Shown in pieces: positions 1-64,000 of a stretch of 64,000 bases of DNA. Origin of the DNA: Chitinophagales bacterium. Lineage in GTDB: Bacteria; Bacteroidota; Bacteroidia; Chitinophagales; LD1. Each line of letters begins with the position of its first letter. The first letter of the stretch is position 1. The stretch is taken from assembly GCA_016786765.1 (NCBI GenBank), contig JAEUUZ010000048.1:62001-126000 (forward strand), given 5' to 3'. The translations under genes and the position numbers were made by a program. Below the pieces are notes generated by a model. It was not told where the DNA came from and did not search any database. It saw only the letters and a list, made by a program, of their open reading frames with translations.

Positions 1-475
1 GATAGCGTGCGATATCTAAAACACCGGCAACTCCACTGGCATTATCATCTGCTCCATTGTGTATTTTGTTTTTCGGATTTGCATCTAAAGAATTGCCGTG
101 ATTTCCCCAACCTAAATGATCATAATGCGCTCCAATTACAATGGTTTGCTTAGCACCATTATCTAAAAAAGCCAATACATTTTTGCCTGTTCGTTGTATT
201 TTATTGTTTTGCACAGTATCATGCGGATTCAAGCTTTCGCCAAAGGTAAAGGGTTGGAAGTAACCTTTACTCCCTGCAGGTTTCAATTTTATTTTTTTGA
301 AATAATCTGCTATGTACTTTGCTGCAAGATTACCTCCCTTTTCACCCGGACTCCTCCCCTCCAGCTTGTCGGACGCTAAATATGTTACATGTTGGCGAAC
401 TGCATCTTTATTGATTCTTTGCGCCAACAGTATTTGGGCTTGAATAACAAGTAAAAGCAAGATTGTTTTCTTCAT
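1..475 (-). CDS. M28 family zinc peptidase, partial (C-terminal end outside window)
   Basis: The reverse strand reads from an ATG at 475 without a stop to the window edge, giving about 158 residues of the N-terminal part. It begins with a signal peptide ([18 protein letters not shown]). Further in come HYDHLG and GADDNASG, the first two zinc-binding segments of M28 peptidases (the His of AHYDH and the Asp of ADDNASG), where the two-zinc aminopeptidase site is built. Family members are secreted or periplasmic and remove N-terminal residues from peptides. The remaining ligands and the C-terminus lie beyond position 1, so completeness and any sorting domain cannot be judged. Identification of the family is firm; substrate is unknown. 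Confidence 0.85.
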
Positions 476-728
476 TTTTAGTTGATTTATGCTTTCCAAT
501 TACGATAAAAATAGTAGTGACGGGCCTTCTATTATTGTTTAGATTCGAAGACCATACAAATTTCTTCCCATTGGGCAAAAGCATTGAAAATACATTAAAT
601 AAATATCCAATGTAAATTACGAAAATCCATTGCCACTATCATTTCAAATAAACAGTTAAACGCAGCATTAAAACATTTATTTTCGCATAGTGAATGCTTT
701 TTCAGTTCATAAAACTATTGTTTTCATT

Positions 729-749
729 CAATTTTTAGCCTAAAAATTG
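729..749. repeat. Short palindrome CAATTTTTAG-C-CTAAAAATTG
   Basis: Two perfect 10-base complementary arms are separated by a single base. The symmetry fits a dimeric protein-binding site, or a cruciform of little consequence in AT-rich DNA. It lies about 250 bp upstream of the M28 start and 75 bp beyond the end of the M43 gene. Function is not known. Confidence 0.5.
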
Positions 750-773
750 TAGACCATGACAAAGGTTTGACAA

Positions 774-803
774 AGAAAAAGCAGTACCCATTGGATACTG
801 CTT
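774..803 (-). terminator. Rho-independent terminator after the 725-residue M43 protease
   Basis: On the minus strand, AAGCAGTA pairs with TACTGCTT with further C-G pairs around a short loop, followed by a T-run (plus-strand A-run 776-780). It lies about 20 bp after the stop codon at 824 and would end the two-gene M43 transcript. Confidence 0.75.
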
Positions 804-823
804 ACTGTATTGAAAAGTATTTA

Positions 824-3001
824 CTATTTGGAAATTACTAGCTTCTCCGATTGAGTTCCTTTTGCTGAAAATAAGTTAATGGTATAAACCCCTTCCGATA
901 AATCGGAAACACGAACCAAAGCTATTGGGTCTATAATGGCTTGCGTTTTAACTACTCGGCCTAAAGCATCTACAATCTGAATTTGCTCAAATAAATGATT
1001 ATCCGGTAATTTTACTGTAACGATAGCATTTCCGGGATTTGGGAATACACTTACATTTACTTTGTAAGATTTATCATTAATTCCTGTGTTGTCCTGTTTA
1101 ACGTTAATATTATCGATATAAAGAGCATTACCCCAACCTGTGAAGTTTTCAAACTTGAAGCGAACTTTCGGCTGTCCTCCTAAATAAGTTAAAGGTATGC
1201 TAACCGTTTTCCACTCATTCGATTCAGGTAAAAACGGAAGTGTTGTCTCGTTGGTGGATGTAGCTAATGCCGCACCTCCACTTTTCCAAATTGAATTCCA
1301 TGTTATACCGCAGTCGAGCGAATAAGAAACTTGCAGCGTATCGGTTTTAGTACCACGTTTTGCATACGCATAATCAAATGCCAAATTAGTTCCCGGCATT
1401 GAGGTTAAATCTAAATCTTGTAACACAAATGCATCTTTTCGAACATTTGGGGTATTAGGATTACTTGCATAACCGTAATTATTAATCCAAATACAAGTAT
1501 TACTTAAACTATAAGCACCAAGTCCTGTTTTTTCATTAAAAGTAACTGCGTCACTATTTGGATTCTCAATGGTCCAATCTGACGGAGGGAAAAACCCGCT
1601 CTCAAAGTCTTCTGTATACGGTGAAGGAAATCCCGGACCCGCATCCGCAACACTAAATGCTACATTTGAAGTATCGTTTGACGAAGTGTTATCTGTTCCT
1701 AATGCATTCACATCCGTGATGATGGCTTCAAAAGTATAGGCTCCATTTCCAAGTCCGGTAATTGCAGGTAATGCAATGGTTGTTGATCCTAAAGCAGGAA
1801 TTAGACCTGTCCAAGGATATGTATTCCAACTACCATCAACTGCATAACTAAATGTAACGGTGGTAATATCACTCAATCCTTTGTTTTTCACTAAAAGTAA
1901 TGGCTTAATACTACCTAAACATACCGAAGTACTAGGCTGAATCGTTTTCTCAATTGATAAATCTAAGCTTTTGAAACAACGCGTTGCAACAGATTTCAAA
2001 GAATTCCTTCCATTGTCTAAAATGGATTGCATACGGGTAACTTGACCAATAGTGAACATCGAAGAACAATCATCGTTAGTGTAGTCCATGAAGTTCATGA
2101 ACATATTACTTTTCCCACATGAATTCTGAGGATAAGTCGGAAACCCAAAATACTGATCAGCTTGATCCGGAGTATCACCAATATTATCGGATCCTGCACC
2201 GGATTGTCCGGCACATTTTCCATTATCATCGCCCCAAATGTGAAACAAACCTAACCAATGCCCTACTTCGTGTACAAGTGTTTTACCTTTGTTATAGTTT
2301 GCCATAAGTCCAAATCCACTTCCTGCTCCAATAGTGTTATATCGGGCAACTAATCCATCTGTATTTGCAGCACCTCCCCAAGGCGGAGGGAATTGGGCAT
2401 ATGCTAACACACCCGAGGAAGCCATTGTACCACCCGGACGAACAGACCAAATATTCAGATATTTGTTTCTATCCCAAATTGTAGAAGGCTTAATGGTGTT
2501 ATCAATATCGTTTTGTTCCCAATCAGCAGCACCTAAGTTATGCCGAATGATACCTGTTGTAGGATTTCCGGAAGGGTCGGTAATGGCCAAACAAAAACGA
2601 ATTTTTGTAGCTGTTGCCAATGGTTTGAATTCTGCCGGAATATCAGCAGCGTTTTCATTCGTCATCGAGAAATACTTATTGAAGGCTTCCATTTGCGATA
2701 AAATCTGGGCCTCAGATATGTTCTCCCCTCCTGAAGCGCCAATAACATCACCATTATGAATAATGTGAAAAACAACCGGAATATAAATCGTATCAGAAAT
2801 ACCTCTATTAAAATCATTCAACCGGTAATTAAATTCATTGTCTTTGCAATATTGAATGTAATTATCGTACTGAAGTTGAGTTGCAGGATCATTTGCCATT
2901 TGTTGATGCAGTACATCCATTGACCCACACCAATTATTTTGTTGTGCTGTAGAACTACCGATAAGCAAGAAGGCAGAAATTGCAGTGAAAATTTTTCTCA
3001 T
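824..3001 (-). CDS. Secreted M43 (pappalysin-type) metalloprotease with T9SS sorting domain
   Basis: A 725-residue exported protein. Order: signal peptide (about 1-20, ending STAQ), pro-region, and a zinc metalloprotease domain with HEVGHWLGLFH at 244-254 (two zinc His, catalytic Glu, third His) and a downstream met-turn region MNFMDY. A CARDB-like beta-sandwich (about 350-450) follows. A jelly-roll or MAM-like domain (about 460-640) opens with EDFESGFFPPSDW. The last 80 residues form a type A T9SS sorting domain (FPNPGNAIVTVKLPDN, ending GTQSEKLVISK). It should pass the outer membrane through T9SS and cleave extracellular protein. It lies 8 bp downstream of the larger paralogue, very likely in the same transcript. 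No T9SS machinery gene is in the window. Confidence 0.9.
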   Translation of the reverse strand: MRKIFTAISAFLLIGSSTAQQNNWCGSMDVLHQQMANDPATQLQYDNYIQYCKDNEFNYRLNDFNRGISDTIYIPVVFHIIHNGDVIGASGGENISEAQILSQMEAFNKYFSMTNENAADIPAEFKPLATATKIRFCLAITDPSGNPTTGIIRHNLGAADWEQNDIDNTIKPSTIWDRNKYLNIWSVRPGGTMASSGVLAYAQFPPPWGGAANTDGLVARYNTIGAGSGFGLMANYNKGKTLVHEVGHWLGLFHIWGDDNGKCAGQSGAGSDNIGDTPDQADQYFGFPTYPQNSCGKSNMFMNFMDYTNDDCSSMFTIGQVTRMQSILDNGRNSLKSVATRCFKSLDLSIEKTIQPSTSVCLGSIKPLLLVKNKGLSDITTVTFSYAVDGSWNTYPWTGLIPALGSTTIALPAITGLGNGAYTFEAIITDVNALGTDNTSSNDTSNVAFSVADAGPGFPSPYTEDFESGFFPPSDWTIENPNSDAVTFNEKTGLGAYSLSNTCIWINNYGYASNPNTPNVRKDAFVLQDLDLTSMPGTNLAFDYAYAKRGTKTDTLQVSYSLDCGITWNSIWKSGGAALATSTNETTLPFLPESNEWKTVSIPLTYLGGQPKVRFKFENFTGWGNALYIDNINVKQDNTGINDKSYKVNVSVFPNPGNAIVTVKLPDNHLFEQIQIVDALGRVVKTQAIIDPIALVRVSDLSEGVYTINLFSAKGTQSEKLVISK

Positions 3002-3009
3002 GCTTGGTT

Positions 3010-6000
3010 TTATTGTTTTATAAATTTATAAGTCTTAGTGCCACTGTTTGTTTTCAATTGAATATAGTAAACACCCGAAGTTAATGCACTAACCTCAATA
3101 GTGGATGAATAGTTCGCAGCATTAACTTTTTCGTAAGTAATAATGGCTCTTCCAATTTCGTCTGTTAAAGCATAAGAGAATTCCACCGATGAAGAAAATT
3201 TAAATTCTAGCTGCAAAATGTCGGTTGCCGGATTAGGACGAATAGATACATTAGTCAAAAGCTCTATATCTTGAATACTATTCGGAATAATATCTGCATT
3301 TACCACAACACTGCAATTCGAAGCATCAAAAACAGTGCAAGAATAAGAACCAACCGACAATCCGGATATTGAACTAGTAGTGGCTCCATTATTCCAAGAA
3401 TAAGAATAGGGTTGCGTTCCACCGGAAGCAGTAACAGATGCATAACCGCCATTGCCACCTTGGTAAGTATTTACAACCGAAGACGTAGCGGTAATTTGTG
3501 AAGGTTCAAGAATGGTGAATGTATCTATAGTTTGACATCCGGATTCAGAAACCGTTACATAGTATGTTCCGGCTAAGAGATTCGTAGCAGTTCCTCCGGT
3601 TTGACCGTTACTCCATGCAATTGAATAGTTCCCGGAACTAGATACTGAAGCAATAGCAGAACCGTTGTTCAACGCAAAACAAGATGCATTGAATGCTGAA
3701 ACAGAAACGGACGGTCCATTAGTATTTCCAATAGCTACTGTAGCTGATGCACTACATCCACTGGCATTGGTTACCGTAACTTGGTAAGTACCTATACCAA
3801 GATTATCGGCAGATGCAATGGTTTGACCATTACTCCAAACATACGTAGCTCCTATACTTGACCCGGATGGAATAGCAATGGCTGAACCATTGTTTTGACC
3901 ACAAGAAGCATCAGTAACATTAAAATTAATGGTTAAATCATTCGGATCTACTGCAACCGATGTTGCGCCTTGAACTGTACACCCTTTTTGATCGGTTACG
4001 GTTACCGCATATGTATTTGGAGCTAAGCCACTAATTGTTTGCGTAGTAGACGCACTGCCACTCCAAGTATACGAAAATCCGCCTGAACCTCCAGTTGCGT
4101 TGGCAGTTACAGTACCATTATTCTGTCCGCAATACGCATTGGTTTGACTCATAGTAATTCCAAGTGCAGAAAAAGGCTGAGAAATGTTTGCTATTGCTGT
4201 AGCATTACACAATTTGATGTCAGTTACTGTTACCGTATATGATCCCGCAGGTTTATTAATAATAGAAGAAGTTACATCGCCACTTGACCATAAATAGGTA
4301 TATCCTGGAGTTCCGCCAGTACCGGAAGCGGTTGCACTTCCTGTGCTTCCTCCAAAACAACTCACCGCAAATGTATTTGTAGAGGCTGAAGGATTTGCAT
4401 TTACAGTTATATAACCCGCTTTGCTAACAGAGTCTTTTCCTCCAGCATTGAATACTACTAATTTTACAAGATAAGTACCAGGGGTAGAATACGTTACAGT
4501 TGGTGATTGAAGCGAGGATGCAGCCGGACTTCCGCCTGTAAATGTCCAAGCCCAACTTGAAGGGGTGTTTTTAGACGTATCAATAAAAGCCACTGAACCT
4601 CCAGCACAAACACTGGTTTTATTAGCGCTAAACCCTGCAATTGGAGGTGTTCCGGTAGAGCCATTCACAACATTTATGTATGCAGTCTTGGTTACTGCTG
4701 TTGAAGCCCCACAACCATTTGATGCCGTCAGTGTTACATTATATGTTCCAATGGTATTAAACGTAATTGTTGGATTCTGAACTGTAGAAGTGGCCGGTGT
4801 TCCTCCTCCAAAATTCCAAGCCCAAGAAGTAGGCGAATTAGTAGACAAATCTGTAAAAGCAACGGTGCTGCCAACATTTACAGTGGTAGGAGCTGCAGTA
4901 AAATCTGCAACCGGCTTACTACAAGTACTTATCGCATCAAAAATATTGATGTTATCTAGCAATAAAGAGTTACCGTACTTAGTAATATTGATGAATGCAA
5001 ATTTCACATTACTTTTGCCAACTAATGCACTCAAACTCACCGAATCTCGTTTCCATTGTGAAGCAGTTGGGACAAACTTAGCTGAAATCCCTGTTGCTGT
5101 AGCTAAAGAAACCCCTCCTTTTTTCCATAGATTGGTCCAAGTTACTCCGCAATCAATCGAATACATTATTTGCAACGAATCGTAGCTAGTTTGATAATAA
5201 GTGTAGGCATAATCCCATTTCAATCTGCCATTAGTTACGTTCGTAAAATCGTACGATGGAGAATAGATGTAATCTTTTTGGCCGGAATAATTTGAGGTAT
5301 AATTGTCGAAATATGCCGATGCGGTGGATGTGCCAAAACCACTTGCACTGGTTGTGCGAACCCATGCCGTTAAATTATCAGGATTTCCAATAGTCCAATT
5401 GGCTGGCGGGAATGTTGTGCTTTCAAAGCCTTCTACTACAGGCAGTGGAGAAGCATTTACAACATTTATGTAGGCTGTTTTAGTGAGTGTATTTGTTCCA
5501 AACGTATTAGATACTGTTAACGAAACCGTGTAAGTACCTGGCGTATTATAAACTACTGTTGGCGCTGCAGCAGTTGATGTTGCGGGAGTACCACCTGTAA
5601 ATGTCCAAGAATAAGATGTTGGCGCACCGGTAGATTGACTAGTAAAGGAAACTGAACTTCCCGGACAAATAGTTGTTGGAGTACCTGTAAATAATGCTAC
5701 AGGCGAATTACTTACGGGTACACAGCCCAACGAATTTTTAAGAGAAGCTTTCGAACCTCCTGTTGCAAACAATGATTGAATACGGGTATTTTGTCCGTTC
5801 GTAAACATGTACATAGCGGCATCGTTCGTGTAATCCATATAATTCATAAACATTACACCTGGAGAAGCCGGAGTACAAGCATCAGTTCTCGGGAAAGTAG
5901 GCGAACCACTATTAGAGTTGGCTTGATTTGGGGTATCTCCAACTTGATCAGAACCGGAACATGAGCCTCCATCATCACCCCAAATATGATATAAGTTTAA

Positions 6001-6678
6001 CCAGTGACCAACTTCGTGTGTTGCGGTTCTTCCTAAATTATAAGGCGCAGTAGCTGTTCCGTTAGTTCCAAATCCCGTATAAGTTACCACAACTCCATCA
6101 GTTGAAGCCGGTCCACCCGGGAATTGAGCATAACCTAGCAAACTACTTCCTAAATTACAAACCCATAGATTCAAATACGAATCTGCTGGCCAAGCCGGAG
6201 CAACAGTTTTAACTGCGTTATTCGTTGAAAATGAGGTAGTAGTGGTTGAGGTTCTTGTTATGCCCGTTGTAGCATTACCATTGGGATCACGTTGTGCTAA
6301 GCAGAATTGGATATCTGTATTTGCAGCCAAACTCTTCCATACAGCAGGTATTTTCGTTGTATCCGAGTTCAATTTAGCAAAATCTCTGTTTAAAACATCG
6401 ATTTGCGATTGAATTTGAGCTACCGAAATATTCTGAACAGCAGTATTGTAAACAACATGAACAACTACAGGAATAGTTATTACAGCTCTATTGCTATTAT
6501 TTGAATTTAAGTTATTCGCTACGTATTGTGATGTGAATTGTTCAATGGCTATCCGCTGCTGTGCAACTTTTGGATCTTGGAGTTCAAGCATATGTTGGTG
6601 ATCCATAGTACCACATACACGCTGAGCAAAACTAGTTGTTGAAAACAAAAGGAAAAGGCTAAAAAAGAGATTTCTCAT
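3010..6678 (-). CDS. Large secreted M43 metalloprotease with PKD domains, SprB repeats and T9SS tail
   Basis: A 1222-residue multidomain exported protein. A signal peptide (1-19) precedes the M43 protease domain with HEVGHWLNLYH at 221-231 and met-turn FMNYMDY near 277. Then come PKD domain 1 (about 325-408), a jelly-roll domain (about 412-585) similar to that of the downstream paralogue, PKD 2 (588-671) and PKD 3 (678-760). A series of SprB-type repeats rich in SGG, TVTVTD and YxWSNG (about 770-1120) follows, then a T9SS type A sorting domain in the last 85 residues. PKD and SprB repeats are typical of adhesive cell-surface proteins, so this may be a surface-displayed protease. It is the first gene of the pair. 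No clear -7 promoter was found upstream. Confidence 0.9.
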   Translation of the reverse strand: MRNLFFSLFLLFSTTSFAQRVCGTMDHQHMLELQDPKVAQQRIAIEQFTSQYVANNLNSNNSNRAVITIPVVVHVVYNTAVQNISVAQIQSQIDVLNRDFAKLNSDTTKIPAVWKSLAANTDIQFCLAQRDPNGNATTGITRTSTTTTSFSTNNAVKTVAPAWPADSYLNLWVCNLGSSLLGYAQFPGGPASTDGVVVTYTGFGTNGTATAPYNLGRTATHEVGHWLNLYHIWGDDGGSCSGSDQVGDTPNQANSNSGSPTFPRTDACTPASPGVMFMNYMDYTNDAAMYMFTNGQNTRIQSLFATGGSKASLKNSLGCVPVSNSPVALFTGTPTTICPGSSVSFTSQSTGAPTSYSWTFTGGTPATSTAAAPTVVYNTPGTYTVSLTVSNTFGTNTLTKTAYINVVNASPLPVVEGFESTTFPPANWTIGNPDNLTAWVRTTSASGFGTSTASAYFDNYTSNYSGQKDYIYSPSYDFTNVTNGRLKWDYAYTYYQTSYDSLQIMYSIDCGVTWTNLWKKGGVSLATATGISAKFVPTASQWKRDSVSLSALVGKSNVKFAFINITKYGNSLLLDNINIFDAISTCSKPVADFTAAPTTVNVGSTVAFTDLSTNSPTSWAWNFGGGTPATSTVQNPTITFNTIGTYNVTLTASNGCGASTAVTKTAYINVVNGSTGTPPIAGFSANKTSVCAGGSVAFIDTSKNTPSSWAWTFTGGSPAASSLQSPTVTYSTPGTYLVKLVVFNAGGKDSVSKAGYITVNANPSASTNTFAVSCFGGSTGSATASGTGGTPGYTYLWSSGDVTSSIINKPAGSYTVTVTDIKLCNATAIANISQPFSALGITMSQTNAYCGQNNGTVTANATGGSGGFSYTWSGSASTTQTISGLAPNTYAVTVTDQKGCTVQGATSVAVDPNDLTINFNVTDASCGQNNGSAIAIPSGSSIGATYVWSNGQTIASADNLGIGTYQVTVTNASGCSASATVAIGNTNGPSVSVSAFNASCFALNNGSAIASVSSSGNYSIAWSNGQTGGTATNLLAGTYYVTVSESGCQTIDTFTILEPSQITATSSVVNTYQGGNGGYASVTASGGTQPYSYSWNNGATTSSISGLSVGSYSCTVFDASNCSVVVNADIIPNSIQDIELLTNVSIRPNPATDILQLEFKFSSSVEFSYALTDEIGRAIITYEKVNAANYSSTIEVSALTSGVYYIQLKTNSGTKTYKFIKQ
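3319..4371 (-). repeat. SprB-type tandem repeats within the large M43 protease
   Basis: The encoded segment (about residues 770-1120) repeats a unit of roughly 70 residues. Each unit has a Cys-containing start (SCFGG, AYCGQNNG, SCGQNNG, SCFALNNG), a YxWS(S/N)G turn and a GxYxVTVT strand. The pattern matches SprB repeats of Bacteroidota adhesins. Boundaries are approximate and the copies are divergent, so this is a protein-level repeat and not a DNA-level one. Confidence 0.7.
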
Positions 6679-6792
6679 TATTCTTAAAAATGTTTAAAAA
6701 CGAATGTAGCACAAATACGGAAAAATGGAAACGTGCCTTCGCTAAAATATGGTTTAATTTATAACCTTAATGTTAATATGTAATCGTATCGT

Positions 6793-7773
6793 TTAAAAAG
6801 TGATTAAAACCGGCTTGTTCTGTAAAATGTCTTCAATCTTTAACAAGATATCATCTGTTATTTTAGGAAGCGAATCCCAAGTTAATAGGTTTTGCTCCAA
6901 CTGTTCAACTTTTGAAGCGCCTAAAATAACAGTTGAAACATTAGGGTTTTTCAAACACCAACCTATAGCCAAATGTGGAAGTGGAATAACTATTTCTTCA
7001 GCCAAAGTTTTTAATTGTTTGACTTTCTCCATTTTATCTTGCTCCGATAAAACGCGTTCTTTTAACCAACTCATACTCGGCATTTCAAAACGAGAATCTG
7101 CAGGAGAACTGTTAATATGCTTTCCGGAAAGCAAACCAGAGGCTAGAGGCGACCAAATCGTTGTTCCTAAACCAAACGTTTTATACACCGGCAAGTAATC
7201 AAGCTCTACCTTCTTTCGCTCGAACATGTTATATTGCGGTTGTTCCATAATTGGACCAATCAATTTATATCGTTCTGCCCAATAGTGTGCTTCTGTAATT
7301 TGTTGTCCGGTCCATTCGCTCGTTCCCCAATACGTAATTTTTCCTTGCTGAATAAGCGTATTCATAGCCCAAACCGTTTCAGAAATAGGTGTATTTACAT
7401 CCGGGCGATGACAAAAAAACAAATCTAAATAGTCTACTTGTAAACGCTTCAAGGCTCCTTCGCAAGCTTCAAAAATGTGTTTTCGCATTAGTCCTTTTTG
7501 GTTCGGCAATTGTCCACCCCAAAACACTTTACTGGAAACAATGTAAGTACTTCTATCCCAATTGGCTTTCTTAAGTATATTACCCATTACAATTTCCGAC
7601 TTTCCGGAAGCATATACTTCAGCATTATCGAAAAAGTTAACACCTGCTTCATAGGCAGTATGCATAAGCTTTTCGGCCACATCGTCTGTAATCTGACTAC
7701 CAAAAGTAACCCAACTTCCTAACGAAAGGGCACTCACCTGCAATCCGGAATTGCCTAATCTCCTATATTCCAT
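6793..7773 (-). CDS. Aldo/keto reductase, potassium-channel beta-subunit-like (YghZ type)
   Basis: A 326-residue NAD(P)H-dependent oxidoreductase of the AKR (beta/alpha)8 fold. The catalytic tetrad is visible: Asp49 (FFDNAEVY), Tyr54, Lys82 (SSKVFWGG) and His122 (FCHRPD). The features YRRLGNSGLQVS at the start, WGTSEW in the middle and SPLASGLLSGK near 210 match the Kv-beta/YghZ subfamily, which reduces aldehydes such as methylglyoxal. Substrate here is unknown. It lies 39 bp upstream of the end of pyrE on the same strand, so it may be read from the pyrE transcript; no terminator separates them. Confidence 0.9.
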   Translation of the reverse strand: MEYRRLGNSGLQVSALSLGSWVTFGSQITDDVAEKLMHTAYEAGVNFFDNAEVYASGKSEIVMGNILKKANWDRSTYIVSSKVFWGGQLPNQKGLMRKHIFEACEGALKRLQVDYLDLFFCHRPDVNTPISETVWAMNTLIQQGKITYWGTSEWTGQQITEAHYWAERYKLIGPIMEQPQYNMFERKKVELDYLPVYKTFGLGTTIWSPLASGLLSGKHINSSPADSRFEMPSMSWLKERVLSEQDKMEKVKQLKTLAEEIVIPLPHLAIGWCLKNPNVSTVILGASKVEQLEQNLLTWDSLPKITDDILLKIEDILQNKPVLITF

Positions 7774-7812
7774 AATCTAAATTTAAAAGTAAATGAAGAA
7801 CAGCGAATTTTA

Positions 7813-8454
7813 CTATTTGTTCCAACCTTGGGGATTTTCTTTCCAAGCCTTTAGCGTGTCTAACTCGCTTTGTTTGATGTAATTATTACGCAGTGCAATA
7901 TCTAAAAGCGTATCGTAATTCGTAAGGGTAACAGCTTTGCAATTCGCTTCTTTAAATGCGGTTTCGGCTTGTGGAAAGCCATATGTAAAAATAGCCCCTA
8001 AGCCTACTACTTCTGCCCCGGCAGCTCGCAAAGCATCTACCGCTTTTAAAGAACTTCCTCCTGTTGAAATCAAATCTTCTATCACAAAAACGCGCTGTCC
8101 GGGCTCTAATTTCCCTTCAATCTGATTTTCCAAACCATGGCCTTTAGGCTTATCACGTACATACACAAAAGGTAAATTCAATACATCTGCTACTAAAGCC
8201 CCATGCGGAATGCCTGCAGTTGCAACTCCGGCAATAACATCGGTATCACCAAATTCATCGTCAATTAAATCAGCAAAAGATGTTTTAATAAAATTCCGAA
8301 CTTTAGGATGAGATAAGGTTTTACGATTATCGCAGTATATAGGACTTTTTATACCACTTGCCCAAGTAAAAGGATCAGCGGCATTCAAAATTACAGCCTT
8401 TATTTCCAATAGGAAATCAGCCATATCACGAGCTACAACATTATTCAAAATCAT
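7813..8454 (-). CDS. pyrE: Orotate phosphoribosyltransferase
   Basis: A 213-residue enzyme joining orotate with PRPP to give orotidine 5'-phosphate, the fifth step of UMP synthesis. The PRPP-binding signature VFVIEDLISTGGSS spans 124-137, and the substrate region FTWASGIKSPIYCDNR lies near 29-44. Length is normal for PyrE. Start at 8454 leaves 54 bp to the divergent Nudix gene, which must hold both promoters. The only other pyrimidine-pathway-like gene in the window is the inactive-looking dihydroorotase homologue 45 kb away. Confidence 0.95.
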   Translation of the reverse strand: MILNNVVARDMADFLLEIKAVILNAADPFTWASGIKSPIYCDNRKTLSHPKVRNFIKTSFADLIDDEFGDTDVIAGVATAGIPHGALVADVLNLPFVYVRDKPKGHGLENQIEGKLEPGQRVFVIEDLISTGGSSLKAVDALRAAGAEVVGLGAIFTYGFPQAETAFKEANCKAVTLTNYDTLLDIALRNNYIKQSELDTLKAWKENPQGWNK

Positions 8455-8508
8455 AGTGCAATTTTATATCATTTATTTGTAGAATTGAATTTTTAATGCT
8501 AATCCTTT

Positions 8509-9126
8509 ATGCAAAAGATTGTTTACTTCGACAACTTCCACCTTCTTATTACCAATAAACCCGATGCATTCGATAAAAAGAGTTATACCATTATTCTTTC
8601 CGATGAAGAAAAGGTATTTGATTTTCGAACAGAGCCATCCATGTTATTCAATGGATTCAAAGGGAATATCGCATTAGTTACTCCATTTGTTGAAGAAGCT
8701 TTAGAATCTATTTTCGATTTCGCTGATGGAATTGTTGCCGCTGGTGGAATTATTAAAAATGCAGATGGGAAAGTGTTAACTATTTTCAGACGTGGATTCT
8801 GGGATTTGCCAAAAGGAAAAGTAGAAGCCGGTGAAAAGATTGAAGATGCTGCACTTCGCGAAGTAAAAGAGGAGACCGGTGCTGATGTAATCCGCGCTTC
8901 ACATCGAACTATTGTAACCTATCACTGCTATGTCATAAAAGGGAAAAACTGTATCAAGGAAACTCATTGGTACCTGATGGACTTAGTTGGAACAAATACC
9001 CTTGAACCTCAAACAGAAGAAGACATTGAAGCCATTGAATGGATGAACAAAGGGGAATTTGAAAACAAAAAGGCGCTGTTTTATCCTTTAATTTCATCGC
9101 TTTTAACCGACTATTTCTCGAAATAG
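8509..9126 (+). CDS. Nudix hydrolase with about 70-residue N-terminal extension
   Basis: A 205-residue protein. The Nudix box is complete at 103-125 (GKVEAGEKIEDAALREVKEE followed by TGA), with the metal-binding REVKEE core. The first 70 residues (start QKIVYFDNFHLLITN) are a small separate region common to this Bacteroidota subgroup and not part of the Nudix fold. The family cleaves nucleoside diphosphates linked to another group; the true substrate cannot be read from sequence. Divergent from pyrE and convergent with the YyaL-like gene, leaving 3 bp between stop codons. Confidence 0.88.
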   Translation: MQKIVYFDNFHLLITNKPDAFDKKSYTIILSDEEKVFDFRTEPSMLFNGFKGNIALVTPFVEEALESIFDFADGIVAAGGIIKNADGKVLTIFRRGFWDLPKGKVEAGEKIEDAALREVKEETGADVIRASHRTIVTYHCYVIKGKNCIKETHWYLMDLVGTNTLEPQTEEDIEAIEWMNKGEFENKKALFYPLISSLLTDYFSK

Positions 9127-9129
9127 CGT

Positions 9130-11121
9130 TTAAGCGTTGATTAAGTCAATTGCTTCTTTCACCGTTTGCACCGGAAGACTGCAGCTTTTGTTTTTACAAA
9201 TATAGAGCATAGTCTTTCCCATAATGTGTTTATCCATCAATAGCGGTAACTTACTATTCGACTTTGAACCTAATACTAGCACATTGGATAAAGCAAGTCG
9301 ATCCAACTCATTCTTATATCTTTCACATTCTTCACCTACTATAGCTACTTGAGTAAATCCAGCAATTATTCTCAATTCAAGACGTGCCCAAGCGCTGTAA
9401 AAGAAAGGATGTTCTTCTGTTAGTTTCTGCATGTTTTGCGCCATTTGTAATGCCATACGCTGGTAACTGCTATCGTCAAATACTTCACCTAAATAATATA
9501 ATGCATTTGCCATTACAGCATTAGAGGATGGAATTACATTATCGGCCGTTTCTGTTTTACGAGAAATTAAAGGTTCGTCATCAATGGAAGTAAAGAAAAA
9601 CATACCATTTTGTGCATTGTAAAAGTGTTGGATACAATAATCGGTTAATGTTTTGGCGGCAAACAAGTATTCCTCTTGAAAGGTGGCTGAATAGAGCGCT
9701 ATATTTGACGCAATACACGTTCCATAGTCTTCTAAAAATGCAGGTGTTGACACTTTACCTTTTTTGAAATTTCGATAAAGGATGTTATCTGATTGCAAAA
9801 GATTTTGTTTGATAAATAAGTTAATTTGTTCCGCTTCAGTTAAGAAACGGGCATCATTGAATACGTTATAGCAAACACTTAGTGCTTTTACTAATAATGC
9901 GTTCCATGAAGTGATTGATTTATCGTCTAATCCCGGAGCAATTCTTGAGCTTCGAACAGCATAAAGTTTATTCATCCAATTTTGTTCTTGTGTTGAACCA
10001 AAACCAGCTAAACTTTTTCGAACCAAATGGTTTTCACCTTCAAAATTACCATCTTCGCTAATCAAAAATCGTTCAACGAAAAGCGTATAATCGTTTGCCA
10101 AAATGGATTTTAATTCATCTATCGACCAAATATAATATTTCCCCTCTACCCCTTCGCTATCGGCATCTAAGGCTGAATAATAAATACCTGAGGTATCTCT
10201 TAAATCGCGCTGCAGAAATTCAAAGGTTTTGTAAATAACAGCCTTATACTCTTCTTTTCGTGTCAATTGGTAGGCTTTGGCAAATACTTCCAACAACTGA
10301 GCATTATCGTAAAGCATTTTTTCAAAGTGAGGGATATGCCAATATTCGTCAACCGAGTAACGGGCAAATCCACCGCCAACATGGTCAAAAATGCCCCCCA
10401 TTATTAAGCTGTCAAGCGTAACCGTAATTGCCGCTAATACTTTCTTATCTTGGTTGAAATGAAACAAATCAATCATCAATAACAAAGACGAAGGCATTGG
10501 GAACTTGGGTGCTCCTCTCCTTCCCCCATATTGAAAATCCCAATTTCGAATCATCTTTTCTTTAATATCGTCCACAACAACTGGCGAAAAAGGTACATTA
10601 GCCGCCAATGGAATAATATCCAACTGCTTTAAATCATGCGTAATAGCCTCCGCTCTTTTAAGTGTTTCCGATCGTTTAGTTCGATATTCTTCTTCTAAAA
10701 AAGACAGCAAATACATCCATTGCTCCCGTTTAAAATAGGTGCCTGCATATACAGGTTTTCCATCAGGTAAACAAATCGCATTCAGTGGCCAGCCACCATG
10801 ACCGGTAATGAGCTGAACCGCGTCCATATAAATGTGGTCAATATCGGGTCGCTCTTCTCGATCCACCTTAATGGAAACAAAAAATTGATTCATCAAATCT
10901 GCAACTTCTTGGTTTTCAAACGATTCATGTTCCATAACATGACACCAATGACAAGCCGAGTAGCCTATACTTACAATAACCAACTTGTCTTCTTCTTTCG
11001 CTTTAAACCATGCTTTTTCATTCCACGGCATCCAGTGTACCGGATTATAGGCGTGCTGCAACAAATAGGGCGATGTTTCATGTATTAATGCATTGGAAAT
11101 GTGGCTATTATGCTCCGACAT
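9130..11121 (-). CDS. YyaL-type thioredoxin-domain protein (DUF255, SSP411 family)
   Basis: A 663-residue cytoplasmic protein. The N-terminal thioredoxin-like domain has the family hallmark CHWCHVM at 57-63, in place of the CxxC of true thioredoxins, after [17 protein letters not shown]. The rest is an (alpha/alpha) barrel resembling N-acylglucosamine 2-epimerases ([37 protein letters not shown]). Members are widespread from bacteria to humans (SPATA20) but the reaction is not settled. An exact -7 promoter element lies at 11143-11150, giving a short leader before the ATG at 11121. Confidence 0.9.
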
Positions 11122-11142
11122 ATGGTTTCTTTAAGTAAAATA

Positions 11143-11150
11143 CAAAACTA
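11143..11150 (-). promoter_or_regulatory. Bacteroidota -7 promoter element (TAGTTTTG) for the YyaL-like gene
   Basis: On the minus strand this is an exact TAnnTTTG match, 22 bases before the start codon at 11121, a usual distance. A -33 TTTG is not clear. Confidence 0.45.
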
Positions 11151-11381
11151 CATAACAAAACGATTAAAACCGAAAATAGTTGTTTTGTGTTTTCAAACTA
11201 AAATGAAAAAAACTCAAACTCAACTTTGCTTATTTTTATCATAAGTTTGATAATACGGTAGTGAATATTGTGTTTATGTAATTTTACTTTGAGATGAGCT
11301 ATTTTTTATCCACAATGTGTAAAGTTTAGTTTGCCGGAGACGATATACAATTTGCACTTTTGGAAACTAAAATATATAGCA

Positions 11382-11726
11382 ATGTTGTCTTTAAATCTTC
11401 AACGAATCTTCAAAGCTCGCGGTATAGAGCACCCCTATCGTTTTCTAGTAAAAGGAGGATTTGTACCTTTTACAGCACATAAGTACAAAAACAACAAGGT
11501 AGAGCAAATACGACTTGACCACATTGAGCAGCTGTGTATTCTACTAAATTGTACACCTAATGAGATTTTTGAGTGGATTCCAAACGACTTATTAGACGAC
11601 AGAATGGATCATCCTTTGCAATCCATCCGAAGAAGGGATAAGAAAATTGATATCAATAAAATGCTATCCAAACTTTCGATTCAAAAACTGGAAGAGGTGG
11701 AACGTATGATTGCACAAGTTGCTTAA
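11382..11726 (+). CDS. Small XRE/Cro-CI-like helix-turn-helix regulator
   Basis: A 114-residue protein from the ATG at 11382. An in-frame TTG at 11331 would add 17 residues (PETIYNLHFWKLKYIA) that do not belong to the domain, so I reject it. Residues 1-65 (LSLNLQRIFKARGI, LDHIEQLCILLNCTPNEIFEW) fit the compact HTH_26/Cro-CI type that binds DNA as a dimer. The C-terminal 45 residues are charged and probably helical (INKMLSKLSIQKLEEVERM). It stands alone upstream of a histidine kinase, so its targets are unknown; a role in autoregulation or at the neighbouring inverted repeat is only a guess. Confidence 0.8.
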   Translation: MLSLNLQRIFKARGIEHPYRFLVKGGFVPFTAHKYKNNKVEQIRLDHIEQLCILLNCTPNEIFEWIPNDLLDDRMDHPLQSIRRRDKKIDINKMLSKLSIQKLEEVERMIAQVA

Positions 11727-11780
11727 GCCTCTTTGAAAGAAACAAATTACTTTCTAATTGAATATTAAAATGAATGATTT

Positions 11781-11815
11781 CATGTTGCGTACATATTTAA
11801 TATTATTGCAACATG
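11781..11815. repeat. Inverted repeat CATGTTGC - 19 bp - GCAACATG over the kinase start
   Basis: Perfect 8-base arms at 11781-11788 and 11808-11815. The right arm contains the ATG start codon of the histidine kinase (11813). A one-mismatch -7 element (TATTATTG) lies at 11801-11808 between the arms. This placement suits an operator covering the promoter, or an RNA hairpin covering the start codon. Confidence 0.5.
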
Positions 11816-13171
11816 TTCAGAAAAATAATATTCCCCCAACCTTCACCCCAATTGAGCGAAATTGAACAAAAAAGACGATCGTATGCCTTTTTTGTCAACA
11901 GCGGACTCTTTCTTTTTTTTTCAATAGTGTTTGTAATACACCTAACATGTGCAATGGGCACAGCACATTATACTGCGGATGTATTGGGCATTATTGGCAC
12001 GCTAATCTCCATTTATCTGATTCGTTCCAATAAAATGGATAGCGCACTTAAACTCCTCATTGGCACTTGCCTTACCGCAATTTTCGTATACGGTATATTG
12101 GTCGATTATCTACATGAAGTAACAGTTCACTTCCTTCGCCTTTATGTTACGCTATTTGCTTTAGAAGGTACGCTTTTATTAATGGTATCATTCTTTTTAG
12201 ACACTGTAAACTATCGATACATTGCCCTGCTGTTTACCTTTTTTCTTCTTATGCACTTTGGTGTAATTGTTCACCATTATGGCACAGCGCAAATTACATT
12301 AGAAATGTTTTCTTACTTTACAATTGCTCTCGTTGCCATCAATTTGTCTTGTTATATAGCTTCTGTAATGGTTCGCTTTAACCTTTCCCTTATTCGAAAT
12401 ATTAATGATGATAAACGTAAAATCTTAAAACACAACGAGAATCTAGAACTGGAAGTAAATAGAAGAACACAAGAATTGCAAAAAAGCAATGAAAATCTTA
12501 AGCAATTTGCGCATGTAGTATCACACGACCTAAAAGAGCCACTTAGAACAATTGCCAACTTTGCAGGATTACTTCAGCATAAACTCGATAAAAGCAATAT
12601 AGTTGATATTGAAATAAACGACTATACCAGTTACATAAAAAACAACAGCACGTTAATGATTCGATTAATTAACGAAATACTTACATTCTCAACTATTCCA
12701 TCTTCTTCTGCTAATTTCCAAGCGATAAATATGAAAGAAGTATTAGACCTAGTATTACTACAAATTGAGAGTTTAGTGCAAGAAAAGCAAGGCATTGTTA
12801 GATATTCCAGCTTATGTAATGTAAAAGGTGATCCCCTACTTATATATCAAGTTATGCAAAATTTAATTGTTAATGCCCTTCGTTATACCGCATCCGATAC
12901 AACTCCCGAAATATCAGTAAACTGCATTCCTGGTGATACAATGTCAACATTTTCAGTGAAAGACAATGGTTTGGGGATTCCTCAAGAATATGTGGAGCTC
13001 GTTTTTAATCCGTTAGAACGATTAAAGCGCGATCAAAAGAATGATGGAACAGGAATGGGGCTTTCCATTTGTCGAAAAATTGTATTCGCACATGGAGGTA
13101 AAATTTGGGTCGAAAGTGAAGTAGGAAAAGGCTCAACATTCTTCTTTACACTTCCGATTTTAAAAAAATAG
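11813..13171 (+). CDS. Orphan sensor histidine kinase with multi-span membrane sensor
   Basis: A 452-residue membrane kinase. About six hydrophobic segments fill residues 28-190 with no recognised ligand domain. A short coiled coil (200-230) leads to the HisKA box [13 protein letters not shown] with phospho-acceptor His238. The ATPase domain follows, with N-box ([14 protein letters not shown], about 340-355), G1 (DNGLGIP) and G2 ([12 protein letters not shown]). It would autophosphorylate and pass phosphate to a response regulator, but none is adjacent. The 5' end lies in an inverted repeat. It converges on the TonB receptor gene with only 3 bp between stops and no visible terminator. Confidence 0.9.
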
Positions 13172-13174
13172 GTG

Positions 13175-15748
13175 CTAAAAATTAAACACAACTTTTGCGT
13201 TTATCCTTCGATTCGTTAAATAGTTTGGTACAGCATATTGGTTATTGTAAAAGTCTTTCACCCAAGTATAAGATACCGTATTACTGATACCAAAAATATT
13301 CAATACATCGATACTTATCCAAACCGACTTAAAGCCTTCCGACAATTTCGTTTTCGTTTTTGCCCATTTAGGATTCCACAATTGACCGGAAAAACCTGCA
13401 TCTACTCTTCTGTAGAAAGGCATTCGGTTCTTATCGGTATAAGCATCAGCACCTGGCGATTTAAATGGTAAGCCGGATCCAAACACTAAGTTTAAATTAA
13501 ACCTAATGAAAGGAAATTTCGGAATATAATCCTGAAAATAAAGATTAAATGTAACACGCTGATCAGTAGGACGAGGTTGGTAACCTATATCTTGAAACAA
13601 AGTATCACGAACTTGGTCACTATTGGTTGAATTGACGTATTTAATTGTGTTCCCGAGCGAATCAACAAATACCATCTTCTTATCCCCTTCTATATCGTTA
13701 AAGGTGCCCATTACCGACATGCTTATCCAAGACTCTAAGCCTTCAGCCAATTGGCCGTTTAATCGCATATCTAAACCGGTAGAAAAGCCTTTTGCATTAT
13801 TCAGTCCGTTATACCGAATCAACACGTTATCAAATTCATACGGAACAATGTCCCATAAATACTTATAGTACACCTCTGTGGCAAACAAGAAAGGTCTTTT
13901 CCAAGCCTTAAAAGCATAACTTGCCCCGGCTACTATGTGTACCGATTTTTGGGCTTTTAAGTTAAGGTTAACTACCCCATCCATGGCCCGCATTTCCCGA
14001 TAAAACGGAGGTTGATAATACATCCCCCCCGATAATGTAAAGATTACATCTGCATTCTTCTTGGTCTTTGGCCGGAAAGAGAACTGTACACGTGGTGTTA
14101 TTACAGGTTCTTTATTTACATCCCAATAGTGGAGGCGGAGTCCATAGTTAAATGTTACTCGTTCTTCTTTACCCAAGCGCCAGGTATCTTGAATATATGC
14201 TGTAATTCGATTGGAATTCAACGTAAATGTTCCTTTCAATACATTATCCATACTTATGGTAGGATTGGCGGAAGGCGCCATTGAATCGCCATAAAACGAT
14301 TTCTGATCGTCAAAATAATGTAATGAATATCCTGCAGAATCTAATCGATCCCATTCATTGATTTTATCATTTAAACGTTCGTGTTTATAGTCTACACCCC
14401 AAGCTACTGAATGTTTACCCGTTATCCATGTGCCGCGATGGGCTACCTGATAAATGCCTGTATTAAGGAAGTTTCGGGCATGATTCTGAATGCCTCCATA
14501 TCCACGAAACGAACTTACTTCACCATAGTTTGATTTACTTTGATCGGTTTCCACATCCCCAATCCGATAGTCGGAGATAATATCAAAAGTTTCTTTCTCG
14601 CTATTATTGTAAACGGAGGCTAACAACTTTAATTTTATATTCTCTTTCGGGAAGAAATTCAACGCTAAACCATTCATAAACGAAGAATATCTATCGTTTT
14701 CTGAGCCTTCGAATGCCATCTCCAATTGCTTTACATCTTGTACACTACCAAATTTTGTAGTACGGGAATCAGGGGCAAAAAAGAACCGATTATTGGCATA
14801 ATTACTAATCAATTCAACATTCCACTTTTCATTAATCAAGTAGGTAGCAAACAACTGAACATCAATAAAACTGGGACTATATTGCCCTTTTGTTTCCAAA
14901 CTCCTTACGATGTACTGACTCAATTTCTGGCGGAATCCCACCAAAAAAGTAAATCGTTTTGATTTGTCGCAACCTTCCAAGTGCCCGGTAAAACCCAATA
15001 AAGATGCCGAGAAAGAACCTCCCCAAGCTTTGGGACGTTTATAGGTTACATCCAAAACGGAAGACAACTTATCTCCATAACGCGACTGAAAACCACCGGA
15101 CGAAAATTTGATGTTACTTACTAAGTTTGGATTGGGAAATGTTAGTCCTTCTTGTTGACCGGAACGTATGAGGAACGGACGATAAACCTCAAAATCATTT
15201 ACATAGACTAGGTTTTCATCAAAGTTGCCACCACGAACAGAGTAATTCGAGCTTAATTCATTTGTTTTGCTGAAACCAAGCGTTTGTGCTGCAAGAAAGG
15301 TTTCAATGCCACCACCACTTGCATCAGGCAACAACTGATTATCCACTTTCACTTCGCTTAAACTGCCCTGTTCACGAGTAGTTCGGTCTTTAATATCTAC
15401 CTCTTTGAGGATATTCTCTTTAGACTCAAGTACAAAATTCAATTCACGAACCTCATTAGGTTTCAATTCCATTTTTTTCTCAAAAGGCTTCACGTTCAGG
15501 GATGTGAAAACAATGGTCCACATTTGATTAGCAGGTACTTTTAGTTCGAAAAACCCTTTTTCGTTAGAAGTAGTAAGTAGATCTTGATTTTCTTTTGCAA
15601 CAATGTTTACCAACTCTAAGGGTTGTCCTGCTGCGTTCTTAAGCACTCCCTTGATTGTAGCGGTCTGCTGGGCATTAACTGAACCGAAGGCAAATAGCAT
15701 TAACACAGACCAAAGAATGTGCTTTTGAAAAAGAAGTTTGAAAGTCAT
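13175..15748 (-). CDS. TonB-dependent outer-membrane receptor with N-terminal carboxypeptidase-D-like domain
   Basis: An 857-residue outer-membrane transporter. A signal peptide (about 1-26) is followed by a CarboxypepD_reg-like beta-sandwich (about 30-115; ATIKGVLKNAAGQPLELVNIVAK). A plug domain (about 125-235; YSVRGGNFDENLVYVNDFEVYRP) and a beta-barrel ending in aromatic NAKVVFNF complete it. The N-terminal domain is typical of SusC-like and related Bacteroidota importers, but there is no SusD partner, so it is more likely an orphan receptor than part of a glycan-use locus. Substrate unknown. It lies 37 bp downstream of rpe on the same strand and may share the amt-rpe transcript. Confidence 0.9.
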   Translation of the reverse strand: MTFKLLFQKHILWSVLMLFAFGSVNAQQTATIKGVLKNAAGQPLELVNIVAKENQDLLTTSNEKGFFELKVPANQMWTIVFTSLNVKPFEKKMELKPNEVRELNFVLESKENILKEVDIKDRTTREQGSLSEVKVDNQLLPDASGGGIETFLAAQTLGFSKTNELSSNYSVRGGNFDENLVYVNDFEVYRPFLIRSGQQEGLTFPNPNLVSNIKFSSGGFQSRYGDKLSSVLDVTYKRPKAWGGSFSASLLGFTGHLEGCDKSKRFTFLVGFRQKLSQYIVRSLETKGQYSPSFIDVQLFATYLINEKWNVELISNYANNRFFFAPDSRTTKFGSVQDVKQLEMAFEGSENDRYSSFMNGLALNFFPKENIKLKLLASVYNNSEKETFDIISDYRIGDVETDQSKSNYGEVSSFRGYGGIQNHARNFLNTGIYQVAHRGTWITGKHSVAWGVDYKHERLNDKINEWDRLDSAGYSLHYFDDQKSFYGDSMAPSANPTISMDNVLKGTFTLNSNRITAYIQDTWRLGKEERVTFNYGLRLHYWDVNKEPVITPRVQFSFRPKTKKNADVIFTLSGGMYYQPPFYREMRAMDGVVNLNLKAQKSVHIVAGASYAFKAWKRPFLFATEVYYKYLWDIVPYEFDNVLIRYNGLNNAKGFSTGLDMRLNGQLAEGLESWISMSVMGTFNDIEGDKKMVFVDSLGNTIKYVNSTNSDQVRDTLFQDIGYQPRPTDQRVTFNLYFQDYIPKFPFIRFNLNLVFGSGLPFKSPGADAYTDKNRMPFYRRVDAGFSGQLWNPKWAKTKTKLSEGFKSVWISIDVLNIFGISNTVSYTWVKDFYNNQYAVPNYLTNRRINAKVVFNF

Positions 15749-15785
15749 GTATTAATAAGAATTGTGCCTTTAACGACAGAAGAAA

Positions 15786-16448
15786 TTAAATATTGTGCAC
15801 GTTTTTCAATGCGGTAATAGTTGCTTTAGGATCTGGTGAATTGAACACCGCGCTACCTGCTACTAAAATGGATGCACCAACATGAATCAACTCCTTTGCA
15901 TTATCGAGTGTAACGCCACCATCTACTTGTATTTTAGCATGTGCATGTTTTGATTCAATCAGTTCTTTAGTGAGTTCAATTTTATGTACTGCGTAGGGAA
16001 TAAATTTTTGTCCGCCAAAACCCGGATTGACAGACATAATCAAGACCATATCCAGTAAGTGAATAATTGGTGATAATACAGAAACCGAGGTTGCAGGGTT
16101 CAAAGCCACACCCACATGCATTCCCGCTGTTTTAATCTTACTGATAAGCGAATCTAAATGTATGTTTCCTTCATAATGTACTGTGAGTTGATTGGCTCCG
16201 GCATCTCGGAATTGATGTACATATTGATCAGGATTTTGGATCATTAAATGAACATCTAAAAATTTATTGGTGTGTTTTCGTATCGCTTGAAGCACGGGAA
16301 AACCAAAGGATATGTTCGGAACAAATACCCCATCCATCACATCGATGTGAATCCATTCCGCATCGCTATGATTCAACATTTCTATATCCGCCTGAAGGTT
16401 GGCAAAATCTGCACTCAATACGGAAGGCGCAATAATTACATTATTCAT
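15786..16448 (-). CDS. rpe: Ribulose-phosphate 3-epimerase
   Basis: A 220-residue TIM-barrel enzyme interconverting ribulose 5-phosphate and xylulose 5-phosphate in the pentose phosphate pathway. Metal and catalytic residues are visible: His34 and Asp36 (HIDVMDG), His67 (DVHLMI) and the second Asp in QVDGGVT. SVNPGFGGQKF is the family signature. Length matches the family. It is flanked by amt (47 bp upstream) and the TonB receptor (37 bp downstream) on the same strand. Confidence 0.96.
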   Translation of the reverse strand: MNNVIIAPSVLSADFANLQADIEMLNHSDAEWIHIDVMDGVFVPNISFGFPVLQAIRKHTNKFLDVHLMIQNPDQYVHQFRDAGANQLTVHYEGNIHLDSLISKIKTAGMHVGVALNPATSVSVLSPIIHLLDMVLIMSVNPGFGGQKFIPYAVHKIELTKELIESKHAHAKIQVDGGVTLDNAKELIHVGASILVAGSAVFNSPDPKATITALKNVHNI

Positions 16449-16495
16449 TCGGCTAAGATAAAAAAAATGCCAAGTGAAACAGTATTTACAATAGC

Positions 16496-17815
16496 TTATT
16501 GCCCTACAATCTTTTTCAATTTATAGCTTTCGCCATGTTGTGATAAATCGAGTCCGAAGTTTTCTTCCTCCACCGATACTCTTAACGACACAATCTTGTC
16601 GGTGATATAATACAAAATATAGGAACCTACAAACGTATAAACCGATATGATGACCAACGCAAGCAAATGATAAAGGAATGTATGGGTTTGTCCGTAAAAC
16701 AAACCTACTTCTTTCGCAAAGATTCCTGTGAGCAACATTCCCGAAATTCCGCCCAAACCATGACAAGGAAAAACATCCAAGGTATCGTCTAAGTTGGATT
16801 TATTTTTTGCGCGAACAGCTAAATTTGAAATAACTGCCGAAATGAAACCAATAAATATACTTTGTGGAATAGTAACGAAGCCTGCAGCAGGTGTAATAGC
16901 TACAAGCCCTACTACAGCTCCAATACATGCACCCATGGCCGATATTTTCTTACCACGTGCGGCATCAAAAAATATCCAACCCATCATAGCCGTTGCAGAT
17001 GCAACAATTGTTGTGGCAAATGCTTGGATAGCCAATAAATTTGCACCTAACGAAGAGCCTGCATTGAAACCGAACCATCCAAACCATAACATACCTGTGC
17101 CTAAAATAACAAAGGGAATATTAGCAGGTTCAGTATGTTTACTGTCGCCAAATGAAGTTCGGGGGCCAAGAAACATTGCCCCTGCAAGTGCAGCATATCC
17201 GGCACTCATGTGCACCACAGTTCCCCCTGCAAAATCTAACACGCCCCACTGCCGAAGAAATCCATCTGGATGCCATGTCCAATGCGCCAACGGACAATAG
17301 ATAAACAACGAGAATAAACAGATAAATATAAGATATGCGTTAAATTTTACTCTTTCCGCAAAACTGCCGGTAATCAAAGCAGGTGTTATAATGGCAAATT
17401 TCAGTTGAAATATTGCAAAAAGAATAAGCGGGATGGTAGTCGCAAACTTAGGTTCAATAGCAAAACCTACGTTTTTAAAGAACGCATATTGAAACGGATT
17501 GCCAATGAGTCCATGAAAGCTATCACCAAAACAAAGACTGAACCCAACAATCACAAATAAAAGTGTAATAACACCCAATGCAATAAAGCTTTGGAGCATC
17601 GTAGAAATAATGTTCTTTTTACTTACCATTCCTCCATAAAAGAACGATAAGCCAGGCGTCATCAACAATACAAGACCCGATGCAGTTAGCATCCAAGCAA
17701 TATCAGCTTTATCCAGTCCAACTTGATCGCCAATGGTAAACTGCTGCGGAGTAAATAATCCCAAAACTGCAATGAGTGCTAAAACAACAAATGAAATTAA
17801 ATACCGACTCTTCAT
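16496..17815 (-). CDS. amt: Ammonium transporter (Amt family)
   Basis: A 439-residue inner-membrane channel with an N-terminal hydrophobic lead and about 11 further membrane helices. Signatures include TPGLSFFYGGM near 55, DFAGGTVVHMSAGYAALAGA (the first pore His) and CHGLGGISG (the second pore His). The C-terminal tail (LDLSQHGESYKL) is the usual cytosolic tail that PII proteins contact. No glnK/glnB gene is adjacent, unlike in many bacteria, so regulation by PII must come from elsewhere if it occurs. Upstream on the minus strand TACAATTTGC resembles a -7 element with one extra base. Confidence 0.95.
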   Translation of the reverse strand: MKSRYLISFVVLALIAVLGLFTPQQFTIGDQVGLDKADIAWMLTASGLVLLMTPGLSFFYGGMVSKKNIISTMLQSFIALGVITLLFVIVGFSLCFGDSFHGLIGNPFQYAFFKNVGFAIEPKFATTIPLILFAIFQLKFAIITPALITGSFAERVKFNAYLIFICLFSLFIYCPLAHWTWHPDGFLRQWGVLDFAGGTVVHMSAGYAALAGAMFLGPRTSFGDSKHTEPANIPFVILGTGMLWFGWFGFNAGSSLGANLLAIQAFATTIVASATAMMGWIFFDAARGKKISAMGACIGAVVGLVAITPAAGFVTIPQSIFIGFISAVISNLAVRAKNKSNLDDTLDVFPCHGLGGISGMLLTGIFAKEVGLFYGQTHTFLYHLLALVIISVYTFVGSYILYYITDKIVSLRVSVEEENFGLDLSQHGESYKLKKIVGQ

Positions 17816-17984
17816 ATTAAAATAATATAATTATGTTTTATTTTTCGCAAATTGTAAAAATATAGATGTAAATGAATGAAATTTTTGAAATAATTTTTCA
17901 AAAAACAATGGAATTATTGAAATCTTGCAATAAAAGTCACGATAACGAAAAGGGAAACAGTAAATACAGAAGGGAACCTAATTT

Positions 17985-18404
17985 TTAGATACGTGGCTTC
18001 ATAAATCCCCATAGCAATTTCTTTTCGGTATCGCTTTTTTGAAAAATTTCCAAACTTGAAATAATTATAATTTCAAGCGTAGAAATGCTAAAGGGCTTGT
18101 GTTTTGAAACATTTGCAGATTGGAATACGGCTAATGGTTGAGAAGAAAAAACAACGATGTACTTTACACCACATTTCTCCAATACATGTAACGACCAAGT
18201 TGATGAAACGGAAAGAATACAAGTACCTTCAACTTCTTGATTAACCGATTTAAGGATTTTTGCAAATTGTTCCTGCTGATCGGTAGGAAGTTCAGCAAAT
18301 GGTAGATCCAACACAAAGGCGAATTTCGAAAACTGTTGATGTAGGTGTATATCTGTTTGCGTATTCAGTAAATAAACCTGTTCGTTATCAATAAGATATG
18401 CCAT
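17985..18404 (-). CDS. Small protein of unknown function, possibly HolD-like (polymerase III psi)
   Basis: A 139-residue soluble protein with no signal peptide or membrane segment. I do not recognise it with certainty. The central part alternates strands and helices (CGVKYIVVFSSQPLAV). The C-terminus reads EIFQKSDTEKKLLWGFMKP. The pattern of a helix with acidic and Ser/Asp residues followed by KKxLW, together with length and the middle LPFAEL region, recalls the psi subunit of DNA polymerase III (HolD), whose C-terminus has ARAALWQQI. This is inference by eye only. It is transcribed alone, divergently from ilvE. Confidence 0.75.
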   Translation of the reverse strand: MAYLIDNEQVYLLNTQTDIHLHQQFSKFAFVLDLPFAELPTDQQEQFAKILKSVNQEVEGTCILSVSSTWSLHVLEKCGVKYIVVFSSQPLAVFQSANVSKHKPFSISTLEIIIISSLEIFQKSDTEKKLLWGFMKPRI

Positions 18405-18472
18405 TGTTTGTACGTTAATTTTTAACTTGGAGATTATTTATCCACCGCTGTATATTGCCTCAAAAATAATTA

Positions 18473-18480
18473 TAATTTTG
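18473..18480 (+). promoter_or_regulatory. Bacteroidota -7 promoter element (TAATTTTG) for ilvE
   Basis: Exact TAnnTTTG match 17 bases before the ilvE start codon, giving a 5' leader of roughly ten bases. No leader peptide or attenuator is visible in front of ilvE. A -33 element is not clear; TTG at 18455-18457 is closer than usual. Confidence 0.5.
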
Positions 18481-18497
18481 AGCCATAATCCAAAACA

Positions 18498-19580
18498 ATG
18501 TCAACAATCAACATTTCCATCGAAAGGGCAAAAGAAAGTGGTGTCGGTAATATCGACTTTAATGATTTACCATTTGGTAAGAACTTTTCTGACCACATGT
18601 TCATAGCTGATTACTACGATGGAGAATGGAGAGATGCGCGCATTGTCCCTTTTGCAGATTTTACTTTACACCCTGCAACTTCTGCAATACACTACGGGCA
18701 AGCTATTTTTGAAGGCATGAAAGCCGAATTAGCTCCGGATGGTCAACCCATTGTTTTTCGTCCGTTGAAAAATTGGAACCGTCTAAACAAATCCGCACAA
18801 CGTATGGCCATACCGCCTATTTCGCAAGAGTTGTTCATGGCGGCTTTGGATACGCTTATCGATATTGATAAAGATTTCATCCCAACGGCTCCGCTTTCTT
18901 CGTTGTATATCCGTCCGTTTATGTTTGCAACAGAGAAATATGTTGGTATTCGTGTAGCTGAAAATTATCGCTTCTGTATTTTCACATCACCTGTTGGTGC
19001 ATATTACAGCCGACCGGTTCGTGTATTTGTTAGCGATAAATATGTACGTGCAGCACCTGGTGGGGCCGGTTTTGCTAAAGCAGCAGGCAACTATGGTGCA
19101 GCCATGATGCCTACATGGGAAGTACAGAAAATGGGTTACGATCAATTGTTGTGGTTAGATGCCATTGAACATAAATATTTCCAAGAAATTGGAACCATGA
19201 ACGTATTCTTTGTGATTGATGGAGTGTTGATCACGCCTGGCCTAGATCAAGGCACCATTTTGGAAGGCGTTACGCGCGATAGTTTGATTCAATTGGCGCA
19301 AGACGAAGGGTATGTAGTTCAAGAAAGAGACGTATCGGTAGATGAAGTAATTCACGCCTATAATGATGGAAAACTACAAGACATGTTCGGTGCAGGTACT
19401 GCGGCTGTTGTATCTTACATCGGAGGATTCCATTACAAAGGGGTTGATTACGAATTGCCTCCGGTTGAGAAAAGAGAAGTGTCTAATAAATTACGTGCGC
19501 GCTTGATGGATATCAAATCCGGTTTGGTTGTAGATAAATTCAACTGGGTACACCACGTGCCTGTAACACAATCGGTGTAA
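18498..19580 (+). CDS. ilvE: Branched-chain amino-acid aminotransferase
   Basis: A 360-residue class IV PLP aminotransferase of the longer eukaryote-like BCAT2 subgroup. The PLP lysine is Lys194 in GFAKAAGNYGAAM. The following QLLWLDAIEHKYFQEIGTMN holds the family Glu and the conserved GTMN segment. HYGQAIFEGMKAE near 65-77 is also typical. It transfers amino groups between glutamate and the keto acids of leucine, isoleucine and valine. Monocistronic by position: divergent from the HolD-like gene and convergent with mutS, 3 bp between stops. Confidence 0.96.
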   Translation: MSTINISIERAKESGVGNIDFNDLPFGKNFSDHMFIADYYDGEWRDARIVPFADFTLHPATSAIHYGQAIFEGMKAELAPDGQPIVFRPLKNWNRLNKSAQRMAIPPISQELFMAALDTLIDIDKDFIPTAPLSSLYIRPFMFATEKYVGIRVAENYRFCIFTSPVGAYYSRPVRVFVSDKYVRAAPGGAGFAKAAGNYGAAMMPTWEVQKMGYDQLLWLDAIEHKYFQEIGTMNVFFVIDGVLITPGLDQGTILEGVTRDSLIQLAQDEGYVVQERDVSVDEVIHAYNDGKLQDMFGAGTAAVVSYIGGFHYKGVDYELPPVEKREVSNKLRARLMDIKSGLVVDKFNWVHHVPVTQSV

Positions 19581-19583
19581 GCT

Positions 19584-22199
19584 TTACTCGAGCAAACGCT
19601 TCATCTCATTCAGTTTCATCATCGCCTCAATTGGGGTAAGTGCGTTGATTTCTACTTTTTGAAGCAACTCCCCTATTTGTTTCAATTTAGGGTCAGTCAT
19701 GTCGAACATACTCATCTGAATTTGCGGATTGGATTTCTTCAACGATTGACGCATGTTACTATTGGCGCGTTGTTCCTCTAATTCTGCTAATAGTTCATTC
19801 GCTCTATCCAGAATTAAACGGGGCATTCCGGCCATTTTCGCAACGTGAATACCAAAGCTATGCTCGCTCCCACCTTCTACCATTTTACGTAAAAAGATAA
19901 TTTTATTCCCCACTTCTTTTGTGGCCACATGAAAGTTCTTAATGCGATCATACTTTTCAGCTAACTCGTTCAATTCGTGGTAATGGGTAGCAAATAATGT
20001 TCGGGGATGCGCTACAGGGTAATTATGCAAAAATTCGGCAATCGACCATGCAATCGAAATACCATCGTAAGTGGAGGTACCTCGTCCAATTTCATCCAAT
20101 AAAATTAAACTACGAGATGATATATTGTTAATGATACTTGCCGTTTCATTCATTTCTACCATAAAGGTTGACTCTCCCGCACTCAAGTTATCACTTGCCC
20201 CTACTCGGGTGAACAACTTATCAATAAAGCCAATAGAAGCGGTTTCCGCAGGAACAAAACTACCCATTTGCGCCATTAACACAATAAGTGCAGTTTGGCG
20301 AAGTAAAGCCGATTTACCCGACATGTTCGGACCTGTAATCATCAATATTTGCTGTTGCGCATCATCTAAATACACATCATTGGGAATATAAGCATTGCCC
20401 GGATCAAGCATTTGTTCGATTACCGGATGTCGGCCCGATTTGATATTAATTTCTAACGTTTCATTTATAGATGGTTTGCTGTAATTATTGACATTAGCGG
20501 ATTCTGCAAACGATAATAGCGCATCCAAACGCGCAATAATGTTGCTATTCTGTTGAATCGACAAAGTAAAATCGCGAACATAGCTTACCAATTCATTGAA
20601 CAAACGTTCTTCAATCCATTGAATTTTTTCTTCGGCACCTAATACTTTTTGTTCGTATTCTTTAAGTTCTTCAGTGATGTAGCGCTCTGCATTGGCAAGG
20701 GTTTGCTTACGAATCCACTCCGGTGGCACTTTCGATTTATGGGTATTCGTAACCTCTAAATAGTACCCAAAAACATTGTTGAATCCCACTTTAAGCGAAG
20801 ATATACCCGTTCTATCTGTTTCGTCTTGTTGAATTTTAGCTATATAACTTTTTCCGGAAGAGCGAATCAATCGCAAATCATCCAATTCCTTATCAACGCC
20901 AACCTTAATGAAATTGCCCTTTCCAATCATAGCCCCCGACTCTTCTTCAAGGGTTTGCTCAATGCGTTCAGCAACCGGATGCAGCAATACAATTTTATTG
21001 GCCAAGTTCGTCAACGTTTCATCCTTTCCTTGCAATAGTAGTTGTTGAATTGGAGCAAGCGCATTCAATCCACGCTTCAACTGCACTAACTCGCGAGGAT
21101 TAGCTTTATTCATGGCCACTTTAGAAATCAATCGTTCTAAGTCGCCAATACTTCGAATGAGCGTTCTTAGTTCGCTCGATGTCTCTTTTGTTTTCGTAAA
21201 ATATTCAACAGCATTTAATCGCTCTTGTATAGCAACAATGGAAATCAAAGGCATCACGGTCCAACGCCTAATTAATCGTCCACCCATGGGCGAAACCGTT
21301 TTATCAATCACATCTACTAATGCCTTTCCATCGGGGTGCGAAGAATGTAACAATTCGAGATTACGAATGGTAAACTTATCGAGCCAAACATATTGCTGTT
21401 CGTGAATTCTAGATATCTTCGTAAAATGCGAAAGTTGGTGATGTTCGGTATCTTTCAGATATTGAACAGCCGCTCCTGCTGCAATAGTTGCAAAGGTTTC
21501 CTGCTCAATACCAAAGCCTTTCAGCGAGGTCGTTTCAAATAATTTGGTAAGTGTTTCTTGCGCATAGTCTAAGCTATATACCCAGTCTTCCAATTTACTG
21601 GTAATGTGCTTTGAACCAAAAAACTCAATGAATTCGCGTTGTTTGCTGCGTTGGTAAATCACTTCAGAAGGCGAAAAACTCTGCATCAATTTATCGATGT
21701 AGTCTTTTTTACCTTCACCCACTAAAAACTCTCCTGTTGAAATATCGATGAATGCTACGCCACAGTTATCTTTTTCAATATAAATAGAGGCCAAAAAATT
21801 ATTGGCTTTACTCTGTAAGATATGATCACCTACCACAACACCCGGTGTTACCATTTCCGTAACTCCACGTTTCACGATGGTTTTGGTCATTTTCGGATCT
21901 TCCAACTGATCGCAGATAGCCACACGATAACCCGCTCGAACTAATTTTGGCAGATAGGTATCTAACGAATGATGAGGAAAACCTGCAAGGTCAACTTCAG
22001 AAGCTTTTCCATTAGATCGTTTAGTAAGTACAATACCAAGAATGGCTGCTGCTTTCTTGGCATCTTCGCCAAAGGTTTCATAGAAATCGCCTACTCGAAA
22101 CAATAAAATCGCATCGGGATATTTCGATTTGATTTGATTGTACTGTTTCATGAGCGGAGTTTCCGCATCGGTTCCAAGCGCTTTAACCTTTTCAGCCAT
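19584..22199 (-). CDS. mutS: DNA mismatch repair ATPase MutS
   Basis: An 871-residue protein of normal length. The mismatch-reading Phe-x-Glu is in GDFYETF (residues 37-43). The connector, lever and clamp follow. The ATPase domain near residue 615 carries Walker A GPNMSGKS, then DEIGRGTSTYDG (Walker B and signature) and ATHYHEL. The C-terminal tail (SLKKSNPQIQMSMFDMTDP) and final helices are typical. It recognises mispairs and recruits MutL. It ends 3 bp from ilvE. No exact -7 element was seen in the 108 bp upstream, which also contain the terminator of the next gene. Confidence 0.97.
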   Translation of the reverse strand: MAEKVKALGTDAETPLMKQYNQIKSKYPDAILLFRVGDFYETFGEDAKKAAAILGIVLTKRSNGKASEVDLAGFPHHSLDTYLPKLVRAGYRVAICDQLEDPKMTKTIVKRGVTEMVTPGVVVGDHILQSKANNFLASIYIEKDNCGVAFIDISTGEFLVGEGKKDYIDKLMQSFSPSEVIYQRSKQREFIEFFGSKHITSKLEDWVYSLDYAQETLTKLFETTSLKGFGIEQETFATIAAGAAVQYLKDTEHHQLSHFTKISRIHEQQYVWLDKFTIRNLELLHSSHPDGKALVDVIDKTVSPMGGRLIRRWTVMPLISIVAIQERLNAVEYFTKTKETSSELRTLIRSIGDLERLISKVAMNKANPRELVQLKRGLNALAPIQQLLLQGKDETLTNLANKIVLLHPVAERIEQTLEEESGAMIGKGNFIKVGVDKELDDLRLIRSSGKSYIAKIQQDETDRTGISSLKVGFNNVFGYYLEVTNTHKSKVPPEWIRKQTLANAERYITEELKEYEQKVLGAEEKIQWIEERLFNELVSYVRDFTLSIQQNSNIIARLDALLSFAESANVNNYSKPSINETLEINIKSGRHPVIEQMLDPGNAYIPNDVYLDDAQQQILMITGPNMSGKSALLRQTALIVLMAQMGSFVPAETASIGFIDKLFTRVGASDNLSAGESTFMVEMNETASIINNISSRSLILLDEIGRGTSTYDGISIAWSIAEFLHNYPVAHPRTLFATHYHELNELAEKYDRIKNFHVATKEVGNKIIFLRKMVEGGSEHSFGIHVAKMAGMPRLILDRANELLAELEEQRANSNMRQSLKKSNPQIQMSMFDMTDPKLKQIGELLQKVEINALTPIEAMMKLNEMKRLLE

Positions 22200-22253
22200 T
22201 CGTTGCTATAATCATTATTGGGCTGAAATTTATTAAAGATTTGGGAAGTTGAC

Positions 22254-22290
22254 ATAAAAAAAGTCCCACAGTTATTCACTATGGGACTTT
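22254..22290 (-). terminator. Rho-independent terminator after the CBS-domain gene
   Basis: Nine-base stem AAAGTCCCA (22260-22268) with TGGGACTTT (22282-22290), loop of 13 bases. On the minus strand the stem runs into a T-run (plus-strand A-run 22255-22262). It ends the CBS gene whose stop is at 22308 and separates it from mutS. Confidence 0.85.
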
Positions 22291-22307
22291 TCAATTATTT
22301 ATAAATA

Positions 22308-22724
22308 TTATAGCTGAGCGTCTAAGCGAACAATATCTTTATTACTTAAAATACCTACAATCTTGCCGTCTTCAACTACAGGAAGGGCTTGAAACACACC
22401 ACCGCTTAATAATTCACGTGCTTTTTCAATTGGATCTTTCGGAGCAACAGAAACTAAGTTTTTAGTCATAATATCAGCCACATTAAATACTCCATCTAAA
22501 CCTTCAATCGACACTGATTTTCCGCCATCTAATTGAGCAATAATGAATTTCAATAAATCGGTATAGCTTACCATTCCGATGAGCACATCATTCTCGCAAA
22601 TAGGCAAATGGTGAACTTTGAAAGAGGTAAAGAATTCAGCAACTTGTGAAAACTTTGTAGCAAGACCACCAACAGTAATTGTTTTGGTCATTAATTGCGA
22701 AACAATGATTTTATCTTCAAACAT
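22308..22724 (-). CDS. CBS-domain pair protein
   Basis: A 138-residue protein made of two CBS motifs (about 1-65 and 80-138). Typical segments are VSQLMTKTITV, HHLPICENDVLIGMVSYTDLL, VADIMTKNLVSVAP and ALPVVEDGKIVGILSNKDIVR. Such stand-alone pairs bind adenine nucleotides as energy sensors and act on partner proteins not evident here. Monocistronic: own -7 element at 22741-22748 and own terminator at 22254-22290. Confidence 0.92.
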   Translation of the reverse strand: MFEDKIIVSQLMTKTITVGGLATKFSQVAEFFTSFKVHHLPICENDVLIGMVSYTDLLKFIIAQLDGGKSVSIEGLDGVFNVADIMTKNLVSVAPKDPIEKARELLSGGVFQALPVVEDGKIVGILSNKDIVRLDAQL

Positions 22725-22740
22725 GATTTAAAATTTTATG

Positions 22741-22748
22741 CAAAGCTA
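22741..22748 (-). promoter_or_regulatory. Bacteroidota -7 promoter element (TAGCTTTG) for the CBS gene
   Basis: Exact TAnnTTTG on the minus strand, 16 bases before the start codon at 22724. A good -33 TTTG was not found. Confidence 0.5.
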
Positions 22749-22850
22749 AGGCATTTACATGAATTTAACATGATATTTATCAGTAATTTACGTTAGAAAA
22801 CTGTTTTTTATCAGTAAAGTTAATAGGATGTGAATGCATCTGAATACCGG

Positions 22851-23111
22851 TTAAATGAGTTTCACCAAAGCATAGGTTAATAAAACAGCCCATAATACTA
22901 AAACAGTATAATGCATGCCAAACAATAACTTTCTAAAAATGCTGTTTTCCCCTTCTTCAATGTATAACTTTGGAATTGCGCTTATATAACTGATGAAATC
23001 CGAGAAATCGACCGCACTATTTTTTTGTCGGTTATACACAAACAATAATATGCATTTCAGCAGATGGAAAGCAGTTAGGAAGAGAATAAAAGGCTTTAAT
23101 GTATGGAGCAT
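22851..23111 (-). CDS. Small two-helix membrane protein, unknown function
   Basis: An 86-residue protein with a hydrophobic N-terminal segment (about 5-26, PFILFLTAFHLLKCILLFVY) and a C-terminal one (about 64-84, MHYTVLVLWAVLLTYALV). A polar stretch between them (SAVDFSDFISYISAIPKLYIEEGENS) probably faces the cytoplasm. I recognise no family. It begins 9 bp after the rhomboid gene and is very likely co-transcribed, so it could be an accessory to that protease, but nothing in the sequence proves it. Confidence 0.65.
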   Translation of the reverse strand: MLHTLKPFILFLTAFHLLKCILLFVYNRQKNSAVDFSDFISYISAIPKLYIEEGENSIFRKLLFGMHYTVLVLWAVLLTYALVKLI

Positions 23112-23120
23112 CTTCTACTG

Positions 23121-23723
23121 TTAATTTTGATCGAAAAAATGGCGATCTTCTTCTATCGGCAATGGCTCATCTACTCGATTGACATTGCGAACCAAAAAAG
23201 CACATATAAAACCCATTACCGCTCCGGCTAAATGACCTTGCCACGAGATGCCCGTTTGCGGGACAAAGCCTGTAATCATTCCGCCATACAACATGGCCAC
23301 TACAATTGCAATAGCGGTAGATTGACGATCTCTTCTAAAAATACCTGAACCAATTAGAAAACCCGCTATACCATAAATAATGGCGCTTATGCCAATATGT
23401 GCACCACCGGCTGGAGCCAATAACCAAACCAACAAACCACTTCCCAAGTGAATAGAAACAATAACCGGAAAAGCAACTGTTTCATAGGTATTGAACAACA
23501 CCATCATCAATACAAAGCACGGCACCGAATTCGATATTAAATGCATAAAATCGCCATGAATAAAAGGAGAGAACACAATACCCCTAAGTCCAATATACTC
23601 GTGAGGTAAAATTCCATATTCGGCAAAGGATACACCGAAAAGCACTTCTACAAACTTAACAATCCATAAAATAATGATCAAAAGACTGGTGTATACAAAT
23701 GATTTCGCAAAACTACTGTTCAT
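23121..23723 (-). CDS. Rhomboid family intramembrane serine protease
   Basis: A 200-residue inner-membrane protease with six membrane helices. The catalytic Ser113 is in GAHIGISAIIYG and the catalytic His164 in WQGHLAG; His61 and Asn65 (HGDFMHLISN) form the usual helix-2 pocket. The Ser motif is GISA and not the usual GxSG, an Ala replacing the second Gly. Rhomboids cut transmembrane segments of substrate proteins. Operon with the small membrane protein downstream. Its start codon lies about 70 bp from the divergent penicillin acylase gene. Confidence 0.88.
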   Translation of the reverse strand: MNSSFAKSFVYTSLLIIILWIVKFVEVLFGVSFAEYGILPHEYIGLRGIVFSPFIHGDFMHLISNSVPCFVLMMVLFNTYETVAFPVIVSIHLGSGLLVWLLAPAGGAHIGISAIIYGIAGFLIGSGIFRRDRQSTAIAIVVAMLYGGMITGFVPQTGISWQGHLAGAVMGFICAFLVRNVNRVDEPLPIEEDRHFFDQN

Positions 23724-23794
23724 ATTTTAAAATTGTTCAACACTTTCTTTTTATGCTTGCAAAAGAATTCTATTTTCAAAACAAAGTTATAAAA

Positions 23795-26242
23795 GTGAAA
23801 CATATATCCTTTTTTCTCTCGCTCATTGTTACCGCCACTTTAGTTTACATTTTGAATCACCCGTTAGGTCCTGCACCTGCATTGGGAAAGTTCTTAAGTC
23901 CTTTTGAAGGTTTTTGGCAAAATGCCGAGAATGAGAAAAAGTTTAACGATGAAACGTTTTCGTTCCCGGAGCTGAAAGACAAAGTAAGTGTGGTTTTTGA
24001 CGAACGGTTAGTACCCCATATCTTCGCACAAAACAACGAAGACTTGTTTTACATGCAAGGCTATATTACTGCCAAATATCGGTTGTGGCAGATGGATATT
24101 CAAACCCAAAATGCAGCAGGAAGAGTGAGCGAAGTGGTGGGTGAAAAGGCCTTGGATAACGACCGACTACAACGTAGAATTGGCTTGCAATATGGAGCAG
24201 AAAAAGCTGAAGAATTTATCAATCAAGACCCGGAATCAAAAGCTATTCTTACCGCTTATTGTAATGGGGTAAATGCCTATATAAAATCGTTAAGCCCTAA
24301 AGATTACCCCATAGAGTATAAACTTTTAGGCTATGCGCCTGAAGAGTGGAAACCTATAAAAGTGGCTTTGTTATTGAAGAATATGGCGAATATGCTTTCG
24401 GTATATGAGTTTGATATAGAAAACACCAATTTTATACAGAAGTATGGAGAAAAAGAATTTCAACATCTTTATACCGAAGTAGATGATTTCAAAGACTTCA
24501 TTATTCCCGAAAAAACACCATTTGATTTTAAAGCAGAAGAAGGATTTGCGCGTACTACCGATAAGCCTATTCGCGACAAAAGCGAAGTGATTACAGCCAA
24601 AGACCAACCTGTGTATGAATCGTACAATAATGTTTTGAAAAAACCGGATGAAATTACCGGTTCGAACAATTGGGCAGTAAGTGGTGCAAAAACTAAATCG
24701 GGAAAGCCATTGCTATGTAACGACCCGCACTTAGAGTTAAACCTTCCTTCCATTTGGTATGAAATGCACTTAGTTTCACCTACTATCAATGTATACGGAG
24801 CTACATTACCCGGTGCTCCTTGTGTTATCAGCGGTTTCAACGATTCGATAGCTTGGGGAGTAACGAATGCTGGTAGAGATGTTCGCGATTGGTTTGCCAT
24901 TAAGTTTAAAGACGACAAGCAAGAGGAATACATGGTAGATGGGAAATGGGAAAAAACCATTAAGCGCATTGAACATATCTATTTGAAAAACAGTAAAGAA
25001 TTTTTGGATACAGTGCTGTACACACGCTACGGTCCTATTGTGTTCGATAAAACATTCCGCAATGCAAAAGGCAAGCAGTTATTAGCGTTGAAATGGACAG
25101 CACATCAGCCTTCCAACGAGTTTAAGACGTTCTATTTGATGAATCAAGGAAAGAATTACGATGATTATCGAAACGCGTTAAAAAACTACACTTGCCCATC
25201 GCAGAACTTTGTATTTGCATCACGTTCCAATGATATTGCGATTGTTGAGCAAGGAAAGCATCCAAATGTAAGTAGTGAAATTACGGATGGAACAAACAGT
25301 AAAAACGACTGGACAGCCTATATTCCAAGCGAACACAATCCAAGTGTAAAAAATCCGGAACGAGGATTTGTGTCTAGTGCAAACCAATTTCCTGTTGATG
25401 CTACTTACCCATATCCCATTTCGAAAGTAGGCGTATATGAGAATTTCCGGTCTATTCGCATCAACCGAATGTTGAGTGATACCAATAAAATGGATGTAAC
25501 TACTATGCAAAAAATGCACAGCGATAATTACAACATTTTTGCCGAAATGATTTTGCCCACTTTACTTGAATTAGAAAAAGGGAAAGAAACTGCAGAACAA
25601 ACACAGCTCTTGGAATTCTTAACCGGTTGGAATTATAGAAACGATGCCGATAAGAAAGAGCCTGTTGTTTTCGAGGAATGGGCAAATGCTTTCAACGATA
25701 TGCTTTGGGATGAAATGTTGGATCCCAATTTGCCGATGAAACGCCCGAACAGCTACTTAACAGCTAATTTCTTAAAAACTGACAGCACAAGTATTTTCTA
25801 CGATAATTTGCAAACCGGAGAAAGAGAAACACGAGAAATGATTGTATCGATTGCATTCCAAAAGGCAGCAGCAAAATTGAAAGAAAAATACGGGTCCTTT
25901 GATAAAATTCCGGATTGGGGAACATATAAAGCCACTACTGTTATGCACTTGGCGAAACTGGATCCATTGAGCAAATTAAATGTGTATTGCGGTGGTAACA
26001 GGGGCATTATCAATGCTACGAGTGATCGTCACGGACCAAGTTGGCGTATGATTGTAGATTTTGGTGCGATGAAAGGATATTGCGTGTATCCGGGTGGTGA
26101 ATCCGGTAATCCGGGCAGTAAATTTTACGATAATTTGGTGGAAAAATGGTCGAAAGGTGAATACTTTGAAGCGAACTTTTCTGCTGACATCGAAACAGTG
26201 AAAAAGAAAGCTTTATTCACAAATCAATTCAACAACAAATAA
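23795..26242 (+). CDS. Penicillin acylase family protein (Ntn-hydrolase)
   Basis: I take the GTG at 23795 as start, giving 815 residues. This yields a clean signal anchor (KHISFFLSLIVTATLVYIL) followed by the family's NHPLGPAPALGKFLSPFEGFWQ. In-frame ATGs at 23699 and 23753 add a polar, Tyr/Phe-rich stretch, and the first overlaps the divergent rhomboid gene. The precursor should cut itself before Ser290 (GSNNWAVSG) to make two chains, with Ser290 as nucleophile in the periplasm. Family members hydrolyse beta-lactam side chains, acyl-homoserine lactones or other amides; substrate here is unknown. First gene of a three-gene operon. Confidence 0.9.
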   Translation: MKHISFFLSLIVTATLVYILNHPLGPAPALGKFLSPFEGFWQNAENEKKFNDETFSFPELKDKVSVVFDERLVPHIFAQNNEDLFYMQGYITAKYRLWQMDIQTQNAAGRVSEVVGEKALDNDRLQRRIGLQYGAEKAEEFINQDPESKAILTAYCNGVNAYIKSLSPKDYPIEYKLLGYAPEEWKPIKVALLLKNMANMLSVYEFDIENTNFIQKYGEKEFQHLYTEVDDFKDFIIPEKTPFDFKAEEGFARTTDKPIRDKSEVITAKDQPVYESYNNVLKKPDEITGSNNWAVSGAKTKSGKPLLCNDPHLELNLPSIWYEMHLVSPTINVYGATLPGAPCVISGFNDSIAWGVTNAGRDVRDWFAIKFKDDKQEEYMVDGKWEKTIKRIEHIYLKNSKEFLDTVLYTRYGPIVFDKTFRNAKGKQLLALKWTAHQPSNEFKTFYLMNQGKNYDDYRNALKNYTCPSQNFVFASRSNDIAIVEQGKHPNVSSEITDGTNSKNDWTAYIPSEHNPSVKNPERGFVSSANQFPVDATYPYPISKVGVYENFRSIRINRMLSDTNKMDVTTMQKMHSDNYNIFAEMILPTLLELEKGKETAEQTQLLEFLTGWNYRNDADKKEPVVFEEWANAFNDMLWDEMLDPNLPMKRPNSYLTANFLKTDSTSIFYDNLQTGERETREMIVSIAFQKAAAKLKEKYGSFDKIPDWGTYKATTVMHLAKLDPLSKLNVYCGGNRGIINATSDRHGPSWRMIVDFGAMKGYCVYPGGESGNPGSKFYDNLVEKWSKGEYFEANFSADIETVKKKALFTNQFNNK

Positions 26243-26263
26243 GATAAATCTTAAACTGTAACT

Positions 26264-26605
26264 ATGCAACTCATTCGAAATATAATCATTATTGCACTCC
26301 TCTCCTTTTTGCTCCAATTGGTTTTCCCTTGGTGGATAATATGTTTAATTGGATTTATAGTGGGCTATTTTGGAGCAGATAAACCGTGGCAGGCATTCGT
26401 AGCAGGATTTTGTGCCGTATTCCTAGTTTGGTTTGGTTATGCGTTTTACATCGACCACAACAACAACCATTTACTCTCATCAAAAATCATTCAACTGTTC
26501 CATTTACCAAACGCTGTATCCATTATTATAGTTTCAGCATTGGTAGGAGGATTATCGTGTGGTTTGGCGACATTAACCGGCAGATTATTAAAAAACATCG
26601 CCTAA
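26264..26605 (+). CDS. Small integral membrane protein, unknown function
   Basis: A 113-residue, very hydrophobic protein with about four membrane segments: LIRNIIIIALLSFLLQLVFP, WWIICLIGFIVGYFGA, AFVAGFCAVFLVWFGYAFY and a C-terminal VSIIIVSALVGGLSCGLATL. I do not recognise a named family. It sits 21 bp after the penicillin acylase and 7 bp before the DUF4105 gene, so all three are probably co-transcribed and act at the envelope. Confidence 0.8.
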   Translation: MQLIRNIIIIALLSFLLQLVFPWWIICLIGFIVGYFGADKPWQAFVAGFCAVFLVWFGYAFYIDHNNNHLLSSKIIQLFHLPNAVSIIIVSALVGGLSCGLATLTGRLLKNIA

Positions 26606-26612
26606 GCCAATT

Positions 26613-27800
26613 ATGAAAAACGTATTGCTCGCTTGTCGAAATCTTATTCTTGTTGCCTTTTTGGCTGCCCCTACTTTTGTGTCGGCAGCTGAATTTCAGG
26701 TATCCGATTCTTGTAAAATCAGCTTATTGACTTGTTCACCCGGTAACGAATTGTATAGCTGTTTTGGGCATAGCGGCATTCGTGTAAACGACCCGTTAGA
26801 ACGGGTTGATATTGTATTTAACTATGGAACATTTGATTTTGAACGACCGGGTTTTTATGTGAATTTTTGTCGTGGTATTCTTATTTATTCGTTGGGAGTA
26901 GATCAGTATTATGATTTTGAGAACCAGTACATCTATGAGCAGCGTGGGCTTTCAGAGCAAATTTTAAATTTAACAACTGAACAAAAACAAGCCATCGTTG
27001 AGTTTCTGCTAACTAATGCACAACGCGAAAATCGAGACTACCGTTATGATTTTTTGTTAGATAACTGCGCCACCAGAATTCGTGATGTATTTGAAAAACA
27101 CTTAGGTAGTAAGTTAGCTTTTCATACGGAGAAATGGGACACCACAAAAACTTTCCGTTATTTAATCGATGAGTATTCCTGGTTTAAACGCTGGGAAAGT
27201 TTTGGTATGAATTTACTGATTGGCTTACCGGTAGATAAACCTACAACGCCTCGCCAGCAGATGTTTCTGCCAAATTATTTACGCGATGGTTTTACAACTG
27301 CAACAGTAAATGGGAATGAACCATTTGTAACAGCAACTCGTGAAATCTTACCTGCACCCAATTTTGATAAATCTGCAAATTGGACGTCACCGGAATGGCT
27401 ATTTGCCATTATTTTAGGCTTACTTATGCTACTCACATTTGCAGAAATACGATTCCATTTTCACGTAAAAGTTGTTGACTTTATTTTGTTCTTCACCACT
27501 GGCTTATTTGGTCTATTATTTCTGACCTTATGGCTCTTCACTCAACATTGGACAACAGCTTGGAATCTGAATTTGCTTTGGGCTTTGCCAACACATCTTT
27601 TGCTTGCCTTTGCCATTTTGTTTAATGGATTGTATCCAAAATTGAAGCAAATTCTTTTCATTGCATGGATTGTAGAAATTGTTTTTTTAACGCTCCATTT
27701 TGTTTTACCTCAACCCTTTCAAATTGGGATGATATTGATTAACGCTATGCTGGTGACTCGATTATTTCGCCTGTATTGGAAGGCAAAATCATTGGAATAA
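26613..27800 (+). CDS. DUF4105 membrane protein (possible lipoprotein N-acyltransferase, Lnb-like)
   Basis: A 395-residue protein: signal peptide (about 1-25), a periplasmic DUF4105 domain (about 35-230), then four or five membrane segments (about 263-390). The domain shows CFGHSGIRV with His53 and LLDNCATRIRD with Cys152, which look like a Cys/His catalytic pair. As I recall, a DUF4105-containing protein of Bacteroides, Lnb, adds the N-linked acyl chain to outer-membrane lipoproteins, and most Bacteroidota lack Lnt. Treat that link as tentative: the domain is clear but the reaction is inferred. Last gene of the penicillin acylase operon. Confidence 0.85.
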   Translation: MKNVLLACRNLILVAFLAAPTFVSAAEFQVSDSCKISLLTCSPGNELYSCFGHSGIRVNDPLERVDIVFNYGTFDFERPGFYVNFCRGILIYSLGVDQYYDFENQYIYEQRGLSEQILNLTTEQKQAIVEFLLTNAQRENRDYRYDFLLDNCATRIRDVFEKHLGSKLAFHTEKWDTTKTFRYLIDEYSWFKRWESFGMNLLIGLPVDKPTTPRQQMFLPNYLRDGFTTATVNGNEPFVTATREILPAPNFDKSANWTSPEWLFAIILGLLMLLTFAEIRFHFHVKVVDFILFFTTGLFGLLFLTLWLFTQHWTTAWNLNLLWALPTHLLLAFAILFNGLYPKLKQILFIAWIVEIVFLTLHFVLPQPFQIGMILINAMLVTRLFRLYWKAKSLE

Positions 27801-27820
27801 AAAATAATTCAATAAAAAAT

Positions 27821-27850
27821 TTTGAAATATAAAAGTGTTACTTAACTTCG
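27821..27850 (+). promoter_or_regulatory. Candidate promoter of the cysteine leader and cysE-cysM operon
   Basis: TTTG at 27821-27824 (-33) and TAACTTCG at 27843-27850 (-7, one mismatch to TAnnTTTG) are separated by 18 bases, close to the usual Bacteroidota spacing. The expected transcription start is about 27854-27857, on top of the leader ATG at 27855. If correct, the leader peptide has almost no 5' untranslated region. Confidence 0.45.
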
Positions 27851-27854
27851 ATAT

Positions 27855-27923
27855 ATGATTTCCACAAACCTTAATTCTTGTAATATTTGCTGCTGTACCT
27901 ATTACCCCGAGGGCTGTTGGTGA
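27855..27923 (+). CDS. Cysteine-rich leader peptide of a putative cysE-cysM attenuator
   Basis: A 22-residue open frame ATG...TGA beginning MISTNLNSCNICCCTYY and ending PEGCW. Cys codons occupy positions 9, 12, 13, 14 and 21: three different-frame-free TGT/TGC codons in a row plus two more. Five Cys in 22 residues is far above chance and the peptide sits just upstream of two cysteine-biosynthesis genes. Its tail contains GAGGGCT (27909-27915), complementary to the 5' arm of the following terminator. The peptide itself probably has no function beyond making ribosomes pause when charged tRNA-Cys is scarce. Role is inferred; the reading frame is read directly. Confidence 0.8.
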   Translation: MISTNLNSCNICCCTYYPEGCW

Positions 27924-27980
27924 ATCATTTGAGTTTAATAATTGAATAAATGAGCCCTTCAGCAATGGAGGGCTTTTTTA
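27909..27980 (+). promoter_or_regulatory. Alternative antiterminator/terminator fold (cysteine attenuator)
   Basis: GAGGGCT occurs twice: 27909-27915 inside the leader and 27968-27974 in the terminator. Both can pair with AGCCCTT at 27953-27959, so the two hairpins exclude each other. A ribosome stalled at Cys codons 12-14 (27888-27896) would leave 27909-27915 free to pair and block the terminator. A ribosome that reaches the stop at 27921 would cover it and let the terminator form. Confidence 0.75.
27953..27979 (+). terminator. Rho-independent terminator in front of cysE (attenuator)
   Basis: Eight-pair stem AGCCCTTC (27953-27960) with GGAGGGCT (27967-27974), including one T-G wobble, six-base loop AGCAAT, then six T from 27974. 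It points into cysE and ends only 11 bp before its ATG, so it is placed to control entry to the operon and not to end the DUF4105 transcript, whose stop is 150 bp away. Confidence 0.85.
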
Positions 27981-27990
27981 ATGTATATAT

Positions 27991-28827
27991 ATGAGTAATA
28001 TCGCATTATTTGAGAAAATTAAAGTGTTCAACAATGAGCACAAAGAGTATATTCCATCGAAGCAAGAAATTGAATTGTTTGCCGATGAACTGCTCGATTT
28101 TTTGTTTCCACTTCGCGCTCGATACAGTAATTCTGCTCCGTTTTCTGATTTGAAGTATGAATTACTGTTTAAGAAGCTAGAATTATTGCTTGCCCCTTTT
28201 GCAGAAAAGAACAACTTTAATGCTGCAGCGCTTTCAACAGCATTTTTTCACAACCTTTCACCCGTATTTGATTTATTATTATTGGATGCTGAAGCCATTC
28301 AACGTTTCGATCCGGCTGCAAATTCAATTGAAGAGGTAATTACAGCCTATCCCGGATTTTATGCGGTTTCTTTATACCGTATATCGCATATTCTTTATAC
28401 CTTGGGAATCCCAACGATTCCCCGCATTATTTCAGAGCATGCACACAGTAAAACCGGCATTGATATTCACCCGGGTGCAACCATTGGTAAGTCGTTTTTC
28501 ATAGACCATGGCACAGGTGTGGTAATTGGGGAAACAACCTTAATTGGCGATAATGTGAAGATCTACCAAGGGGTAACATTAGGAGCATTGCAAGTGTCGA
28601 AAGCGCAAGCGCAAAAGAAGCGTCACCCTACTATTGAAGACAATGTGATGATTTATTCAGGGGCTACAATTTTGGGCGGAGATACTTTAATTGGACACGA
28701 TAGTGTAATTGGAGGAAATGTTTGGCTTACGGCCGGAGTGCCCTCATTTTCTTTAGTATTCGCTACACACGAAGTGAAGGTAAGAAACAGTAAAGAATTT
28801 GTTGAACCAATTGATTTTGTTATTTAA
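27991..28827 (+). CDS. cysE: Serine O-acetyltransferase
   Basis: A 278-residue enzyme making O-acetylserine from serine and acetyl-CoA. The N-terminal helical domain (1-140) leads to left-handed beta-helix hexapeptide repeats (about 150-265; DIHPGATIGKSFFIDHGTGVVIGETTLIG). The catalytic His residues are in HPGA and DHGTG. The loop ALQVSKAQAQKKRHPTIEDNV is typical. The ATG at 27991 is chosen because an upstream ATG at 27981 runs into a stop after five codons. Expression is likely gated by the leader and terminator just upstream. Followed after 24 bp by the cysteine synthase that uses its product. Confidence 0.95.
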   Translation: MSNIALFEKIKVFNNEHKEYIPSKQEIELFADELLDFLFPLRARYSNSAPFSDLKYELLFKKLELLLAPFAEKNNFNAAALSTAFFHNLSPVFDLLLLDAEAIQRFDPAANSIEEVITAYPGFYAVSLYRISHILYTLGIPTIPRIISEHAHSKTGIDIHPGATIGKSFFIDHGTGVVIGETTLIGDNVKIYQGVTLGALQVSKAQAQKKRHPTIEDNVMIYSGATILGGDTLIGHDSVIGGNVWLTAGVPSFSLVFATHEVKVRNSKEFVEPIDFVI

Positions 28828-28851
28828 ATAAACCTATAAAATAGAAAACAC

Positions 28852-29763
28852 ATGAAAGCGAACAACATTCTACAAACCATTGGCAACACGCCACACGTAA
28901 AATTGAACCGATTGTACGGCAGTGATAGCGAAGTATACGTTAAGCTCGAAAAACAAAACCCGGGAGCATCTATCAAAGATCGTATCGCTTTAGCGATGAT
29001 CGAAGATGCAGAAGCTAAAGGGCTTTTGAAACCGGACTCGGTGATTATTGAACCAACGTCAGGGAATACAGGCATTGGATTGGCAATTGTTGCTGCGGTA
29101 AAAGGGTACAAACTAATATTAGTTATGCCTGAATCAATGAGTATTGAACGCAGACGGTTGATGGCTGTTTACGGTGCGCAATTAGAGCTTACTCCGCGCG
29201 AAAAAGGAATGAAAGGGGCTATTGAAAAAGCCAACGAACTAGCTGCAAACACATCAAACTCATGGATTCCGCAACAGTTCTCGAACCCTGCAAACATAGA
29301 TATTCACAGAAGAACTACTGCGCAAGAAATTATTAACGATTTCCCTGAAGGATTAGATTATTTAATCACAGGTGTTGGAACCGGAGGACACATTTCCGGT
29401 GTTGCTGAAGTACTTAAAGCAAAGTTTCCTTCACTTAAAGTATTTGCCGTTGAACCGGCTGCTTCGCCTGTAATAAGTGGCGGACAACCGGCTCCACACC
29501 CAATTCAAGGGATTGGCGCAGGCTTTATTCCCGATAATTTAAAAAGAGAACTCTTAGATGGTGTAATTACTGTAACTAAAGAGGAAGCGTTTGAATATGC
29601 GCAACGAATTGCTAGAGAAGAAGGCATTTTTGTGGGTATTTCATCAGGAGCATCTTTGGCCGCTGTAGCCAAAAAGCTGGCTGAAGTGCCTAAAGGTAGT
29701 CGTGTACTTACGTTTGCTTATGATACAGGAGAACGCTACTTAAGTATTGAAGGATTGTTTTAA
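28852..29763 (+). CDS. cysM: O-acetylserine sulfhydrylase (cysteine synthase)
   Basis: A 303-residue fold-type II PLP enzyme making cysteine from O-acetylserine and sulfide. The PLP lysine is Lys42 (GASIKDR). The PTSGNTG loop binds substrate and GTGGHISG binds the PLP phosphate. I use the symbol cysM because of the short form and the [17 protein letters not shown] region, but cysK is an equally valid name for function. Co-transcribed with cysE and closed by a strong terminator at 29793-29821. Confidence 0.93.
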
Positions 29764-29792
29764 TCAAGTCTGTTTGTTTTATTGTTTTTTGG

Positions 29793-29821
29793 AAGCCAGG
29801 GCATTATTGTCTTGGCTTTTT
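29793..29821 (+). terminator. Rho-independent terminator after cysM
   Basis: Ten-pair stem AAGCCAGGGC (29793-29802) with GTCTTGGCTT (29809-29818), including G-T pairs, loop ATTATT, followed by T at 29817-29821. It ends the cysE-cysM operon before holA. Confidence 0.85.
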
Positions 29822-29883
29822 GATGTCGATATCTTTCAAACAGTTTACCCGATTGAAATGTACAGAAAAGTTATTTTTACAGT

Positions 29884-30909
29884 ATGGCCGCAGAAACCTT
29901 TGAAACAATATTACAGTCGATTCAGAAGAAACAATTTTCACCTTTCTATATTTTTTATGGGGAAGAAGAATTTTTCATCGATCGATTAAGTGCAGCAATG
30001 GAGGAATCGGTATTAGCCGAAAGTGAGAAAGCGTTTAATCAAAACATTCTTTACGGGAAAGATATTACATCGTCTCAACTCATAGAAACTTGTAGAAGAT
30101 TGCCAATGATGGCCGAACGTCAATTGGTGTTAATTCGAGAAGCCCAGTCGTTTCAATTCAGAAAAGAGGAAGATGAAGCGCCATTATTGAGTTATTTAAA
30201 ACACCCAACTCCCTCAACGGTATTAGTTTTCGCATTTAAGCATGGTAATCCGGATAAACGGAAAAGTTTTTATAAAGAATTAATCGCAAAATCGGTTTCA
30301 TTTGAATCTAAAAAGCTCTATGAAAACCAAGTAGGTTCATGGGTTAAGAAATATGTAACGCAACATGGTTTTGGCATTACCGAGGATGCAGTAGAGTTAT
30401 TGGTTGAGTTTACCGGCAATGATTTGAGTACAGTATCAAACGAATTATCGAAAATTTTCATTAGTAAACCTGCGAAATCCACGCTATCGTATGAAGATAT
30501 TGAGCAATCGGTAGGTATGCTCAAGGAGTTCAGTGTATTTGAGTTAAATAACGCGTTAGGAAGCAAACAAGTGGCTAAGGCATTTCGTATTGCCAACTAC
30601 TTCAAATCGAACCCCAAAAGCGCTCCATTAGTGATGATGCTAGGTACATTACATGGCTTTTTCGTAAAAGTGTTTATTTGCAGCAATAATCGTGGAATGC
30701 AAGATGCAGACCTAGCAAGAATACTAAAGGTCAGTCCATTTTTTGTAAAAGATTACAGAACTGCTTCACAACATTATTCTCCTCAAAAGTTGGCGCAAAT
30801 ATTCCAAACCTTGGCTGAATTTGATTTGCGGTCAAAGGGTGTTGACAGTACCAATAATATGGGTGAAGGCGAAATGATACGGGAGTTGATCTACCGTATC
30901 ATTCAATAA
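29884..30909 (+). CDS. holA: DNA polymerase III subunit delta
   Basis: A 341-residue clamp-loader subunit that opens the sliding clamp. Family features include FYIFYGEEEFFIDR at the start, the RRLPMMAERQLVLIREA strand-helix segment near 75-92, NDLSTVSNELSKI near 180 and the C-terminal collar region. It converges on the OmpH-like gene, 17 bp between stops, without a hairpin. If the small gene at 17985 is indeed HolD-like, two clamp-loader-related genes fall in this window, though 11 kb apart. Confidence 0.93.
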   Translation: MAAETFETILQSIQKKQFSPFYIFYGEEEFFIDRLSAAMEESVLAESEKAFNQNILYGKDITSSQLIETCRRLPMMAERQLVLIREAQSFQFRKEEDEAPLLSYLKHPTPSTVLVFAFKHGNPDKRKSFYKELIAKSVSFESKKLYENQVGSWVKKYVTQHGFGITEDAVELLVEFTGNDLSTVSNELSKIFISKPAKSTLSYEDIEQSVGMLKEFSVFELNNALGSKQVAKAFRIANYFKSNPKSAPLVMMLGTLHGFFVKVFICSNNRGMQDADLARILKVSPFFVKDYRTASQHYSPQKLAQIFQTLAEFDLRSKGVDSTNNMGEGEMIRELIYRIIQ

Positions 30910-30926
30910 ATCTCAAAAAAACGATA

Positions 30927-31520
30927 TTACTTCGCTTTGTACTTCTCGTTCATACCTTTTACCACATCATTAGTGATATTGTAAGTACTATCTTTATAAA
31001 GGATTGAACCGCCTTTAGAATATGTCAGAATATAAGAGAAACGTTTATCAGCATTGTATTCAGTAAGGAATGAATCTAATTTTGCATTAAGTTCCAAATT
31101 AAATTTTGTTTGATCGGCCATTAGCGATTCCGACATTTGCATTTGCTTTTGCTCTAATGCAGCTTTTCGATTAATTAATTTTTCTTGGATGGCCTCACCT
31201 TCTGCTTGGGTAATTGTAGCTGCACGTTGTTGCAAATCGTAGGCTGCGCGTTGTAAAGATTCAGCTTCACCTTGTAAAGTGCTTTCAATGCTTTTCTGAC
31301 GTTTTTCTAAATCAGATTTTCGCTCTTTAAAAAAGATATAATTGGTTTCTAAGGAATCAATATCTACATAAGCTATAATTTGACCTGATTTTCCGGATGC
31401 TGCATTTATACTTGAATTTGGAGCTTTTGTGCATGATTTACAGTCTTTAAAATGCAGATAAAACAACACAGCTACGGCAACGGCCAGAACCCCATTAATA
31501 ATCAAACTAAGATTTTTCAT
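30927..31520 (-). CDS. OmpH/Skp-family periplasmic chaperone-like protein
   Basis: 197 residues from the ATG at 31520, which gives an uninterrupted membrane anchor (KNLSLIINGVLAVAVAVLFYLHF). An ATG six codons upstream (31538) adds only HKINE. The OmpH domain follows: IAYVDIDSLETNY at about 48-60, then a long Gln/Glu/Lys-rich coiled coil (about 65-145) forming the tentacles, and a closing strand region (FSYILTYSKGGSILYKDS). Skp-like proteins hold outer-membrane proteins in the periplasm; here the N-terminus seems to stay anchored. Last gene of the long operon that begins at 39427. Confidence 0.87.
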   Translation of the reverse strand: MKNLSLIINGVLAVAVAVLFYLHFKDCKSCTKAPNSSINAASGKSGQIIAYVDIDSLETNYIFFKERKSDLEKRQKSIESTLQGEAESLQRAAYDLQQRAATITQAEGEAIQEKLINRKAALEQKQMQMSESLMADQTKFNLELNAKLDSFLTEYNADKRFSYILTYSKGGSILYKDSTYNITNDVVKGMNEKYKAK

Positions 31521-31547
31521 TTCATTTATTTTATGCAAGGATAATAT

Positions 31548-34500
31548 TTATTTTTTAACAGAATCAACAGGTGTAGTCGGAATCACCGGTGTTTCTATTT
31601 TTTTCACAGAATCAACGGGTGCTGGAGGTACTTGAGGTACTTCCGACTTCGCAGGCGTTTCAGCAGGAGGTGTTGTAACCGGAACAACCGTTTTCTTCAC
31701 TGTATCCGTTACTGAAGGAACAACCGGAGTTTCTATTTTTACAGGTTTTTCAGTAGGCGGTGTAACAACAGGAACATCCGTTTTCTTTACGGTATCGGAA
31801 GTTATTGGAACAACAGTAGGGGCCGATTTCTTCACCGTATCTTGGGAAGTAGGAACAACAGGAGGTACAGTTGGCGAAGGGTTTTCATCCTTTGTTCCAT
31901 ATTTCTCTTTCAATTTATCGGCACGCGATTTTGGGGGCTCAGGTTTTTCCTCTTTCTTTTTCTCAGGTACAGCAACCGGCTCTTCAACTTTATTCTCTAC
32001 AGGCTTTGTTTCAGTTGGTTTTACTTCAGCATCGGGTTTCTTTTCAGGTGCTACTTTTTGTTCCAATTTAGCTTTTGCAGCAGCGGAATCTTTCGCTGTC
32101 ATTGGCGGCTTAGGCTTAACATATACCTTTTCGTTAGGCAATGAAGGATTTGTCTTTTCCTTCATAGCATCTACAAAAGCTTGCTTGTTGATTGTTGATC
32201 CAATGGTGTAGGTAAAGAATTTATTGTTCTTATCCATTACCTTTCTTTTATCAGGAGCAACAGCACCAATAGTTCTATTGAAATCATCGTAAGAAGATAC
32301 CATGCCCAATAATCCCGGCTTATATTCGAAGTAATACCATTCGTTATTACCGGTTTTGATATAGATATTAAAATAATCTGCACCTTGGCGCGGACCAATT
32401 TCAATATAGCCTTCCAATTTTTTATGAATTGCTCGTTCGCCAATGAACGAAACCCCGATTTTACCATACGATCGGAACGTAAAATCAACCGGATCATAAA
32501 TGAAATTCACATCCGAAAAAACTAGGTAATGCGGAAGATTTTTCGGGCGTTTAAATTGTTGTGTTGTTTCAAATTCTTTAATCAACTTTTCTTCATCTTT
32601 CGCCAGAGTCTGATAAATCGTTTTAAAACGCTCGGTAGTATAATCAATATCTGGCATATCGGTATTATCAACATACATTACGTTCTGTAACTTTTCTTGA
32701 ATCGATTTGTTATCGAAATTCATGTCCAAGCCGAAAGTAACATTCATTAAAAGTTCACGTTTAGCTAAATCATTCGTAAACGAACCAACCGCTAAAGTTT
32801 TCATTAAGCCGAAATCAACAGGCAAGTTTATTCCTCCATCTCCTTTTACAATACCTTTGGCATCATCATATTTCAATACATCTCCAATGGTAGCATCGCC
32901 TTTAATTCGCTTTTCATCGCCAAAGCTGTATTCACCTGTTTTCTCATTTTGTGTAATTACACCAACCGGTCGGAACATGGCAATATCGTTGTAATCGTGA
33001 AGAGGCGAGAAAAGAACAGAATAAGGAGAAGGCATATCCCCAGATTTATCAAAATAAAGTCCCATACCTAACTTAGTTCCATCAGATGACTTGATAATCG
33101 AATCATAATGAAAGAAAAACTTATCCGGATTGATATCGTCAATAATATTAAAATCAGCATTAGTAACATTTGGATTCTTGAATAAGAGTTTTGCAAAACC
33201 TTTAAAGAACAAATCAGGATTTCTCCCGAACAGACTAGCCTCCCCGATATACGTTGCATTTGGATAGAGATAAAAATTATCTTTTGTTTCGATATTACCT
33301 TTTGCCACTAAACTGTAATCCGTAAATTGATTTTTCTTAAACCCAACGACTTCTTTTTTGCAAGTGATATCGGATAAAACAATAGGTTGATTCGGATGGT
33401 CTTTACAAGAATATTTGAAGAAGCCATTTCCTTTTAACTCTGCTTTACTAATGATATCAAGCGTACAATCTTCAATTTTATGGCGTTTCGTAATGGTATC
33501 TGCTAAAATTGTAGCATGCTTTAACTGATCCATTTTTGCTTCCGATTGAATAACGACTATACCACTATCGGGAATAACTACTGCATCGGCAACATAAATT
33601 GCACTAACTTGTTCGCAACGAAGAATAGATGTTTGCAGGTTATATGTTGCACGTTTAGATAAGAACTTCAAACCTAACTGGCTTGCCCGTGTAGACTCGA
33701 AATACTCTCCCGGAGAACCGGCAGGTACTCGAAAATCAAGTATCTTTTTCTCGATATCCCATTTAAACTCTTTAATGTTCGTTTTGTATTGATTATAGGC
33801 AAACTCAGTTGGATTATTCGGTAAATTTGATTTAAAATCGGCTTGCTTATTTTTGAAATCCACAAAAGCCTTTACGTTAGGTGTTTTGAATGTTACCTTA
33901 TCGCCAAACTCTGATTTAATATTCAATTCAGCAGTATCGGCATTCATGTCATCGGTTTTAAAATTAAATTCTTTAGAGCTTAACAATGCTTCTTTCCAAT
34001 CCAATGCACCATTGCCTTTTAACCCTTTACTTGTAAGTAACAAGTTCCCTTTTAGTGACGTTTGATTATCGTACATGGAGAACGGACGATCTTTCATGGC
34101 TATCAACATAGAATCGCTTTTCGGTTTCCAAAACACTCTGTTTCCGCCACTCGAAACATCCGGTGTTTTCACCCCATCACTTACTTTTGCAATATGAAAT
34201 GTATCGGCAATGGCAATCATTGAATCGAGATAAAAGTTAATTTGATGTGATGACATAGAAGATGTTAAGTGCGTTAAATCACCTTTACCCGTTAAACCTC
34301 TGTAATCCAATGTTACATCGCCTTTGTATTTTCCTCCGCCTTTATAAGTATCCCAACCCGAAGTAGGAGCTGCGGTTGTAAAACCCAACGATAAGTCATC
34401 TTGAACTTTAATGCTCTCAGGAATATCGGGAAAAATACCACCCGAGACTAATTTACCTTTCCAGTTTATGGATTGAACGGAGAACGAATTCAAACTATCT

Positions 34501-36617
34501 AATCGGAATGGATCAATTTCAAAAAAGAAATCTTGTTTTTTATAAGAACCACCAGCAATTTCTCTATCGGCATAATAAGCGAAGGATTTGCCGGTGCTAA
34601 TTAACCGTGGATATTGCAATAATCTTGCTCTTCCCGATTTATTGATGGGTAAATCCACATCCATTCTTCCTGCAATCCCTTCAATATTCGTGCGAAGTGT
34701 TTTCAATACAGGTTGATTGTTGGCATCAACTTTATCGCCATCAGGAATATTGATTCGCAATGAATCGAGTTGTTGAAACCCTACATAAAACGAATCATAT
34801 TTAAAGTGATAGTTATTACCGAAGAAATCCATTCTGCCGCCATAAATCATTCCGTCAAATTCCATGTTTCGGTCTTTCTGGATTTTTACAAAATTATTGG
34901 CCGGATAGAATGAAACGCCAGCTGTATCGCTAATGGGTACATACTTCACTCCTTTCAACTCTATATTGTTATTCTTTAAATCAATATAATCGTTACCATC
35001 TTTAGGAATGGATTGTATTCTGATAATGTCGTAGTCTTTTTTCTTGGCATTCGACATTACATAATGCATTACTTTATCTCTTACTAATATAGTACTTGTA
35101 GGTTCGTCATAAATAATAAAGCCCTGTTTTACCAATTCATAAAAAATAGATTTAGCTTGTTGCTCTGTTAAGTGCGAATCGAACGCTTTAGCCACTTCAT
35201 CGGCATTTAGTGCACGGCTACCTGTTTTTTCAAACAATCGTTTAATTACGGAAAGCGGCTCATAATCTCCTACTCCTTGTAATTTTCGAATACGGTTTTT
35301 ATCGAAAAAATTATTTGATTCAAAGTTAGAACCCGTTTTACCGCTTCCTTCAAGTGTTTTGATTTGAATTCGGGTTGAATCTAAATTCCAAAAAATGGCA
35401 TCGGCATCAAATTCATGATTATGATAGGTGTCGATAAATTTTGATTGCGACATGGCTGTTTGTCCGCGCATTAATTTCAACTGACGTGTTTTCACCTTGT
35501 AAATCATCACTAGTTCAGGGTGGAAAATGGTATCCTTTCCATTAAATAAAAGGATCTGTGCCTTTTGAGAAGAAAGCTCATCATTCTTTTTAATCGGAAA
35601 TTCAGTGAAATATGCAGTAAGCACTTTTGTTATTTTATCGCTCTTATAAAATGTAACAGAGGCTTTCTCTTCAGGTGTTCCATAACCAATAACACGATTC
35701 CCGTAAAAGTTGAAACCACCGGTATAACTTACATTTGGGGCTAAATCTTTAATTGTAATTTTCAAATCTTTAGAATCAAAACGAGGGAATGTTGAACTGG
35801 CAGTATCACCAGTACCAAACTTATCGGAATACTTTCCGGATAAGGCTGTTGGAAAATATTCTTTGTGAAAAAACTCAACAGTATCAATTGTAATTATGAA
35901 ATTATCGAGATTCAAAGTGTATTCGCCTTTAACATTGGCATAAACTGTGGCAGGACTTACACCAGCTTTCGCCCAATCTACTTTCCCGCCCTTTCCAATC
36001 CATTTATTTTCTAATGGATAGTAATCTCCTGCTGTATTATTGATGATGATGGTATCGCGGTTGGTAAAGCCTACAAATCGAGATGCAGGAAAACTTACTT
36101 TAACTTTGCCTTCACTATTACCTATTGTATAGCTTGTAGACTCCACTTTCCATGTTTTAGCACTCGAAGTGTTTATTGCTCCTTTACTGAAAAACGCATT
36201 ACTAAACTCTGCAAACTTTAAGAATTCCTTGTTATCTCCCTTAGCCTTATTTTTGGCTGTTTGAATGGCAATATCTGACCAACTGGCAAATTTTGCAGGA
36301 TCGCCTTTGGCTTTTGTAAATGCATTTACAGCTGATAAATAGTTATAAAAATAAGGGAATGGCGACATCACCCTACTTAGCATTACATTCGATGTTTCAA
36401 TGATTTTTGCCATTTCCTGATCATTGATTTCTCCTTTTTTCACACCGGCTTGAAATTCGTCTACGGCTTGAGAACAATTCTCCAGCTTGTTGATTTTCAT
36501 AAAATCGTCTAACGCTTTTAAGAACTTATCTTTTTCCGTTGGAAAAGCCGAAACTACTTGCGCTTGAGAAGAGGAAGCAAATACGAAAAGCAAAAGAAAA
36601 TAAAATAACTTCTTCAT
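31548..36617 (-). CDS. Giant exported protein of unknown function with Pro/Lys repeat tail
   Basis: 1689 residues from the ATG at 36617, which overlaps the prmA stop by one base (TAATG); an upstream ATG at 36650 lies inside prmA. A signal peptide (KKLFYFLLLFVFASSSQAQ) precedes about 1500 residues that look mostly beta-rich, with many short repeats of LKGNG/FKSN type strands. A region near residues 452-514 (SVIKRLFEKTG, EQQAKSIFYELVKQGFIIYD) looks like a winged helix. The last 190 residues are low-complexity Pro, Lys and Glu with DTVKK/DSVKK repeated five times. No lipobox and no T9SS domain. I recognise no named family. Its operon partner is a periplasmic chaperone-like protein, so an envelope role is plausible. 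Confidence 0.85.
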   Translation of the reverse strand: MKKLFYFLLLFVFASSSQAQVVSAFPTEKDKFLKALDDFMKINKLENCSQAVDEFQAGVKKGEINDQEMAKIIETSNVMLSRVMSPFPYFYNYLSAVNAFTKAKGDPAKFASWSDIAIQTAKNKAKGDNKEFLKFAEFSNAFFSKGAINTSSAKTWKVESTSYTIGNSEGKVKVSFPASRFVGFTNRDTIIINNTAGDYYPLENKWIGKGGKVDWAKAGVSPATVYANVKGEYTLNLDNFIITIDTVEFFHKEYFPTALSGKYSDKFGTGDTASSTFPRFDSKDLKITIKDLAPNVSYTGGFNFYGNRVIGYGTPEEKASVTFYKSDKITKVLTAYFTEFPIKKNDELSSQKAQILLFNGKDTIFHPELVMIYKVKTRQLKLMRGQTAMSQSKFIDTYHNHEFDADAIFWNLDSTRIQIKTLEGSGKTGSNFESNNFFDKNRIRKLQGVGDYEPLSVIKRLFEKTGSRALNADEVAKAFDSHLTEQQAKSIFYELVKQGFIIYDEPTSTILVRDKVMHYVMSNAKKKDYDIIRIQSIPKDGNDYIDLKNNNIELKGVKYVPISDTAGVSFYPANNFVKIQKDRNMEFDGMIYGGRMDFFGNNYHFKYDSFYVGFQQLDSLRINIPDGDKVDANNQPVLKTLRTNIEGIAGRMDVDLPINKSGRARLLQYPRLISTGKSFAYYADREIAGGSYKKQDFFFEIDPFRLDSLNSFSVQSINWKGKLVSGGIFPDIPESIKVQDDLSLGFTTAAPTSGWDTYKGGGKYKGDVTLDYRGLTGKGDLTHLTSSMSSHQINFYLDSMIAIADTFHIAKVSDGVKTPDVSSGGNRVFWKPKSDSMLIAMKDRPFSMYDNQTSLKGNLLLTSKGLKGNGALDWKEALLSSKEFNFKTDDMNADTAELNIKSEFGDKVTFKTPNVKAFVDFKNKQADFKSNLPNNPTEFAYNQYKTNIKEFKWDIEKKILDFRVPAGSPGEYFESTRASQLGLKFLSKRATYNLQTSILRCEQVSAIYVADAVVIPDSGIVVIQSEAKMDQLKHATILADTITKRHKIEDCTLDIISKAELKGNGFFKYSCKDHPNQPIVLSDITCKKEVVGFKKNQFTDYSLVAKGNIETKDNFYLYPNATYIGEASLFGRNPDLFFKGFAKLLFKNPNVTNADFNIIDDINPDKFFFHYDSIIKSSDGTKLGMGLYFDKSGDMPSPYSVLFSPLHDYNDIAMFRPVGVITQNEKTGEYSFGDEKRIKGDATIGDVLKYDDAKGIVKGDGGINLPVDFGLMKTLAVGSFTNDLAKRELLMNVTFGLDMNFDNKSIQEKLQNVMYVDNTDMPDIDYTTERFKTIYQTLAKDEEKLIKEFETTQQFKRPKNLPHYLVFSDVNFIYDPVDFTFRSYGKIGVSFIGERAIHKKLEGYIEIGPRQGADYFNIYIKTGNNEWYYFEYKPGLLGMVSSYDDFNRTIGAVAPDKRKVMDKNNKFFTYTIGSTINKQAFVDAMKEKTNPSLPNEKVYVKPKPPMTAKDSAAAKAKLEQKVAPEKKPDAEVKPTETKPVENKVEEPVAVPEKKKEEKPEPPKSRADKLKEKYGTKDENPSPTVPPVVPTSQDTVKKSAPTVVPITSDTVKKTDVPVVTPPTEKPVKIETPVVPSVTDTVKKTVVPVTTPPAETPAKSEVPQVPPAPVDSVKKIETPVIPTTPVDSVKK
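31551..31910 (-). repeat. Degenerate repeats encoding D(T/S)VKK-Pro-rich units
   Basis: The C-terminal 120 residues of the giant protein repeat D(T/S)VKK followed by 10-25 residues rich in Pro, Val and Thr (for example DTVKKSAPTVVPITS and DSVKKIETPVIPTTPV). Five copies can be counted. Such tails often span or bind the cell wall, but that is not shown here. Confidence 0.7.
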
Positions 36618-37432
36618 TAATTTGATTTTGTGAGTGATATTAAAATCCATCCGTTTAAATGTTTCGTAAAATTATGTTTAAAGCCAACAGCTTTATTTAA
36701 TATATCCAGTTCATCGGCATCTAATAGGCCGCTTAATAATAATACGCCTTTTGCATCTAATAGTGTATGCCATTTAGCAAGATTTTGCAAAATAACATGA
36801 CGATTTACATTAGCTAAAATTATGGCAAAGGTGGAGATAAATTGATAATCGCTATCACCTAATATAGGATCAACATTTTGAATATTGTTTAAAGAACAGT
36901 TCTCAATACAGTTTTCAAATGCCCACTCCTCGTTATCAATTGCATCAATATGTTTAGCCCCAAGCATGGAAGCATAAATAGCTAAAATGCCTGTACCTGA
37001 GCCAAAGTCTAAAATCTCTTTTCCCTTTAAGTCAATATTTTTCATCTCCCGAATCATCAATTCAGTTGTAGGATGATGTCCGGTTCCAAAAGACATTTTG
37101 GGGTCAATTATAATCTCGGTGGCTGAGGTTGACTTCTCATGAAATGTTGCTCGGATACAAACATCGTCAATCACAATTGGCGAAAAATTCTTCTCCCACG
37201 ATGCATTCCAATTCACTTCTTCAATCGTAGAATATTCAAATGAGATAAAGGCTAAACCATATTCTTCTAATACAGCTTTTACTTCATCTTGCGAGAGTAA
37301 ACTATTGTCTATGAACCCAACAAGTGCATCAGCTGTTTCCTCAAAACCATTGAAATCAAAGGAACTCATCACTGCAGAAAGCAAATTGCGTTCCAATTTA
37401 TCGGTAGTTAAAAATTTGTATTGTGCGTACAC
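36617..37432 (-). CDS. prmA: Ribosomal protein L11 methyltransferase
   Basis: A 271-residue SAM-dependent methyltransferase that modifies ribosomal protein L11. The PrmA-specific MSFGTGHHPTT is at 113-123 and the SAM loop LDFGSGTGIL at 141-150. A third motif is ILANVNRHV, corresponding to the NPPY-like ANI of PrmA. The N-terminal 85 residues form the L11-binding domain. The stop overlaps the start of the giant protein by one base, so their translation is probably coupled. 24 bp after tpiA. Confidence 0.93.
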   Translation of the reverse strand: MYAQYKFLTTDKLERNLLSAVMSSFDFNGFEETADALVGFIDNSLLSQDEVKAVLEEYGLAFISFEYSTIEEVNWNASWEKNFSPIVIDDVCIRATFHEKSTSATEIIIDPKMSFGTGHHPTTELMIREMKNIDLKGKEILDFGSGTGILAIYASMLGAKHIDAIDNEEWAFENCIENCSLNNIQNVDPILGDSDYQFISTFAIILANVNRHVILQNLAKWHTLLDAKGVLLLSGLLDADELDILNKAVGFKHNFTKHLNGWILISLTKSN

Positions 37433-37456
37433 AGTATGGATTTAGTTATTTTTAAA

Positions 37457-38221
37457 TTATTGAGCCGCTTGAATGATTTGATAAAACTCATCCACTTTTA
37501 ACGATGCACCTCCTACCAATCCTCCATCAACATTGGGTTGATTAAATAGAGATTTTGCATTTGCTGCATTTACACTTCCACCATAAAGAATAGGAATAGC
37601 ATTTGCTGTATCGGTAGTATATCGATTGGCTAATTCTTTACGAATATAGGCATGCATGGCTTCTGCTTGCTCAGGTGTTGCTGTTAAACCTGTTCCGATA
37701 GCCCAAACCGGCTCGTAAGCTATAATCACTTTACTGATTTGTTCTTCACTTAAATGGAAAAGACTTTCTTCAATTTGCCGGAATACATAACGATCTTGCT
37801 TTTCATCTATTCGAATCTCTTTCGGTTCCCCGCAACAAAAAATAGGTGTTACGCCATATTCCAAAGCTAAATCAACCTTGTCTTTCAGCGAAATGTTACT
37901 TTCGTGAAAATAGATTCTTCGTTCACTGTGCCCGATGATTACATACTCAATATGTGCCCCAGCCAACATATTTACCGATATTTCACCGGTAAAAGCTCCA
38001 CTCACTCTGTCGGAACAGTTCTGTGCAGCTAATTTAATGGCTGAGTTTTGAACTAAATTGTGTAAGGTTAACAAGTGTAACGCAGGCGGAGCTAAAATCA
38101 CTTCTGTATTACTTACCTTTTGCTGAAGTCCTTTATTAATCAATCCGGATACCAAAGCCACCCCTTCTTCTACAGTAAGGTTCATCTTCCAATTTCCGGC
38201 AACTATCTTTCGTTTCGACAT
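37457..38221 (-). CDS. tpiA: Triosephosphate isomerase
   Basis: A 254-residue glycolytic TIM-barrel enzyme interconverting dihydroxyacetone phosphate and glyceraldehyde 3-phosphate. Active-site residues are all present: Asn10 and Lys12 (GNWKMN), His98 (IGHSERR), Glu170 (AYEPVWAIGTG), plus phosphate loops LYGGSVN and GLVGGASL. Second gene of the operon, 9 bp after the nucleotidyltransferase-like gene. Confidence 0.97.
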   Translation of the reverse strand: MSKRKIVAGNWKMNLTVEEGVALVSGLINKGLQQKVSNTEVILAPPALHLLTLHNLVQNSAIKLAAQNCSDRVSGAFTGEISVNMLAGAHIEYVIIGHSERRIYFHESNISLKDKVDLALEYGVTPIFCCGEPKEIRIDEKQDRYVFRQIEESLFHLSEEQISKVIIAYEPVWAIGTGLTATPEQAEAMHAYIRKELANRYTTDTANAIPILYGGSVNAANAKSLFNQPNVDGGLVGGASLKVDEFYQIIQAAQ

Positions 38222-38230
38222 TTTTCCTTC

Positions 38231-39427
38231 TTATTTTCTATATTTTTTATCGCGCTCAAACACTTCTTTTAAAATGGCGATATCTGATTCTGATAATTTT
38301 ATTCCTCTTCGCTCCATCATTCGTTCTGCCACTTCCAACGCTTTTTCGAAAGTGAACGTACGCAACCATTGCGCTCCTCCCCACGAAAAAGACGGAATGA
38401 ACTTTGGTGGAAAATCACTGCCAAAAACATTCGCAGAAACGCCAACAACCGAACCGGTGTTGAACATTGTATTAATGCCCGATTTCGCATGGTCGCCCAT
38501 AATCAAACCATGAAACTGCATTCCTGTATCTTCATATTTTTCAGTAACATAACTCCACACATCTACATCGCCATAATTGTTTTTCAAATTCGAATTATTG
38601 GTATCTGCGCCTAAATTACACCACTCACCAATTACTGAATTGCCAATAAATCCATCGTGGCCCTTGTTGCTATACGCAAAAAACACAGCATTGTTTACCT
38701 CCCCTCCTACTTTGCAGTGCGGACCAATGGTAGTAGCTCCGTATATCTTTGCGCTCATCTTTAATCCCGCATGTTCGCATAGCGCCAACGGTCCACGAAC
38801 CGCACAATTCTCCATGATTTCAGCCTCATGTCCGATATAAATATAACCCGTGTTTGTATTGAGAATTGAGGCTTCTACAACGGCATCTTCCTCAATAAAA
38901 AGTTTATCGGCAGGACCAATGAGTGTATTAGTTGGTGACAATGATTTTGAAACTCTACCTGCTGTAAGCAATTTAAAATCGTTCTCAATCTCTTGTCCGT
39001 TATACTTAAAAATGGCTGATGGTGATTCCACAAATTGAGCAACAACAACCGATGAAGTAAACTTGAGGTCTGGGATTATACTTTTGAAACTCGCGATATT
39101 TGTAACCTTTATTGTGGTTTTAAATGCAATAATTTTATCGGAGAAAGTGAATCCACTTTCAGTTGTCAATAACTGAATTTCAGCTACTAATTGGGCATTA
39201 GGGAAAACATTTGAAGCAATAAACAGTGTTTCAATATCATGGCTTAAAGCACCATATTTAGGTTGCAAGTAATCTTCAGTAAGCACTCCAACCGATTGCC
39301 CAAAATAACGCTCCCACTTTTCTTTAATCGTTAAAATACCGATGCGCATATCTGCTACCGAGCGGGTATATGATAAGGGCAACAATTGTGTACGGTTTTC
39401 CACCGTGTCGAACAAAACAATATTCAC
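38231..39427 (-). CDS. GlmU-family putative sugar nucleotidyltransferase
   Basis: A 398-residue two-domain protein. The N-terminal half (MNIVLFDTVENRTQLLPLSYTRSV) is a divergent nucleotidyltransferase fold of the kind found in Bacteroidota GlmU-like proteins. The C-terminal half is a left-handed beta-helix with hexapeptide repeats (about 180-360; NSVIGEWCNLGADTNNSNLKNNYG is typical). By analogy with GlmU it may make or acetylate a sugar-1-phosphate nucleotide for cell-wall or surface polysaccharide. The canonical GGxGTRM nucleotide loop is not visible, so the activity is uncertain. First gene of the operon through tpiA and prmA to the OmpH-like gene. Confidence 0.85.
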   Translation of the reverse strand: MNIVLFDTVENRTQLLPLSYTRSVADMRIGILTIKEKWERYFGQSVGVLTEDYLQPKYGALSHDIETLFIASNVFPNAQLVAEIQLLTTESGFTFSDKIIAFKTTIKVTNIASFKSIIPDLKFTSSVVVAQFVESPSAIFKYNGQEIENDFKLLTAGRVSKSLSPTNTLIGPADKLFIEEDAVVEASILNTNTGYIYIGHEAEIMENCAVRGPLALCEHAGLKMSAKIYGATTIGPHCKVGGEVNNAVFFAYSNKGHDGFIGNSVIGEWCNLGADTNNSNLKNNYGDVDVWSYVTEKYEDTGMQFHGLIMGDHAKSGINTMFNTGSVVGVSANVFGSDFPPKFIPSFSWGGAQWLRTFTFEKALEVAERMMERRGIKLSESDIAILKEVFERDKKYRK

Positions 39428-39468
39428 CTCTCTGTTTTTGCACTAAGCTATTAAAAAACGGCAATTTT

Positions 39469-39490
39469 TACAGACTTTTCAAAATCTGTA
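39469..39490. repeat. Imperfect palindrome between the GlmU-like gene and clpB
   Basis: TACAGACTTT pairs with AAAATCTGTA around a two-base turn: nine pairs and one mismatch. It lies in the 165-bp divergent region that must hold promoters for both genes. It does not match the CIRCE element known for HrcA. Could be an operator or chance. Confidence 0.4.
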
Positions 39491-39592
39491 CGACAATAAG
39501 TCACGTCAATTCAGACAATTACTGCAATAATTACCGAAAATCAGAGATGGATTTGAATTTGATGCTTCTTATACAAAACAACTATAAACCCT

Positions 39593-41293
39593 ATGAATGT
39601 AAATAATTTCACAACCAAAGCACTTGAAGCAGTTACAGCCGCACAGCAAATAGCCTTCAACAATTCTTCTCCAACATTGGATACAATCCACATGTTAAAG
39701 GGCTTGTTTGAAGCCGATCAGGATAGTCTCCCTTTTCTATTAGAGAAGTCAGGCGTCAATAAAAATATCCTGCTTGGAAAAGTAGAAGAACAACTCAAAA
39801 AACTTCCAAAAGTAACAGGCAGTAGCGAAGGAGCAGCACAGGCAAGTTCGAAGTTCGGACAAATGGTAATGCAAGCTAATAAATTGATCAAAGATTTTGG
39901 TGATTCGTATGTATCAATTGATCACTTGTTATTAGCCTTACTTTCGGTAAATGACGACACTTCACAACTATTGAAATCAGTAGGCTTGGAAGAACGTAAC
40001 CTCAAAAAAGCGATTGAAGAATTACGTAAAGGTGCAAAAGTAATCGACCCGAATGCTGATACTACATACAATTCTTTAGATAAATACGCTATCAATTTAT
40101 GTAAACAAGCACAAAACGGAAAATTAGATCCTGTAATTGGAAGAGATGAAGAGATCCGAAGAGTGATGCATATTCTTTCTCGCAAAACGAAAAACAATCC
40201 GTTGTTAGTGGGTGAACCCGGTGTGGGTAAAACAGCCATTGCAGAAGGCATTGCACACCGAATCGTTAAAGGCGATGTACCTGAAAATTTGCGCAACAAA
40301 ATCATTTATTCACTCGATATGGGTGCGTTAATGGCCGGTGCGAAATACCGAGGAGATTTTGAGGAGCGATTAAAAGCCGTAGTAAAAGAGGTAAAAGAAT
40401 CGGATGGTACAATTATTCTCTTCATCGATGAAATCCACACCCTTGTTGGTGCAGGAGCAACTGATGGCGCTATGGATGCAGCGAATATTTTGAAACCGGA
40501 ATTGGCACGTGGTGAGTTACGCGCCATTGGAGCAACAACGTTAAATGAATACCAAAAACACTTTGAAAAAGACAAAGCGCTCGAAAGACGTTTTCAAAAA
40601 GTAATGGTAGATGAACCAAGTGTGGAAGATGCCATTTCAATTCTTCGTGGCTTGAAAGAACGCTACGAAACACATCATAAAGTGCGTATTAAAGATGAGG
40701 CGATTATTGCTTCAGTAACTCTTTCCGACAGATATATTTCAGATCGTTTCTTGCCCGATAAAGCCATCGACTTAATTGATGAAGCAGCCGCTAAACTTCG
40801 CCTACAGATGAATTCTGTACCTGAAGAACTCGATGAAATCGAACGCAAAATAATGCAACTCGAGATTGAAATCGAAGCCATTAAACGTGAGAATGATGAA
40901 GTAAAGGTCAATCAATTGAAATCGGAACTGTCGAACTTGAACGAGAAACGCAATCAAATCAAAGCGAAATGGACGGCCGAAAAAGAGTTGTTAGAATCTA
41001 TTCAAAGTAAGAAGCAAGAAATTGAAAACTTAAAAGTAGAGGCAGATCAATTAGAACGTTCGGGTGAATATGGTAAGGTAGCTGAAATACGCTACGGTAA
41101 AATTAAGGAGGCTGAAAATGCGATTCAAGTTTTGGAAGAAAAAAGAGCTAATACTTCAGGCGATAAGCGAATGCTGAACGAGGAAGTGAATGCAGAAGAC
41201 ATTGCTTCGATTGTTGCGAAATGGACAGGCATTCCACTTACTAAAATGATGGAAAGCGACACAGAAAAACTATTGCATCTAAACAACGTTTAG
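39593..41293 (+). CDS. clpB: ClpB disaggregase, N-terminal part (frame lost at about 41282)
   Basis: 566 residues in this frame covering the Clp N-domain (1-145), the first AAA+ ring (Walker [33 protein letters not shown]) and the coiled-coil middle domain (about 400-525). The frame ends abnormally at HLNNV-stop just after [10 protein letters not shown], in the linker before the second AAA+ ring. The missing sequence continues immediately in the -1 frame, so this is one gene with a one-base loss. Intact ClpB works with DnaK to pull apart protein aggregates; a protein ending here could not. Upstream region shared with the divergent GlmU-like gene. Confidence 0.9.
41279..41293 (+). other. clpB: clpB frameshift site (one A missing in a short A-run)
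   Basis: The frame reads CTA AAC AAC GTT TAG. Adding one A to the run at 41281-41283 gives CTA AAA CAA CGT TTA GGT GAA CGC, encoding [15 protein letters not shown], the expected ClpB linker with the same spacing as in E. coli. No classical slippery heptamer is present, so programmed frameshifting is unlikely. Sequencing or assembly error and a recent real mutation both fit. Confidence 0.85.
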
Positions 41294-42192
41294 GTGAACG
41301 CGTAAAAGGGCAAGAAGAAGCATTGGAAGCAGTTGCAGATGCGATCAGACGATCTCGTGCAGGGCTTCAAGACGAACGAAAACCTATTGGATCTTTCCTA
41401 TTCTTAGGAACAACAGGCGTTGGAAAAACAGAGTTAAGCAAGGCTTTAAGTGAAGTGCTTTTCAATGATGAAACAGCTATGATTCGTATTGATATGAGTG
41501 AGTTTCAGGAAAAACATGCTGTATCGCGTTTAGTGGGTTCGCCTCCGGGATATGTGGGATATGATGAAGGCGGGCAATTGACGGAAGCTGTGCGAAGAAA
41601 GCCCTATTCGGTTGTATTGTTTGATGAAATAGAAAAAGCGCATCCGGATGTATTCAATATTCTATTACAAGTATTGGATGACGGTCGTTTAACGGATAAC
41701 AAAGGACGCACGGTGAATTTCAAAAACACCATCATTATTATGACCTCTAATATTGGTTCGGATATTATTCAGAAAAACTTTGAACATGTAGATGAAAGCA
41801 ATTTAATTGCTGTAACAGAAACTACTAAAATTGAAGTTGTTGAACGTTTGAAACTATCTGTTCGTCCGGAATTTTTGAATAGAATTGATGATATTGTAAT
41901 GTTCAAACCATTGTTGAAAAAACAGATTCGAGCTATTGTTGATTTGCAATTGAATCTCACTAAAAAATTGCTTGTCGAAAAAGAGATTGGATTAGTGCTC
42001 ACCGACAAAGCGTTAGACTATTTAGGCGAACAAGGCTACGAACCACAATACGGTGCAAGACCATTGAAACGACTCATTCAAAAAGAAGTGGTCAATGAAC
42101 TTTCGAAAAAAATATTGAGCGGTGAAGTAAGAAAAGGTCAAACCGTATACATTAATGAAGAAAACGGAGTGCTGATTTTTGAAAGTAAGTAA
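41284..42192 (+). pseudogene. clpB: ClpB disaggregase, C-terminal part (out of frame continuation)
   Basis: About 302 residues continuing ClpB in the -1 frame, with a possible TTG restart at 41323. It contains the complete second AAA+ ring (Walker [10 protein letters not shown], Walker [15 protein letters not shown], the pore loop [17 protein letters not shown]) and the C-terminal D2-small domain ([24 protein letters not shown]). The two parts total 866 residues after adding one base, normal for ClpB. No other damage is visible on either side, so the lesion is recent or artefactual. A terminator follows at 42217-42243. Confidence 0.85.
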
Positions 42193-42216
42193 TTTTTCAA
42201 TCACTAAAAGTATTAG

Positions 42217-42243
42217 AAAGGCTACCCTAGGGTGGCCTTTTTT
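42217..42243 (+). terminator. Rho-independent terminator after clpB
   Basis: AAAGGCTACC (42217-42226) pairs with GGTGGCCTTT (42231-42240) around CTAG, one T-G pair, followed by a T-run to 42243. It also separates clpB from the convergent epimerase-like gene. Confidence 0.85.
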
Positions 42244-42244
42244 A

Positions 42245-43117
42245 TTAGTCTTGAATTAATGTAATGGAATACGAAGATTGAAATCCTTTCCCGGCCGGTA
42301 ATACAACTACCTTTTCCTTTTTCGTAAAATCATCTTGAAAACCATCAGCATCAGCACAACCTATCCACGGTTCAAGGCAAACGTAATCTGCTCCTGGCTT
42401 TGCCCAAATACCTAAATAAGGAAAACCTTCAAAATTCAGTTGAAGTCGCTTTTTGTGTTTATGAGAAACAATACTCACGTCCTCCGAGTGTAATTCTTTA
42501 AATATTAAAGCATCTTCTTTAAACAGATTATGATGCAATGCTATTCGATTCGACAAACATTCAACCTTAGACATTCGTCCATCAAACAAACCCGCTGTAT
42601 TAATATGATGGCGAATTAACGAATCATCATTCGGAAATTCTATTGCATAATCTTCATACACCTCACCTTCAAAAAAGGGCACAGCAAAAGCCGGATGTCC
42701 GCCAATCGAAAAAGGCATAGCATGATTGCCTCTATTTTCAACTGTATAGGTTGTTAACAAAGATTGCTCTTGAAGCGAATACGTTATTCGAAAACTAAAG
42801 TCGAAGGGATACATTTGTTTGAGATGTTCGTTAGAGCAAAGTTCAAAGCTCATACTATCCTCAGCTTGAGCAATCAAACGGAATTCATTTCTTCGTGCAA
42901 ATCCATGTTTTTCCATTTTATATTTTTCTCCTTTAAACAATAATGTATCGTTATTGCATCGTCCCACAATAGGAAAAAGAATGGGAGCATGTGCCGCCCA
43001 ATAGGCTGAATTGCCCTGCCAAAGATGTTCTGTGTTGTCTCGTTTATCAAAAATAGAAACTAGCTCAGCGCCTAGCAATTTGGCATTTACGCGTAAGATG
43101 GCATTCTCTATTTGCAT
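42245..43117 (-). CDS. Aldose 1-epimerase family protein
   Basis: 290 residues from the ATG at 43117. The open frame continues upstream to 43222, but that part overlaps the start of the divergent gene at 43186 and is not conserved-looking, so I reject it. The galactose-mutarotase fold shows GNSAYWAAHAPILFPIVGR, YKMEKHGFARRNEF with the catalytic His, SIGGHPAFAVPF, and CLEPWIGCADADG with the likely catalytic acid. The LacX-like subgroup acts on hexoses or hexose-6-phosphates. Substrate unknown. It ends near the clpB terminator and is probably transcribed alone. Confidence 0.88.
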   Translation of the reverse strand: MQIENAILRVNAKLLGAELVSIFDKRDNTEHLWQGNSAYWAAHAPILFPIVGRCNNDTLLFKGEKYKMEKHGFARRNEFRLIAQAEDSMSFELCSNEHLKQMYPFDFSFRITYSLQEQSLLTTYTVENRGNHAMPFSIGGHPAFAVPFFEGEVYEDYAIEFPNDDSLIRHHINTAGLFDGRMSKVECLSNRIALHHNLFKEDALIFKELHSEDVSIVSHKHKKRLQLNFEGFPYLGIWAKPGADYVCLEPWIGCADADGFQDDFTKKEKVVVLPAGKGFQSSYSITLIQD

Positions 43118-43185
43118 ATTTTTTAATCTAAAAGATTTTAGTGTATTGATTTTTTGGTAATATTGTTGAAACAACCATAAATTAA

Positions 43186-43824
43186 ATGAAAAAATTAGTA
43201 CTACTACTTTCTGTTTTTGCACTGACTATTCAGTTGTCTTCTGCAACACCAATTGACAAAGCTGAAAAAAAACGAATTAAGAAAGAATTGAAAGGCTACA
43301 AAAAGAATCCTGAGCAGTACAAAGCCATGATTACAAATTACAAAACGACTATCGCTTCCAATGATAGTACTATTGATGTAACGAGAAAAGAAATGCTTTC
43401 ATTGAATACCCAAATGGTAGAACAACAACAAAAGTTAGCAAAATTAGATCAAGAACTTCAGGAATGTAAAAACAAACCGGTTCCTGTATGTCCAACACCT
43501 CCTACACCAGGCGCTATTCCTGCAACTGGCTCTGTCTATAAAGTTCAATTTGGTTTATATGAGAAGTTTGACATTTCAGGCTATTTCGAAGTACCTAAAT
43601 TTATTGGTGTAGAAAAAGTAGACAACTTGAATGCATACGTTGTTAGCTATTTCGATACGGAAGAGCAAGCACAAAAATTCAAAGCTGATTTAAGAAAACT
43701 TGGATTACGTGATGCTTTTGTATCTAAATATACTGATGGTGCGCGCGTTTACGAATGGGGAAAAAATCCTAAATACAAAGGCAAAAAAGCCCCTGCAAGT
43801 TTAAACGAAGCGTTAGGAAAATAA
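43186..43824 (+). CDS. Exported coiled-coil protein with SPOR-like C-terminal domain
   Basis: A 212-residue protein. Signal peptide (about 1-20, LVLLLSVFALTIQLSSA), a basic segment (KAEKKRIKKELKGYKKNP), a coiled coil (about 60-100, QQQKLAKLDQELQEC), a Pro linker (PVCPTPPTPGAIP), then a compact domain (about 117-185: VYKVQFGLYEKF, YVVSYFDTEEQAQKFKADLRKLG) that resembles a SPOR domain. Homologues in Bacteroidota carry the uninformative label Ezrin/radixin/moesin family. SPOR domains bind denuded peptidoglycan at division sites, so a wall-related role is possible but inferred. Confidence 0.82.
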   Translation: MKKLVLLLSVFALTIQLSSATPIDKAEKKRIKKELKGYKKNPEQYKAMITNYKTTIASNDSTIDVTRKEMLSLNTQMVEQQQKLAKLDQELQECKNKPVPVCPTPPTPGAIPATGSVYKVQFGLYEKFDISGYFEVPKFIGVEKVDNLNAYVVSYFDTEEQAQKFKADLRKLGLRDAFVSKYTDGARVYEWGKNPKYKGKKAPASLNEALGK

Positions 43825-43852
43825 TTCCAGCATTTTTATTGAAAATTACTGA

Positions 43853-44479
43853 TTAGTCTAGCCCCAAAAGCTCGACTAATTCGCTTATAATAATGGCTGT
43901 TGCGCCCCAAATTACTTTACCTTCATAGATAAATGCAGGCACTTCGTATTGATAATCTTTGTGGATATTGATTTTTGTTTTGGTTCTGTTTTCAGGATTC
44001 AAGAAAAAGGAAATCGGGATTTCTACAACACTCTCTACCTCGTAATCATCCTTTTTGAATATTGGTTTATCTTCCGCAATGGCTGCATGTGGAAACACCA
44101 AGAAGTTACTCGGTGGAATATAAAGTTTTGATAATGGATTCACTAAACGAAAAACATTCGACTCTACTCCTACCTCTTCAAAAGCTTCACGAATAGCTGT
44201 TTGTTCCAATGTTTCTCCAATTTCTTGCTTCCCTCCCGGAAAACTAATTTGTCCACTATGCACACCCTCATATTGTCTTCTTTGCGTAAACACAAGATGC
44301 CACTCATTTTCTATAGGATAGAGCAAAACCAGCACTGCGCTTAGTCTTGGTCTTAATTTATCAATGGCTTCATCACTTAAATCAGCTCTGTACGATGGCG
44401 CCATTTTGTATTGGGCTTCTTTTCCGGGAAGCGGTTTTCGCAGTCGATTTTCGAGCTCAAAAATTGTCCATTTACTCAC
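43853..44479 (-). CDS. CoA pyrophosphatase (Nudix, NudL/YeaB-like)
   Basis: A 208-residue Nudix enzyme. The extra CoA-pyrophosphatase motif is present as FTQRRQYEGVHSGQISFPGG immediately before the Nudix box GGKQEIGETLEQTAIREAFE followed by EVG. Members split coenzyme A into 4'-phosphopantetheine and 3',5'-ADP. N-terminus (SKWTIFELENRLRKPLPG) and the RPRLSAVLVLLYP strand fit the family. Divergent from the coiled-coil gene; 65 bp separate their starts. Confidence 0.9.
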   Translation of the reverse strand: MSKWTIFELENRLRKPLPGKEAQYKMAPSYRADLSDEAIDKLRPRLSAVLVLLYPIENEWHLVFTQRRQYEGVHSGQISFPGGKQEIGETLEQTAIREAFEEVGVESNVFRLVNPLSKLYIPPSNFLVFPHAAIAEDKPIFKKDDYEVESVVEIPISFFLNPENRTKTKINIHKDYQYEVPAFIYEGKVIWGATAIIISELVELLGLD

Positions 44480-44504
44480 ACTATATCTTTTACCAAGTTA
44501 TTTT

Positions 44505-44512
44505 TAACTTTG
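44505..44512 (+). promoter_or_regulatory. Bacteroidota -7 promoter element (TAACTTTG) for the coiled-coil gene
   Basis: Exact TAnnTTTG, 33 bases before the ATG at 44545, in the 65-bp divergent region. It supports that start and excludes the longer open frame that begins inside the opposite CoA pyrophosphatase gene. No good -33 TTTG at the usual spacing. Confidence 0.5.
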
Positions 44513-44544
44513 CCCACTTTCTAAACAAAGTAGAAAACAAAAGT

Positions 44545-45675
44545 ATGCAAAATAGATTTGTCGTTAACGGGAATATTAAAGATGTGCAAGATGTAATTTT
44601 GGCTTACGAGCTATTAGAAGCCGAGTTCAAAATTAACCTCTACGTAACAGAGCGAAAACTTCTCACAGCCGAGCAAATTGAATTCTTGCAGAAAGAATGG
44701 ATTACCGGTGCCCCATTTACTTTTCCGGAAGGCATGCAATTAATCAATCCGGATATTAACGAAGACTCTATTGTACCGGCAGATATTAAATCCGACAAGA
44801 CCGGAGAAATTCGTCATTTCCAAAACGAATGGGCAGTACAATTGCTTACGAACAAACTTTGGGAAGTCTATATCCAACGTTTAGATGAATTAAAAGCAAA
44901 AGCAGACGGATTAACCACATATAGTAAAGACTTGTTTGAAGACACGAAAAGTTTTTGGGAACAGGTTTTGGAGAATAAGAAGGAAAGAAATATTACACAA
45001 AGTCGTTTAGATAAAATCAAGGAAGATGTTAATGTAATTTTCGACAAATTGAAAACCTTCCGCAAAACAGAATCAGAAGAGTTTGAAAAAATATCGAAAG
45101 CAGCATTAGAAGACGTTGTAGGTAAGTTGGATGCTGTGAAAAAGAAAGTAACCGAAAAGGCAAACTTTAAAGATTTAGCTGATGAAATTAAAAAAGTACA
45201 ACAATCGGTTCGTCAGTTGCGTTTAACGAAATCACATGATACAGCATTACGCAAAGCCTTTGACGATGCTTTCCATTACTTGAACGAAACCAGAAAGTCA
45301 TATTTCAGCACCAAGAACGAATCGCGTGTTGCCGGCTTAAAAGAAGTAATTGGCAAAATGGAAGCCGGTTTAGAGCGTGATAAAAAAGACTTAGAATACT
45401 TTACCAATAAGGCGGAAAAGCCAAAAATCGGTTCGTTAGAATTACAATTGTTGAAAGTGCGTTTACGTCAGATTACTGAAACCATTCAATCGAAAGAAGA
45501 AAAGTTGAAAGACATCTATAAAACGATGGAAAGTTTACTTCGTCAATCAGGAACTAAAGAACATTCAACAACTGAAACTTCGGAGCAGCCAGTTGAAGTA
45601 AAAGAAACTGCAGCACCTGCATTAGAAGTAACAAAGGCTCCAGAAGCAGAGCAACCATCTGCTGAAAAGGAATAA
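44545..45675 (+). CDS. Cytoplasmic coiled-coil protein, unknown function
   Basis: 376 residues from the ATG at 44545. The N-terminal 100 residues form a small mixed domain (FVVNGNIKDVQDVILAYELL, KINLYVTERKL). Residues about 105-330 are long helices rich in Lys, Glu and Leu with coiled-coil character (RLDKIKEDVNVIFDKLKTF, EIKKVQQSVRQLRL). A Glu/Thr/Ala/Pro-rich tail ends PEAEQPSAEKE. No signal peptide or membrane span. I do not recognise a named family. Transcribed alone; the hairpin after its stop has its T-run on the other strand. Confidence 0.82.
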   Translation: MQNRFVVNGNIKDVQDVILAYELLEAEFKINLYVTERKLLTAEQIEFLQKEWITGAPFTFPEGMQLINPDINEDSIVPADIKSDKTGEIRHFQNEWAVQLLTNKLWEVYIQRLDELKAKADGLTTYSKDLFEDTKSFWEQVLENKKERNITQSRLDKIKEDVNVIFDKLKTFRKTESEEFEKISKAALEDVVGKLDAVKKKVTEKANFKDLADEIKKVQQSVRQLRLTKSHDTALRKAFDDAFHYLNETRKSYFSTKNESRVAGLKEVIGKMEAGLERDKKDLEYFTNKAEKPKIGSLELQLLKVRLRQITETIQSKEEKLKDIYKTMESLLRQSGTKEHSTTETSEQPVEVKETAAPALEVTKAPEAEQPSAEKE

Positions 45676-45702
45676 AAAAAGCCCACACGAAATTCGGTGG
45701 GC
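45674..45702 (-). terminator. Rho-independent terminator of the exported-protein cluster
   Basis: GCCCAC at 45681-45686 pairs with GTGGGC at 45697-45702, with inner CGAA/TTCG pairs. On the minus strand the stem is followed by seven T (45680-45674). It ends the three-gene run whose last stop is at 45725. In the plus direction there is no T-run. Confidence 0.8.
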
Positions 45703-45724
45703 AAAGGGGTAAAATAGTTTCAAT

Positions 45725-46882
45725 TTATTCCTTGACTATTCGTTTTATCTGCTCTCCTACTTTTAGGAAATACATTCCGTTTGAAAGGAAACGCACATCT
45801 AAAATGTTATCTCCAAATTTCAGTTTGGTTTGCATTTGCATTTTTCCTTGCACATCATAGAGTTCAATGGATGTTGTGTTTGCAACCGTTATTTTAAGTA
45901 TATCCTGAACCGGATTAGGGTAAACCGAGAAGAACACTTCATCCTTTTCTTCAATCGCTGTTGGCGCTGAACAACCCAGCATTCTTGCCATAAACACATA
46001 AGATGAATCCAGCATTGCAGTGGAGGCTGCATGTCCGCCAGTTGCAGGGAAAAACCCATACGCTTCTACCCCATTATTTTTGAATTGCGTATAAATAGCT
46101 CTTGAGCCACAGCCTACACCAGCACTACAATCAACAGGTACTACGTTATCATCCTGACAATGAATTCCGGCATAAGGAACATGATTAACATCGGCATAAT
46201 AACCGGCAATGTCGCTGTATATAATTCTACCGAAAAACGACAATACCCCGGCCACTGCATCACTCGTATTTTTTAAAGCTGTCGGAGAACTGGCTTTCTT
46301 ATCGCCATAGTTGGCCATTAGCTTTGCGGGATCCCAATCCCAACTGTTTTCATCCTTCAATAACCCTACATTAGTAGCTGTCATCGCTCCTCTGGAGAAT
46401 CCGCCAATGTAAATTTGATTCGCCAAAACACCATAAGCACTTGCATTTTCGCGCACAAATCGAACAGCCGCTAAACCATCTTGCCATTCTCTATATTGAC
46501 GTTCATAATCGCCTGATGCACCGGCTTGAATAAATTCGCTGGCCCATCCATCTTTTCTGTATTCAACAGCAAACGCTACCCAACCTCGTTTGGCATATTC
46601 GACACAAGTTGCTTTCACATCATTCACACTGCCATTCAATCCATGAAATAATAAAATAGCCGGACGAGCAACACTTGCATCACCCGTTGGTGTAATTTTA
46701 GTTATATGCAAATCTTGTGATGCGTTGGTTTCCCAGTTTTTATTGCTGCCATACACTTCCGCAGCAGCCTCAGTTGTAGCACTAAACAGCTTTGTAAAAT
46801 ATCGTCCGTTACTGCAATCTACTTGTGCAGAAGTTAAAAGGTGAATACATAAAACAGTAATGACTAAGATTGCTTTTTTCAT
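45725..46882 (-). CDS. Secreted alpha/beta hydrolase (dienelactone hydrolase-like) with T9SS tail
   Basis: A 385-residue exported hydrolase. Signal peptide (about 1-19), oxyanion region LLFHGLNG at 78-84, nucleophile elbow GGFSRGAM with Ser163, an acid candidate in CQDDNVVPVDC and catalytic His in TGGHAAS. The final 80 residues form a T9SS type A sorting domain (YPNPVQDILKITVANT, ending GEQIKRIVKE). The fold covers lipases, esterases and dienelactone hydrolases; substrate unknown. Last gene of a cluster of three exported proteins with 18-20 bp gaps, closed by the terminator at 45674-45702. Confidence 0.88.
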   Translation of the reverse strand: MKKAILVITVLCIHLLTSAQVDCSNGRYFTKLFSATTEAAAEVYGSNKNWETNASQDLHITKITPTGDASVARPAILLFHGLNGSVNDVKATCVEYAKRGWVAFAVEYRKDGWASEFIQAGASGDYERQYREWQDGLAAVRFVRENASAYGVLANQIYIGGFSRGAMTATNVGLLKDENSWDWDPAKLMANYGDKKASSPTALKNTSDAVAGVLSFFGRIIYSDIAGYYADVNHVPYAGIHCQDDNVVPVDCSAGVGCGSRAIYTQFKNNGVEAYGFFPATGGHAASTAMLDSSYVFMARMLGCSAPTAIEEKDEVFFSVYPNPVQDILKITVANTTSIELYDVQGKMQMQTKLKFGDNILDVRFLSNGMYFLKVGEQIKRIVKE

Positions 46883-46902
46883 GGTTTGAAAATGATGGAG
46901 GG

Positions 46903-48459
46903 TTAATCGATTTTGATAAACTTTTTCGTGTAATTCCCATTAACACATATAAAGTAACAAGATGGCGAGAGAGTTGAAACATCCATTTGATAGCTATTCG
47001 TATTCAAGTTGTTTATTTGAAAAACATTTTTTCCATTTAAATCAGTAATGCATATACTTTGAATATGCTCTGCTTTTATTTGAATCATTTGCGTAGCCGG
47101 ATTAGGATAAATAGTTATTGCTTCGCTTGCCAATTCATCTTTAACTCCATTAGCCTTTCTGGGTATCACTTTTACAATCATGGGATGTGCTTTCCCATCG
47201 GAATGGAAGGTTTCTGAGCCCACGATAATAAACGATTCATCTCCATTCGGTGCAACATCTACCAATGCATCATAAGCCATTTCTGCGCTAGGCTGTTCAT
47301 AGGTATCGAATGGTAAACTATAATTCGTTGATCCGTTATTAAATGTTGTTTCGGGTTCTAAATCGCTATTTATTTTCCCAATACAAACATGCGTGCCCGT
47401 TGCACTATCCCCACTTCCACCAAAATAGTATGCCCCTTTGTTTTCAAGCACTACCGAATAATACTTACTGAAGGGCAAATACATTTGCGAAGCAGTTAAT
47501 GGTGTAACCATTGCAGGTAAACCATTTTTCCCTTGGCGATTGGATAATGCATCGTTCAAAACACGCACTGAACCATCGGCAGCTATTTTAGGGTTTACAT
47601 TTTTATACCCGGCCGTAAACAAATTCGTATCACGAACAGCAATAGCATACACTTCGTTGGCTAATCCATTTTGATTTGAAGTAACACTGTAGCCTGAAAC
47701 AACAGTATCAGGTGTTCCATCGGCTTTCCAATAGGTATAAAAGGGTTGAGGTGCCGTATTTGAAGAATTGCGTTCAACATAACTTCCTGCTGCATATATT
47801 TTCCCATTCGCAGCTACATCTAAAGCATAAAGACTACTGGCTCCCGGAACAAAACTGAACTCTTTGGCATCTTCTATTTTAGCGATGCCATTCGTTCCAA
47901 ACGTGCTCACCAAACTAAAAGCAGCTCCATCATCATGTAATTTCACCACACGTGCTCTGTCTTCACCGGCCACAGATGTCCTTCCACAAACAAGCACATC
48001 ATGATTAGGTAATAACTTCAAACGATAAGCTATAGATAACATATTATTAGGTAACCATATTTCATGTATTTTAAACCCATTCTTGTTGAACTTTACAAGA
48101 TAAAATTCGTCTGAACCCGATTCTTGTTTTACCCCACAAGCATAAATTGTGCTATCTGGAGCTACCGCAACATCGTAAAAAACGCCTTCAAATTGATCCA
48201 GTAACGAAAATGTAGTGTTATCATTATCGCCATTGGGAAAAAACCGAACAATGGCTTGAAAATCTACGTTATTATAAACATACTTTCCAACCACAATGTA
48301 GTTTTCACCCTGACGATCAATGGCTCTCCATTCGCCTTTGCTGATAAATAATGTTCGTCCGTTATTTAAGTTTCCAAAACTATTATCAGCTTGGAAAGCT
48401 TGAGCAATGGCTGAAAAACGCAAAGTGGTAATGAATAATATAAGCAATAGTTTTTTCAT
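46903..48459 (-). CDS. Secreted beta-propeller-like protein with T9SS sorting domain
   Basis: A 518-residue exported protein with signal peptide (about 1-19, ending AIAQ). The body repeats a pattern of strands typical of delta-60-like propeller repeats: VAVAPDSTIYACGVKQ, LKLLPNHDVLVCGRTS, LDVAANGKIYAAGSYV, VDVAPNGDESFIIVGSE. The T9SS type A domain is the last 75 residues (IYPNPATQMIQIKAEH, ending YTKKFIKID). No catalytic motif is apparent; it may be a binding or structural surface protein. Middle gene of the three-gene cluster. Confidence 0.85.
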   Translation of the reverse strand: MKKLLLILFITTLRFSAIAQAFQADNSFGNLNNGRTLFISKGEWRAIDRQGENYIVVGKYVYNNVDFQAIVRFFPNGDNDNTTFSLLDQFEGVFYDVAVAPDSTIYACGVKQESGSDEFYLVKFNKNGFKIHEIWLPNNMLSIAYRLKLLPNHDVLVCGRTSVAGEDRARVVKLHDDGAAFSLVSTFGTNGIAKIEDAKEFSFVPGASSLYALDVAANGKIYAAGSYVERNSSNTAPQPFYTYWKADGTPDTVVSGYSVTSNQNGLANEVYAIAVRDTNLFTAGYKNVNPKIAADGSVRVLNDALSNRQGKNGLPAMVTPLTASQMYLPFSKYYSVVLENKGAYYFGGSGDSATGTHVCIGKINSDLEPETTFNNGSTNYSLPFDTYEQPSAEMAYDALVDVAPNGDESFIIVGSETFHSDGKAHPMIVKVIPRKANGVKDELASEAITIYPNPATQMIQIKAEHIQSICITDLNGKNVFQINNLNTNSYQMDVSTLSPSCYFICVNGNYTKKFIKID

Positions 48460-48477
48460 GAGTTATGTATGAATTTG

Positions 48478-49287
48478 TTATTTCGGGCAACTGTATTCTA
48501 ATGTCAAACTCTTTGTTGCTCCGGTTTCATAAGTTTCTAAAATGGATATAACTTTTCCATCTCCATCCTTATCATATGAATAGTTCGTTGTTGAACCTGT
48601 TCCAATTGGTGCACCAGTATTTTGGTCAAACTGTTGAAAATGAATTGAGGACGGCAAAAGATTGGAAATGGTAGCTCCGTAGAATTGTTTCGACTGAAAT
48701 TTCAAATCCTCAATAGACGATGGCCCCCAGCCACCCGTCCAAAACAACGATTCAGGACAATAATTCATCACATTCTTCTCGGTTCCATAAGTAAATGTTT
48801 TTGTATACCATGGTTTATAACCATCGAAAGCATTTAACGCATAAAGGTTACCCTCAGAATTATACTTACAAACAAATAAAATACGTGTGCTGTTACTATA
48901 ACCTAAGGTAATAGAGTCTATTTGTCCGGCAATATTAGTATAGCATCGATTAAAATAACTACTGCCTTTATAGTAAATGTAAAGCCCGGAAGTGGTTAAT
49001 AAAACCGTATCGCGGTACGAGGTATTAGAATACGATATATAAAGACTGTTGTACCCATATGTGAAGATGCGTGCTCCCCCACTTGCACCAAATAAATCGA
49101 AGTTTTCTAACTTTGTTATTCGTCCATAAGAATCATACGAATACACTTCTTTACCATAATTATTGGTATTACTGATCACCTTACATTTTGTAATATCAAC
49201 TGTTGGTTTACTGTCTTTCTTGCATCCATTTACGGTGAATAAAAGTATCGATAGAACAGCCATTGAACTTAAGTTTAGCGCTTTCAT
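48478..49287 (-). CDS. Lipoprotein of unknown function with YD-like beta repeats
   Basis: A 269-residue predicted lipoprotein: signal sequence with lipobox ending FTVNGC, acylated Cys at about 22, then charged KKDSKP. The mature part contains strands such as YSYDSYGRITKLENFDLFG, YSNSTRILFVCKYNSEGNLYALN and YSYDKDGDGKVISILETYE, which recall RHS/YD-type repeats found in many Bacteroidota lipoproteins (DUF4595-like). Probably on the outer membrane. First gene of the cluster, with a 316-bp upstream region. Confidence 0.83.
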   Translation of the reverse strand: MKALNLSSMAVLSILLFTVNGCKKDSKPTVDITKCKVISNTNNYGKEVYSYDSYGRITKLENFDLFGASGGARIFTYGYNSLYISYSNTSYRDTVLLTTSGLYIYYKGSSYFNRCYTNIAGQIDSITLGYSNSTRILFVCKYNSEGNLYALNAFDGYKPWYTKTFTYGTEKNVMNYCPESLFWTGGWGPSSIEDLKFQSKQFYGATISNLLPSSIHFQQFDQNTGAPIGTGSTTNYSYDKDGDGKVISILETYETGATKSLTLEYSCPK

Positions 49288-49603
49288 TTGGAATAAATTT
49301 TAGCACAAATAGAGCTCAATCTTCAACAGCAATCAAGGGAAAGATTTATGTGTTTGTAACAAGAAAGCAATAAATTAAGCCACTTACACATCTAATAATC
49401 AACTAAATAAGAACGATACATTAAAATCGATATGCAAATGTTTTATGGCGATAAGTGCTATTCGTGAAGTCTATTAAAATCTATTGTAACAGCTATTTTA
49501 GACATTCGGTAAATTCCTAATAGATGATAATTTCCAATTAATACAAGTCTATTTTCGTCAGCTTCTGCCATTTTGTCTTATCTTTGCATCGAATTTTAGA
49601 GAA
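49288..49603. other. Intergenic region, 316 bp, divergent promoters
   Basis: This stretch separates the exported-protein cluster (minus) from the miaB operon (plus). It holds the miaB -7 element at 49579-49586. I see no coding frame, tRNA, terminator or strong hairpin. The promoter for the minus-strand cluster should lie within the first 150 bp but no exact TAnnTTTG is visible there. Confidence 0.6.
49579..49586 (+). promoter_or_regulatory. Bacteroidota -7 promoter element (TATCTTTG) for miaB
   Basis: Exact TAnnTTTG followed by C, 18 bases before the miaB start codon. A weak -33 (TTTTCG at about 49552-49557) lies 21 bases upstream. This is one of the best promoter matches in the window. Confidence 0.6.
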
Positions 49604-51085
49604 ATGAGTGACCAGCTATATAACAACGAAATTGCCTTTGAATTAGGGTCGAAAGACATTGATGAATCGAAGCAAGGCAATGCGCTTACTTTAGAACGCC
49701 CTAGTAACGTTGCTCCAAACGGGAAGAAATTTTATATCGAAAGCTATGGTTGTGCGATGAACTTTTCTGATAGTGAAGTAGTTGCTTCCATTTTGGCGAA
49801 CTCCGGATTTGATAGTACCGATAATCATTTGGATGCCGATTTAATCTTAATCAATACCTGCGCCATTCGCGACAATGCGGAACAGCGTGTGCGTATGCGT
49901 TTGCAGAATTTAGGAGCTGTAAAAAAGAAGAAGAAAGGCGCATTAATAGGCGTATTAGGCTGTATGGCAGAACGCTTAAAAGATCAGTTCTTAGAACAAG
50001 AAAAACTCGTAGATATAGTTGTTGGTCCGGATGCATACCGCTCTTTACCGGAGTTGGTGTTTGAAGCCGAAAACAATAACAAAGCGGTAAATGTACTGCT
50101 AAGCCGCGAAGAAACCTATGCTGAAATCAGCCCAATTCGATTGAATTCTAACGGTATTTCTGCCTTTATTTCAATTATGCGAGGTTGCGATAATATCTGT
50201 TCTTTTTGTGTTGTTCCATTTACTCGAGGAAGAGAACGTTCGCGCGACTGGCGCTCCATTGTGCAAGAAGCCAAAGATTTATTTGATCGAGGCTATAAAG
50301 AGGTAACGCTATTAGGACAAAACGTAGACTCCTACCGTTTCAGTGACGATCCGAAATTAGTAGGCAAAAAACTACTCGAAGCAAAATACGAAGATCATGT
50401 AGTGAACTTTGCGGAATTGCTCGAAAAAGTAGCCTCAATTTCTCCTCTTTTGCGTATTCGTTTTTCGACTTCACATCCAAAAGATATGACAGATGATGTT
50501 TTGGAAGTGATGGCCAAATATCCGAATGTGTGTAAGCATATACACTTGCCGGTGCAGAGCGGAAACGACCGTATTTTGGGGCTCATGGACCGTTCTTATA
50601 CAAAGGCATGGTACTTAGATCGAATTGCAGCTATCCACCGTATAGTGCCTGATGCTGATATTTCAACGGATATCATCACCGGATTTTGCTCTGAAACGGA
50701 AGAAGAGCACCAAGAAACGATGGAATTGATGAGCACCGTTCGCTTTGATTTAGCCTACATGTATTATTATAGCGAACGTCCGGGAACGCCTGCAGCAAAG
50801 CGTTTGAAAGATGATGTACCTGAGGATATCAAGAAGCGCAGACTAACTGAAATCGTTGCTCTGTTCCGTCAGATTTCATTGGAACGCAATCAAGAAAACG
50901 TTGGACAAGTGTACGAAGTACTATTAGAAGGCATTTCCAGCAAAAGCGACAAGCATTTTTTCGGAAGAAATTCACAAAACAAAGGCGTTATAGTTCCGGC
51001 ACTAGAGGGCATGAAACCCGGAGATTATGTGAACGTTAGAATTGCTTCGTGTACGAGCGGAACCCTAATTGCAGAACATATTTAA
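49604..51085 (+). CDS. miaB: tRNA-2-methylthio-N6-dimethylallyladenosine synthase
   Basis: A 493-residue radical-SAM methylthiotransferase that adds the 2-methylthio group to A37 of certain tRNAs. Both iron-sulfur clusters are accounted for: auxiliary cluster Cys50 (YGCAMN), Cys86 (NTCAIRD) and Cys120 (LGCMAERL); radical-SAM cluster Cys195, Cys199 and Cys202 ([13 protein letters not shown]). A C-terminal TRAM domain starts near 425. The Bacteroidota N-terminal extension of about 40 residues is present. First gene of a run continuing to the sigma-54 activator and lptE. Confidence 0.96.
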
Positions 51086-51091
51086 TTGATA

Positions 51092-52354
51092 ATGGATATT
51101 CAAACAATAAAAAATCGCTTTGGAATAATTGGTAATTCACCACAATTGAATCATGCCATTAGTATTGCTGAGCGTGTATCATCTACCAATCTTACGGTAT
51201 TGATTACCGGAGAAAGTGGTGTGGGGAAGGAAGTGTTTTCACAAATTATTCATCAACTTTCGAGCCGCAAGCACAACAATTTTATTGCGGTGAACTGTGG
51301 CGCCATCCCGGAAGGAACAATAGATTCGGAACTTTTCGGTCACGAGAAAGGATCTTTCACCGGAGCCAACGATGCCCGAAAAGGTTACTTTGAAACAGTG
51401 AATGGCGGAACCATTTTCCTGGATGAAGTGGGCGAATTGCCCTTAGGAACGCAGGCCCGTTTATTGCGTGTATTGGAAACCGGAGAGTATATTCGTGTGG
51501 GTTCGTCTAAAGTAATGAAAACGGATGTGCGGGTAGTGGCAGCCACCAATGTGAACTTACAGGATGCTGTTCGTACCGGGCGTTTCCGCGAAGATTTATA
51601 TTACCGTTTAAGTACAGTGCCAATTACCATTCCGGCATTGCGGGAACGTGGTGAAGACATCTATTTTCTGTTCCGAAAATTCTGTATTGATTTTTCAGAG
51701 CGTATGAAAATGACGCCTGTTAAACTCAACGATGATGCGAAAGCATTGATTTTAAAATACACTTGGCCCGGTAATGTTCGTCAGTTGAAAAACGTTGCCG
51801 AGCAAGTAAGTATATTAGCCGTAAACAAAGAAGTTTCCGCCCATGAGTTGGTGCAAATTGTTCCGGACATCACTCAAAACAGATTGCCGGCACTTACTAA
51901 AGACGGACTTTTCGATGGTGCTTCGGCCGGTTATAGTGAACGAGAATTGTTATATAAATTGATTTTCGATTTGAAGAAAGATTTGAATGATTTGAAGCAG
52001 TTTGTTTTGAATGCAACGAATGGACAACCGGAAGCGTTTGAAAAGGCGGCCCATAATTTTATTCCTTCAGCAAAGCAGGATACGATTCCATCGTACCAAC
52101 AAGAATATGTTGCACATACCCCAACCATCCATATGCCACAAAACGATGGTAAAACGATTTTCATTGAACCACAATCGCATTTTGATTCGCACGAAACCAT
52201 TGAGGAATCGCTTTCGATTATAGATAAAGAGAAAGAGCTTATCATCAAAGCATTGAAAAAACATCGAAACCGCAGAAAAGATGCAGCAGCCGATTTAGGG
52301 ATCTCTGAGCGCACATTGTATCGAAAAATTAAAGAATACGGATTAGAAGACTAA
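51092..52354 (+). CDS. Sigma-54-dependent transcriptional activator without receiver domain
   Basis: 420 residues from the ATG at 51092; a TTG at 51086 directly after the miaB stop is less likely. The AAA+ domain begins almost at the N-terminus: Walker A GESGVGKE, the sigma-54 contact loop GSFTGA (a Ser variant of GAFTGA), VNGGTIFLDEVGELPLGTQA and the arginine finger region. The last 45 residues form a Fis-type HTH (DAAADLGISERTLYRKI). There is no receiver, GAF or PAS sensor, so control must come from a partner or from its level. Between miaB and lptE; the lptE start overlaps its stop by one base. Confidence 0.93.
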   Translation: MDIQTIKNRFGIIGNSPQLNHAISIAERVSSTNLTVLITGESGVGKEVFSQIIHQLSSRKHNNFIAVNCGAIPEGTIDSELFGHEKGSFTGANDARKGYFETVNGGTIFLDEVGELPLGTQARLLRVLETGEYIRVGSSKVMKTDVRVVAATNVNLQDAVRTGRFREDLYYRLSTVPITIPALRERGEDIYFLFRKFCIDFSERMKMTPVKLNDDAKALILKYTWPGNVRQLKNVAEQVSILAVNKEVSAHELVQIVPDITQNRLPALTKDGLFDGASAGYSERELLYKLIFDLKKDLNDLKQFVLNATNGQPEAFEKAAHNFIPSAKQDTIPSYQQEYVAHTPTIHMPQNDGKTIFIEPQSHFDSHETIEESLSIIDKEKELIIKALKKHRNRRKDAAADLGISERTLYRKIKEYGLED

Positions 52355-52884
52355 TGAAACAAAACACAACACATTCTTTTCAATGGATGCCTTTGATTGC
52401 GGTATCGATACTGCTTAGTGTAAGCCTTGCGGCATGTAAAATTTACTCGTTTACCGGAGCTAATTTATCGCCCAATGTAAAGAGTGTAACCATTGATTTG
52501 TTAGATAATCGAGCAGCCAGTGCCCCTGCTTCTTATGCACAGATCTTAACAGAAAAGCTCAAATTGAAGATGGTAACGGAAGCGAATCTAAAGCAAGTGA
52601 ATGCCGATGGAGATTTACATTTTTCGGGTTATGTAACAGGCTACAATGTACAAGCATTAGCACCAACTGCACAAGTACAAACCGGGGTAAATCGCTTAAA
52701 CATAACGGTGCATATCGATTTTGTGAATGCCACAGATGAAAAAGATAAATGGGGACAAGAATTCACACGGTATGCAGAATTTCCGGCTACTGAATTGTTG
52801 AGCAACAGAGAAAGTCAGTTGATAGAAGAGATTAATAAACAACTGGTTGACGATATCTTCAATAAGGCTTTGGTGAAGTGGTAA
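52354..52884 (+). CDS. lptE: LPS assembly lipoprotein LptE
   Basis: A 176-residue lipoprotein with lipobox SLAAC (Cys at about 28) after a hydrophobic lead. The mature protein begins KIYSFTGANLSPNVKSVTID, the usual start of Bacteroidota LptE, and continues with the secretin-like alpha/beta fold and the closing helix EEINKQLVDDIFNKALVKW. LptE plugs the LptD barrel that places LPS in the outer leaflet. Its ATG overlaps the stop of the sigma-54 activator (TAATG), suggesting translational coupling. The next gene has its own promoter. Confidence 0.88.
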   Translation: MKQNTTHSFQWMPLIAVSILLSVSLAACKIYSFTGANLSPNVKSVTIDLLDNRAASAPASYAQILTEKLKLKMVTEANLKQVNADGDLHFSGYVTGYNVQALAPTAQVQTGVNRLNITVHIDFVNATDEKDKWGQEFTRYAEFPATELLSNRESQLIEEINKQLVDDIFNKALVKW

Positions 52885-52965
52885 TTGTTTGCCTTTAGAA
52901 AGCGCTTTCCGATTCAGCCTTTGCGCTGTTGTGGAAAAAACAAATTACAATTCTCGAGTTTTTAT

Positions 52966-52973
52966 TATATTTG
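52966..52973 (+). promoter_or_regulatory. Bacteroidota -7 promoter element (TATATTTG) for the dihydroorotase homologue
   Basis: Exact TAnnTTTG, 16 bases before the ATG at 52990. It supports that start over the longer open frame from 52885, whose first 35 residues carry no family sequence. No good -33 TTTG seen. Confidence 0.5.
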
Positions 52974-52989
52974 TACAATCTTCACAGCA

Positions 52990-54237
52990 ATGCTATTAAT
53001 ACGCTCGGCTCTAGTTGTCCTCTCAGGTTCAACATATAATGGAAAAACAGTAGATATATTTATTGAAAACGGTAAAGTGAAGCGCATAGGCGCTAAACTG
53101 AAGAATACTGATAACGCACCAGAGCTTACATTTCCTAACTTACATATTGCCCCCGGCTTTGTGGATATGCATGCTTATATAGGCGAACCCGGTTTCGAGC
53201 AAAAAGAAACTATTGCTTCGGCTTGTAAGTCGGCTGCAAAAGGCGGAATTACTCAGTTTTGTGTAATGCCGAACTTGAATCCGGTTTCGGGCACTAAGTC
53301 ACAGATTGAGTTTCTAAAACATAGAGCAAAAGGCCAAGTGGCCACACTCCTTCCGGTTGGTGCACTAACCCACAATTTGGAAGGTAAAGATTTAGCTGAA
53401 GTTTACGATATACATCAAGCAGGTGCAGTAGCCTTCAGCGATGGATACAAAGCATTACCCAATGCAGGAATTTTAGAACGCGCGTTGCTGTATACTTCTG
53501 CTTTTGACGGATTAGTAATGGTGCATGCAGAGGAAAAAAGCATGTCAAAAAACGGAGTGATGCACGAAGGTATTGTGAGCACTAAGCTTGGATTACCGGG
53601 AATTCCTGCTGTTGCTGAAGAGATAGCCATAGCCAGAGACTTATCGGTAGTAGAATACACCAATGGACGACTGCATTTCCTTGATGTATCTTTAAAGAAA
53701 ACAGTTGAATTGATCAAACAAGCCAAAAAGAAGAAACTTAACGTCTCTGCATCTTGCAACGCATACAACCTTATCTTATCGCATGATGCAGTTGTAGATT
53801 ATAACTCGGCTACTAAAGTGAATCCGCCTTTACGCGAACAAAAAGATATTGAAGGCTTAATCAAAGGCATAGAAGAAGGAGTAATTGATACCATTACATC
53901 TCAGCATTCCCCGCAAGATGAGGAGTGCAAGAAGTTGGAATTTGACAAAGCAGACTTTGGAATCATTGGTTTTGAGACTTTATTCCCAATATGTAATACT
54001 GTTTTAAACAAAGCCGTTGGTTTGGAAAAAATCATTGATGTATTGGCTGTAAATCCAAGAAAGCTATTAAAACTCCCAGCACCTTCGTTTGAAGTGGGAA
54101 GTACTGCAGATTTTGTGTTGTTTAATCCATCTGAAAAATGGACTTTTACCGAAAAAGACATTGCTTCAAAATCAAAGAACACGCCTTTTGTAGGAAAAAC
54201 CTTCACTGGAAAAATTTACCAAACCATTAATGAATAA
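52990..54237 (+). CDS. Dihydroorotase homologue, probably non-catalytic
   Basis: 415 residues with the overall amidohydrolase/DHOase layout (TVDIFIENGKVKRIG, LHIAPGFVDMHAYIGEPG, VNPPLR). Key residues are missing. The metal motif HxH is HAY (61-63) and LREPG is IGEPG. The usual HxxHVS is HFLDVS (229-234), TPHHL is CNAYNL (256-261), and the catalytic DHAPH is QHSPQ (305-309). His179 is retained. With most zinc ligands and the catalytic Asp gone it should not hydrolyse dihydroorotate. Non-catalytic DHOase homologues (PyrC') can support aspartate carbamoyltransferase, but no pyrB is nearby. Followed by DUF4199 and GT2 genes. Confidence 0.88.
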   Translation: MLLIRSALVVLSGSTYNGKTVDIFIENGKVKRIGAKLKNTDNAPELTFPNLHIAPGFVDMHAYIGEPGFEQKETIASACKSAAKGGITQFCVMPNLNPVSGTKSQIEFLKHRAKGQVATLLPVGALTHNLEGKDLAEVYDIHQAGAVAFSDGYKALPNAGILERALLYTSAFDGLVMVHAEEKSMSKNGVMHEGIVSTKLGLPGIPAVAEEIAIARDLSVVEYTNGRLHFLDVSLKKTVELIKQAKKKKLNVSASCNAYNLILSHDAVVDYNSATKVNPPLREQKDIEGLIKGIEEGVIDTITSQHSPQDEECKKLEFDKADFGIIGFETLFPICNTVLNKAVGLEKIIDVLAVNPRKLLKLPAPSFEVGSTADFVLFNPSEKWTFTEKDIASKSKNTPFVGKTFTGKIYQTINE

Positions 54238-54240
54238 ACT

Positions 54241-54774
54241 ATGAATTGGAACCCGGCCATAAAATGGGGTATTATTGGAGGATTAGTGTCAATCATTTTA
54301 ACGATGCTGATTTACTTCGTTTCACCGTCATCGCTCGCATCGTTTTCCCTTATTTTTGTATTCCTTTTGGTGTCGCTATTCTTTCTGATTTGGGGTGGAA
54401 TTGATTTCAGAAAGGCCAATAACGATGAAATTTCGTTCGTTGATGCGTTAATGGCAACTTTGATTATTGCCATGATCAGTTCACTCATCGGCACATTCTT
54501 TTCCTACATTTTGATGAATTTTATCGACCCACAACTACCCGAAATCATTAAACAAAAAGTGATTGAAAATACGGTGGAGATGATGGAAAAATTCAATACG
54601 CCAGACGATAAAATTGAGGAAGCCATTGATGGTATCCGGTCGCAAAATTTTAGTGGAGGCCTAAAAGATTACGCCTTAAAATTTGCAAACAGCATGCTCA
54701 TGAACGCAGTTTTTTGTTTAATTGTGTCGGCATTCATAAAACGAAATACGAATAAAATTAAGCTTCCGGAATAA
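54241..54774 (+). CDS. DUF4199 membrane protein
   Basis: A 177-residue inner-membrane protein with four predicted helices: about 8-27 (KWGIIGGLVSIILTMLIYFV), 33-52, 70-95 (DALMATLIIAMISSLIGTFF) and 148-166. A soluble amphipathic stretch lies between (KQKVIENTVEMMEKFNTPDDKIEEAI). The pattern matches DUF4199, a Bacteroidota family of unknown function. It sits 3 bp after the dihydroorotase homologue and 10 bp before the GT2 glycosyltransferase, so the three are co-transcribed. Confidence 0.88.
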   Translation: MNWNPAIKWGIIGGLVSIILTMLIYFVSPSSLASFSLIFVFLLVSLFFLIWGGIDFRKANNDEISFVDALMATLIIAMISSLIGTFFSYILMNFIDPQLPEIIKQKVIENTVEMMEKFNTPDDKIEEAIDGIRSQNFSGGLKDYALKFANSMLMNAVFCLIVSAFIKRNTNKIKLPE

Positions 54775-54784
54775 ATTAAACGCT

Positions 54785-55717
54785 ATGCACCTTTCCCTTG
54801 TCATTCCCGCTTACAATGAAGCTGAATCATTACCCGAACTCATCACTTGGATTGATAAGGTATGTTCTGCGCATGCGCTCACCTATGAAGCGCTTATTTT
54901 GGATGATGGCAGTAAAGACAATACCAAAGCAGTTGTTGGAGAGATTCGAAAGGCCAATACGAATGTTCGTTACATTCGTTTCCAACGGAATTATGGAAAA
55001 TCAGCAGCGCTGAATGTTGGCTTTGAACGTGCGAAAGGCGATGTAGTAATTACTATGGATGCCGATTTGCAAGACTCACCTGATGAAATTCCTTTGCTCT
55101 ATAAAATGATCACTGAAGAGGGCTTTGATTTAGTTTCCGGATGGAAACAGAAACGCTTTGATCCTATCACAAAAACGGTTCCAACCAAATTATATAACTG
55201 GGCTGCCCGTAAAATGTCGGGTATTTATTTGCACGACTTCAACTGTGGATTAAAAGCCTATAAAAATGAAGTGGTTAAAAGTGTAGAAGTGTATGGCGAA
55301 ATGCATCGTTACATTCCAATTTTAGCGAAACGTGCCGGTTATGAGAAAATCGGAGAAAAAGTAGTGCAACACCAAGCCCGAAAATACGGCACAACCAAAT
55401 TTGGTATTGAGCGCTTCTTGTTTGGATTTTTGGATTTGTTGTCGGTTTCTTTTATGACACGATTTTCCAAACGACCAATGCATATTTTTGGCGGATTAGG
55501 GATGCTCAGTTTCTTTTTAGGTCTTTGTATTACTATTTATCTTACTGTAGCAAAATTTGCCTTTGAGCAATACAGAATGACAGAGCGCCCTTTATTTTAT
55601 ATGGGTTTGCTTTCCATTATTGTAGGGGTGCAACTCTTCCTTACGGGTTTTTTAGCCGAATTAGTTTCCCGTTCTTCCTCCGATAGAAACCACTACTTAA
55701 TCGCTGAAGAACAATAG
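54785..55717 (+). CDS. Membrane-anchored glycosyltransferase family 2
   Basis: A 310-residue GT2 enzyme of the DPM1/GtrB type that transfers a sugar from a nucleotide donor to polyprenyl phosphate or a related lipid. The GT-A domain shows LVIPAYNEAESLPEL, ALILDDGSKDNTK with Asp40-Asp41, and MDADLQDSPDEIP with the metal-binding DAD at 92-94. Two C-terminal membrane helices (about 230-255 and 270-295) anchor it. Third gene after the dihydroorotase homologue and DUF4199. Acceptor unknown. Confidence 0.92.
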   Translation: MHLSLVIPAYNEAESLPELITWIDKVCSAHALTYEALILDDGSKDNTKAVVGEIRKANTNVRYIRFQRNYGKSAALNVGFERAKGDVVITMDADLQDSPDEIPLLYKMITEEGFDLVSGWKQKRFDPITKTVPTKLYNWAARKMSGIYLHDFNCGLKAYKNEVVKSVEVYGEMHRYIPILAKRAGYEKIGEKVVQHQARKYGTTKFGIERFLFGFLDLLSVSFMTRFSKRPMHIFGGLGMLSFFLGLCITIYLTVAKFAFEQYRMTERPLFYMGLLSIIVGVQLFLTGFLAELVSRSSSDRNHYLIAEEQ

Positions 55718-55812
55718 TTTAACAGATTTTTTTTGGATTTTAGGCTTTGTGGATAAGTAAAATGAAACAAAACTAAGTCCATTGCGGTATATACTCATAT
55801 AAAATTATTCAT

Positions 55813-56391
55813 ATGAGAACATTACTTACTCTTGCCGCGTTTCTTTTTACCCTTGAAAGTATTGCTTCCTCTCCATTTCCGATGAAAGCGATCAGCATCA
55901 AACGAGAACTGATGAAAGTTTTCTATTCGGCTAAATTGGATGATTACAACTCCATTACAAAAACAAACGTTTTCGTTACCAACTTCGAGAACTTTAGTGA
56001 CGCCAACGCCTCTACTATTGTTATTCCGGATACGAAATACAGTATTGTTTACTCTTTAGGAAAAGATAGAAAAGGATGGTCAACAGTAATTAACGAATGG
56101 GATGAATATAATCAAGATGTAGCTGATCGATATAACGAATACGAACAGTTGCTAAAGTCAATGTTCAATATTGACAACGGATGGGTTTGTTTTGAAATGA
56201 AAGTGAACAAATCGGACGAAAAAAGCGATTTAATTTTCAGTAAACCGGGATATGGTTACATCACATTAGATTACTCTAAAAACGTTACCGGTAAATGCGC
56301 TTTGCAACTTCGTGTTAACCCTAAAGTAGATGAAATTAAAGAAATCCGTGCTGAGTTAGAACAACTCAACGATATGGTTTTAGCCAAATAA
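55813..56391 (+). CDS. Exported protein of unknown function
   Basis: A 192-residue protein with an N-terminal signal peptide (RTLLTLAAFLFTLESIASS). The mature part starts with a basic helix (KAISIKRELMKVFYSAKLDDY), has several aromatic strands (YSIVYSLGKDRKGWSTVINEW, GWVCFEMKVNKS, GYGYITLDYS) and ends in an acidic helix (DEIKEIRAELEQLNDMVLAK). No recognised domain or lipobox. It lies alone between GT2 and GT4 genes; no clear promoter or terminator was found on either side. Confidence 0.75.
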   Translation: MRTLLTLAAFLFTLESIASSPFPMKAISIKRELMKVFYSAKLDDYNSITKTNVFVTNFENFSDANASTIVIPDTKYSIVYSLGKDRKGWSTVINEWDEYNQDVADRYNEYEQLLKSMFNIDNGWVCFEMKVNKSDEKSDLIFSKPGYGYITLDYSKNVTGKCALQLRVNPKVDEIKEIRAELEQLNDMVLAK

Positions 56392-56465
56392 TTGGTAAAA
56401 CCGATACATCAAACACCAAAAATTCATCGATTAATTTTATTTTGCCTTCCACTTAAAGGCAACAC

Positions 56466-57593
56466 ATGAAAATAGTTATACTCGGCACCGCTCATCCACT
56501 GCGCGGTGGCCTTTCTGCTTATAACGAACGTATAGCTTACGAATTTCAATCGCAAGGCCATGTAGTGGTTATTTACACTTTTAGTTTACAGTATCCCGAT
56601 TTTCTTTTTCCGGGCACAACACAATTCAGCGATCAGCCCGCACCAAAAGACTTAAACATTAAAGTGGCGGTGAATAGCGTCAATCCATTTAACTGGTGGA
56701 AAGTGGGACGAGAAATAAAAGCATTGAATGCCGATTTATTAATTGTGAAGTTTTGGTTGCCTTTTATGGCCCCTTGTTTAGGCACAATTTGTAAATTGGT
56801 AAGAAGCAATAACAAAACGAAGGTTATTTCCATTATAGACAATATCATTCCACATGAGAAACGCATTGGTGATTTCCAATTCGCGAAATATTTCGTAAAT
56901 AATGTGGATGGATTTATTGCACAATCGAAATCTGTTTTAAACGATTTGAATTTGTTTGATGCTACCAAACCAAAACGATTTTCACCGCATCCTCTCTACG
57001 ATAATTTTGGAGCAGCGATACCGAAGGAAGAGGCTAAAGCTAAATTAGGTTTAGATTCCAATAAGCACTACTTACTATTTTTTGGTTTTATTCGCGATTA
57101 TAAAGGCTTAGACATTTTATTGAAAGCTATATCCGATAAGCGTTTCAAAGATCAGAATATCAACGTAATTGTAGCCGGAGAGTTTTATAACAATGCGGAA
57201 CAATATCATCAGCTAATTGAAGAATTGAAAATTGCAGACTTGGTAACACTGCGTACTGATTTTATTCCGGATGATATGGTGCGTTATTATTTCTGTGCAT
57301 CGGATATTGTGGTTCAGCCTTATAAACACGCTACACAAAGCGGAGTAACGCAAATTTGCTATCATTTTAATCGTCCGATGATTGTAACCAATGTTGGTGG
57401 ACTTCCCGAAATTGTACCTAACGATGTCGTAGGCTTTGTGGTGGAACCTGAACCTACACTAATAGCAGATGCTATTTTGAAATTTTACGCAGAACAGAAG
57501 GGAGAAATCTTCGCTAGCAACATCAACATCGAAAAAGAGAAATACAGTTGGAATGCCATGCTAAAAAGCATATACGAAGTGGCAGGATTGTAG
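56466..57593 (+). CDS. Glycosyltransferase family 4 (GT-B fold)
   Basis: A 375-residue soluble GT-B enzyme. The N-terminal domain opens KIVILGTAHPLRGGLSAYNE, the glycine-rich acceptor side. The C-terminal donor side has LLFFGFIRDYKGLDILLKAI near 195-215 and QPYKHATQSGVTQICYHFNRP followed by VTNVGGLPEIV, where the E-x7-E motif of GT4 is replaced by Q/S-type residues at the first position. Likely makes part of a surface polysaccharide or glycolipid. First gene of a compact plus-strand set with the heptose-kinase-like GHMP kinase. Confidence 0.9.
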   Translation: MKIVILGTAHPLRGGLSAYNERIAYEFQSQGHVVVIYTFSLQYPDFLFPGTTQFSDQPAPKDLNIKVAVNSVNPFNWWKVGREIKALNADLLIVKFWLPFMAPCLGTICKLVRSNNKTKVISIIDNIIPHEKRIGDFQFAKYFVNNVDGFIAQSKSVLNDLNLFDATKPKRFSPHPLYDNFGAAIPKEEAKAKLGLDSNKHYLLFFGFIRDYKGLDILLKAISDKRFKDQNINVIVAGEFYNNAEQYHQLIEELKIADLVTLRTDFIPDDMVRYYFCASDIVVQPYKHATQSGVTQICYHFNRPMIVTNVGGLPEIVPNDVVGFVVEPEPTLIADAILKFYAEQKGEIFASNINIEKEKYSWNAMLKSIYEVAGL

Positions 57594-57646
57594 GATTAAA
57601 AATTTAAGTTTGGACTTGTTATTTGTAAAGACATTGAAATTAAGTT

Positions 57647-58669
57647 ATGATAATACGAAGTAAAGCCCCTTTACGATTAGGATTAGCCGGAGGAGGTACC
57701 GATGTGAGTCCGTATTCGGATACCTTTGGCGGAGCTATATTGAATGCAACTATAGGCATGTACGCATATGCCACCATTAAACCAACCGATAACGGTAAGG
57801 TCGTTTTTCATGCCGTTGACAAAGGAGAACGCTTCGAATACCCGGCTACTACTACCCTCTCGATGGATGGCAACTTAGATTTATTAAAAGGAATCTATAA
57901 TAGAATAGTACAAGACTTTGCCATTACACCGCTTTCGTTTGAACTTACTACTTTTGTGGATGCCCCTCCGGGTTCGGGTCTAGGGTCTTCATCAACCTTA
58001 GTGGTGGCGGTAATTGGAGCATTTGTGGAATGGTTGAAACTGCCATTAGGTGAATATGATATTGCCCATTTAGCCTTTACCATCGAACGAATCGATTTAG
58101 CTATGGCCGGTGGAAAACAAGACCAATATGCAGCCACCTTTGGCGGTGTGAACTTTATGGAGTTTTCTGCAAATGATAAGGTAATTGTAAATCCGTTGCG
58201 CATTAAAGAACGTCATTTACACGAGTTGGAAAACAACTTAATTCTTTTCTTTACGGAAACATCGCGCGTTTCGAGCGATATTATTGAGAAGCAGCGCGCC
58301 AATGTAACTAACAAAGACGTCAATTCTATTGATGCGATGCACAATCTGAAAGAGCAAGCGCAAATGATGAAAGAAGCGTTGTTGCGTGGAGAAGTAGACA
58401 GAATTGGCGAAATTTTGAACTACGGTTGGTTGCACAAGAAGAATATGGCTGCAGGTATCAGCAATTCGTTTATCGATAATATTTACGACCAAGCGATTGC
58501 AGCAGGTGCAACAGGCGGAAAAATAAGTGGTGCAGGTGGAGGTGGTTTTATGATTTTCTATGCCCCTGAAAACAATAAATACAAGGTAATTGAAGCGCTG
58601 AATCAATTGGGTGGACGAGTAATGCGCTATACCTTCTCACAGATAGGGATGACCAGCTGGACCGTATAA
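57647..58669 (+). CDS. GHMP kinase, D-glycero-D-manno-heptose 7-phosphate kinase-like
   Basis: A 340-residue sugar kinase. N-terminus RSKAPLRLGLAGGGTDVSPY is the sugar-site motif shared with HddA-type heptose-7-phosphate kinases. The ATP loop is DAPPGSGLGSSSTL at 105-118 and the third GHMP motif is GGKISGAGGGGFMIFY near 286-301. HddA acts in GDP-heptose synthesis, but no heptose isomerase, phosphatase or guanylyltransferase is in the window, so the exact sugar is open. The neighbouring glycosyltransferase supports a surface-sugar role. Confidence 0.88.
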   Translation: MIIRSKAPLRLGLAGGGTDVSPYSDTFGGAILNATIGMYAYATIKPTDNGKVVFHAVDKGERFEYPATTTLSMDGNLDLLKGIYNRIVQDFAITPLSFELTTFVDAPPGSGLGSSSTLVVAVIGAFVEWLKLPLGEYDIAHLAFTIERIDLAMAGGKQDQYAATFGGVNFMEFSANDKVIVNPLRIKERHLHELENNLILFFTETSRVSSDIIEKQRANVTNKDVNSIDAMHNLKEQAQMMKEALLRGEVDRIGEILNYGWLHKKNMAAGISNSFIDNIYDQAIAAGATGGKISGAGGGGFMIFYAPENNKYKVIEALNQLGGRVMRYTFSQIGMTSWTV

Positions 58670-58684
58670 GCTCAATACAGATAA

Positions 58685-59275
58685 ATGTTCAATTGCCAAC
58701 AAGATTATAGTTTAGAAAATGACGTGGTTTTACTTCGTCCGCTTTGCGAAAATGATTACGAGCATTTAGTAATATTTTCCATTAACGAACCGGAGTTGTG
58801 GTTTTATTCTCTTGTTCCTGCCGATTCAGAAGCAAACCTCAAAACATATATACATTCCGCTTTAAACGGCAGAAAAGAAGGCAAAGAATATCCTTTTATT
58901 GTTTTCGATAAACGAACCGGGAAGTATGCCGGATCCACCCGCTTTTACGATATTCAACTCCATCACAAAACACTTCAATTAGGCTATACGTGGTATGGAA
59001 AGGTTTTTCAAGGTACAGGCCTTAATAAGAATGCAAAATTCCTATTGTTACAATTTGCCTTTGAAACTATTGGTGTTGAACGTGTTGAATTGAGAGCCGA
59101 TCACAATAATAAAAGAAGTATTAATGCCATGAAAGCCATAGGCTGTATTGAAGAAGGAGTCTTGCGAAGTAATTGTGTGGCAGCTTCCGGTATTCGGAGA
59201 GATAGTATTGTTTTGAGTATATTGAGCCATGAATGGTTCGATACCGTTAAAACACAATTGCAAAAACAACTTTAA
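58685..59275 (+). CDS. GNAT family N-acetyltransferase (RimJ/RimL type)
   Basis: A 196-residue acetyltransferase. LENDVVLLRPLCENDYEHLV is the usual N-terminal strand-helix; LGYTWYGKVFQGTGLNKNAKFLLLQFAFE is the acetyl-CoA binding segment, with QGTGLN as a variant of the Q/RxxGxG/A loop. RVELRADHNNKRSINAMKAIGCIEEG is the C-terminal RimJ/L signature. It acetylates an amine on a protein or small molecule, not determinable here. 15 bp after the GHMP kinase. Confidence 0.9.
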   Translation: MFNCQQDYSLENDVVLLRPLCENDYEHLVIFSINEPELWFYSLVPADSEANLKTYIHSALNGRKEGKEYPFIVFDKRTGKYAGSTRFYDIQLHHKTLQLGYTWYGKVFQGTGLNKNAKFLLLQFAFETIGVERVELRADHNNKRSINAMKAIGCIEEGVLRSNCVAASGIRRDSIVLSILSHEWFDTVKTQLQKQL

Positions 59276-59284
59276 TTTCTAGCT

Positions 59285-60076
59285 ATGGCTAACGATGTTT
59301 TCATTACACATATCGATACGGCTTGTGTATTACTAGAAATTAATGGATTCAAAATTCTGACTGACCCAACATTAGATAATGCGGGCCATCTATACCACCA
59401 TGGCTTTGGCGCCATGTCACGTAAAACGGATAATCCAGCTATTGCCCAAGACGCTTTAAAAAACATAGATTTAATTCTGTTGAGCCACCATCAACACAAA
59501 GACAATTTTGATTATCAAGGAAAGGCGTTTTCTAAGCAAGTTTCAACAATCGTTTCTACTGTTCCTGCTAGTAAAGCTATACCAGGCATCGTTGGATTAA
59601 AAGAATGGGAAGCAACTTCCATCAACACACCCAAAATCAACAACCTAAAAATTACAGCTACTCCGGCACAACACCATCCGTGGTGGTTACCGGAGTTCTT
59701 CTCGGGCAAAGTAATTGGCTTTATTATTGAATTTGATGGACAAGAAAACGGTGCAATTTATATATCAGGAGATACCGTTTATTTTAAAGGTATTGATGAA
59801 GTAGCCCAACGCTTTAAAGTAGACATTGGTATTTTCCATGTTGGCAGCGCACAGTTTCGCTATTTATCGGGGTTTGGACAATATACTATGGACAGTAAAG
59901 ATTTACTTAAAGCTGTTGACGTAATACAACCCAATACAATCGTTCCTATACATTACAAAGGATGGACGCACTTTAAAGAAACAACAACTGCATTAACCAA
60001 TGCCATTTCAGCCAATTCAACAGTAAAGAATAAAACGAAATTCCTTACTTCAGGAGTGCGGACAAAACTTCGATAA
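59285..60076 (+). CDS. MBL-fold metallo-hydrolase (UlaG-like)
   Basis: A 263-residue metallo-beta-lactamase-fold protein. Metal-binding motif SHHQHKDNFD places His69, His71, Asp73 (HxHxDN, Asn in place of the common His). Further ligands are in AQHHPWW, ISGDTVYF and IPIHYKGW... (observed VPIHYKGW). The UlaG/YtnP-like subgroup includes lactonases and phosphodiesterases; substrate unknown. It follows the GNAT gene by 9 bp and converges on the M48 gene, one base between stops. Confidence 0.88.
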   Translation: MANDVFITHIDTACVLLEINGFKILTDPTLDNAGHLYHHGFGAMSRKTDNPAIAQDALKNIDLILLSHHQHKDNFDYQGKAFSKQVSTIVSTVPASKAIPGIVGLKEWEATSINTPKINNLKITATPAQHHPWWLPEFFSGKVIGFIIEFDGQENGAIYISGDTVYFKGIDEVAQRFKVDIGIFHVGSAQFRYLSGFGQYTMDSKDLLKAVDVIQPNTIVPIHYKGWTHFKETTTALTNAISANSTVKNKTKFLTSGVRTKLR

Positions 60077-60077
60077 A

Positions 60078-61142
60078 CTATTTAAGTACAACAAACAACG
60101 AATCAAGTTGTGCTATATTTTGAGGAGTAAACGTTAACTGTTTGATTTCCCTTTTCACATCTGCAATTCGCGCATCAGTCAATGGATGTGTGCTCAAAAA
60201 CTGAGGAACAGTAGTTGTTTCAGCTGCCTTTAACTGCTTTAACAGCAATACCATTCCTTCCGGATCAACACCTCTTTTCACCAACAACTTCACTCCTTCT
60301 CGATCAGCTTCTTGCTCAAAGGCTCTGGAATACGACATGTTCAACAACTCATTCGCATTAAGCACAATTAAGGAAGCAATACCCGACACATCTCCCACTA
60401 ATAGCGAAAGTAAACCATAGGTTCCTGACATTTGAATCAATGTTCGCGTGCTGTGATGTTTATGAATGTGCGAAAATTCGTGAGCCAACAATCCGGCTAG
60501 CTCACTGCTGCTTTTCATTGTTCGAATAATACTATCATAGACTACTATATGTCCACCAGGCATTGCAAAAGCATTGAGATCATTGCTTTTTACCACATGT
60601 ACTCGAATTGGGTAACGACTTTCAAACCGAAGCGAGTCAAAAAACTGTTGCGCAATTTTGCTTTTCTCTTCGTTGAACGTAAACTCGTTTTTTGTTTGTT
60701 CGAAGAGTTTATCTCCTATTTGTACTTCAGTTTCAACGGGCAAACTATCGGCAATTTTTTCAATCAGCTTAGGTGCAAGAAAATAAAGTGAAACTGCAGC
60801 AATCGATACCAAGAGAACCACTCCAATAACAATTCCGGCAATCCATTTCATCCATCGATTGGAAGTGTGAATGACATGCTTATACGCTTGCATTGATGAT
60901 AGTTCATCCAGAATTGCCTTATCCTCAAATTTCAAATAGGAAAGTGTGTCCACTTGATTGTATTTCAGATAAATCGGAACTGTTGTATCCTCCAAAGGTA
61001 AAATCCGCTTGACGTCCCAACGGATTACACCGGCACTTTGTTGCAGTAATCGAATTTCCAATTCATTCGTCCAAGGGCTTACTTGAACCGGTTGTCCCTC
61101 TCTATCTTGAGGCGTAAAAAAAGTGGCTGAAAATGAACGCAT
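60078..61142 (-). CDS. Membrane-anchored M48 family zinc metallopeptidase
   Basis: A 354-residue protease. An N-terminal cytoplasmic-looking region of about 98 residues precedes one membrane helix (about 99-123, MKWIAGIVIGVVLLVSIAAVS). The peptidase domain has HEFSH at 221-225, then FEQEAD (275-280) supplying the third zinc ligand. NAFAMPGGHIVVYDSII and FLSTHPLTDARI are further M48 hallmarks, as in BepA/LoiP. These remove misfolded outer-membrane proteins. The N-terminal extension before the helix is unusual compared with signal-peptide BepA types. 2 bp downstream of the unknown gene at 61145. Confidence 0.9.
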   Translation of the reverse strand: MRSFSATFFTPQDREGQPVQVSPWTNELEIRLLQQSAGVIRWDVKRILPLEDTTVPIYLKYNQVDTLSYLKFEDKAILDELSSMQAYKHVIHTSNRWMKWIAGIVIGVVLLVSIAAVSLYFLAPKLIEKIADSLPVETEVQIGDKLFEQTKNEFTFNEEKSKIAQQFFDSLRFESRYPIRVHVVKSNDLNAFAMPGGHIVVYDSIIRTMKSSSELAGLLAHEFSHIHKHHSTRTLIQMSGTYGLLSLLVGDVSGIASLIVLNANELLNMSYSRAFEQEADREGVKLLVKRGVDPEGMVLLLKQLKAAETTTVPQFLSTHPLTDARIADVKREIKQLTFTPQNIAQLDSLFVVLK

Positions 61143-61144
61143 AA

Positions 61145-61996
61145 CTATGCTCCAAACAATTCTTCACAATGAATTTGCGACACATACCAAAGCATATCGT
61201 CCTTCTCTTTCACTAAATGGAAATCCACTTTAGTTTCGTGCTTCTTGTAACGATTTCCTTTATGGGCTTGTGTTTTGTATTCTACATTTACTGAAACCAA
61301 TGCTGCATTTCGCTCCTGACTAAATTTGAATTTCACATAATCTTCTTCCAACAACTCCATTTTATTGAATCCGGCTTTGAATTCTTCGATCTTTTCAATT
61401 AAATCTTCAGGTTCCATCATCAACCCTAGGCTATCTTTAAAATCAGATGCAAATACATCGGTAATAAACGAAAACCGATCATCGTAAATAAAAGTAATAA
61501 TATCGCTGCACAACATCTTAACATCAGCTTCATCGTTCGGGTAATGCTCTTCGTAAATGATGTTCATCACCACGTTAGGCGCTTTTATCAGTTGAACTTC
61601 CGACTTGAACACATCTTCAGTAATAAAGCGATACATCTCTCGATCGCTAATGCCGGCAATGCTGAACACTGAAATCTTTTTCCGATGCAGCATTTTCATG
61701 AACTTACTTAAGCCGCGTTTAATTTCACGCTCACTCAAATCGTTAACATGGTTGTATTCCGGACGACCTAACAAATCATATATTACAGTAGGCTTGGCCT
61801 CTACTTGCTTGCGGTGAAAACGCTGTATTTGTTTAAGGAAAGCATTTTCAATGTCGGAAGGGATTTGACTGTCGCCAAAAAACTCGCCTCCAAACTCCGC
61901 CATCAAACTCATTTTCAGAAATTCATTTTCGTTTTGAATCTCCTCCGCTGATTTTGTTCTCTTCTTTTTTGGTAAATCTCCCCTCTTTTTATTCAT
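61145..61996 (-). CDS. Conserved cytoplasmic protein of unknown function
   Basis: A 283-residue protein. A very basic start (NKKRGDLPKKKRTKSAEEI) leads to a mostly helical N-terminal half (LPRPEYN-like segment LLGRPEYNHVNDLSEREIKRG) and a C-terminal half with alternating strands (AALVSVNVEYKTQAHKGNRY, TKVDFHLVKEKDDMLWYVSQI) that could be an NTF2-like cone. No membrane span. I do not recognise a named family. Its stop nearly touches the M48 start, so the two are probably co-transcribed. Confidence 0.8.
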   Translation of the reverse strand: MNKKRGDLPKKKRTKSAEEIQNENEFLKMSLMAEFGGEFFGDSQIPSDIENAFLKQIQRFHRKQVEAKPTVIYDLLGRPEYNHVNDLSEREIKRGLSKFMKMLHRKKISVFSIAGISDREMYRFITEDVFKSEVQLIKAPNVVMNIIYEEHYPNDEADVKMLCSDIITFIYDDRFSFITDVFASDFKDSLGLMMEPEDLIEKIEEFKAGFNKMELLEEDYVKFKFSQERNAALVSVNVEYKTQAHKGNRYKKHETKVDFHLVKEKDDMLWYVSQIHCEELFGA

Positions 61997-62044
61997 TATC
62001 GATATTTTTTATTCAACTTTGACTAGCGCTTATTCCTTTTATTA

Positions 62045-63064
62045 ATGACAAATGTACGGAACATCATGAAAACTACTTTCGCGAAAAATCCTTTTACCAT
62101 TTTTTATATTGTTTTTGGCTACATCATCGTCTTTTCTGTGTGGTGGGCTTTTCTGTTATATCAAAAAAACGAAACCGCATTTAAGGAAAGAGTAGAAATC
62201 AACGCTATCTATTTTCAATCAAATAATCCTTCTGTAACTTACATAAATTCTCCCGAATATCATCAGTTAAAAGAGAAATATTCCCGACAAAAAACAATGA
62301 TTCTGCTCGAAGGTACTGTTTTTATAGTGCTCTTAATCATAGGATTACTGGTGGTACGCAGAATTTTGGTGAAAGAGATGCAAGTTACTGAATTGCAGAA
62401 AAACTTCTTGTTGTCGGTCTCCCACGAATTGAAATCACCACTGGCATCCATTAAACTCAATCTTCAAACCTTGAATCAACGGCAGGTAGAGAAAACCATT
62501 TCCGACAAGTTGATGAATAACAGTATTTTGGATATTGCACGTTTGGAATCGCTCATCGACAATATTCTCTTCGCCTCTAAAATGGAAGCAACAAATAGTT
62601 TTATGTCGAAGGAACTGATTAATATCTCCGAAGTAACGGAAATGTTAGTCAAAAAACTTCAAGTGAATCCGAAGCAAATCAACATTTCCGGCCAAATAGA
62701 ACAAAACGTTTATTTAGAAACCGATCCAACTACATTCATCTCTGCCATTAATAACCTTTTGGAAAACGCCATCAAATATTCACCGGAAAAAACAGCCATC
62801 ACGCTTGGACTTCAACACACAGGCAATGCCATTTCGATAAAAGTTGCCGACCAAGGCTATGGCATTGCAGAAGATGAACGTGAACGCATCTTCGATAAAT
62901 TTTATCGGGTAGGTTCAGAAAATACTCGTAAAAGTAAAGGAACAGGTTTAGGTTTGTACATCGTCAAACGCTTTGTTGATGAGCATCAGGGAAGTATAAA
63001 CATCCAACACAACCTGCCGCAGGGAAGTATTTTTACCTTGTTGATTCCTGTTGAGGGCGATTGA
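62045..63064 (+). CDS. Orphan sensor histidine kinase, two-helix type
   Basis: A 339-residue membrane kinase. Two membrane helices (about 17-38 and 84-105) bracket a short periplasmic sensor of about 45 residues. HisKA box SVSHELKSPLAS has phospho-acceptor His127. The ATPase domain shows NNLLENAIKYSPEK (N-box), DQGYGIAEDERERIFDKFYR (G1/F) and GTGLGLYIVKRF (G2). An alternative ATG at 62066 would drop seven residues. A one-mismatch -7 element CAACTTTG lies about 20 bp upstream. No response regulator is adjacent: the next gene is acs. Confidence 0.9.
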   Translation: MTNVRNIMKTTFAKNPFTIFYIVFGYIIVFSVWWAFLLYQKNETAFKERVEINAIYFQSNNPSVTYINSPEYHQLKEKYSRQKTMILLEGTVFIVLLIIGLLVVRRILVKEMQVTELQKNFLLSVSHELKSPLASIKLNLQTLNQRQVEKTISDKLMNNSILDIARLESLIDNILFASKMEATNSFMSKELINISEVTEMLVKKLQVNPKQINISGQIEQNVYLETDPTTFISAINNLLENAIKYSPEKTAITLGLQHTGNAISIKVADQGYGIAEDERERIFDKFYRVGSENTRKSKGTGLGLYIVKRFVDEHQGSINIQHNLPQGSIFTLLIPVEGD

Positions 63065-63088
63065 TAAAAATTTAAAACCACACCAAGC

Positions 63089-64000
63089 ATGTCGTATCCA
63101 TATCAAATCAAAACATTAGAAGATTATCACAAAACCTATGCAGAAAGTATTTCCAATCCCAAACAATTTTGGTTTGACATCGCACAACATTTCCAGTGGA
63201 AAAAGGCACCTACATCCGTTGAAGATTCATTGAACTGGAATTTCAAAGACCCCAAAGTAGAATGGTTCAAAGGCTCTACCTTAAACATCACCGAAAACTG
63301 TTTAGATCGTCATTTAGAAAAGAACACAAACACTCCGGCCTTGATTTGGGAACCGAATGATCCGGAAGAGCACTACAGAATACTTACCTACAAAGAGCTT
63401 CATTTTAAGGTGATGCAATTCGCCAATGTATTGAAGAATAATGGCGTGAAGAAAGGCGACCGAGTATGTATCTATATGGGTATGATTCCTGAGTTGGCTA
63501 TCGCTGTTTTAGCCTGTGCTCGAATTGGCGCCATTCACAGTGTTATCTTTGGCGGTTTCAGTGCACAAAGTATTGCCGATCGTTTGATTGACGCGAATGC
63601 AGAGTTTATCATTACCCAAGACGGAGCACACAGAGGCAATAAAGAAGTACCGTTGAAAAATGTAATTGACGATGCTTTGTTGCAATGCCGATTCGTGAAA
63701 CGTGTAATTGTCCTCACCCATAACCGTATGCCGGTGAGTATGATTAAAGGCCGCGATACCTGGTGGGAAAACGAAATCAAAAAAGTAGAAACCCAAGGGA
63801 ATCCATACTGCGAAGCAGAAGAAATGGATGCCGAAGATCCTTTATTCATCCTATATACCAGCGGAAGTACAGGTAAACCCAAAGGCGTGGTGCATACATG
63901 CGGTGGCTATATGATTTACGCGAACTACACGTTTGTGAATGTATTCCAATATCAACCGGGGGAAGTCCATTTCTGTACGGCCGATATTGGTTGGATTACA
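63089..64000 (+). CDS. acs: Acetyl-CoA synthetase, partial (3' end outside window)
   Basis: 304 residues of the N-terminal part run to the window edge. ADP-forming-independent, AMP-type acyl-CoA synthetase features are present: QFWFDIAQHFQWKK near 30-43, RIGAIHSVIFGGFSAQS near 150-166 and the ATP-binding P-loop YTSGSTGKPKG near 258-268. The sequence matches AcsA (acetate + ATP + CoA to acetyl-CoA), with the VVHTCGGYM segment following. The C-terminal lid with the acetylated lysine lies beyond 64000. It starts 24 bp after the histidine kinase and may be read from the same transcript. Confidence 0.93.
   Translation, partial: MSYPYQIKTLEDYHKTYAESISNPKQFWFDIAQHFQWKKAPTSVEDSLNWNFKDPKVEWFKGSTLNITENCLDRHLEKNTNTPALIWEPNDPEEHYRILTYKELHFKVMQFANVLKNNGVKKGDRVCIYMGMIPELAIAVLACARIGAIHSVIFGGFSAQSIADRLIDANAEFIITQDGAHRGNKEVPLKNVIDDALLQCRFVKRVIVLTHNRMPVSMIKGRDTWWENEIKKVETQGNPYCEAEEMDAEDPLFILYTSGSTGKPKGVVHTCGGYMIYANYTFVNVFQYQPGEVHFCTADIGWIT

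Follow-up and report, generated by a model that had tools for sequence, protein, structure and literature searches.

A putative cysteine-sensing transcription attenuator upstream of cysE-cysK in Bacteroidota

Does a short open reading frame with a run of Cys codons, lying together with an intrinsic terminator immediately ahead of two cysteine biosynthesis genes, adjust transcription of those genes to the supply of cysteine? This question is raised by a locus in the stretch of DNA analyzed here (the window, 64,000 nucleotides in full), which comes from a 3.6-Mb Bacteroidota genome.

The leader, the terminator, and the neighboring genes

The leader open reading frame occupies positions 27855 to 27923 of the plus strand (ATG at 27855 to 27857, TGA at 27921 to 27923) and has 22 codons that encode MISTNLNSCNICCCTYYPEGCW, with Cys at codons 9, 12, 13, 14, and 21; codons 12 to 14 (27888 to 27896) are the putative regulatory codons. 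Downstream of it lies a terminator with a stem of 10 pairs and a 4-nt loop (27952 to 27975) and a T run that extends to 27979, which leaves 11 nt between the terminator end and the cysE ATG at 27991. The sequence GAGGGCT is found twice, at 27909 to 27915 and at 27968 to 27974, and AGCCCTT at 27953 to 27959 can pair with either copy (with one G-U pair). These features had been described in a sequence-only reading of this DNA, which claimed a frame with Cys at these five codons, a strong terminator 11 bp before cysE, and a repeated GAGGGCT of which both copies pair with 27953 to 27959. The coordinates of the frame were reproduced exactly, the terminator was found again by an independent scan, and both copies of the repeat are where they had been placed. 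The predicted fold of the hairpin region (27934 to 27985) has an energy of -17.8 kcal/mol (z = -3.8), which is far more stable than that of shuffled sequences. Of 1056 short ATG frames in the window only 3 bear CCC, and neither of the two besides the leader has a terminator downstream; one of these is antisense to a large gene. A comparison of the leader peptide with NCBIfam matched no family.

The first structural gene, cysE (27991 to 28827, plus strand), encodes an EpsC-type serine O-acetyltransferase (NF041874, 155 bits with a cutoff of 150). The second gene begins 24 nt after cysE (28852 to 29763, plus strand) and encodes cysteine synthase A (TIGR01139, 423 bits with a cutoff of 351). Of the earlier label cysE-cysM, the first half therefore stands, with the EpsC type added, while the second gene is cysK rather than cysM. 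The gene 5' of the promoter, which ends at 27800, is lnb-like and would encode a lipoprotein N-acyltransferase (the NCBIfam match is below the cutoff, and the Pfam domains are above it). As a separate observation, the only match to PF01507 (the PAPS-reductase domain) in the window's own genome is a weak one in a 452-amino-acid frame, and most relatives have a clear cysD or cysH. It is possible that the source organism does not assimilate sulfate and makes its cysteine from reduced sulfur.

Conservation of the leader and of its alternative pairings

The window's GTDB family was represented by 30 genomes, of which 24 have a cysE of the window's type; one of these loci is cut by a contig end, leaving 23 that are testable. 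In 22 of these 23 loci, 19 of which have CCC, a short frame that opens with ATG and contains consecutive Cys codons is present 110 to 220 nt upstream of cysE, and an intrinsic terminator follows the leader in all family leader loci except one, which has an assembly gap. The sole testable family member with cysE and no recognizable Cys-run leader (L011, from genome G001) has an unrelated inverted repeat upstream. The leader peptide in the same genus is MITSSSCLSCFCCCSDSGRAL, and further examples in the family are MKFIQIICCCCCSPCKGE, MKNIPTCCCCCCGATGGGILFLLA, and MPFFVHACCCCCANLAKGTK; the Cys run is common to the family peptides, which otherwise share little sequence. The Cys codons of the leaders are 111 TGT and 25 TGC, and this use of both codons suggests that decoding, and not the nucleotide sequence, is the conserved property. 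The same layout is also found outside the family, in Runella, in Flavobacterium suaedae, in a Chitinophagaceae metagenome-assembled genome (MAG), and in other Bacteroidota lineages. Across the sampled Bacteroidota, a short ATG frame with CCC lies upstream of cysE in 36 of 194 cases on the sense strand, compared with 1 of 194 on the antisense strand and none of 191 when the adjoining 450 nt further upstream are taken instead. The majority of cysE genes in this sample have no such leader.

A probable promoter lies directly upstream of the leader on the plus strand (27822 to 27850). It consists of TTG at 27822 to 27824 (position -33) and, after an 18-nt spacer, of TAACTTCG at 27843 to 27850, a -7 box that contains TANNTTNG, and it predicts a +1 at ~27855. 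The -7 box of Bacteroidota is TANNTTTG, located at -12 to -5 (PMC9723704). In the family, TANNTTNG ends 4 to 10 nt upstream of the leader ATG in 20 of 22 members, versus 2.3% of background 25-nt windows. The spacing is exactly 4 nt in 9 members, among which the predicted +1 is the A of the ATG itself, and the box in the window also ends 4 nt upstream of the ATG. Beyond the family, the spacing between box and ATG is often larger (16 to 20 nt), or no box is seen. From the position of this box we infer the start site, and the leader frame of the family is probably leaderless or nearly so. Leaderless mRNAs make up 5.5% of those examined in F. psychrophilum (PMC9723704), which would make a leaderless Cys leader unusual.

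Almost all loci have, 3' of the Cys run, a G-rich segment that is complementary to the terminator's 5' arm. When this segment was paired with the terminator of its own locus, the mean energy over 26 loci was -12.9 kcal/mol, versus -10.6 kcal/mol with the terminators of other loci, and the own pairing was equaled in 0 of 20,000 permutations (2 of 20,000 with 18 representatives), figures that are inflated by the relatedness of the loci. Beside these inflated figures there are separate cases in which both partners have changed: CCCTGTG terminators are matched by GCAGCGTG or GCAGTGTG segments in L017 and L025, the terminator AATCCCGC of L042 is accompanied by the segment GGGGTT, and in L061 the match between segment and terminator is near-perfect over 13 bp. 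The pairing is weak in L016, L022, L067, and L118. In the window itself the antiterminator is short, with 7 bp and an inner 6-bp helix, and it is not the optimal fold predicted for 27900 to 27962 (z = -0.95), although it is present in the centroid. In the terminator stem, 7 of 10 pairs have two-sided changes across 23 loci versus 3.6 by shuffling, and 96.3% of cells are paired, a fraction that is partly built in because the sequences were picked as hairpins. MAFFT misaligned the variable spacers of the leader regions. The beginning of the leader can likewise pair with the region 3' of the Cys run, and it does so better with the partner from its own locus than with swapped ones (1 of 20,000 permutations as good, 4 of 20,000 with representatives only, both inflated in the same way). 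The conservation of Cys codons and of paired segments in relatives, which the sequence-only reading had proposed as the check on its claim, is clear from the 22 of 23 loci and from the comparison of own with swapped pairings.

Based on these comparisons, four segments can be assigned on the plus strand of the window. Segment 1, the candidate protector arm (27855 to 27866), pairs with the segment 2 region at 27914 to 27928, which also ties up part of GAGGGCT; it is assigned from the own-versus-swapped permutation. The core of segment 2, GAGGGCT at 27909 to 27915, is the putative 5' arm of the antiterminator and is assigned from its pairing with the 5' arm of the terminator and from ribosome geometry. 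Segment 3 (27952 to 27961), assigned from the terminator scan and the pairing test, would be shared between the 3' side of the antiterminator and the 5' arm of the terminator. Segment 4 with the U tract (27966 to 27979) is the 3' arm of the terminator, as indicated by the terminator scan and by stem covariation. The sequences support a four-segment layout that includes a trp-like 1:2 protector hairpin, and antiterminator and terminator are predicted to be mutually exclusive.

Other Cys-run leaders in Bacteroidota

Leaders of a second class precede cysE without an intrinsic terminator (L168, L171 to L173, L178, L182, L184, L203, L212, L222, and L225). All of these belong to another Bacteroidota family, except that L222 and L225 are listed apart. 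In these leaders the Cys run closes the frame or comes shortly before its end (e.g., ...AAICCCCC followed by the stop codon), often with a C/U-rich stretch next to it. A role of base pairing in concealing the cysE start in these leaders was unsupported, since 554 of 5,000 swaps were as good. In L117, a frame encoding MNYCCITLNCCGVYIS lies ~77 nt before cysE, immediately 5' of it, with a ATTACCTT...AAGGTAAT inverted repeat; this is possibly another arrangement.

Cys-run frames also occur upstream of cysH in two members of the window's family, L270 (MNASCKACCVCCCCC) and L272 (MNLTAAAAKCCCICCCCC). These frames stop within the Cys run or close to it, and no intrinsic terminator was seen with them; downstream of the leaders (L270, 1245 to 1330; L272, 1222 to 1290) lies a conserved inverted repeat, AAAGCCG...CGGCTTT, that lacks a U tract. 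In L324 (G145:C16:169617-171200), MSCLMYCCCCC followed by a stop codon is encoded upstream of a gene for the substrate-binding protein of a sulfate ABC transporter, in a genome (G145) that also has the cysE leader L184. No Cys-run leader was found close upstream of cysS in 25 loci of the window's family.

Two wider pattern searches were set aside. Matches in the window's own genome to a Cys run with GGG and CCYTTC looked, beyond cysE, like chance or coding sequence, and across the phylum this pattern was too noisy, with one more cysE leader found (G306). For four Cys codons followed by TAA, the two own-genome matches that were inspected lie inside open frames or antisense to them, and among the matches retrieved from relatives most lack a leader that starts with ATG; the one clear case is before the sulfate-binding protein gene. 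There is perhaps an even chance that leaders with Cys codons are in widespread use among Bacteroidota as the device of a sulfur assimilation regulon (cysE-cysK, cysH, and sulfate uptake) in two mechanistic classes, one leaderless with an antiterminator and a terminator and the other ended by the Cys run, without a terminator, and working in another way.

Proposed mechanism, alternatives, and known systems

We consider it very likely that cysE-cysK are controlled by ribosome-mediated transcription attenuation at this element, with charged tRNA-Cys as the signal sensed. The function of the operon fits this reading, and poly-Cys frames are present before cysH and a sulfate-binding protein gene as well. 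Transcription would begin on the leader AUG or a few nucleotides from it, and a ribosome would trail the RNA polymerase, translating the leader. With ample Cys-tRNA, the ribosome would clear the Cys run, sit at the stop codon, and mask GAGGGCT at 27909 to 27915; segment 3 would then pair with segment 4, and transcription would terminate at ~27979. With scarce Cys-tRNA, the ribosome would stall at Cys12 to Cys14 with its front edge at ~27906, and the free GAGGGCT could pair with 27953 to 27959 before segment 4 is made, resulting in read-through into cysE-cysK. If the leader were not translated, the 1:2 hairpin would hide segment 2 and termination would be favored.

The spacing of the loci was compared with a bacterial ribosome footprint that reaches 18 nt upstream and 12 nt downstream of the first base in the A-site codon. 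For a ribosome whose A site holds the last Cys codon of the run, the antiterminator core begins -2 to +11 nt relative to the front edge, and all 25 loci leave at least 75% of it free. For a ribosome that has arrived at the stop codon, masking of the segment reaches at least 75% in 16 of the 25 and is only partial in the other 9. In the window the core is fully free at the Cys run and fully masked at the stop codon, in agreement with the earlier claim that a pause at Cys12 to Cys14 frees 27909 and that a ribosome at the stop codon covers it. A stall at Cys21, which is at the end of segment 2, would mask segment 2 rather than free it. The frame, the terminator, the alternative pairings that co-vary in relatives, and this geometry are all present in the DNA, and from them we infer that the leader is translated and that the attenuator responds to cysteine. 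The original proposal of a cysteine-sensing transcription attenuator is well supported by the conserved leader, the co-varying pairings, and the geometry.

Cysteine control could instead be translational or Rho dependent, with the poly-Cys frame mattering and the terminator not being the switch. Cys-run leaders can act without a terminator, as indicated by the second-class leaders and by L270 and L272, and the leaders of mycobacterial cys operons have a short Cys-run frame and no conserved terminator (Seliverstov et al. 2005, PMC1262725). In the window's family, however, a terminator and a matched antiterminator are present and co-vary, which makes this explanation improbable for the locus studied here. 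Direct sensing of cysteine, S-adenosylmethionine, or tRNA by a riboswitch aptamer or a T-box, with the frame being incidental, is more improbable still. A 5' region with a terminator ahead of a biosynthetic operon fits riboswitches generally, but an Rfam 15 scan of the element gave no family above the gathering threshold and nothing beyond chance, alignment A2 showed no conserved block resembling an aptamer, and the conserved parts are pairing segments and Cys codons in an open frame whose third bases vary. Small Cys-rich peptides of metal-binding or modified kinds do exist, but that the frame encodes one, with the hairpin terminating transcription in the usual way, is the least credible explanation of all, given that the peptides share little besides the Cys run, that the distance from the frame to the pairing segment is near-constant, and that the frame has the same orientation as cysE.

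If the attenuator reading is true, these Bacteroidota can sense cysteine without a regulator protein. A terminator timed by ribosomes requires that ribosomes keep pace with RNA polymerase, so that its conservation would be evidence from genomes that transcription and translation are coupled in Bacteroidota, where translation starts without Shine-Dalgarno pairing. The timing of ribosome and polymerase may be made possible by a leader frame that opens the transcript or nearly does so. Attenuation by ribosome stalling is classical, and forms of it for cysteine are known or predicted in mycobacteria, where terminators are lacking, and for cysS in Rhodobacterales; in Bacteroidota a cysteine version has, as far as we found, not previously been described. 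Our literature search, which covered main texts and mostly open papers, gave no report of the element, and it may have been listed earlier in a table.

The element resembles the E. coli trp and his attenuators in having end-product codons in the leader, a 1:2 protector, a 2:3 antiterminator, a 3:4 terminator, and the corresponding ribosome geometry. It differs from them in that the amino acid is cysteine, the host is a member of the Bacteroidota without Shine-Dalgarno initiation, the leader is apparently leaderless, and the sequences are unrelated. Canestrari et al. 2020 (cited by PMC13236596) reportedly describe leaderless polycysteine uORFs in mycobacteria. The leader studied here is similar to the mycobacterial polycysteine uORFs in being a short Cys-run frame before cys genes, and from its -7 box it is predicted to be leaderless as well. 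It differs in that it has an intrinsic terminator and a predicted antiterminator, belongs to another phylum, and has no evident peptide likeness to them beyond the Cys run. Within Bacteroidota, leader-peptide attenuation of amino acid operons has been proposed for F. psychrophilum in a paper whose main text names neither cysteine nor cysE (PMC9723704), and Bacteroid-trp RNA (RF01692) is a candidate cis-regulatory leader (PMC2864571). The present element is likewise a candidate cis-regulatory leader in this phylum. The uORFC-8-2 motif of Rhodobacterales cysS leaders combines tandem Cys codons with an intrinsic terminator and is predicted to act by ribosome-mediated attenuation (PMC8632094). The window's leader has the same combination of tandem Cys codons and intrinsic terminator, but it precedes cysE-cysK, not cysS.
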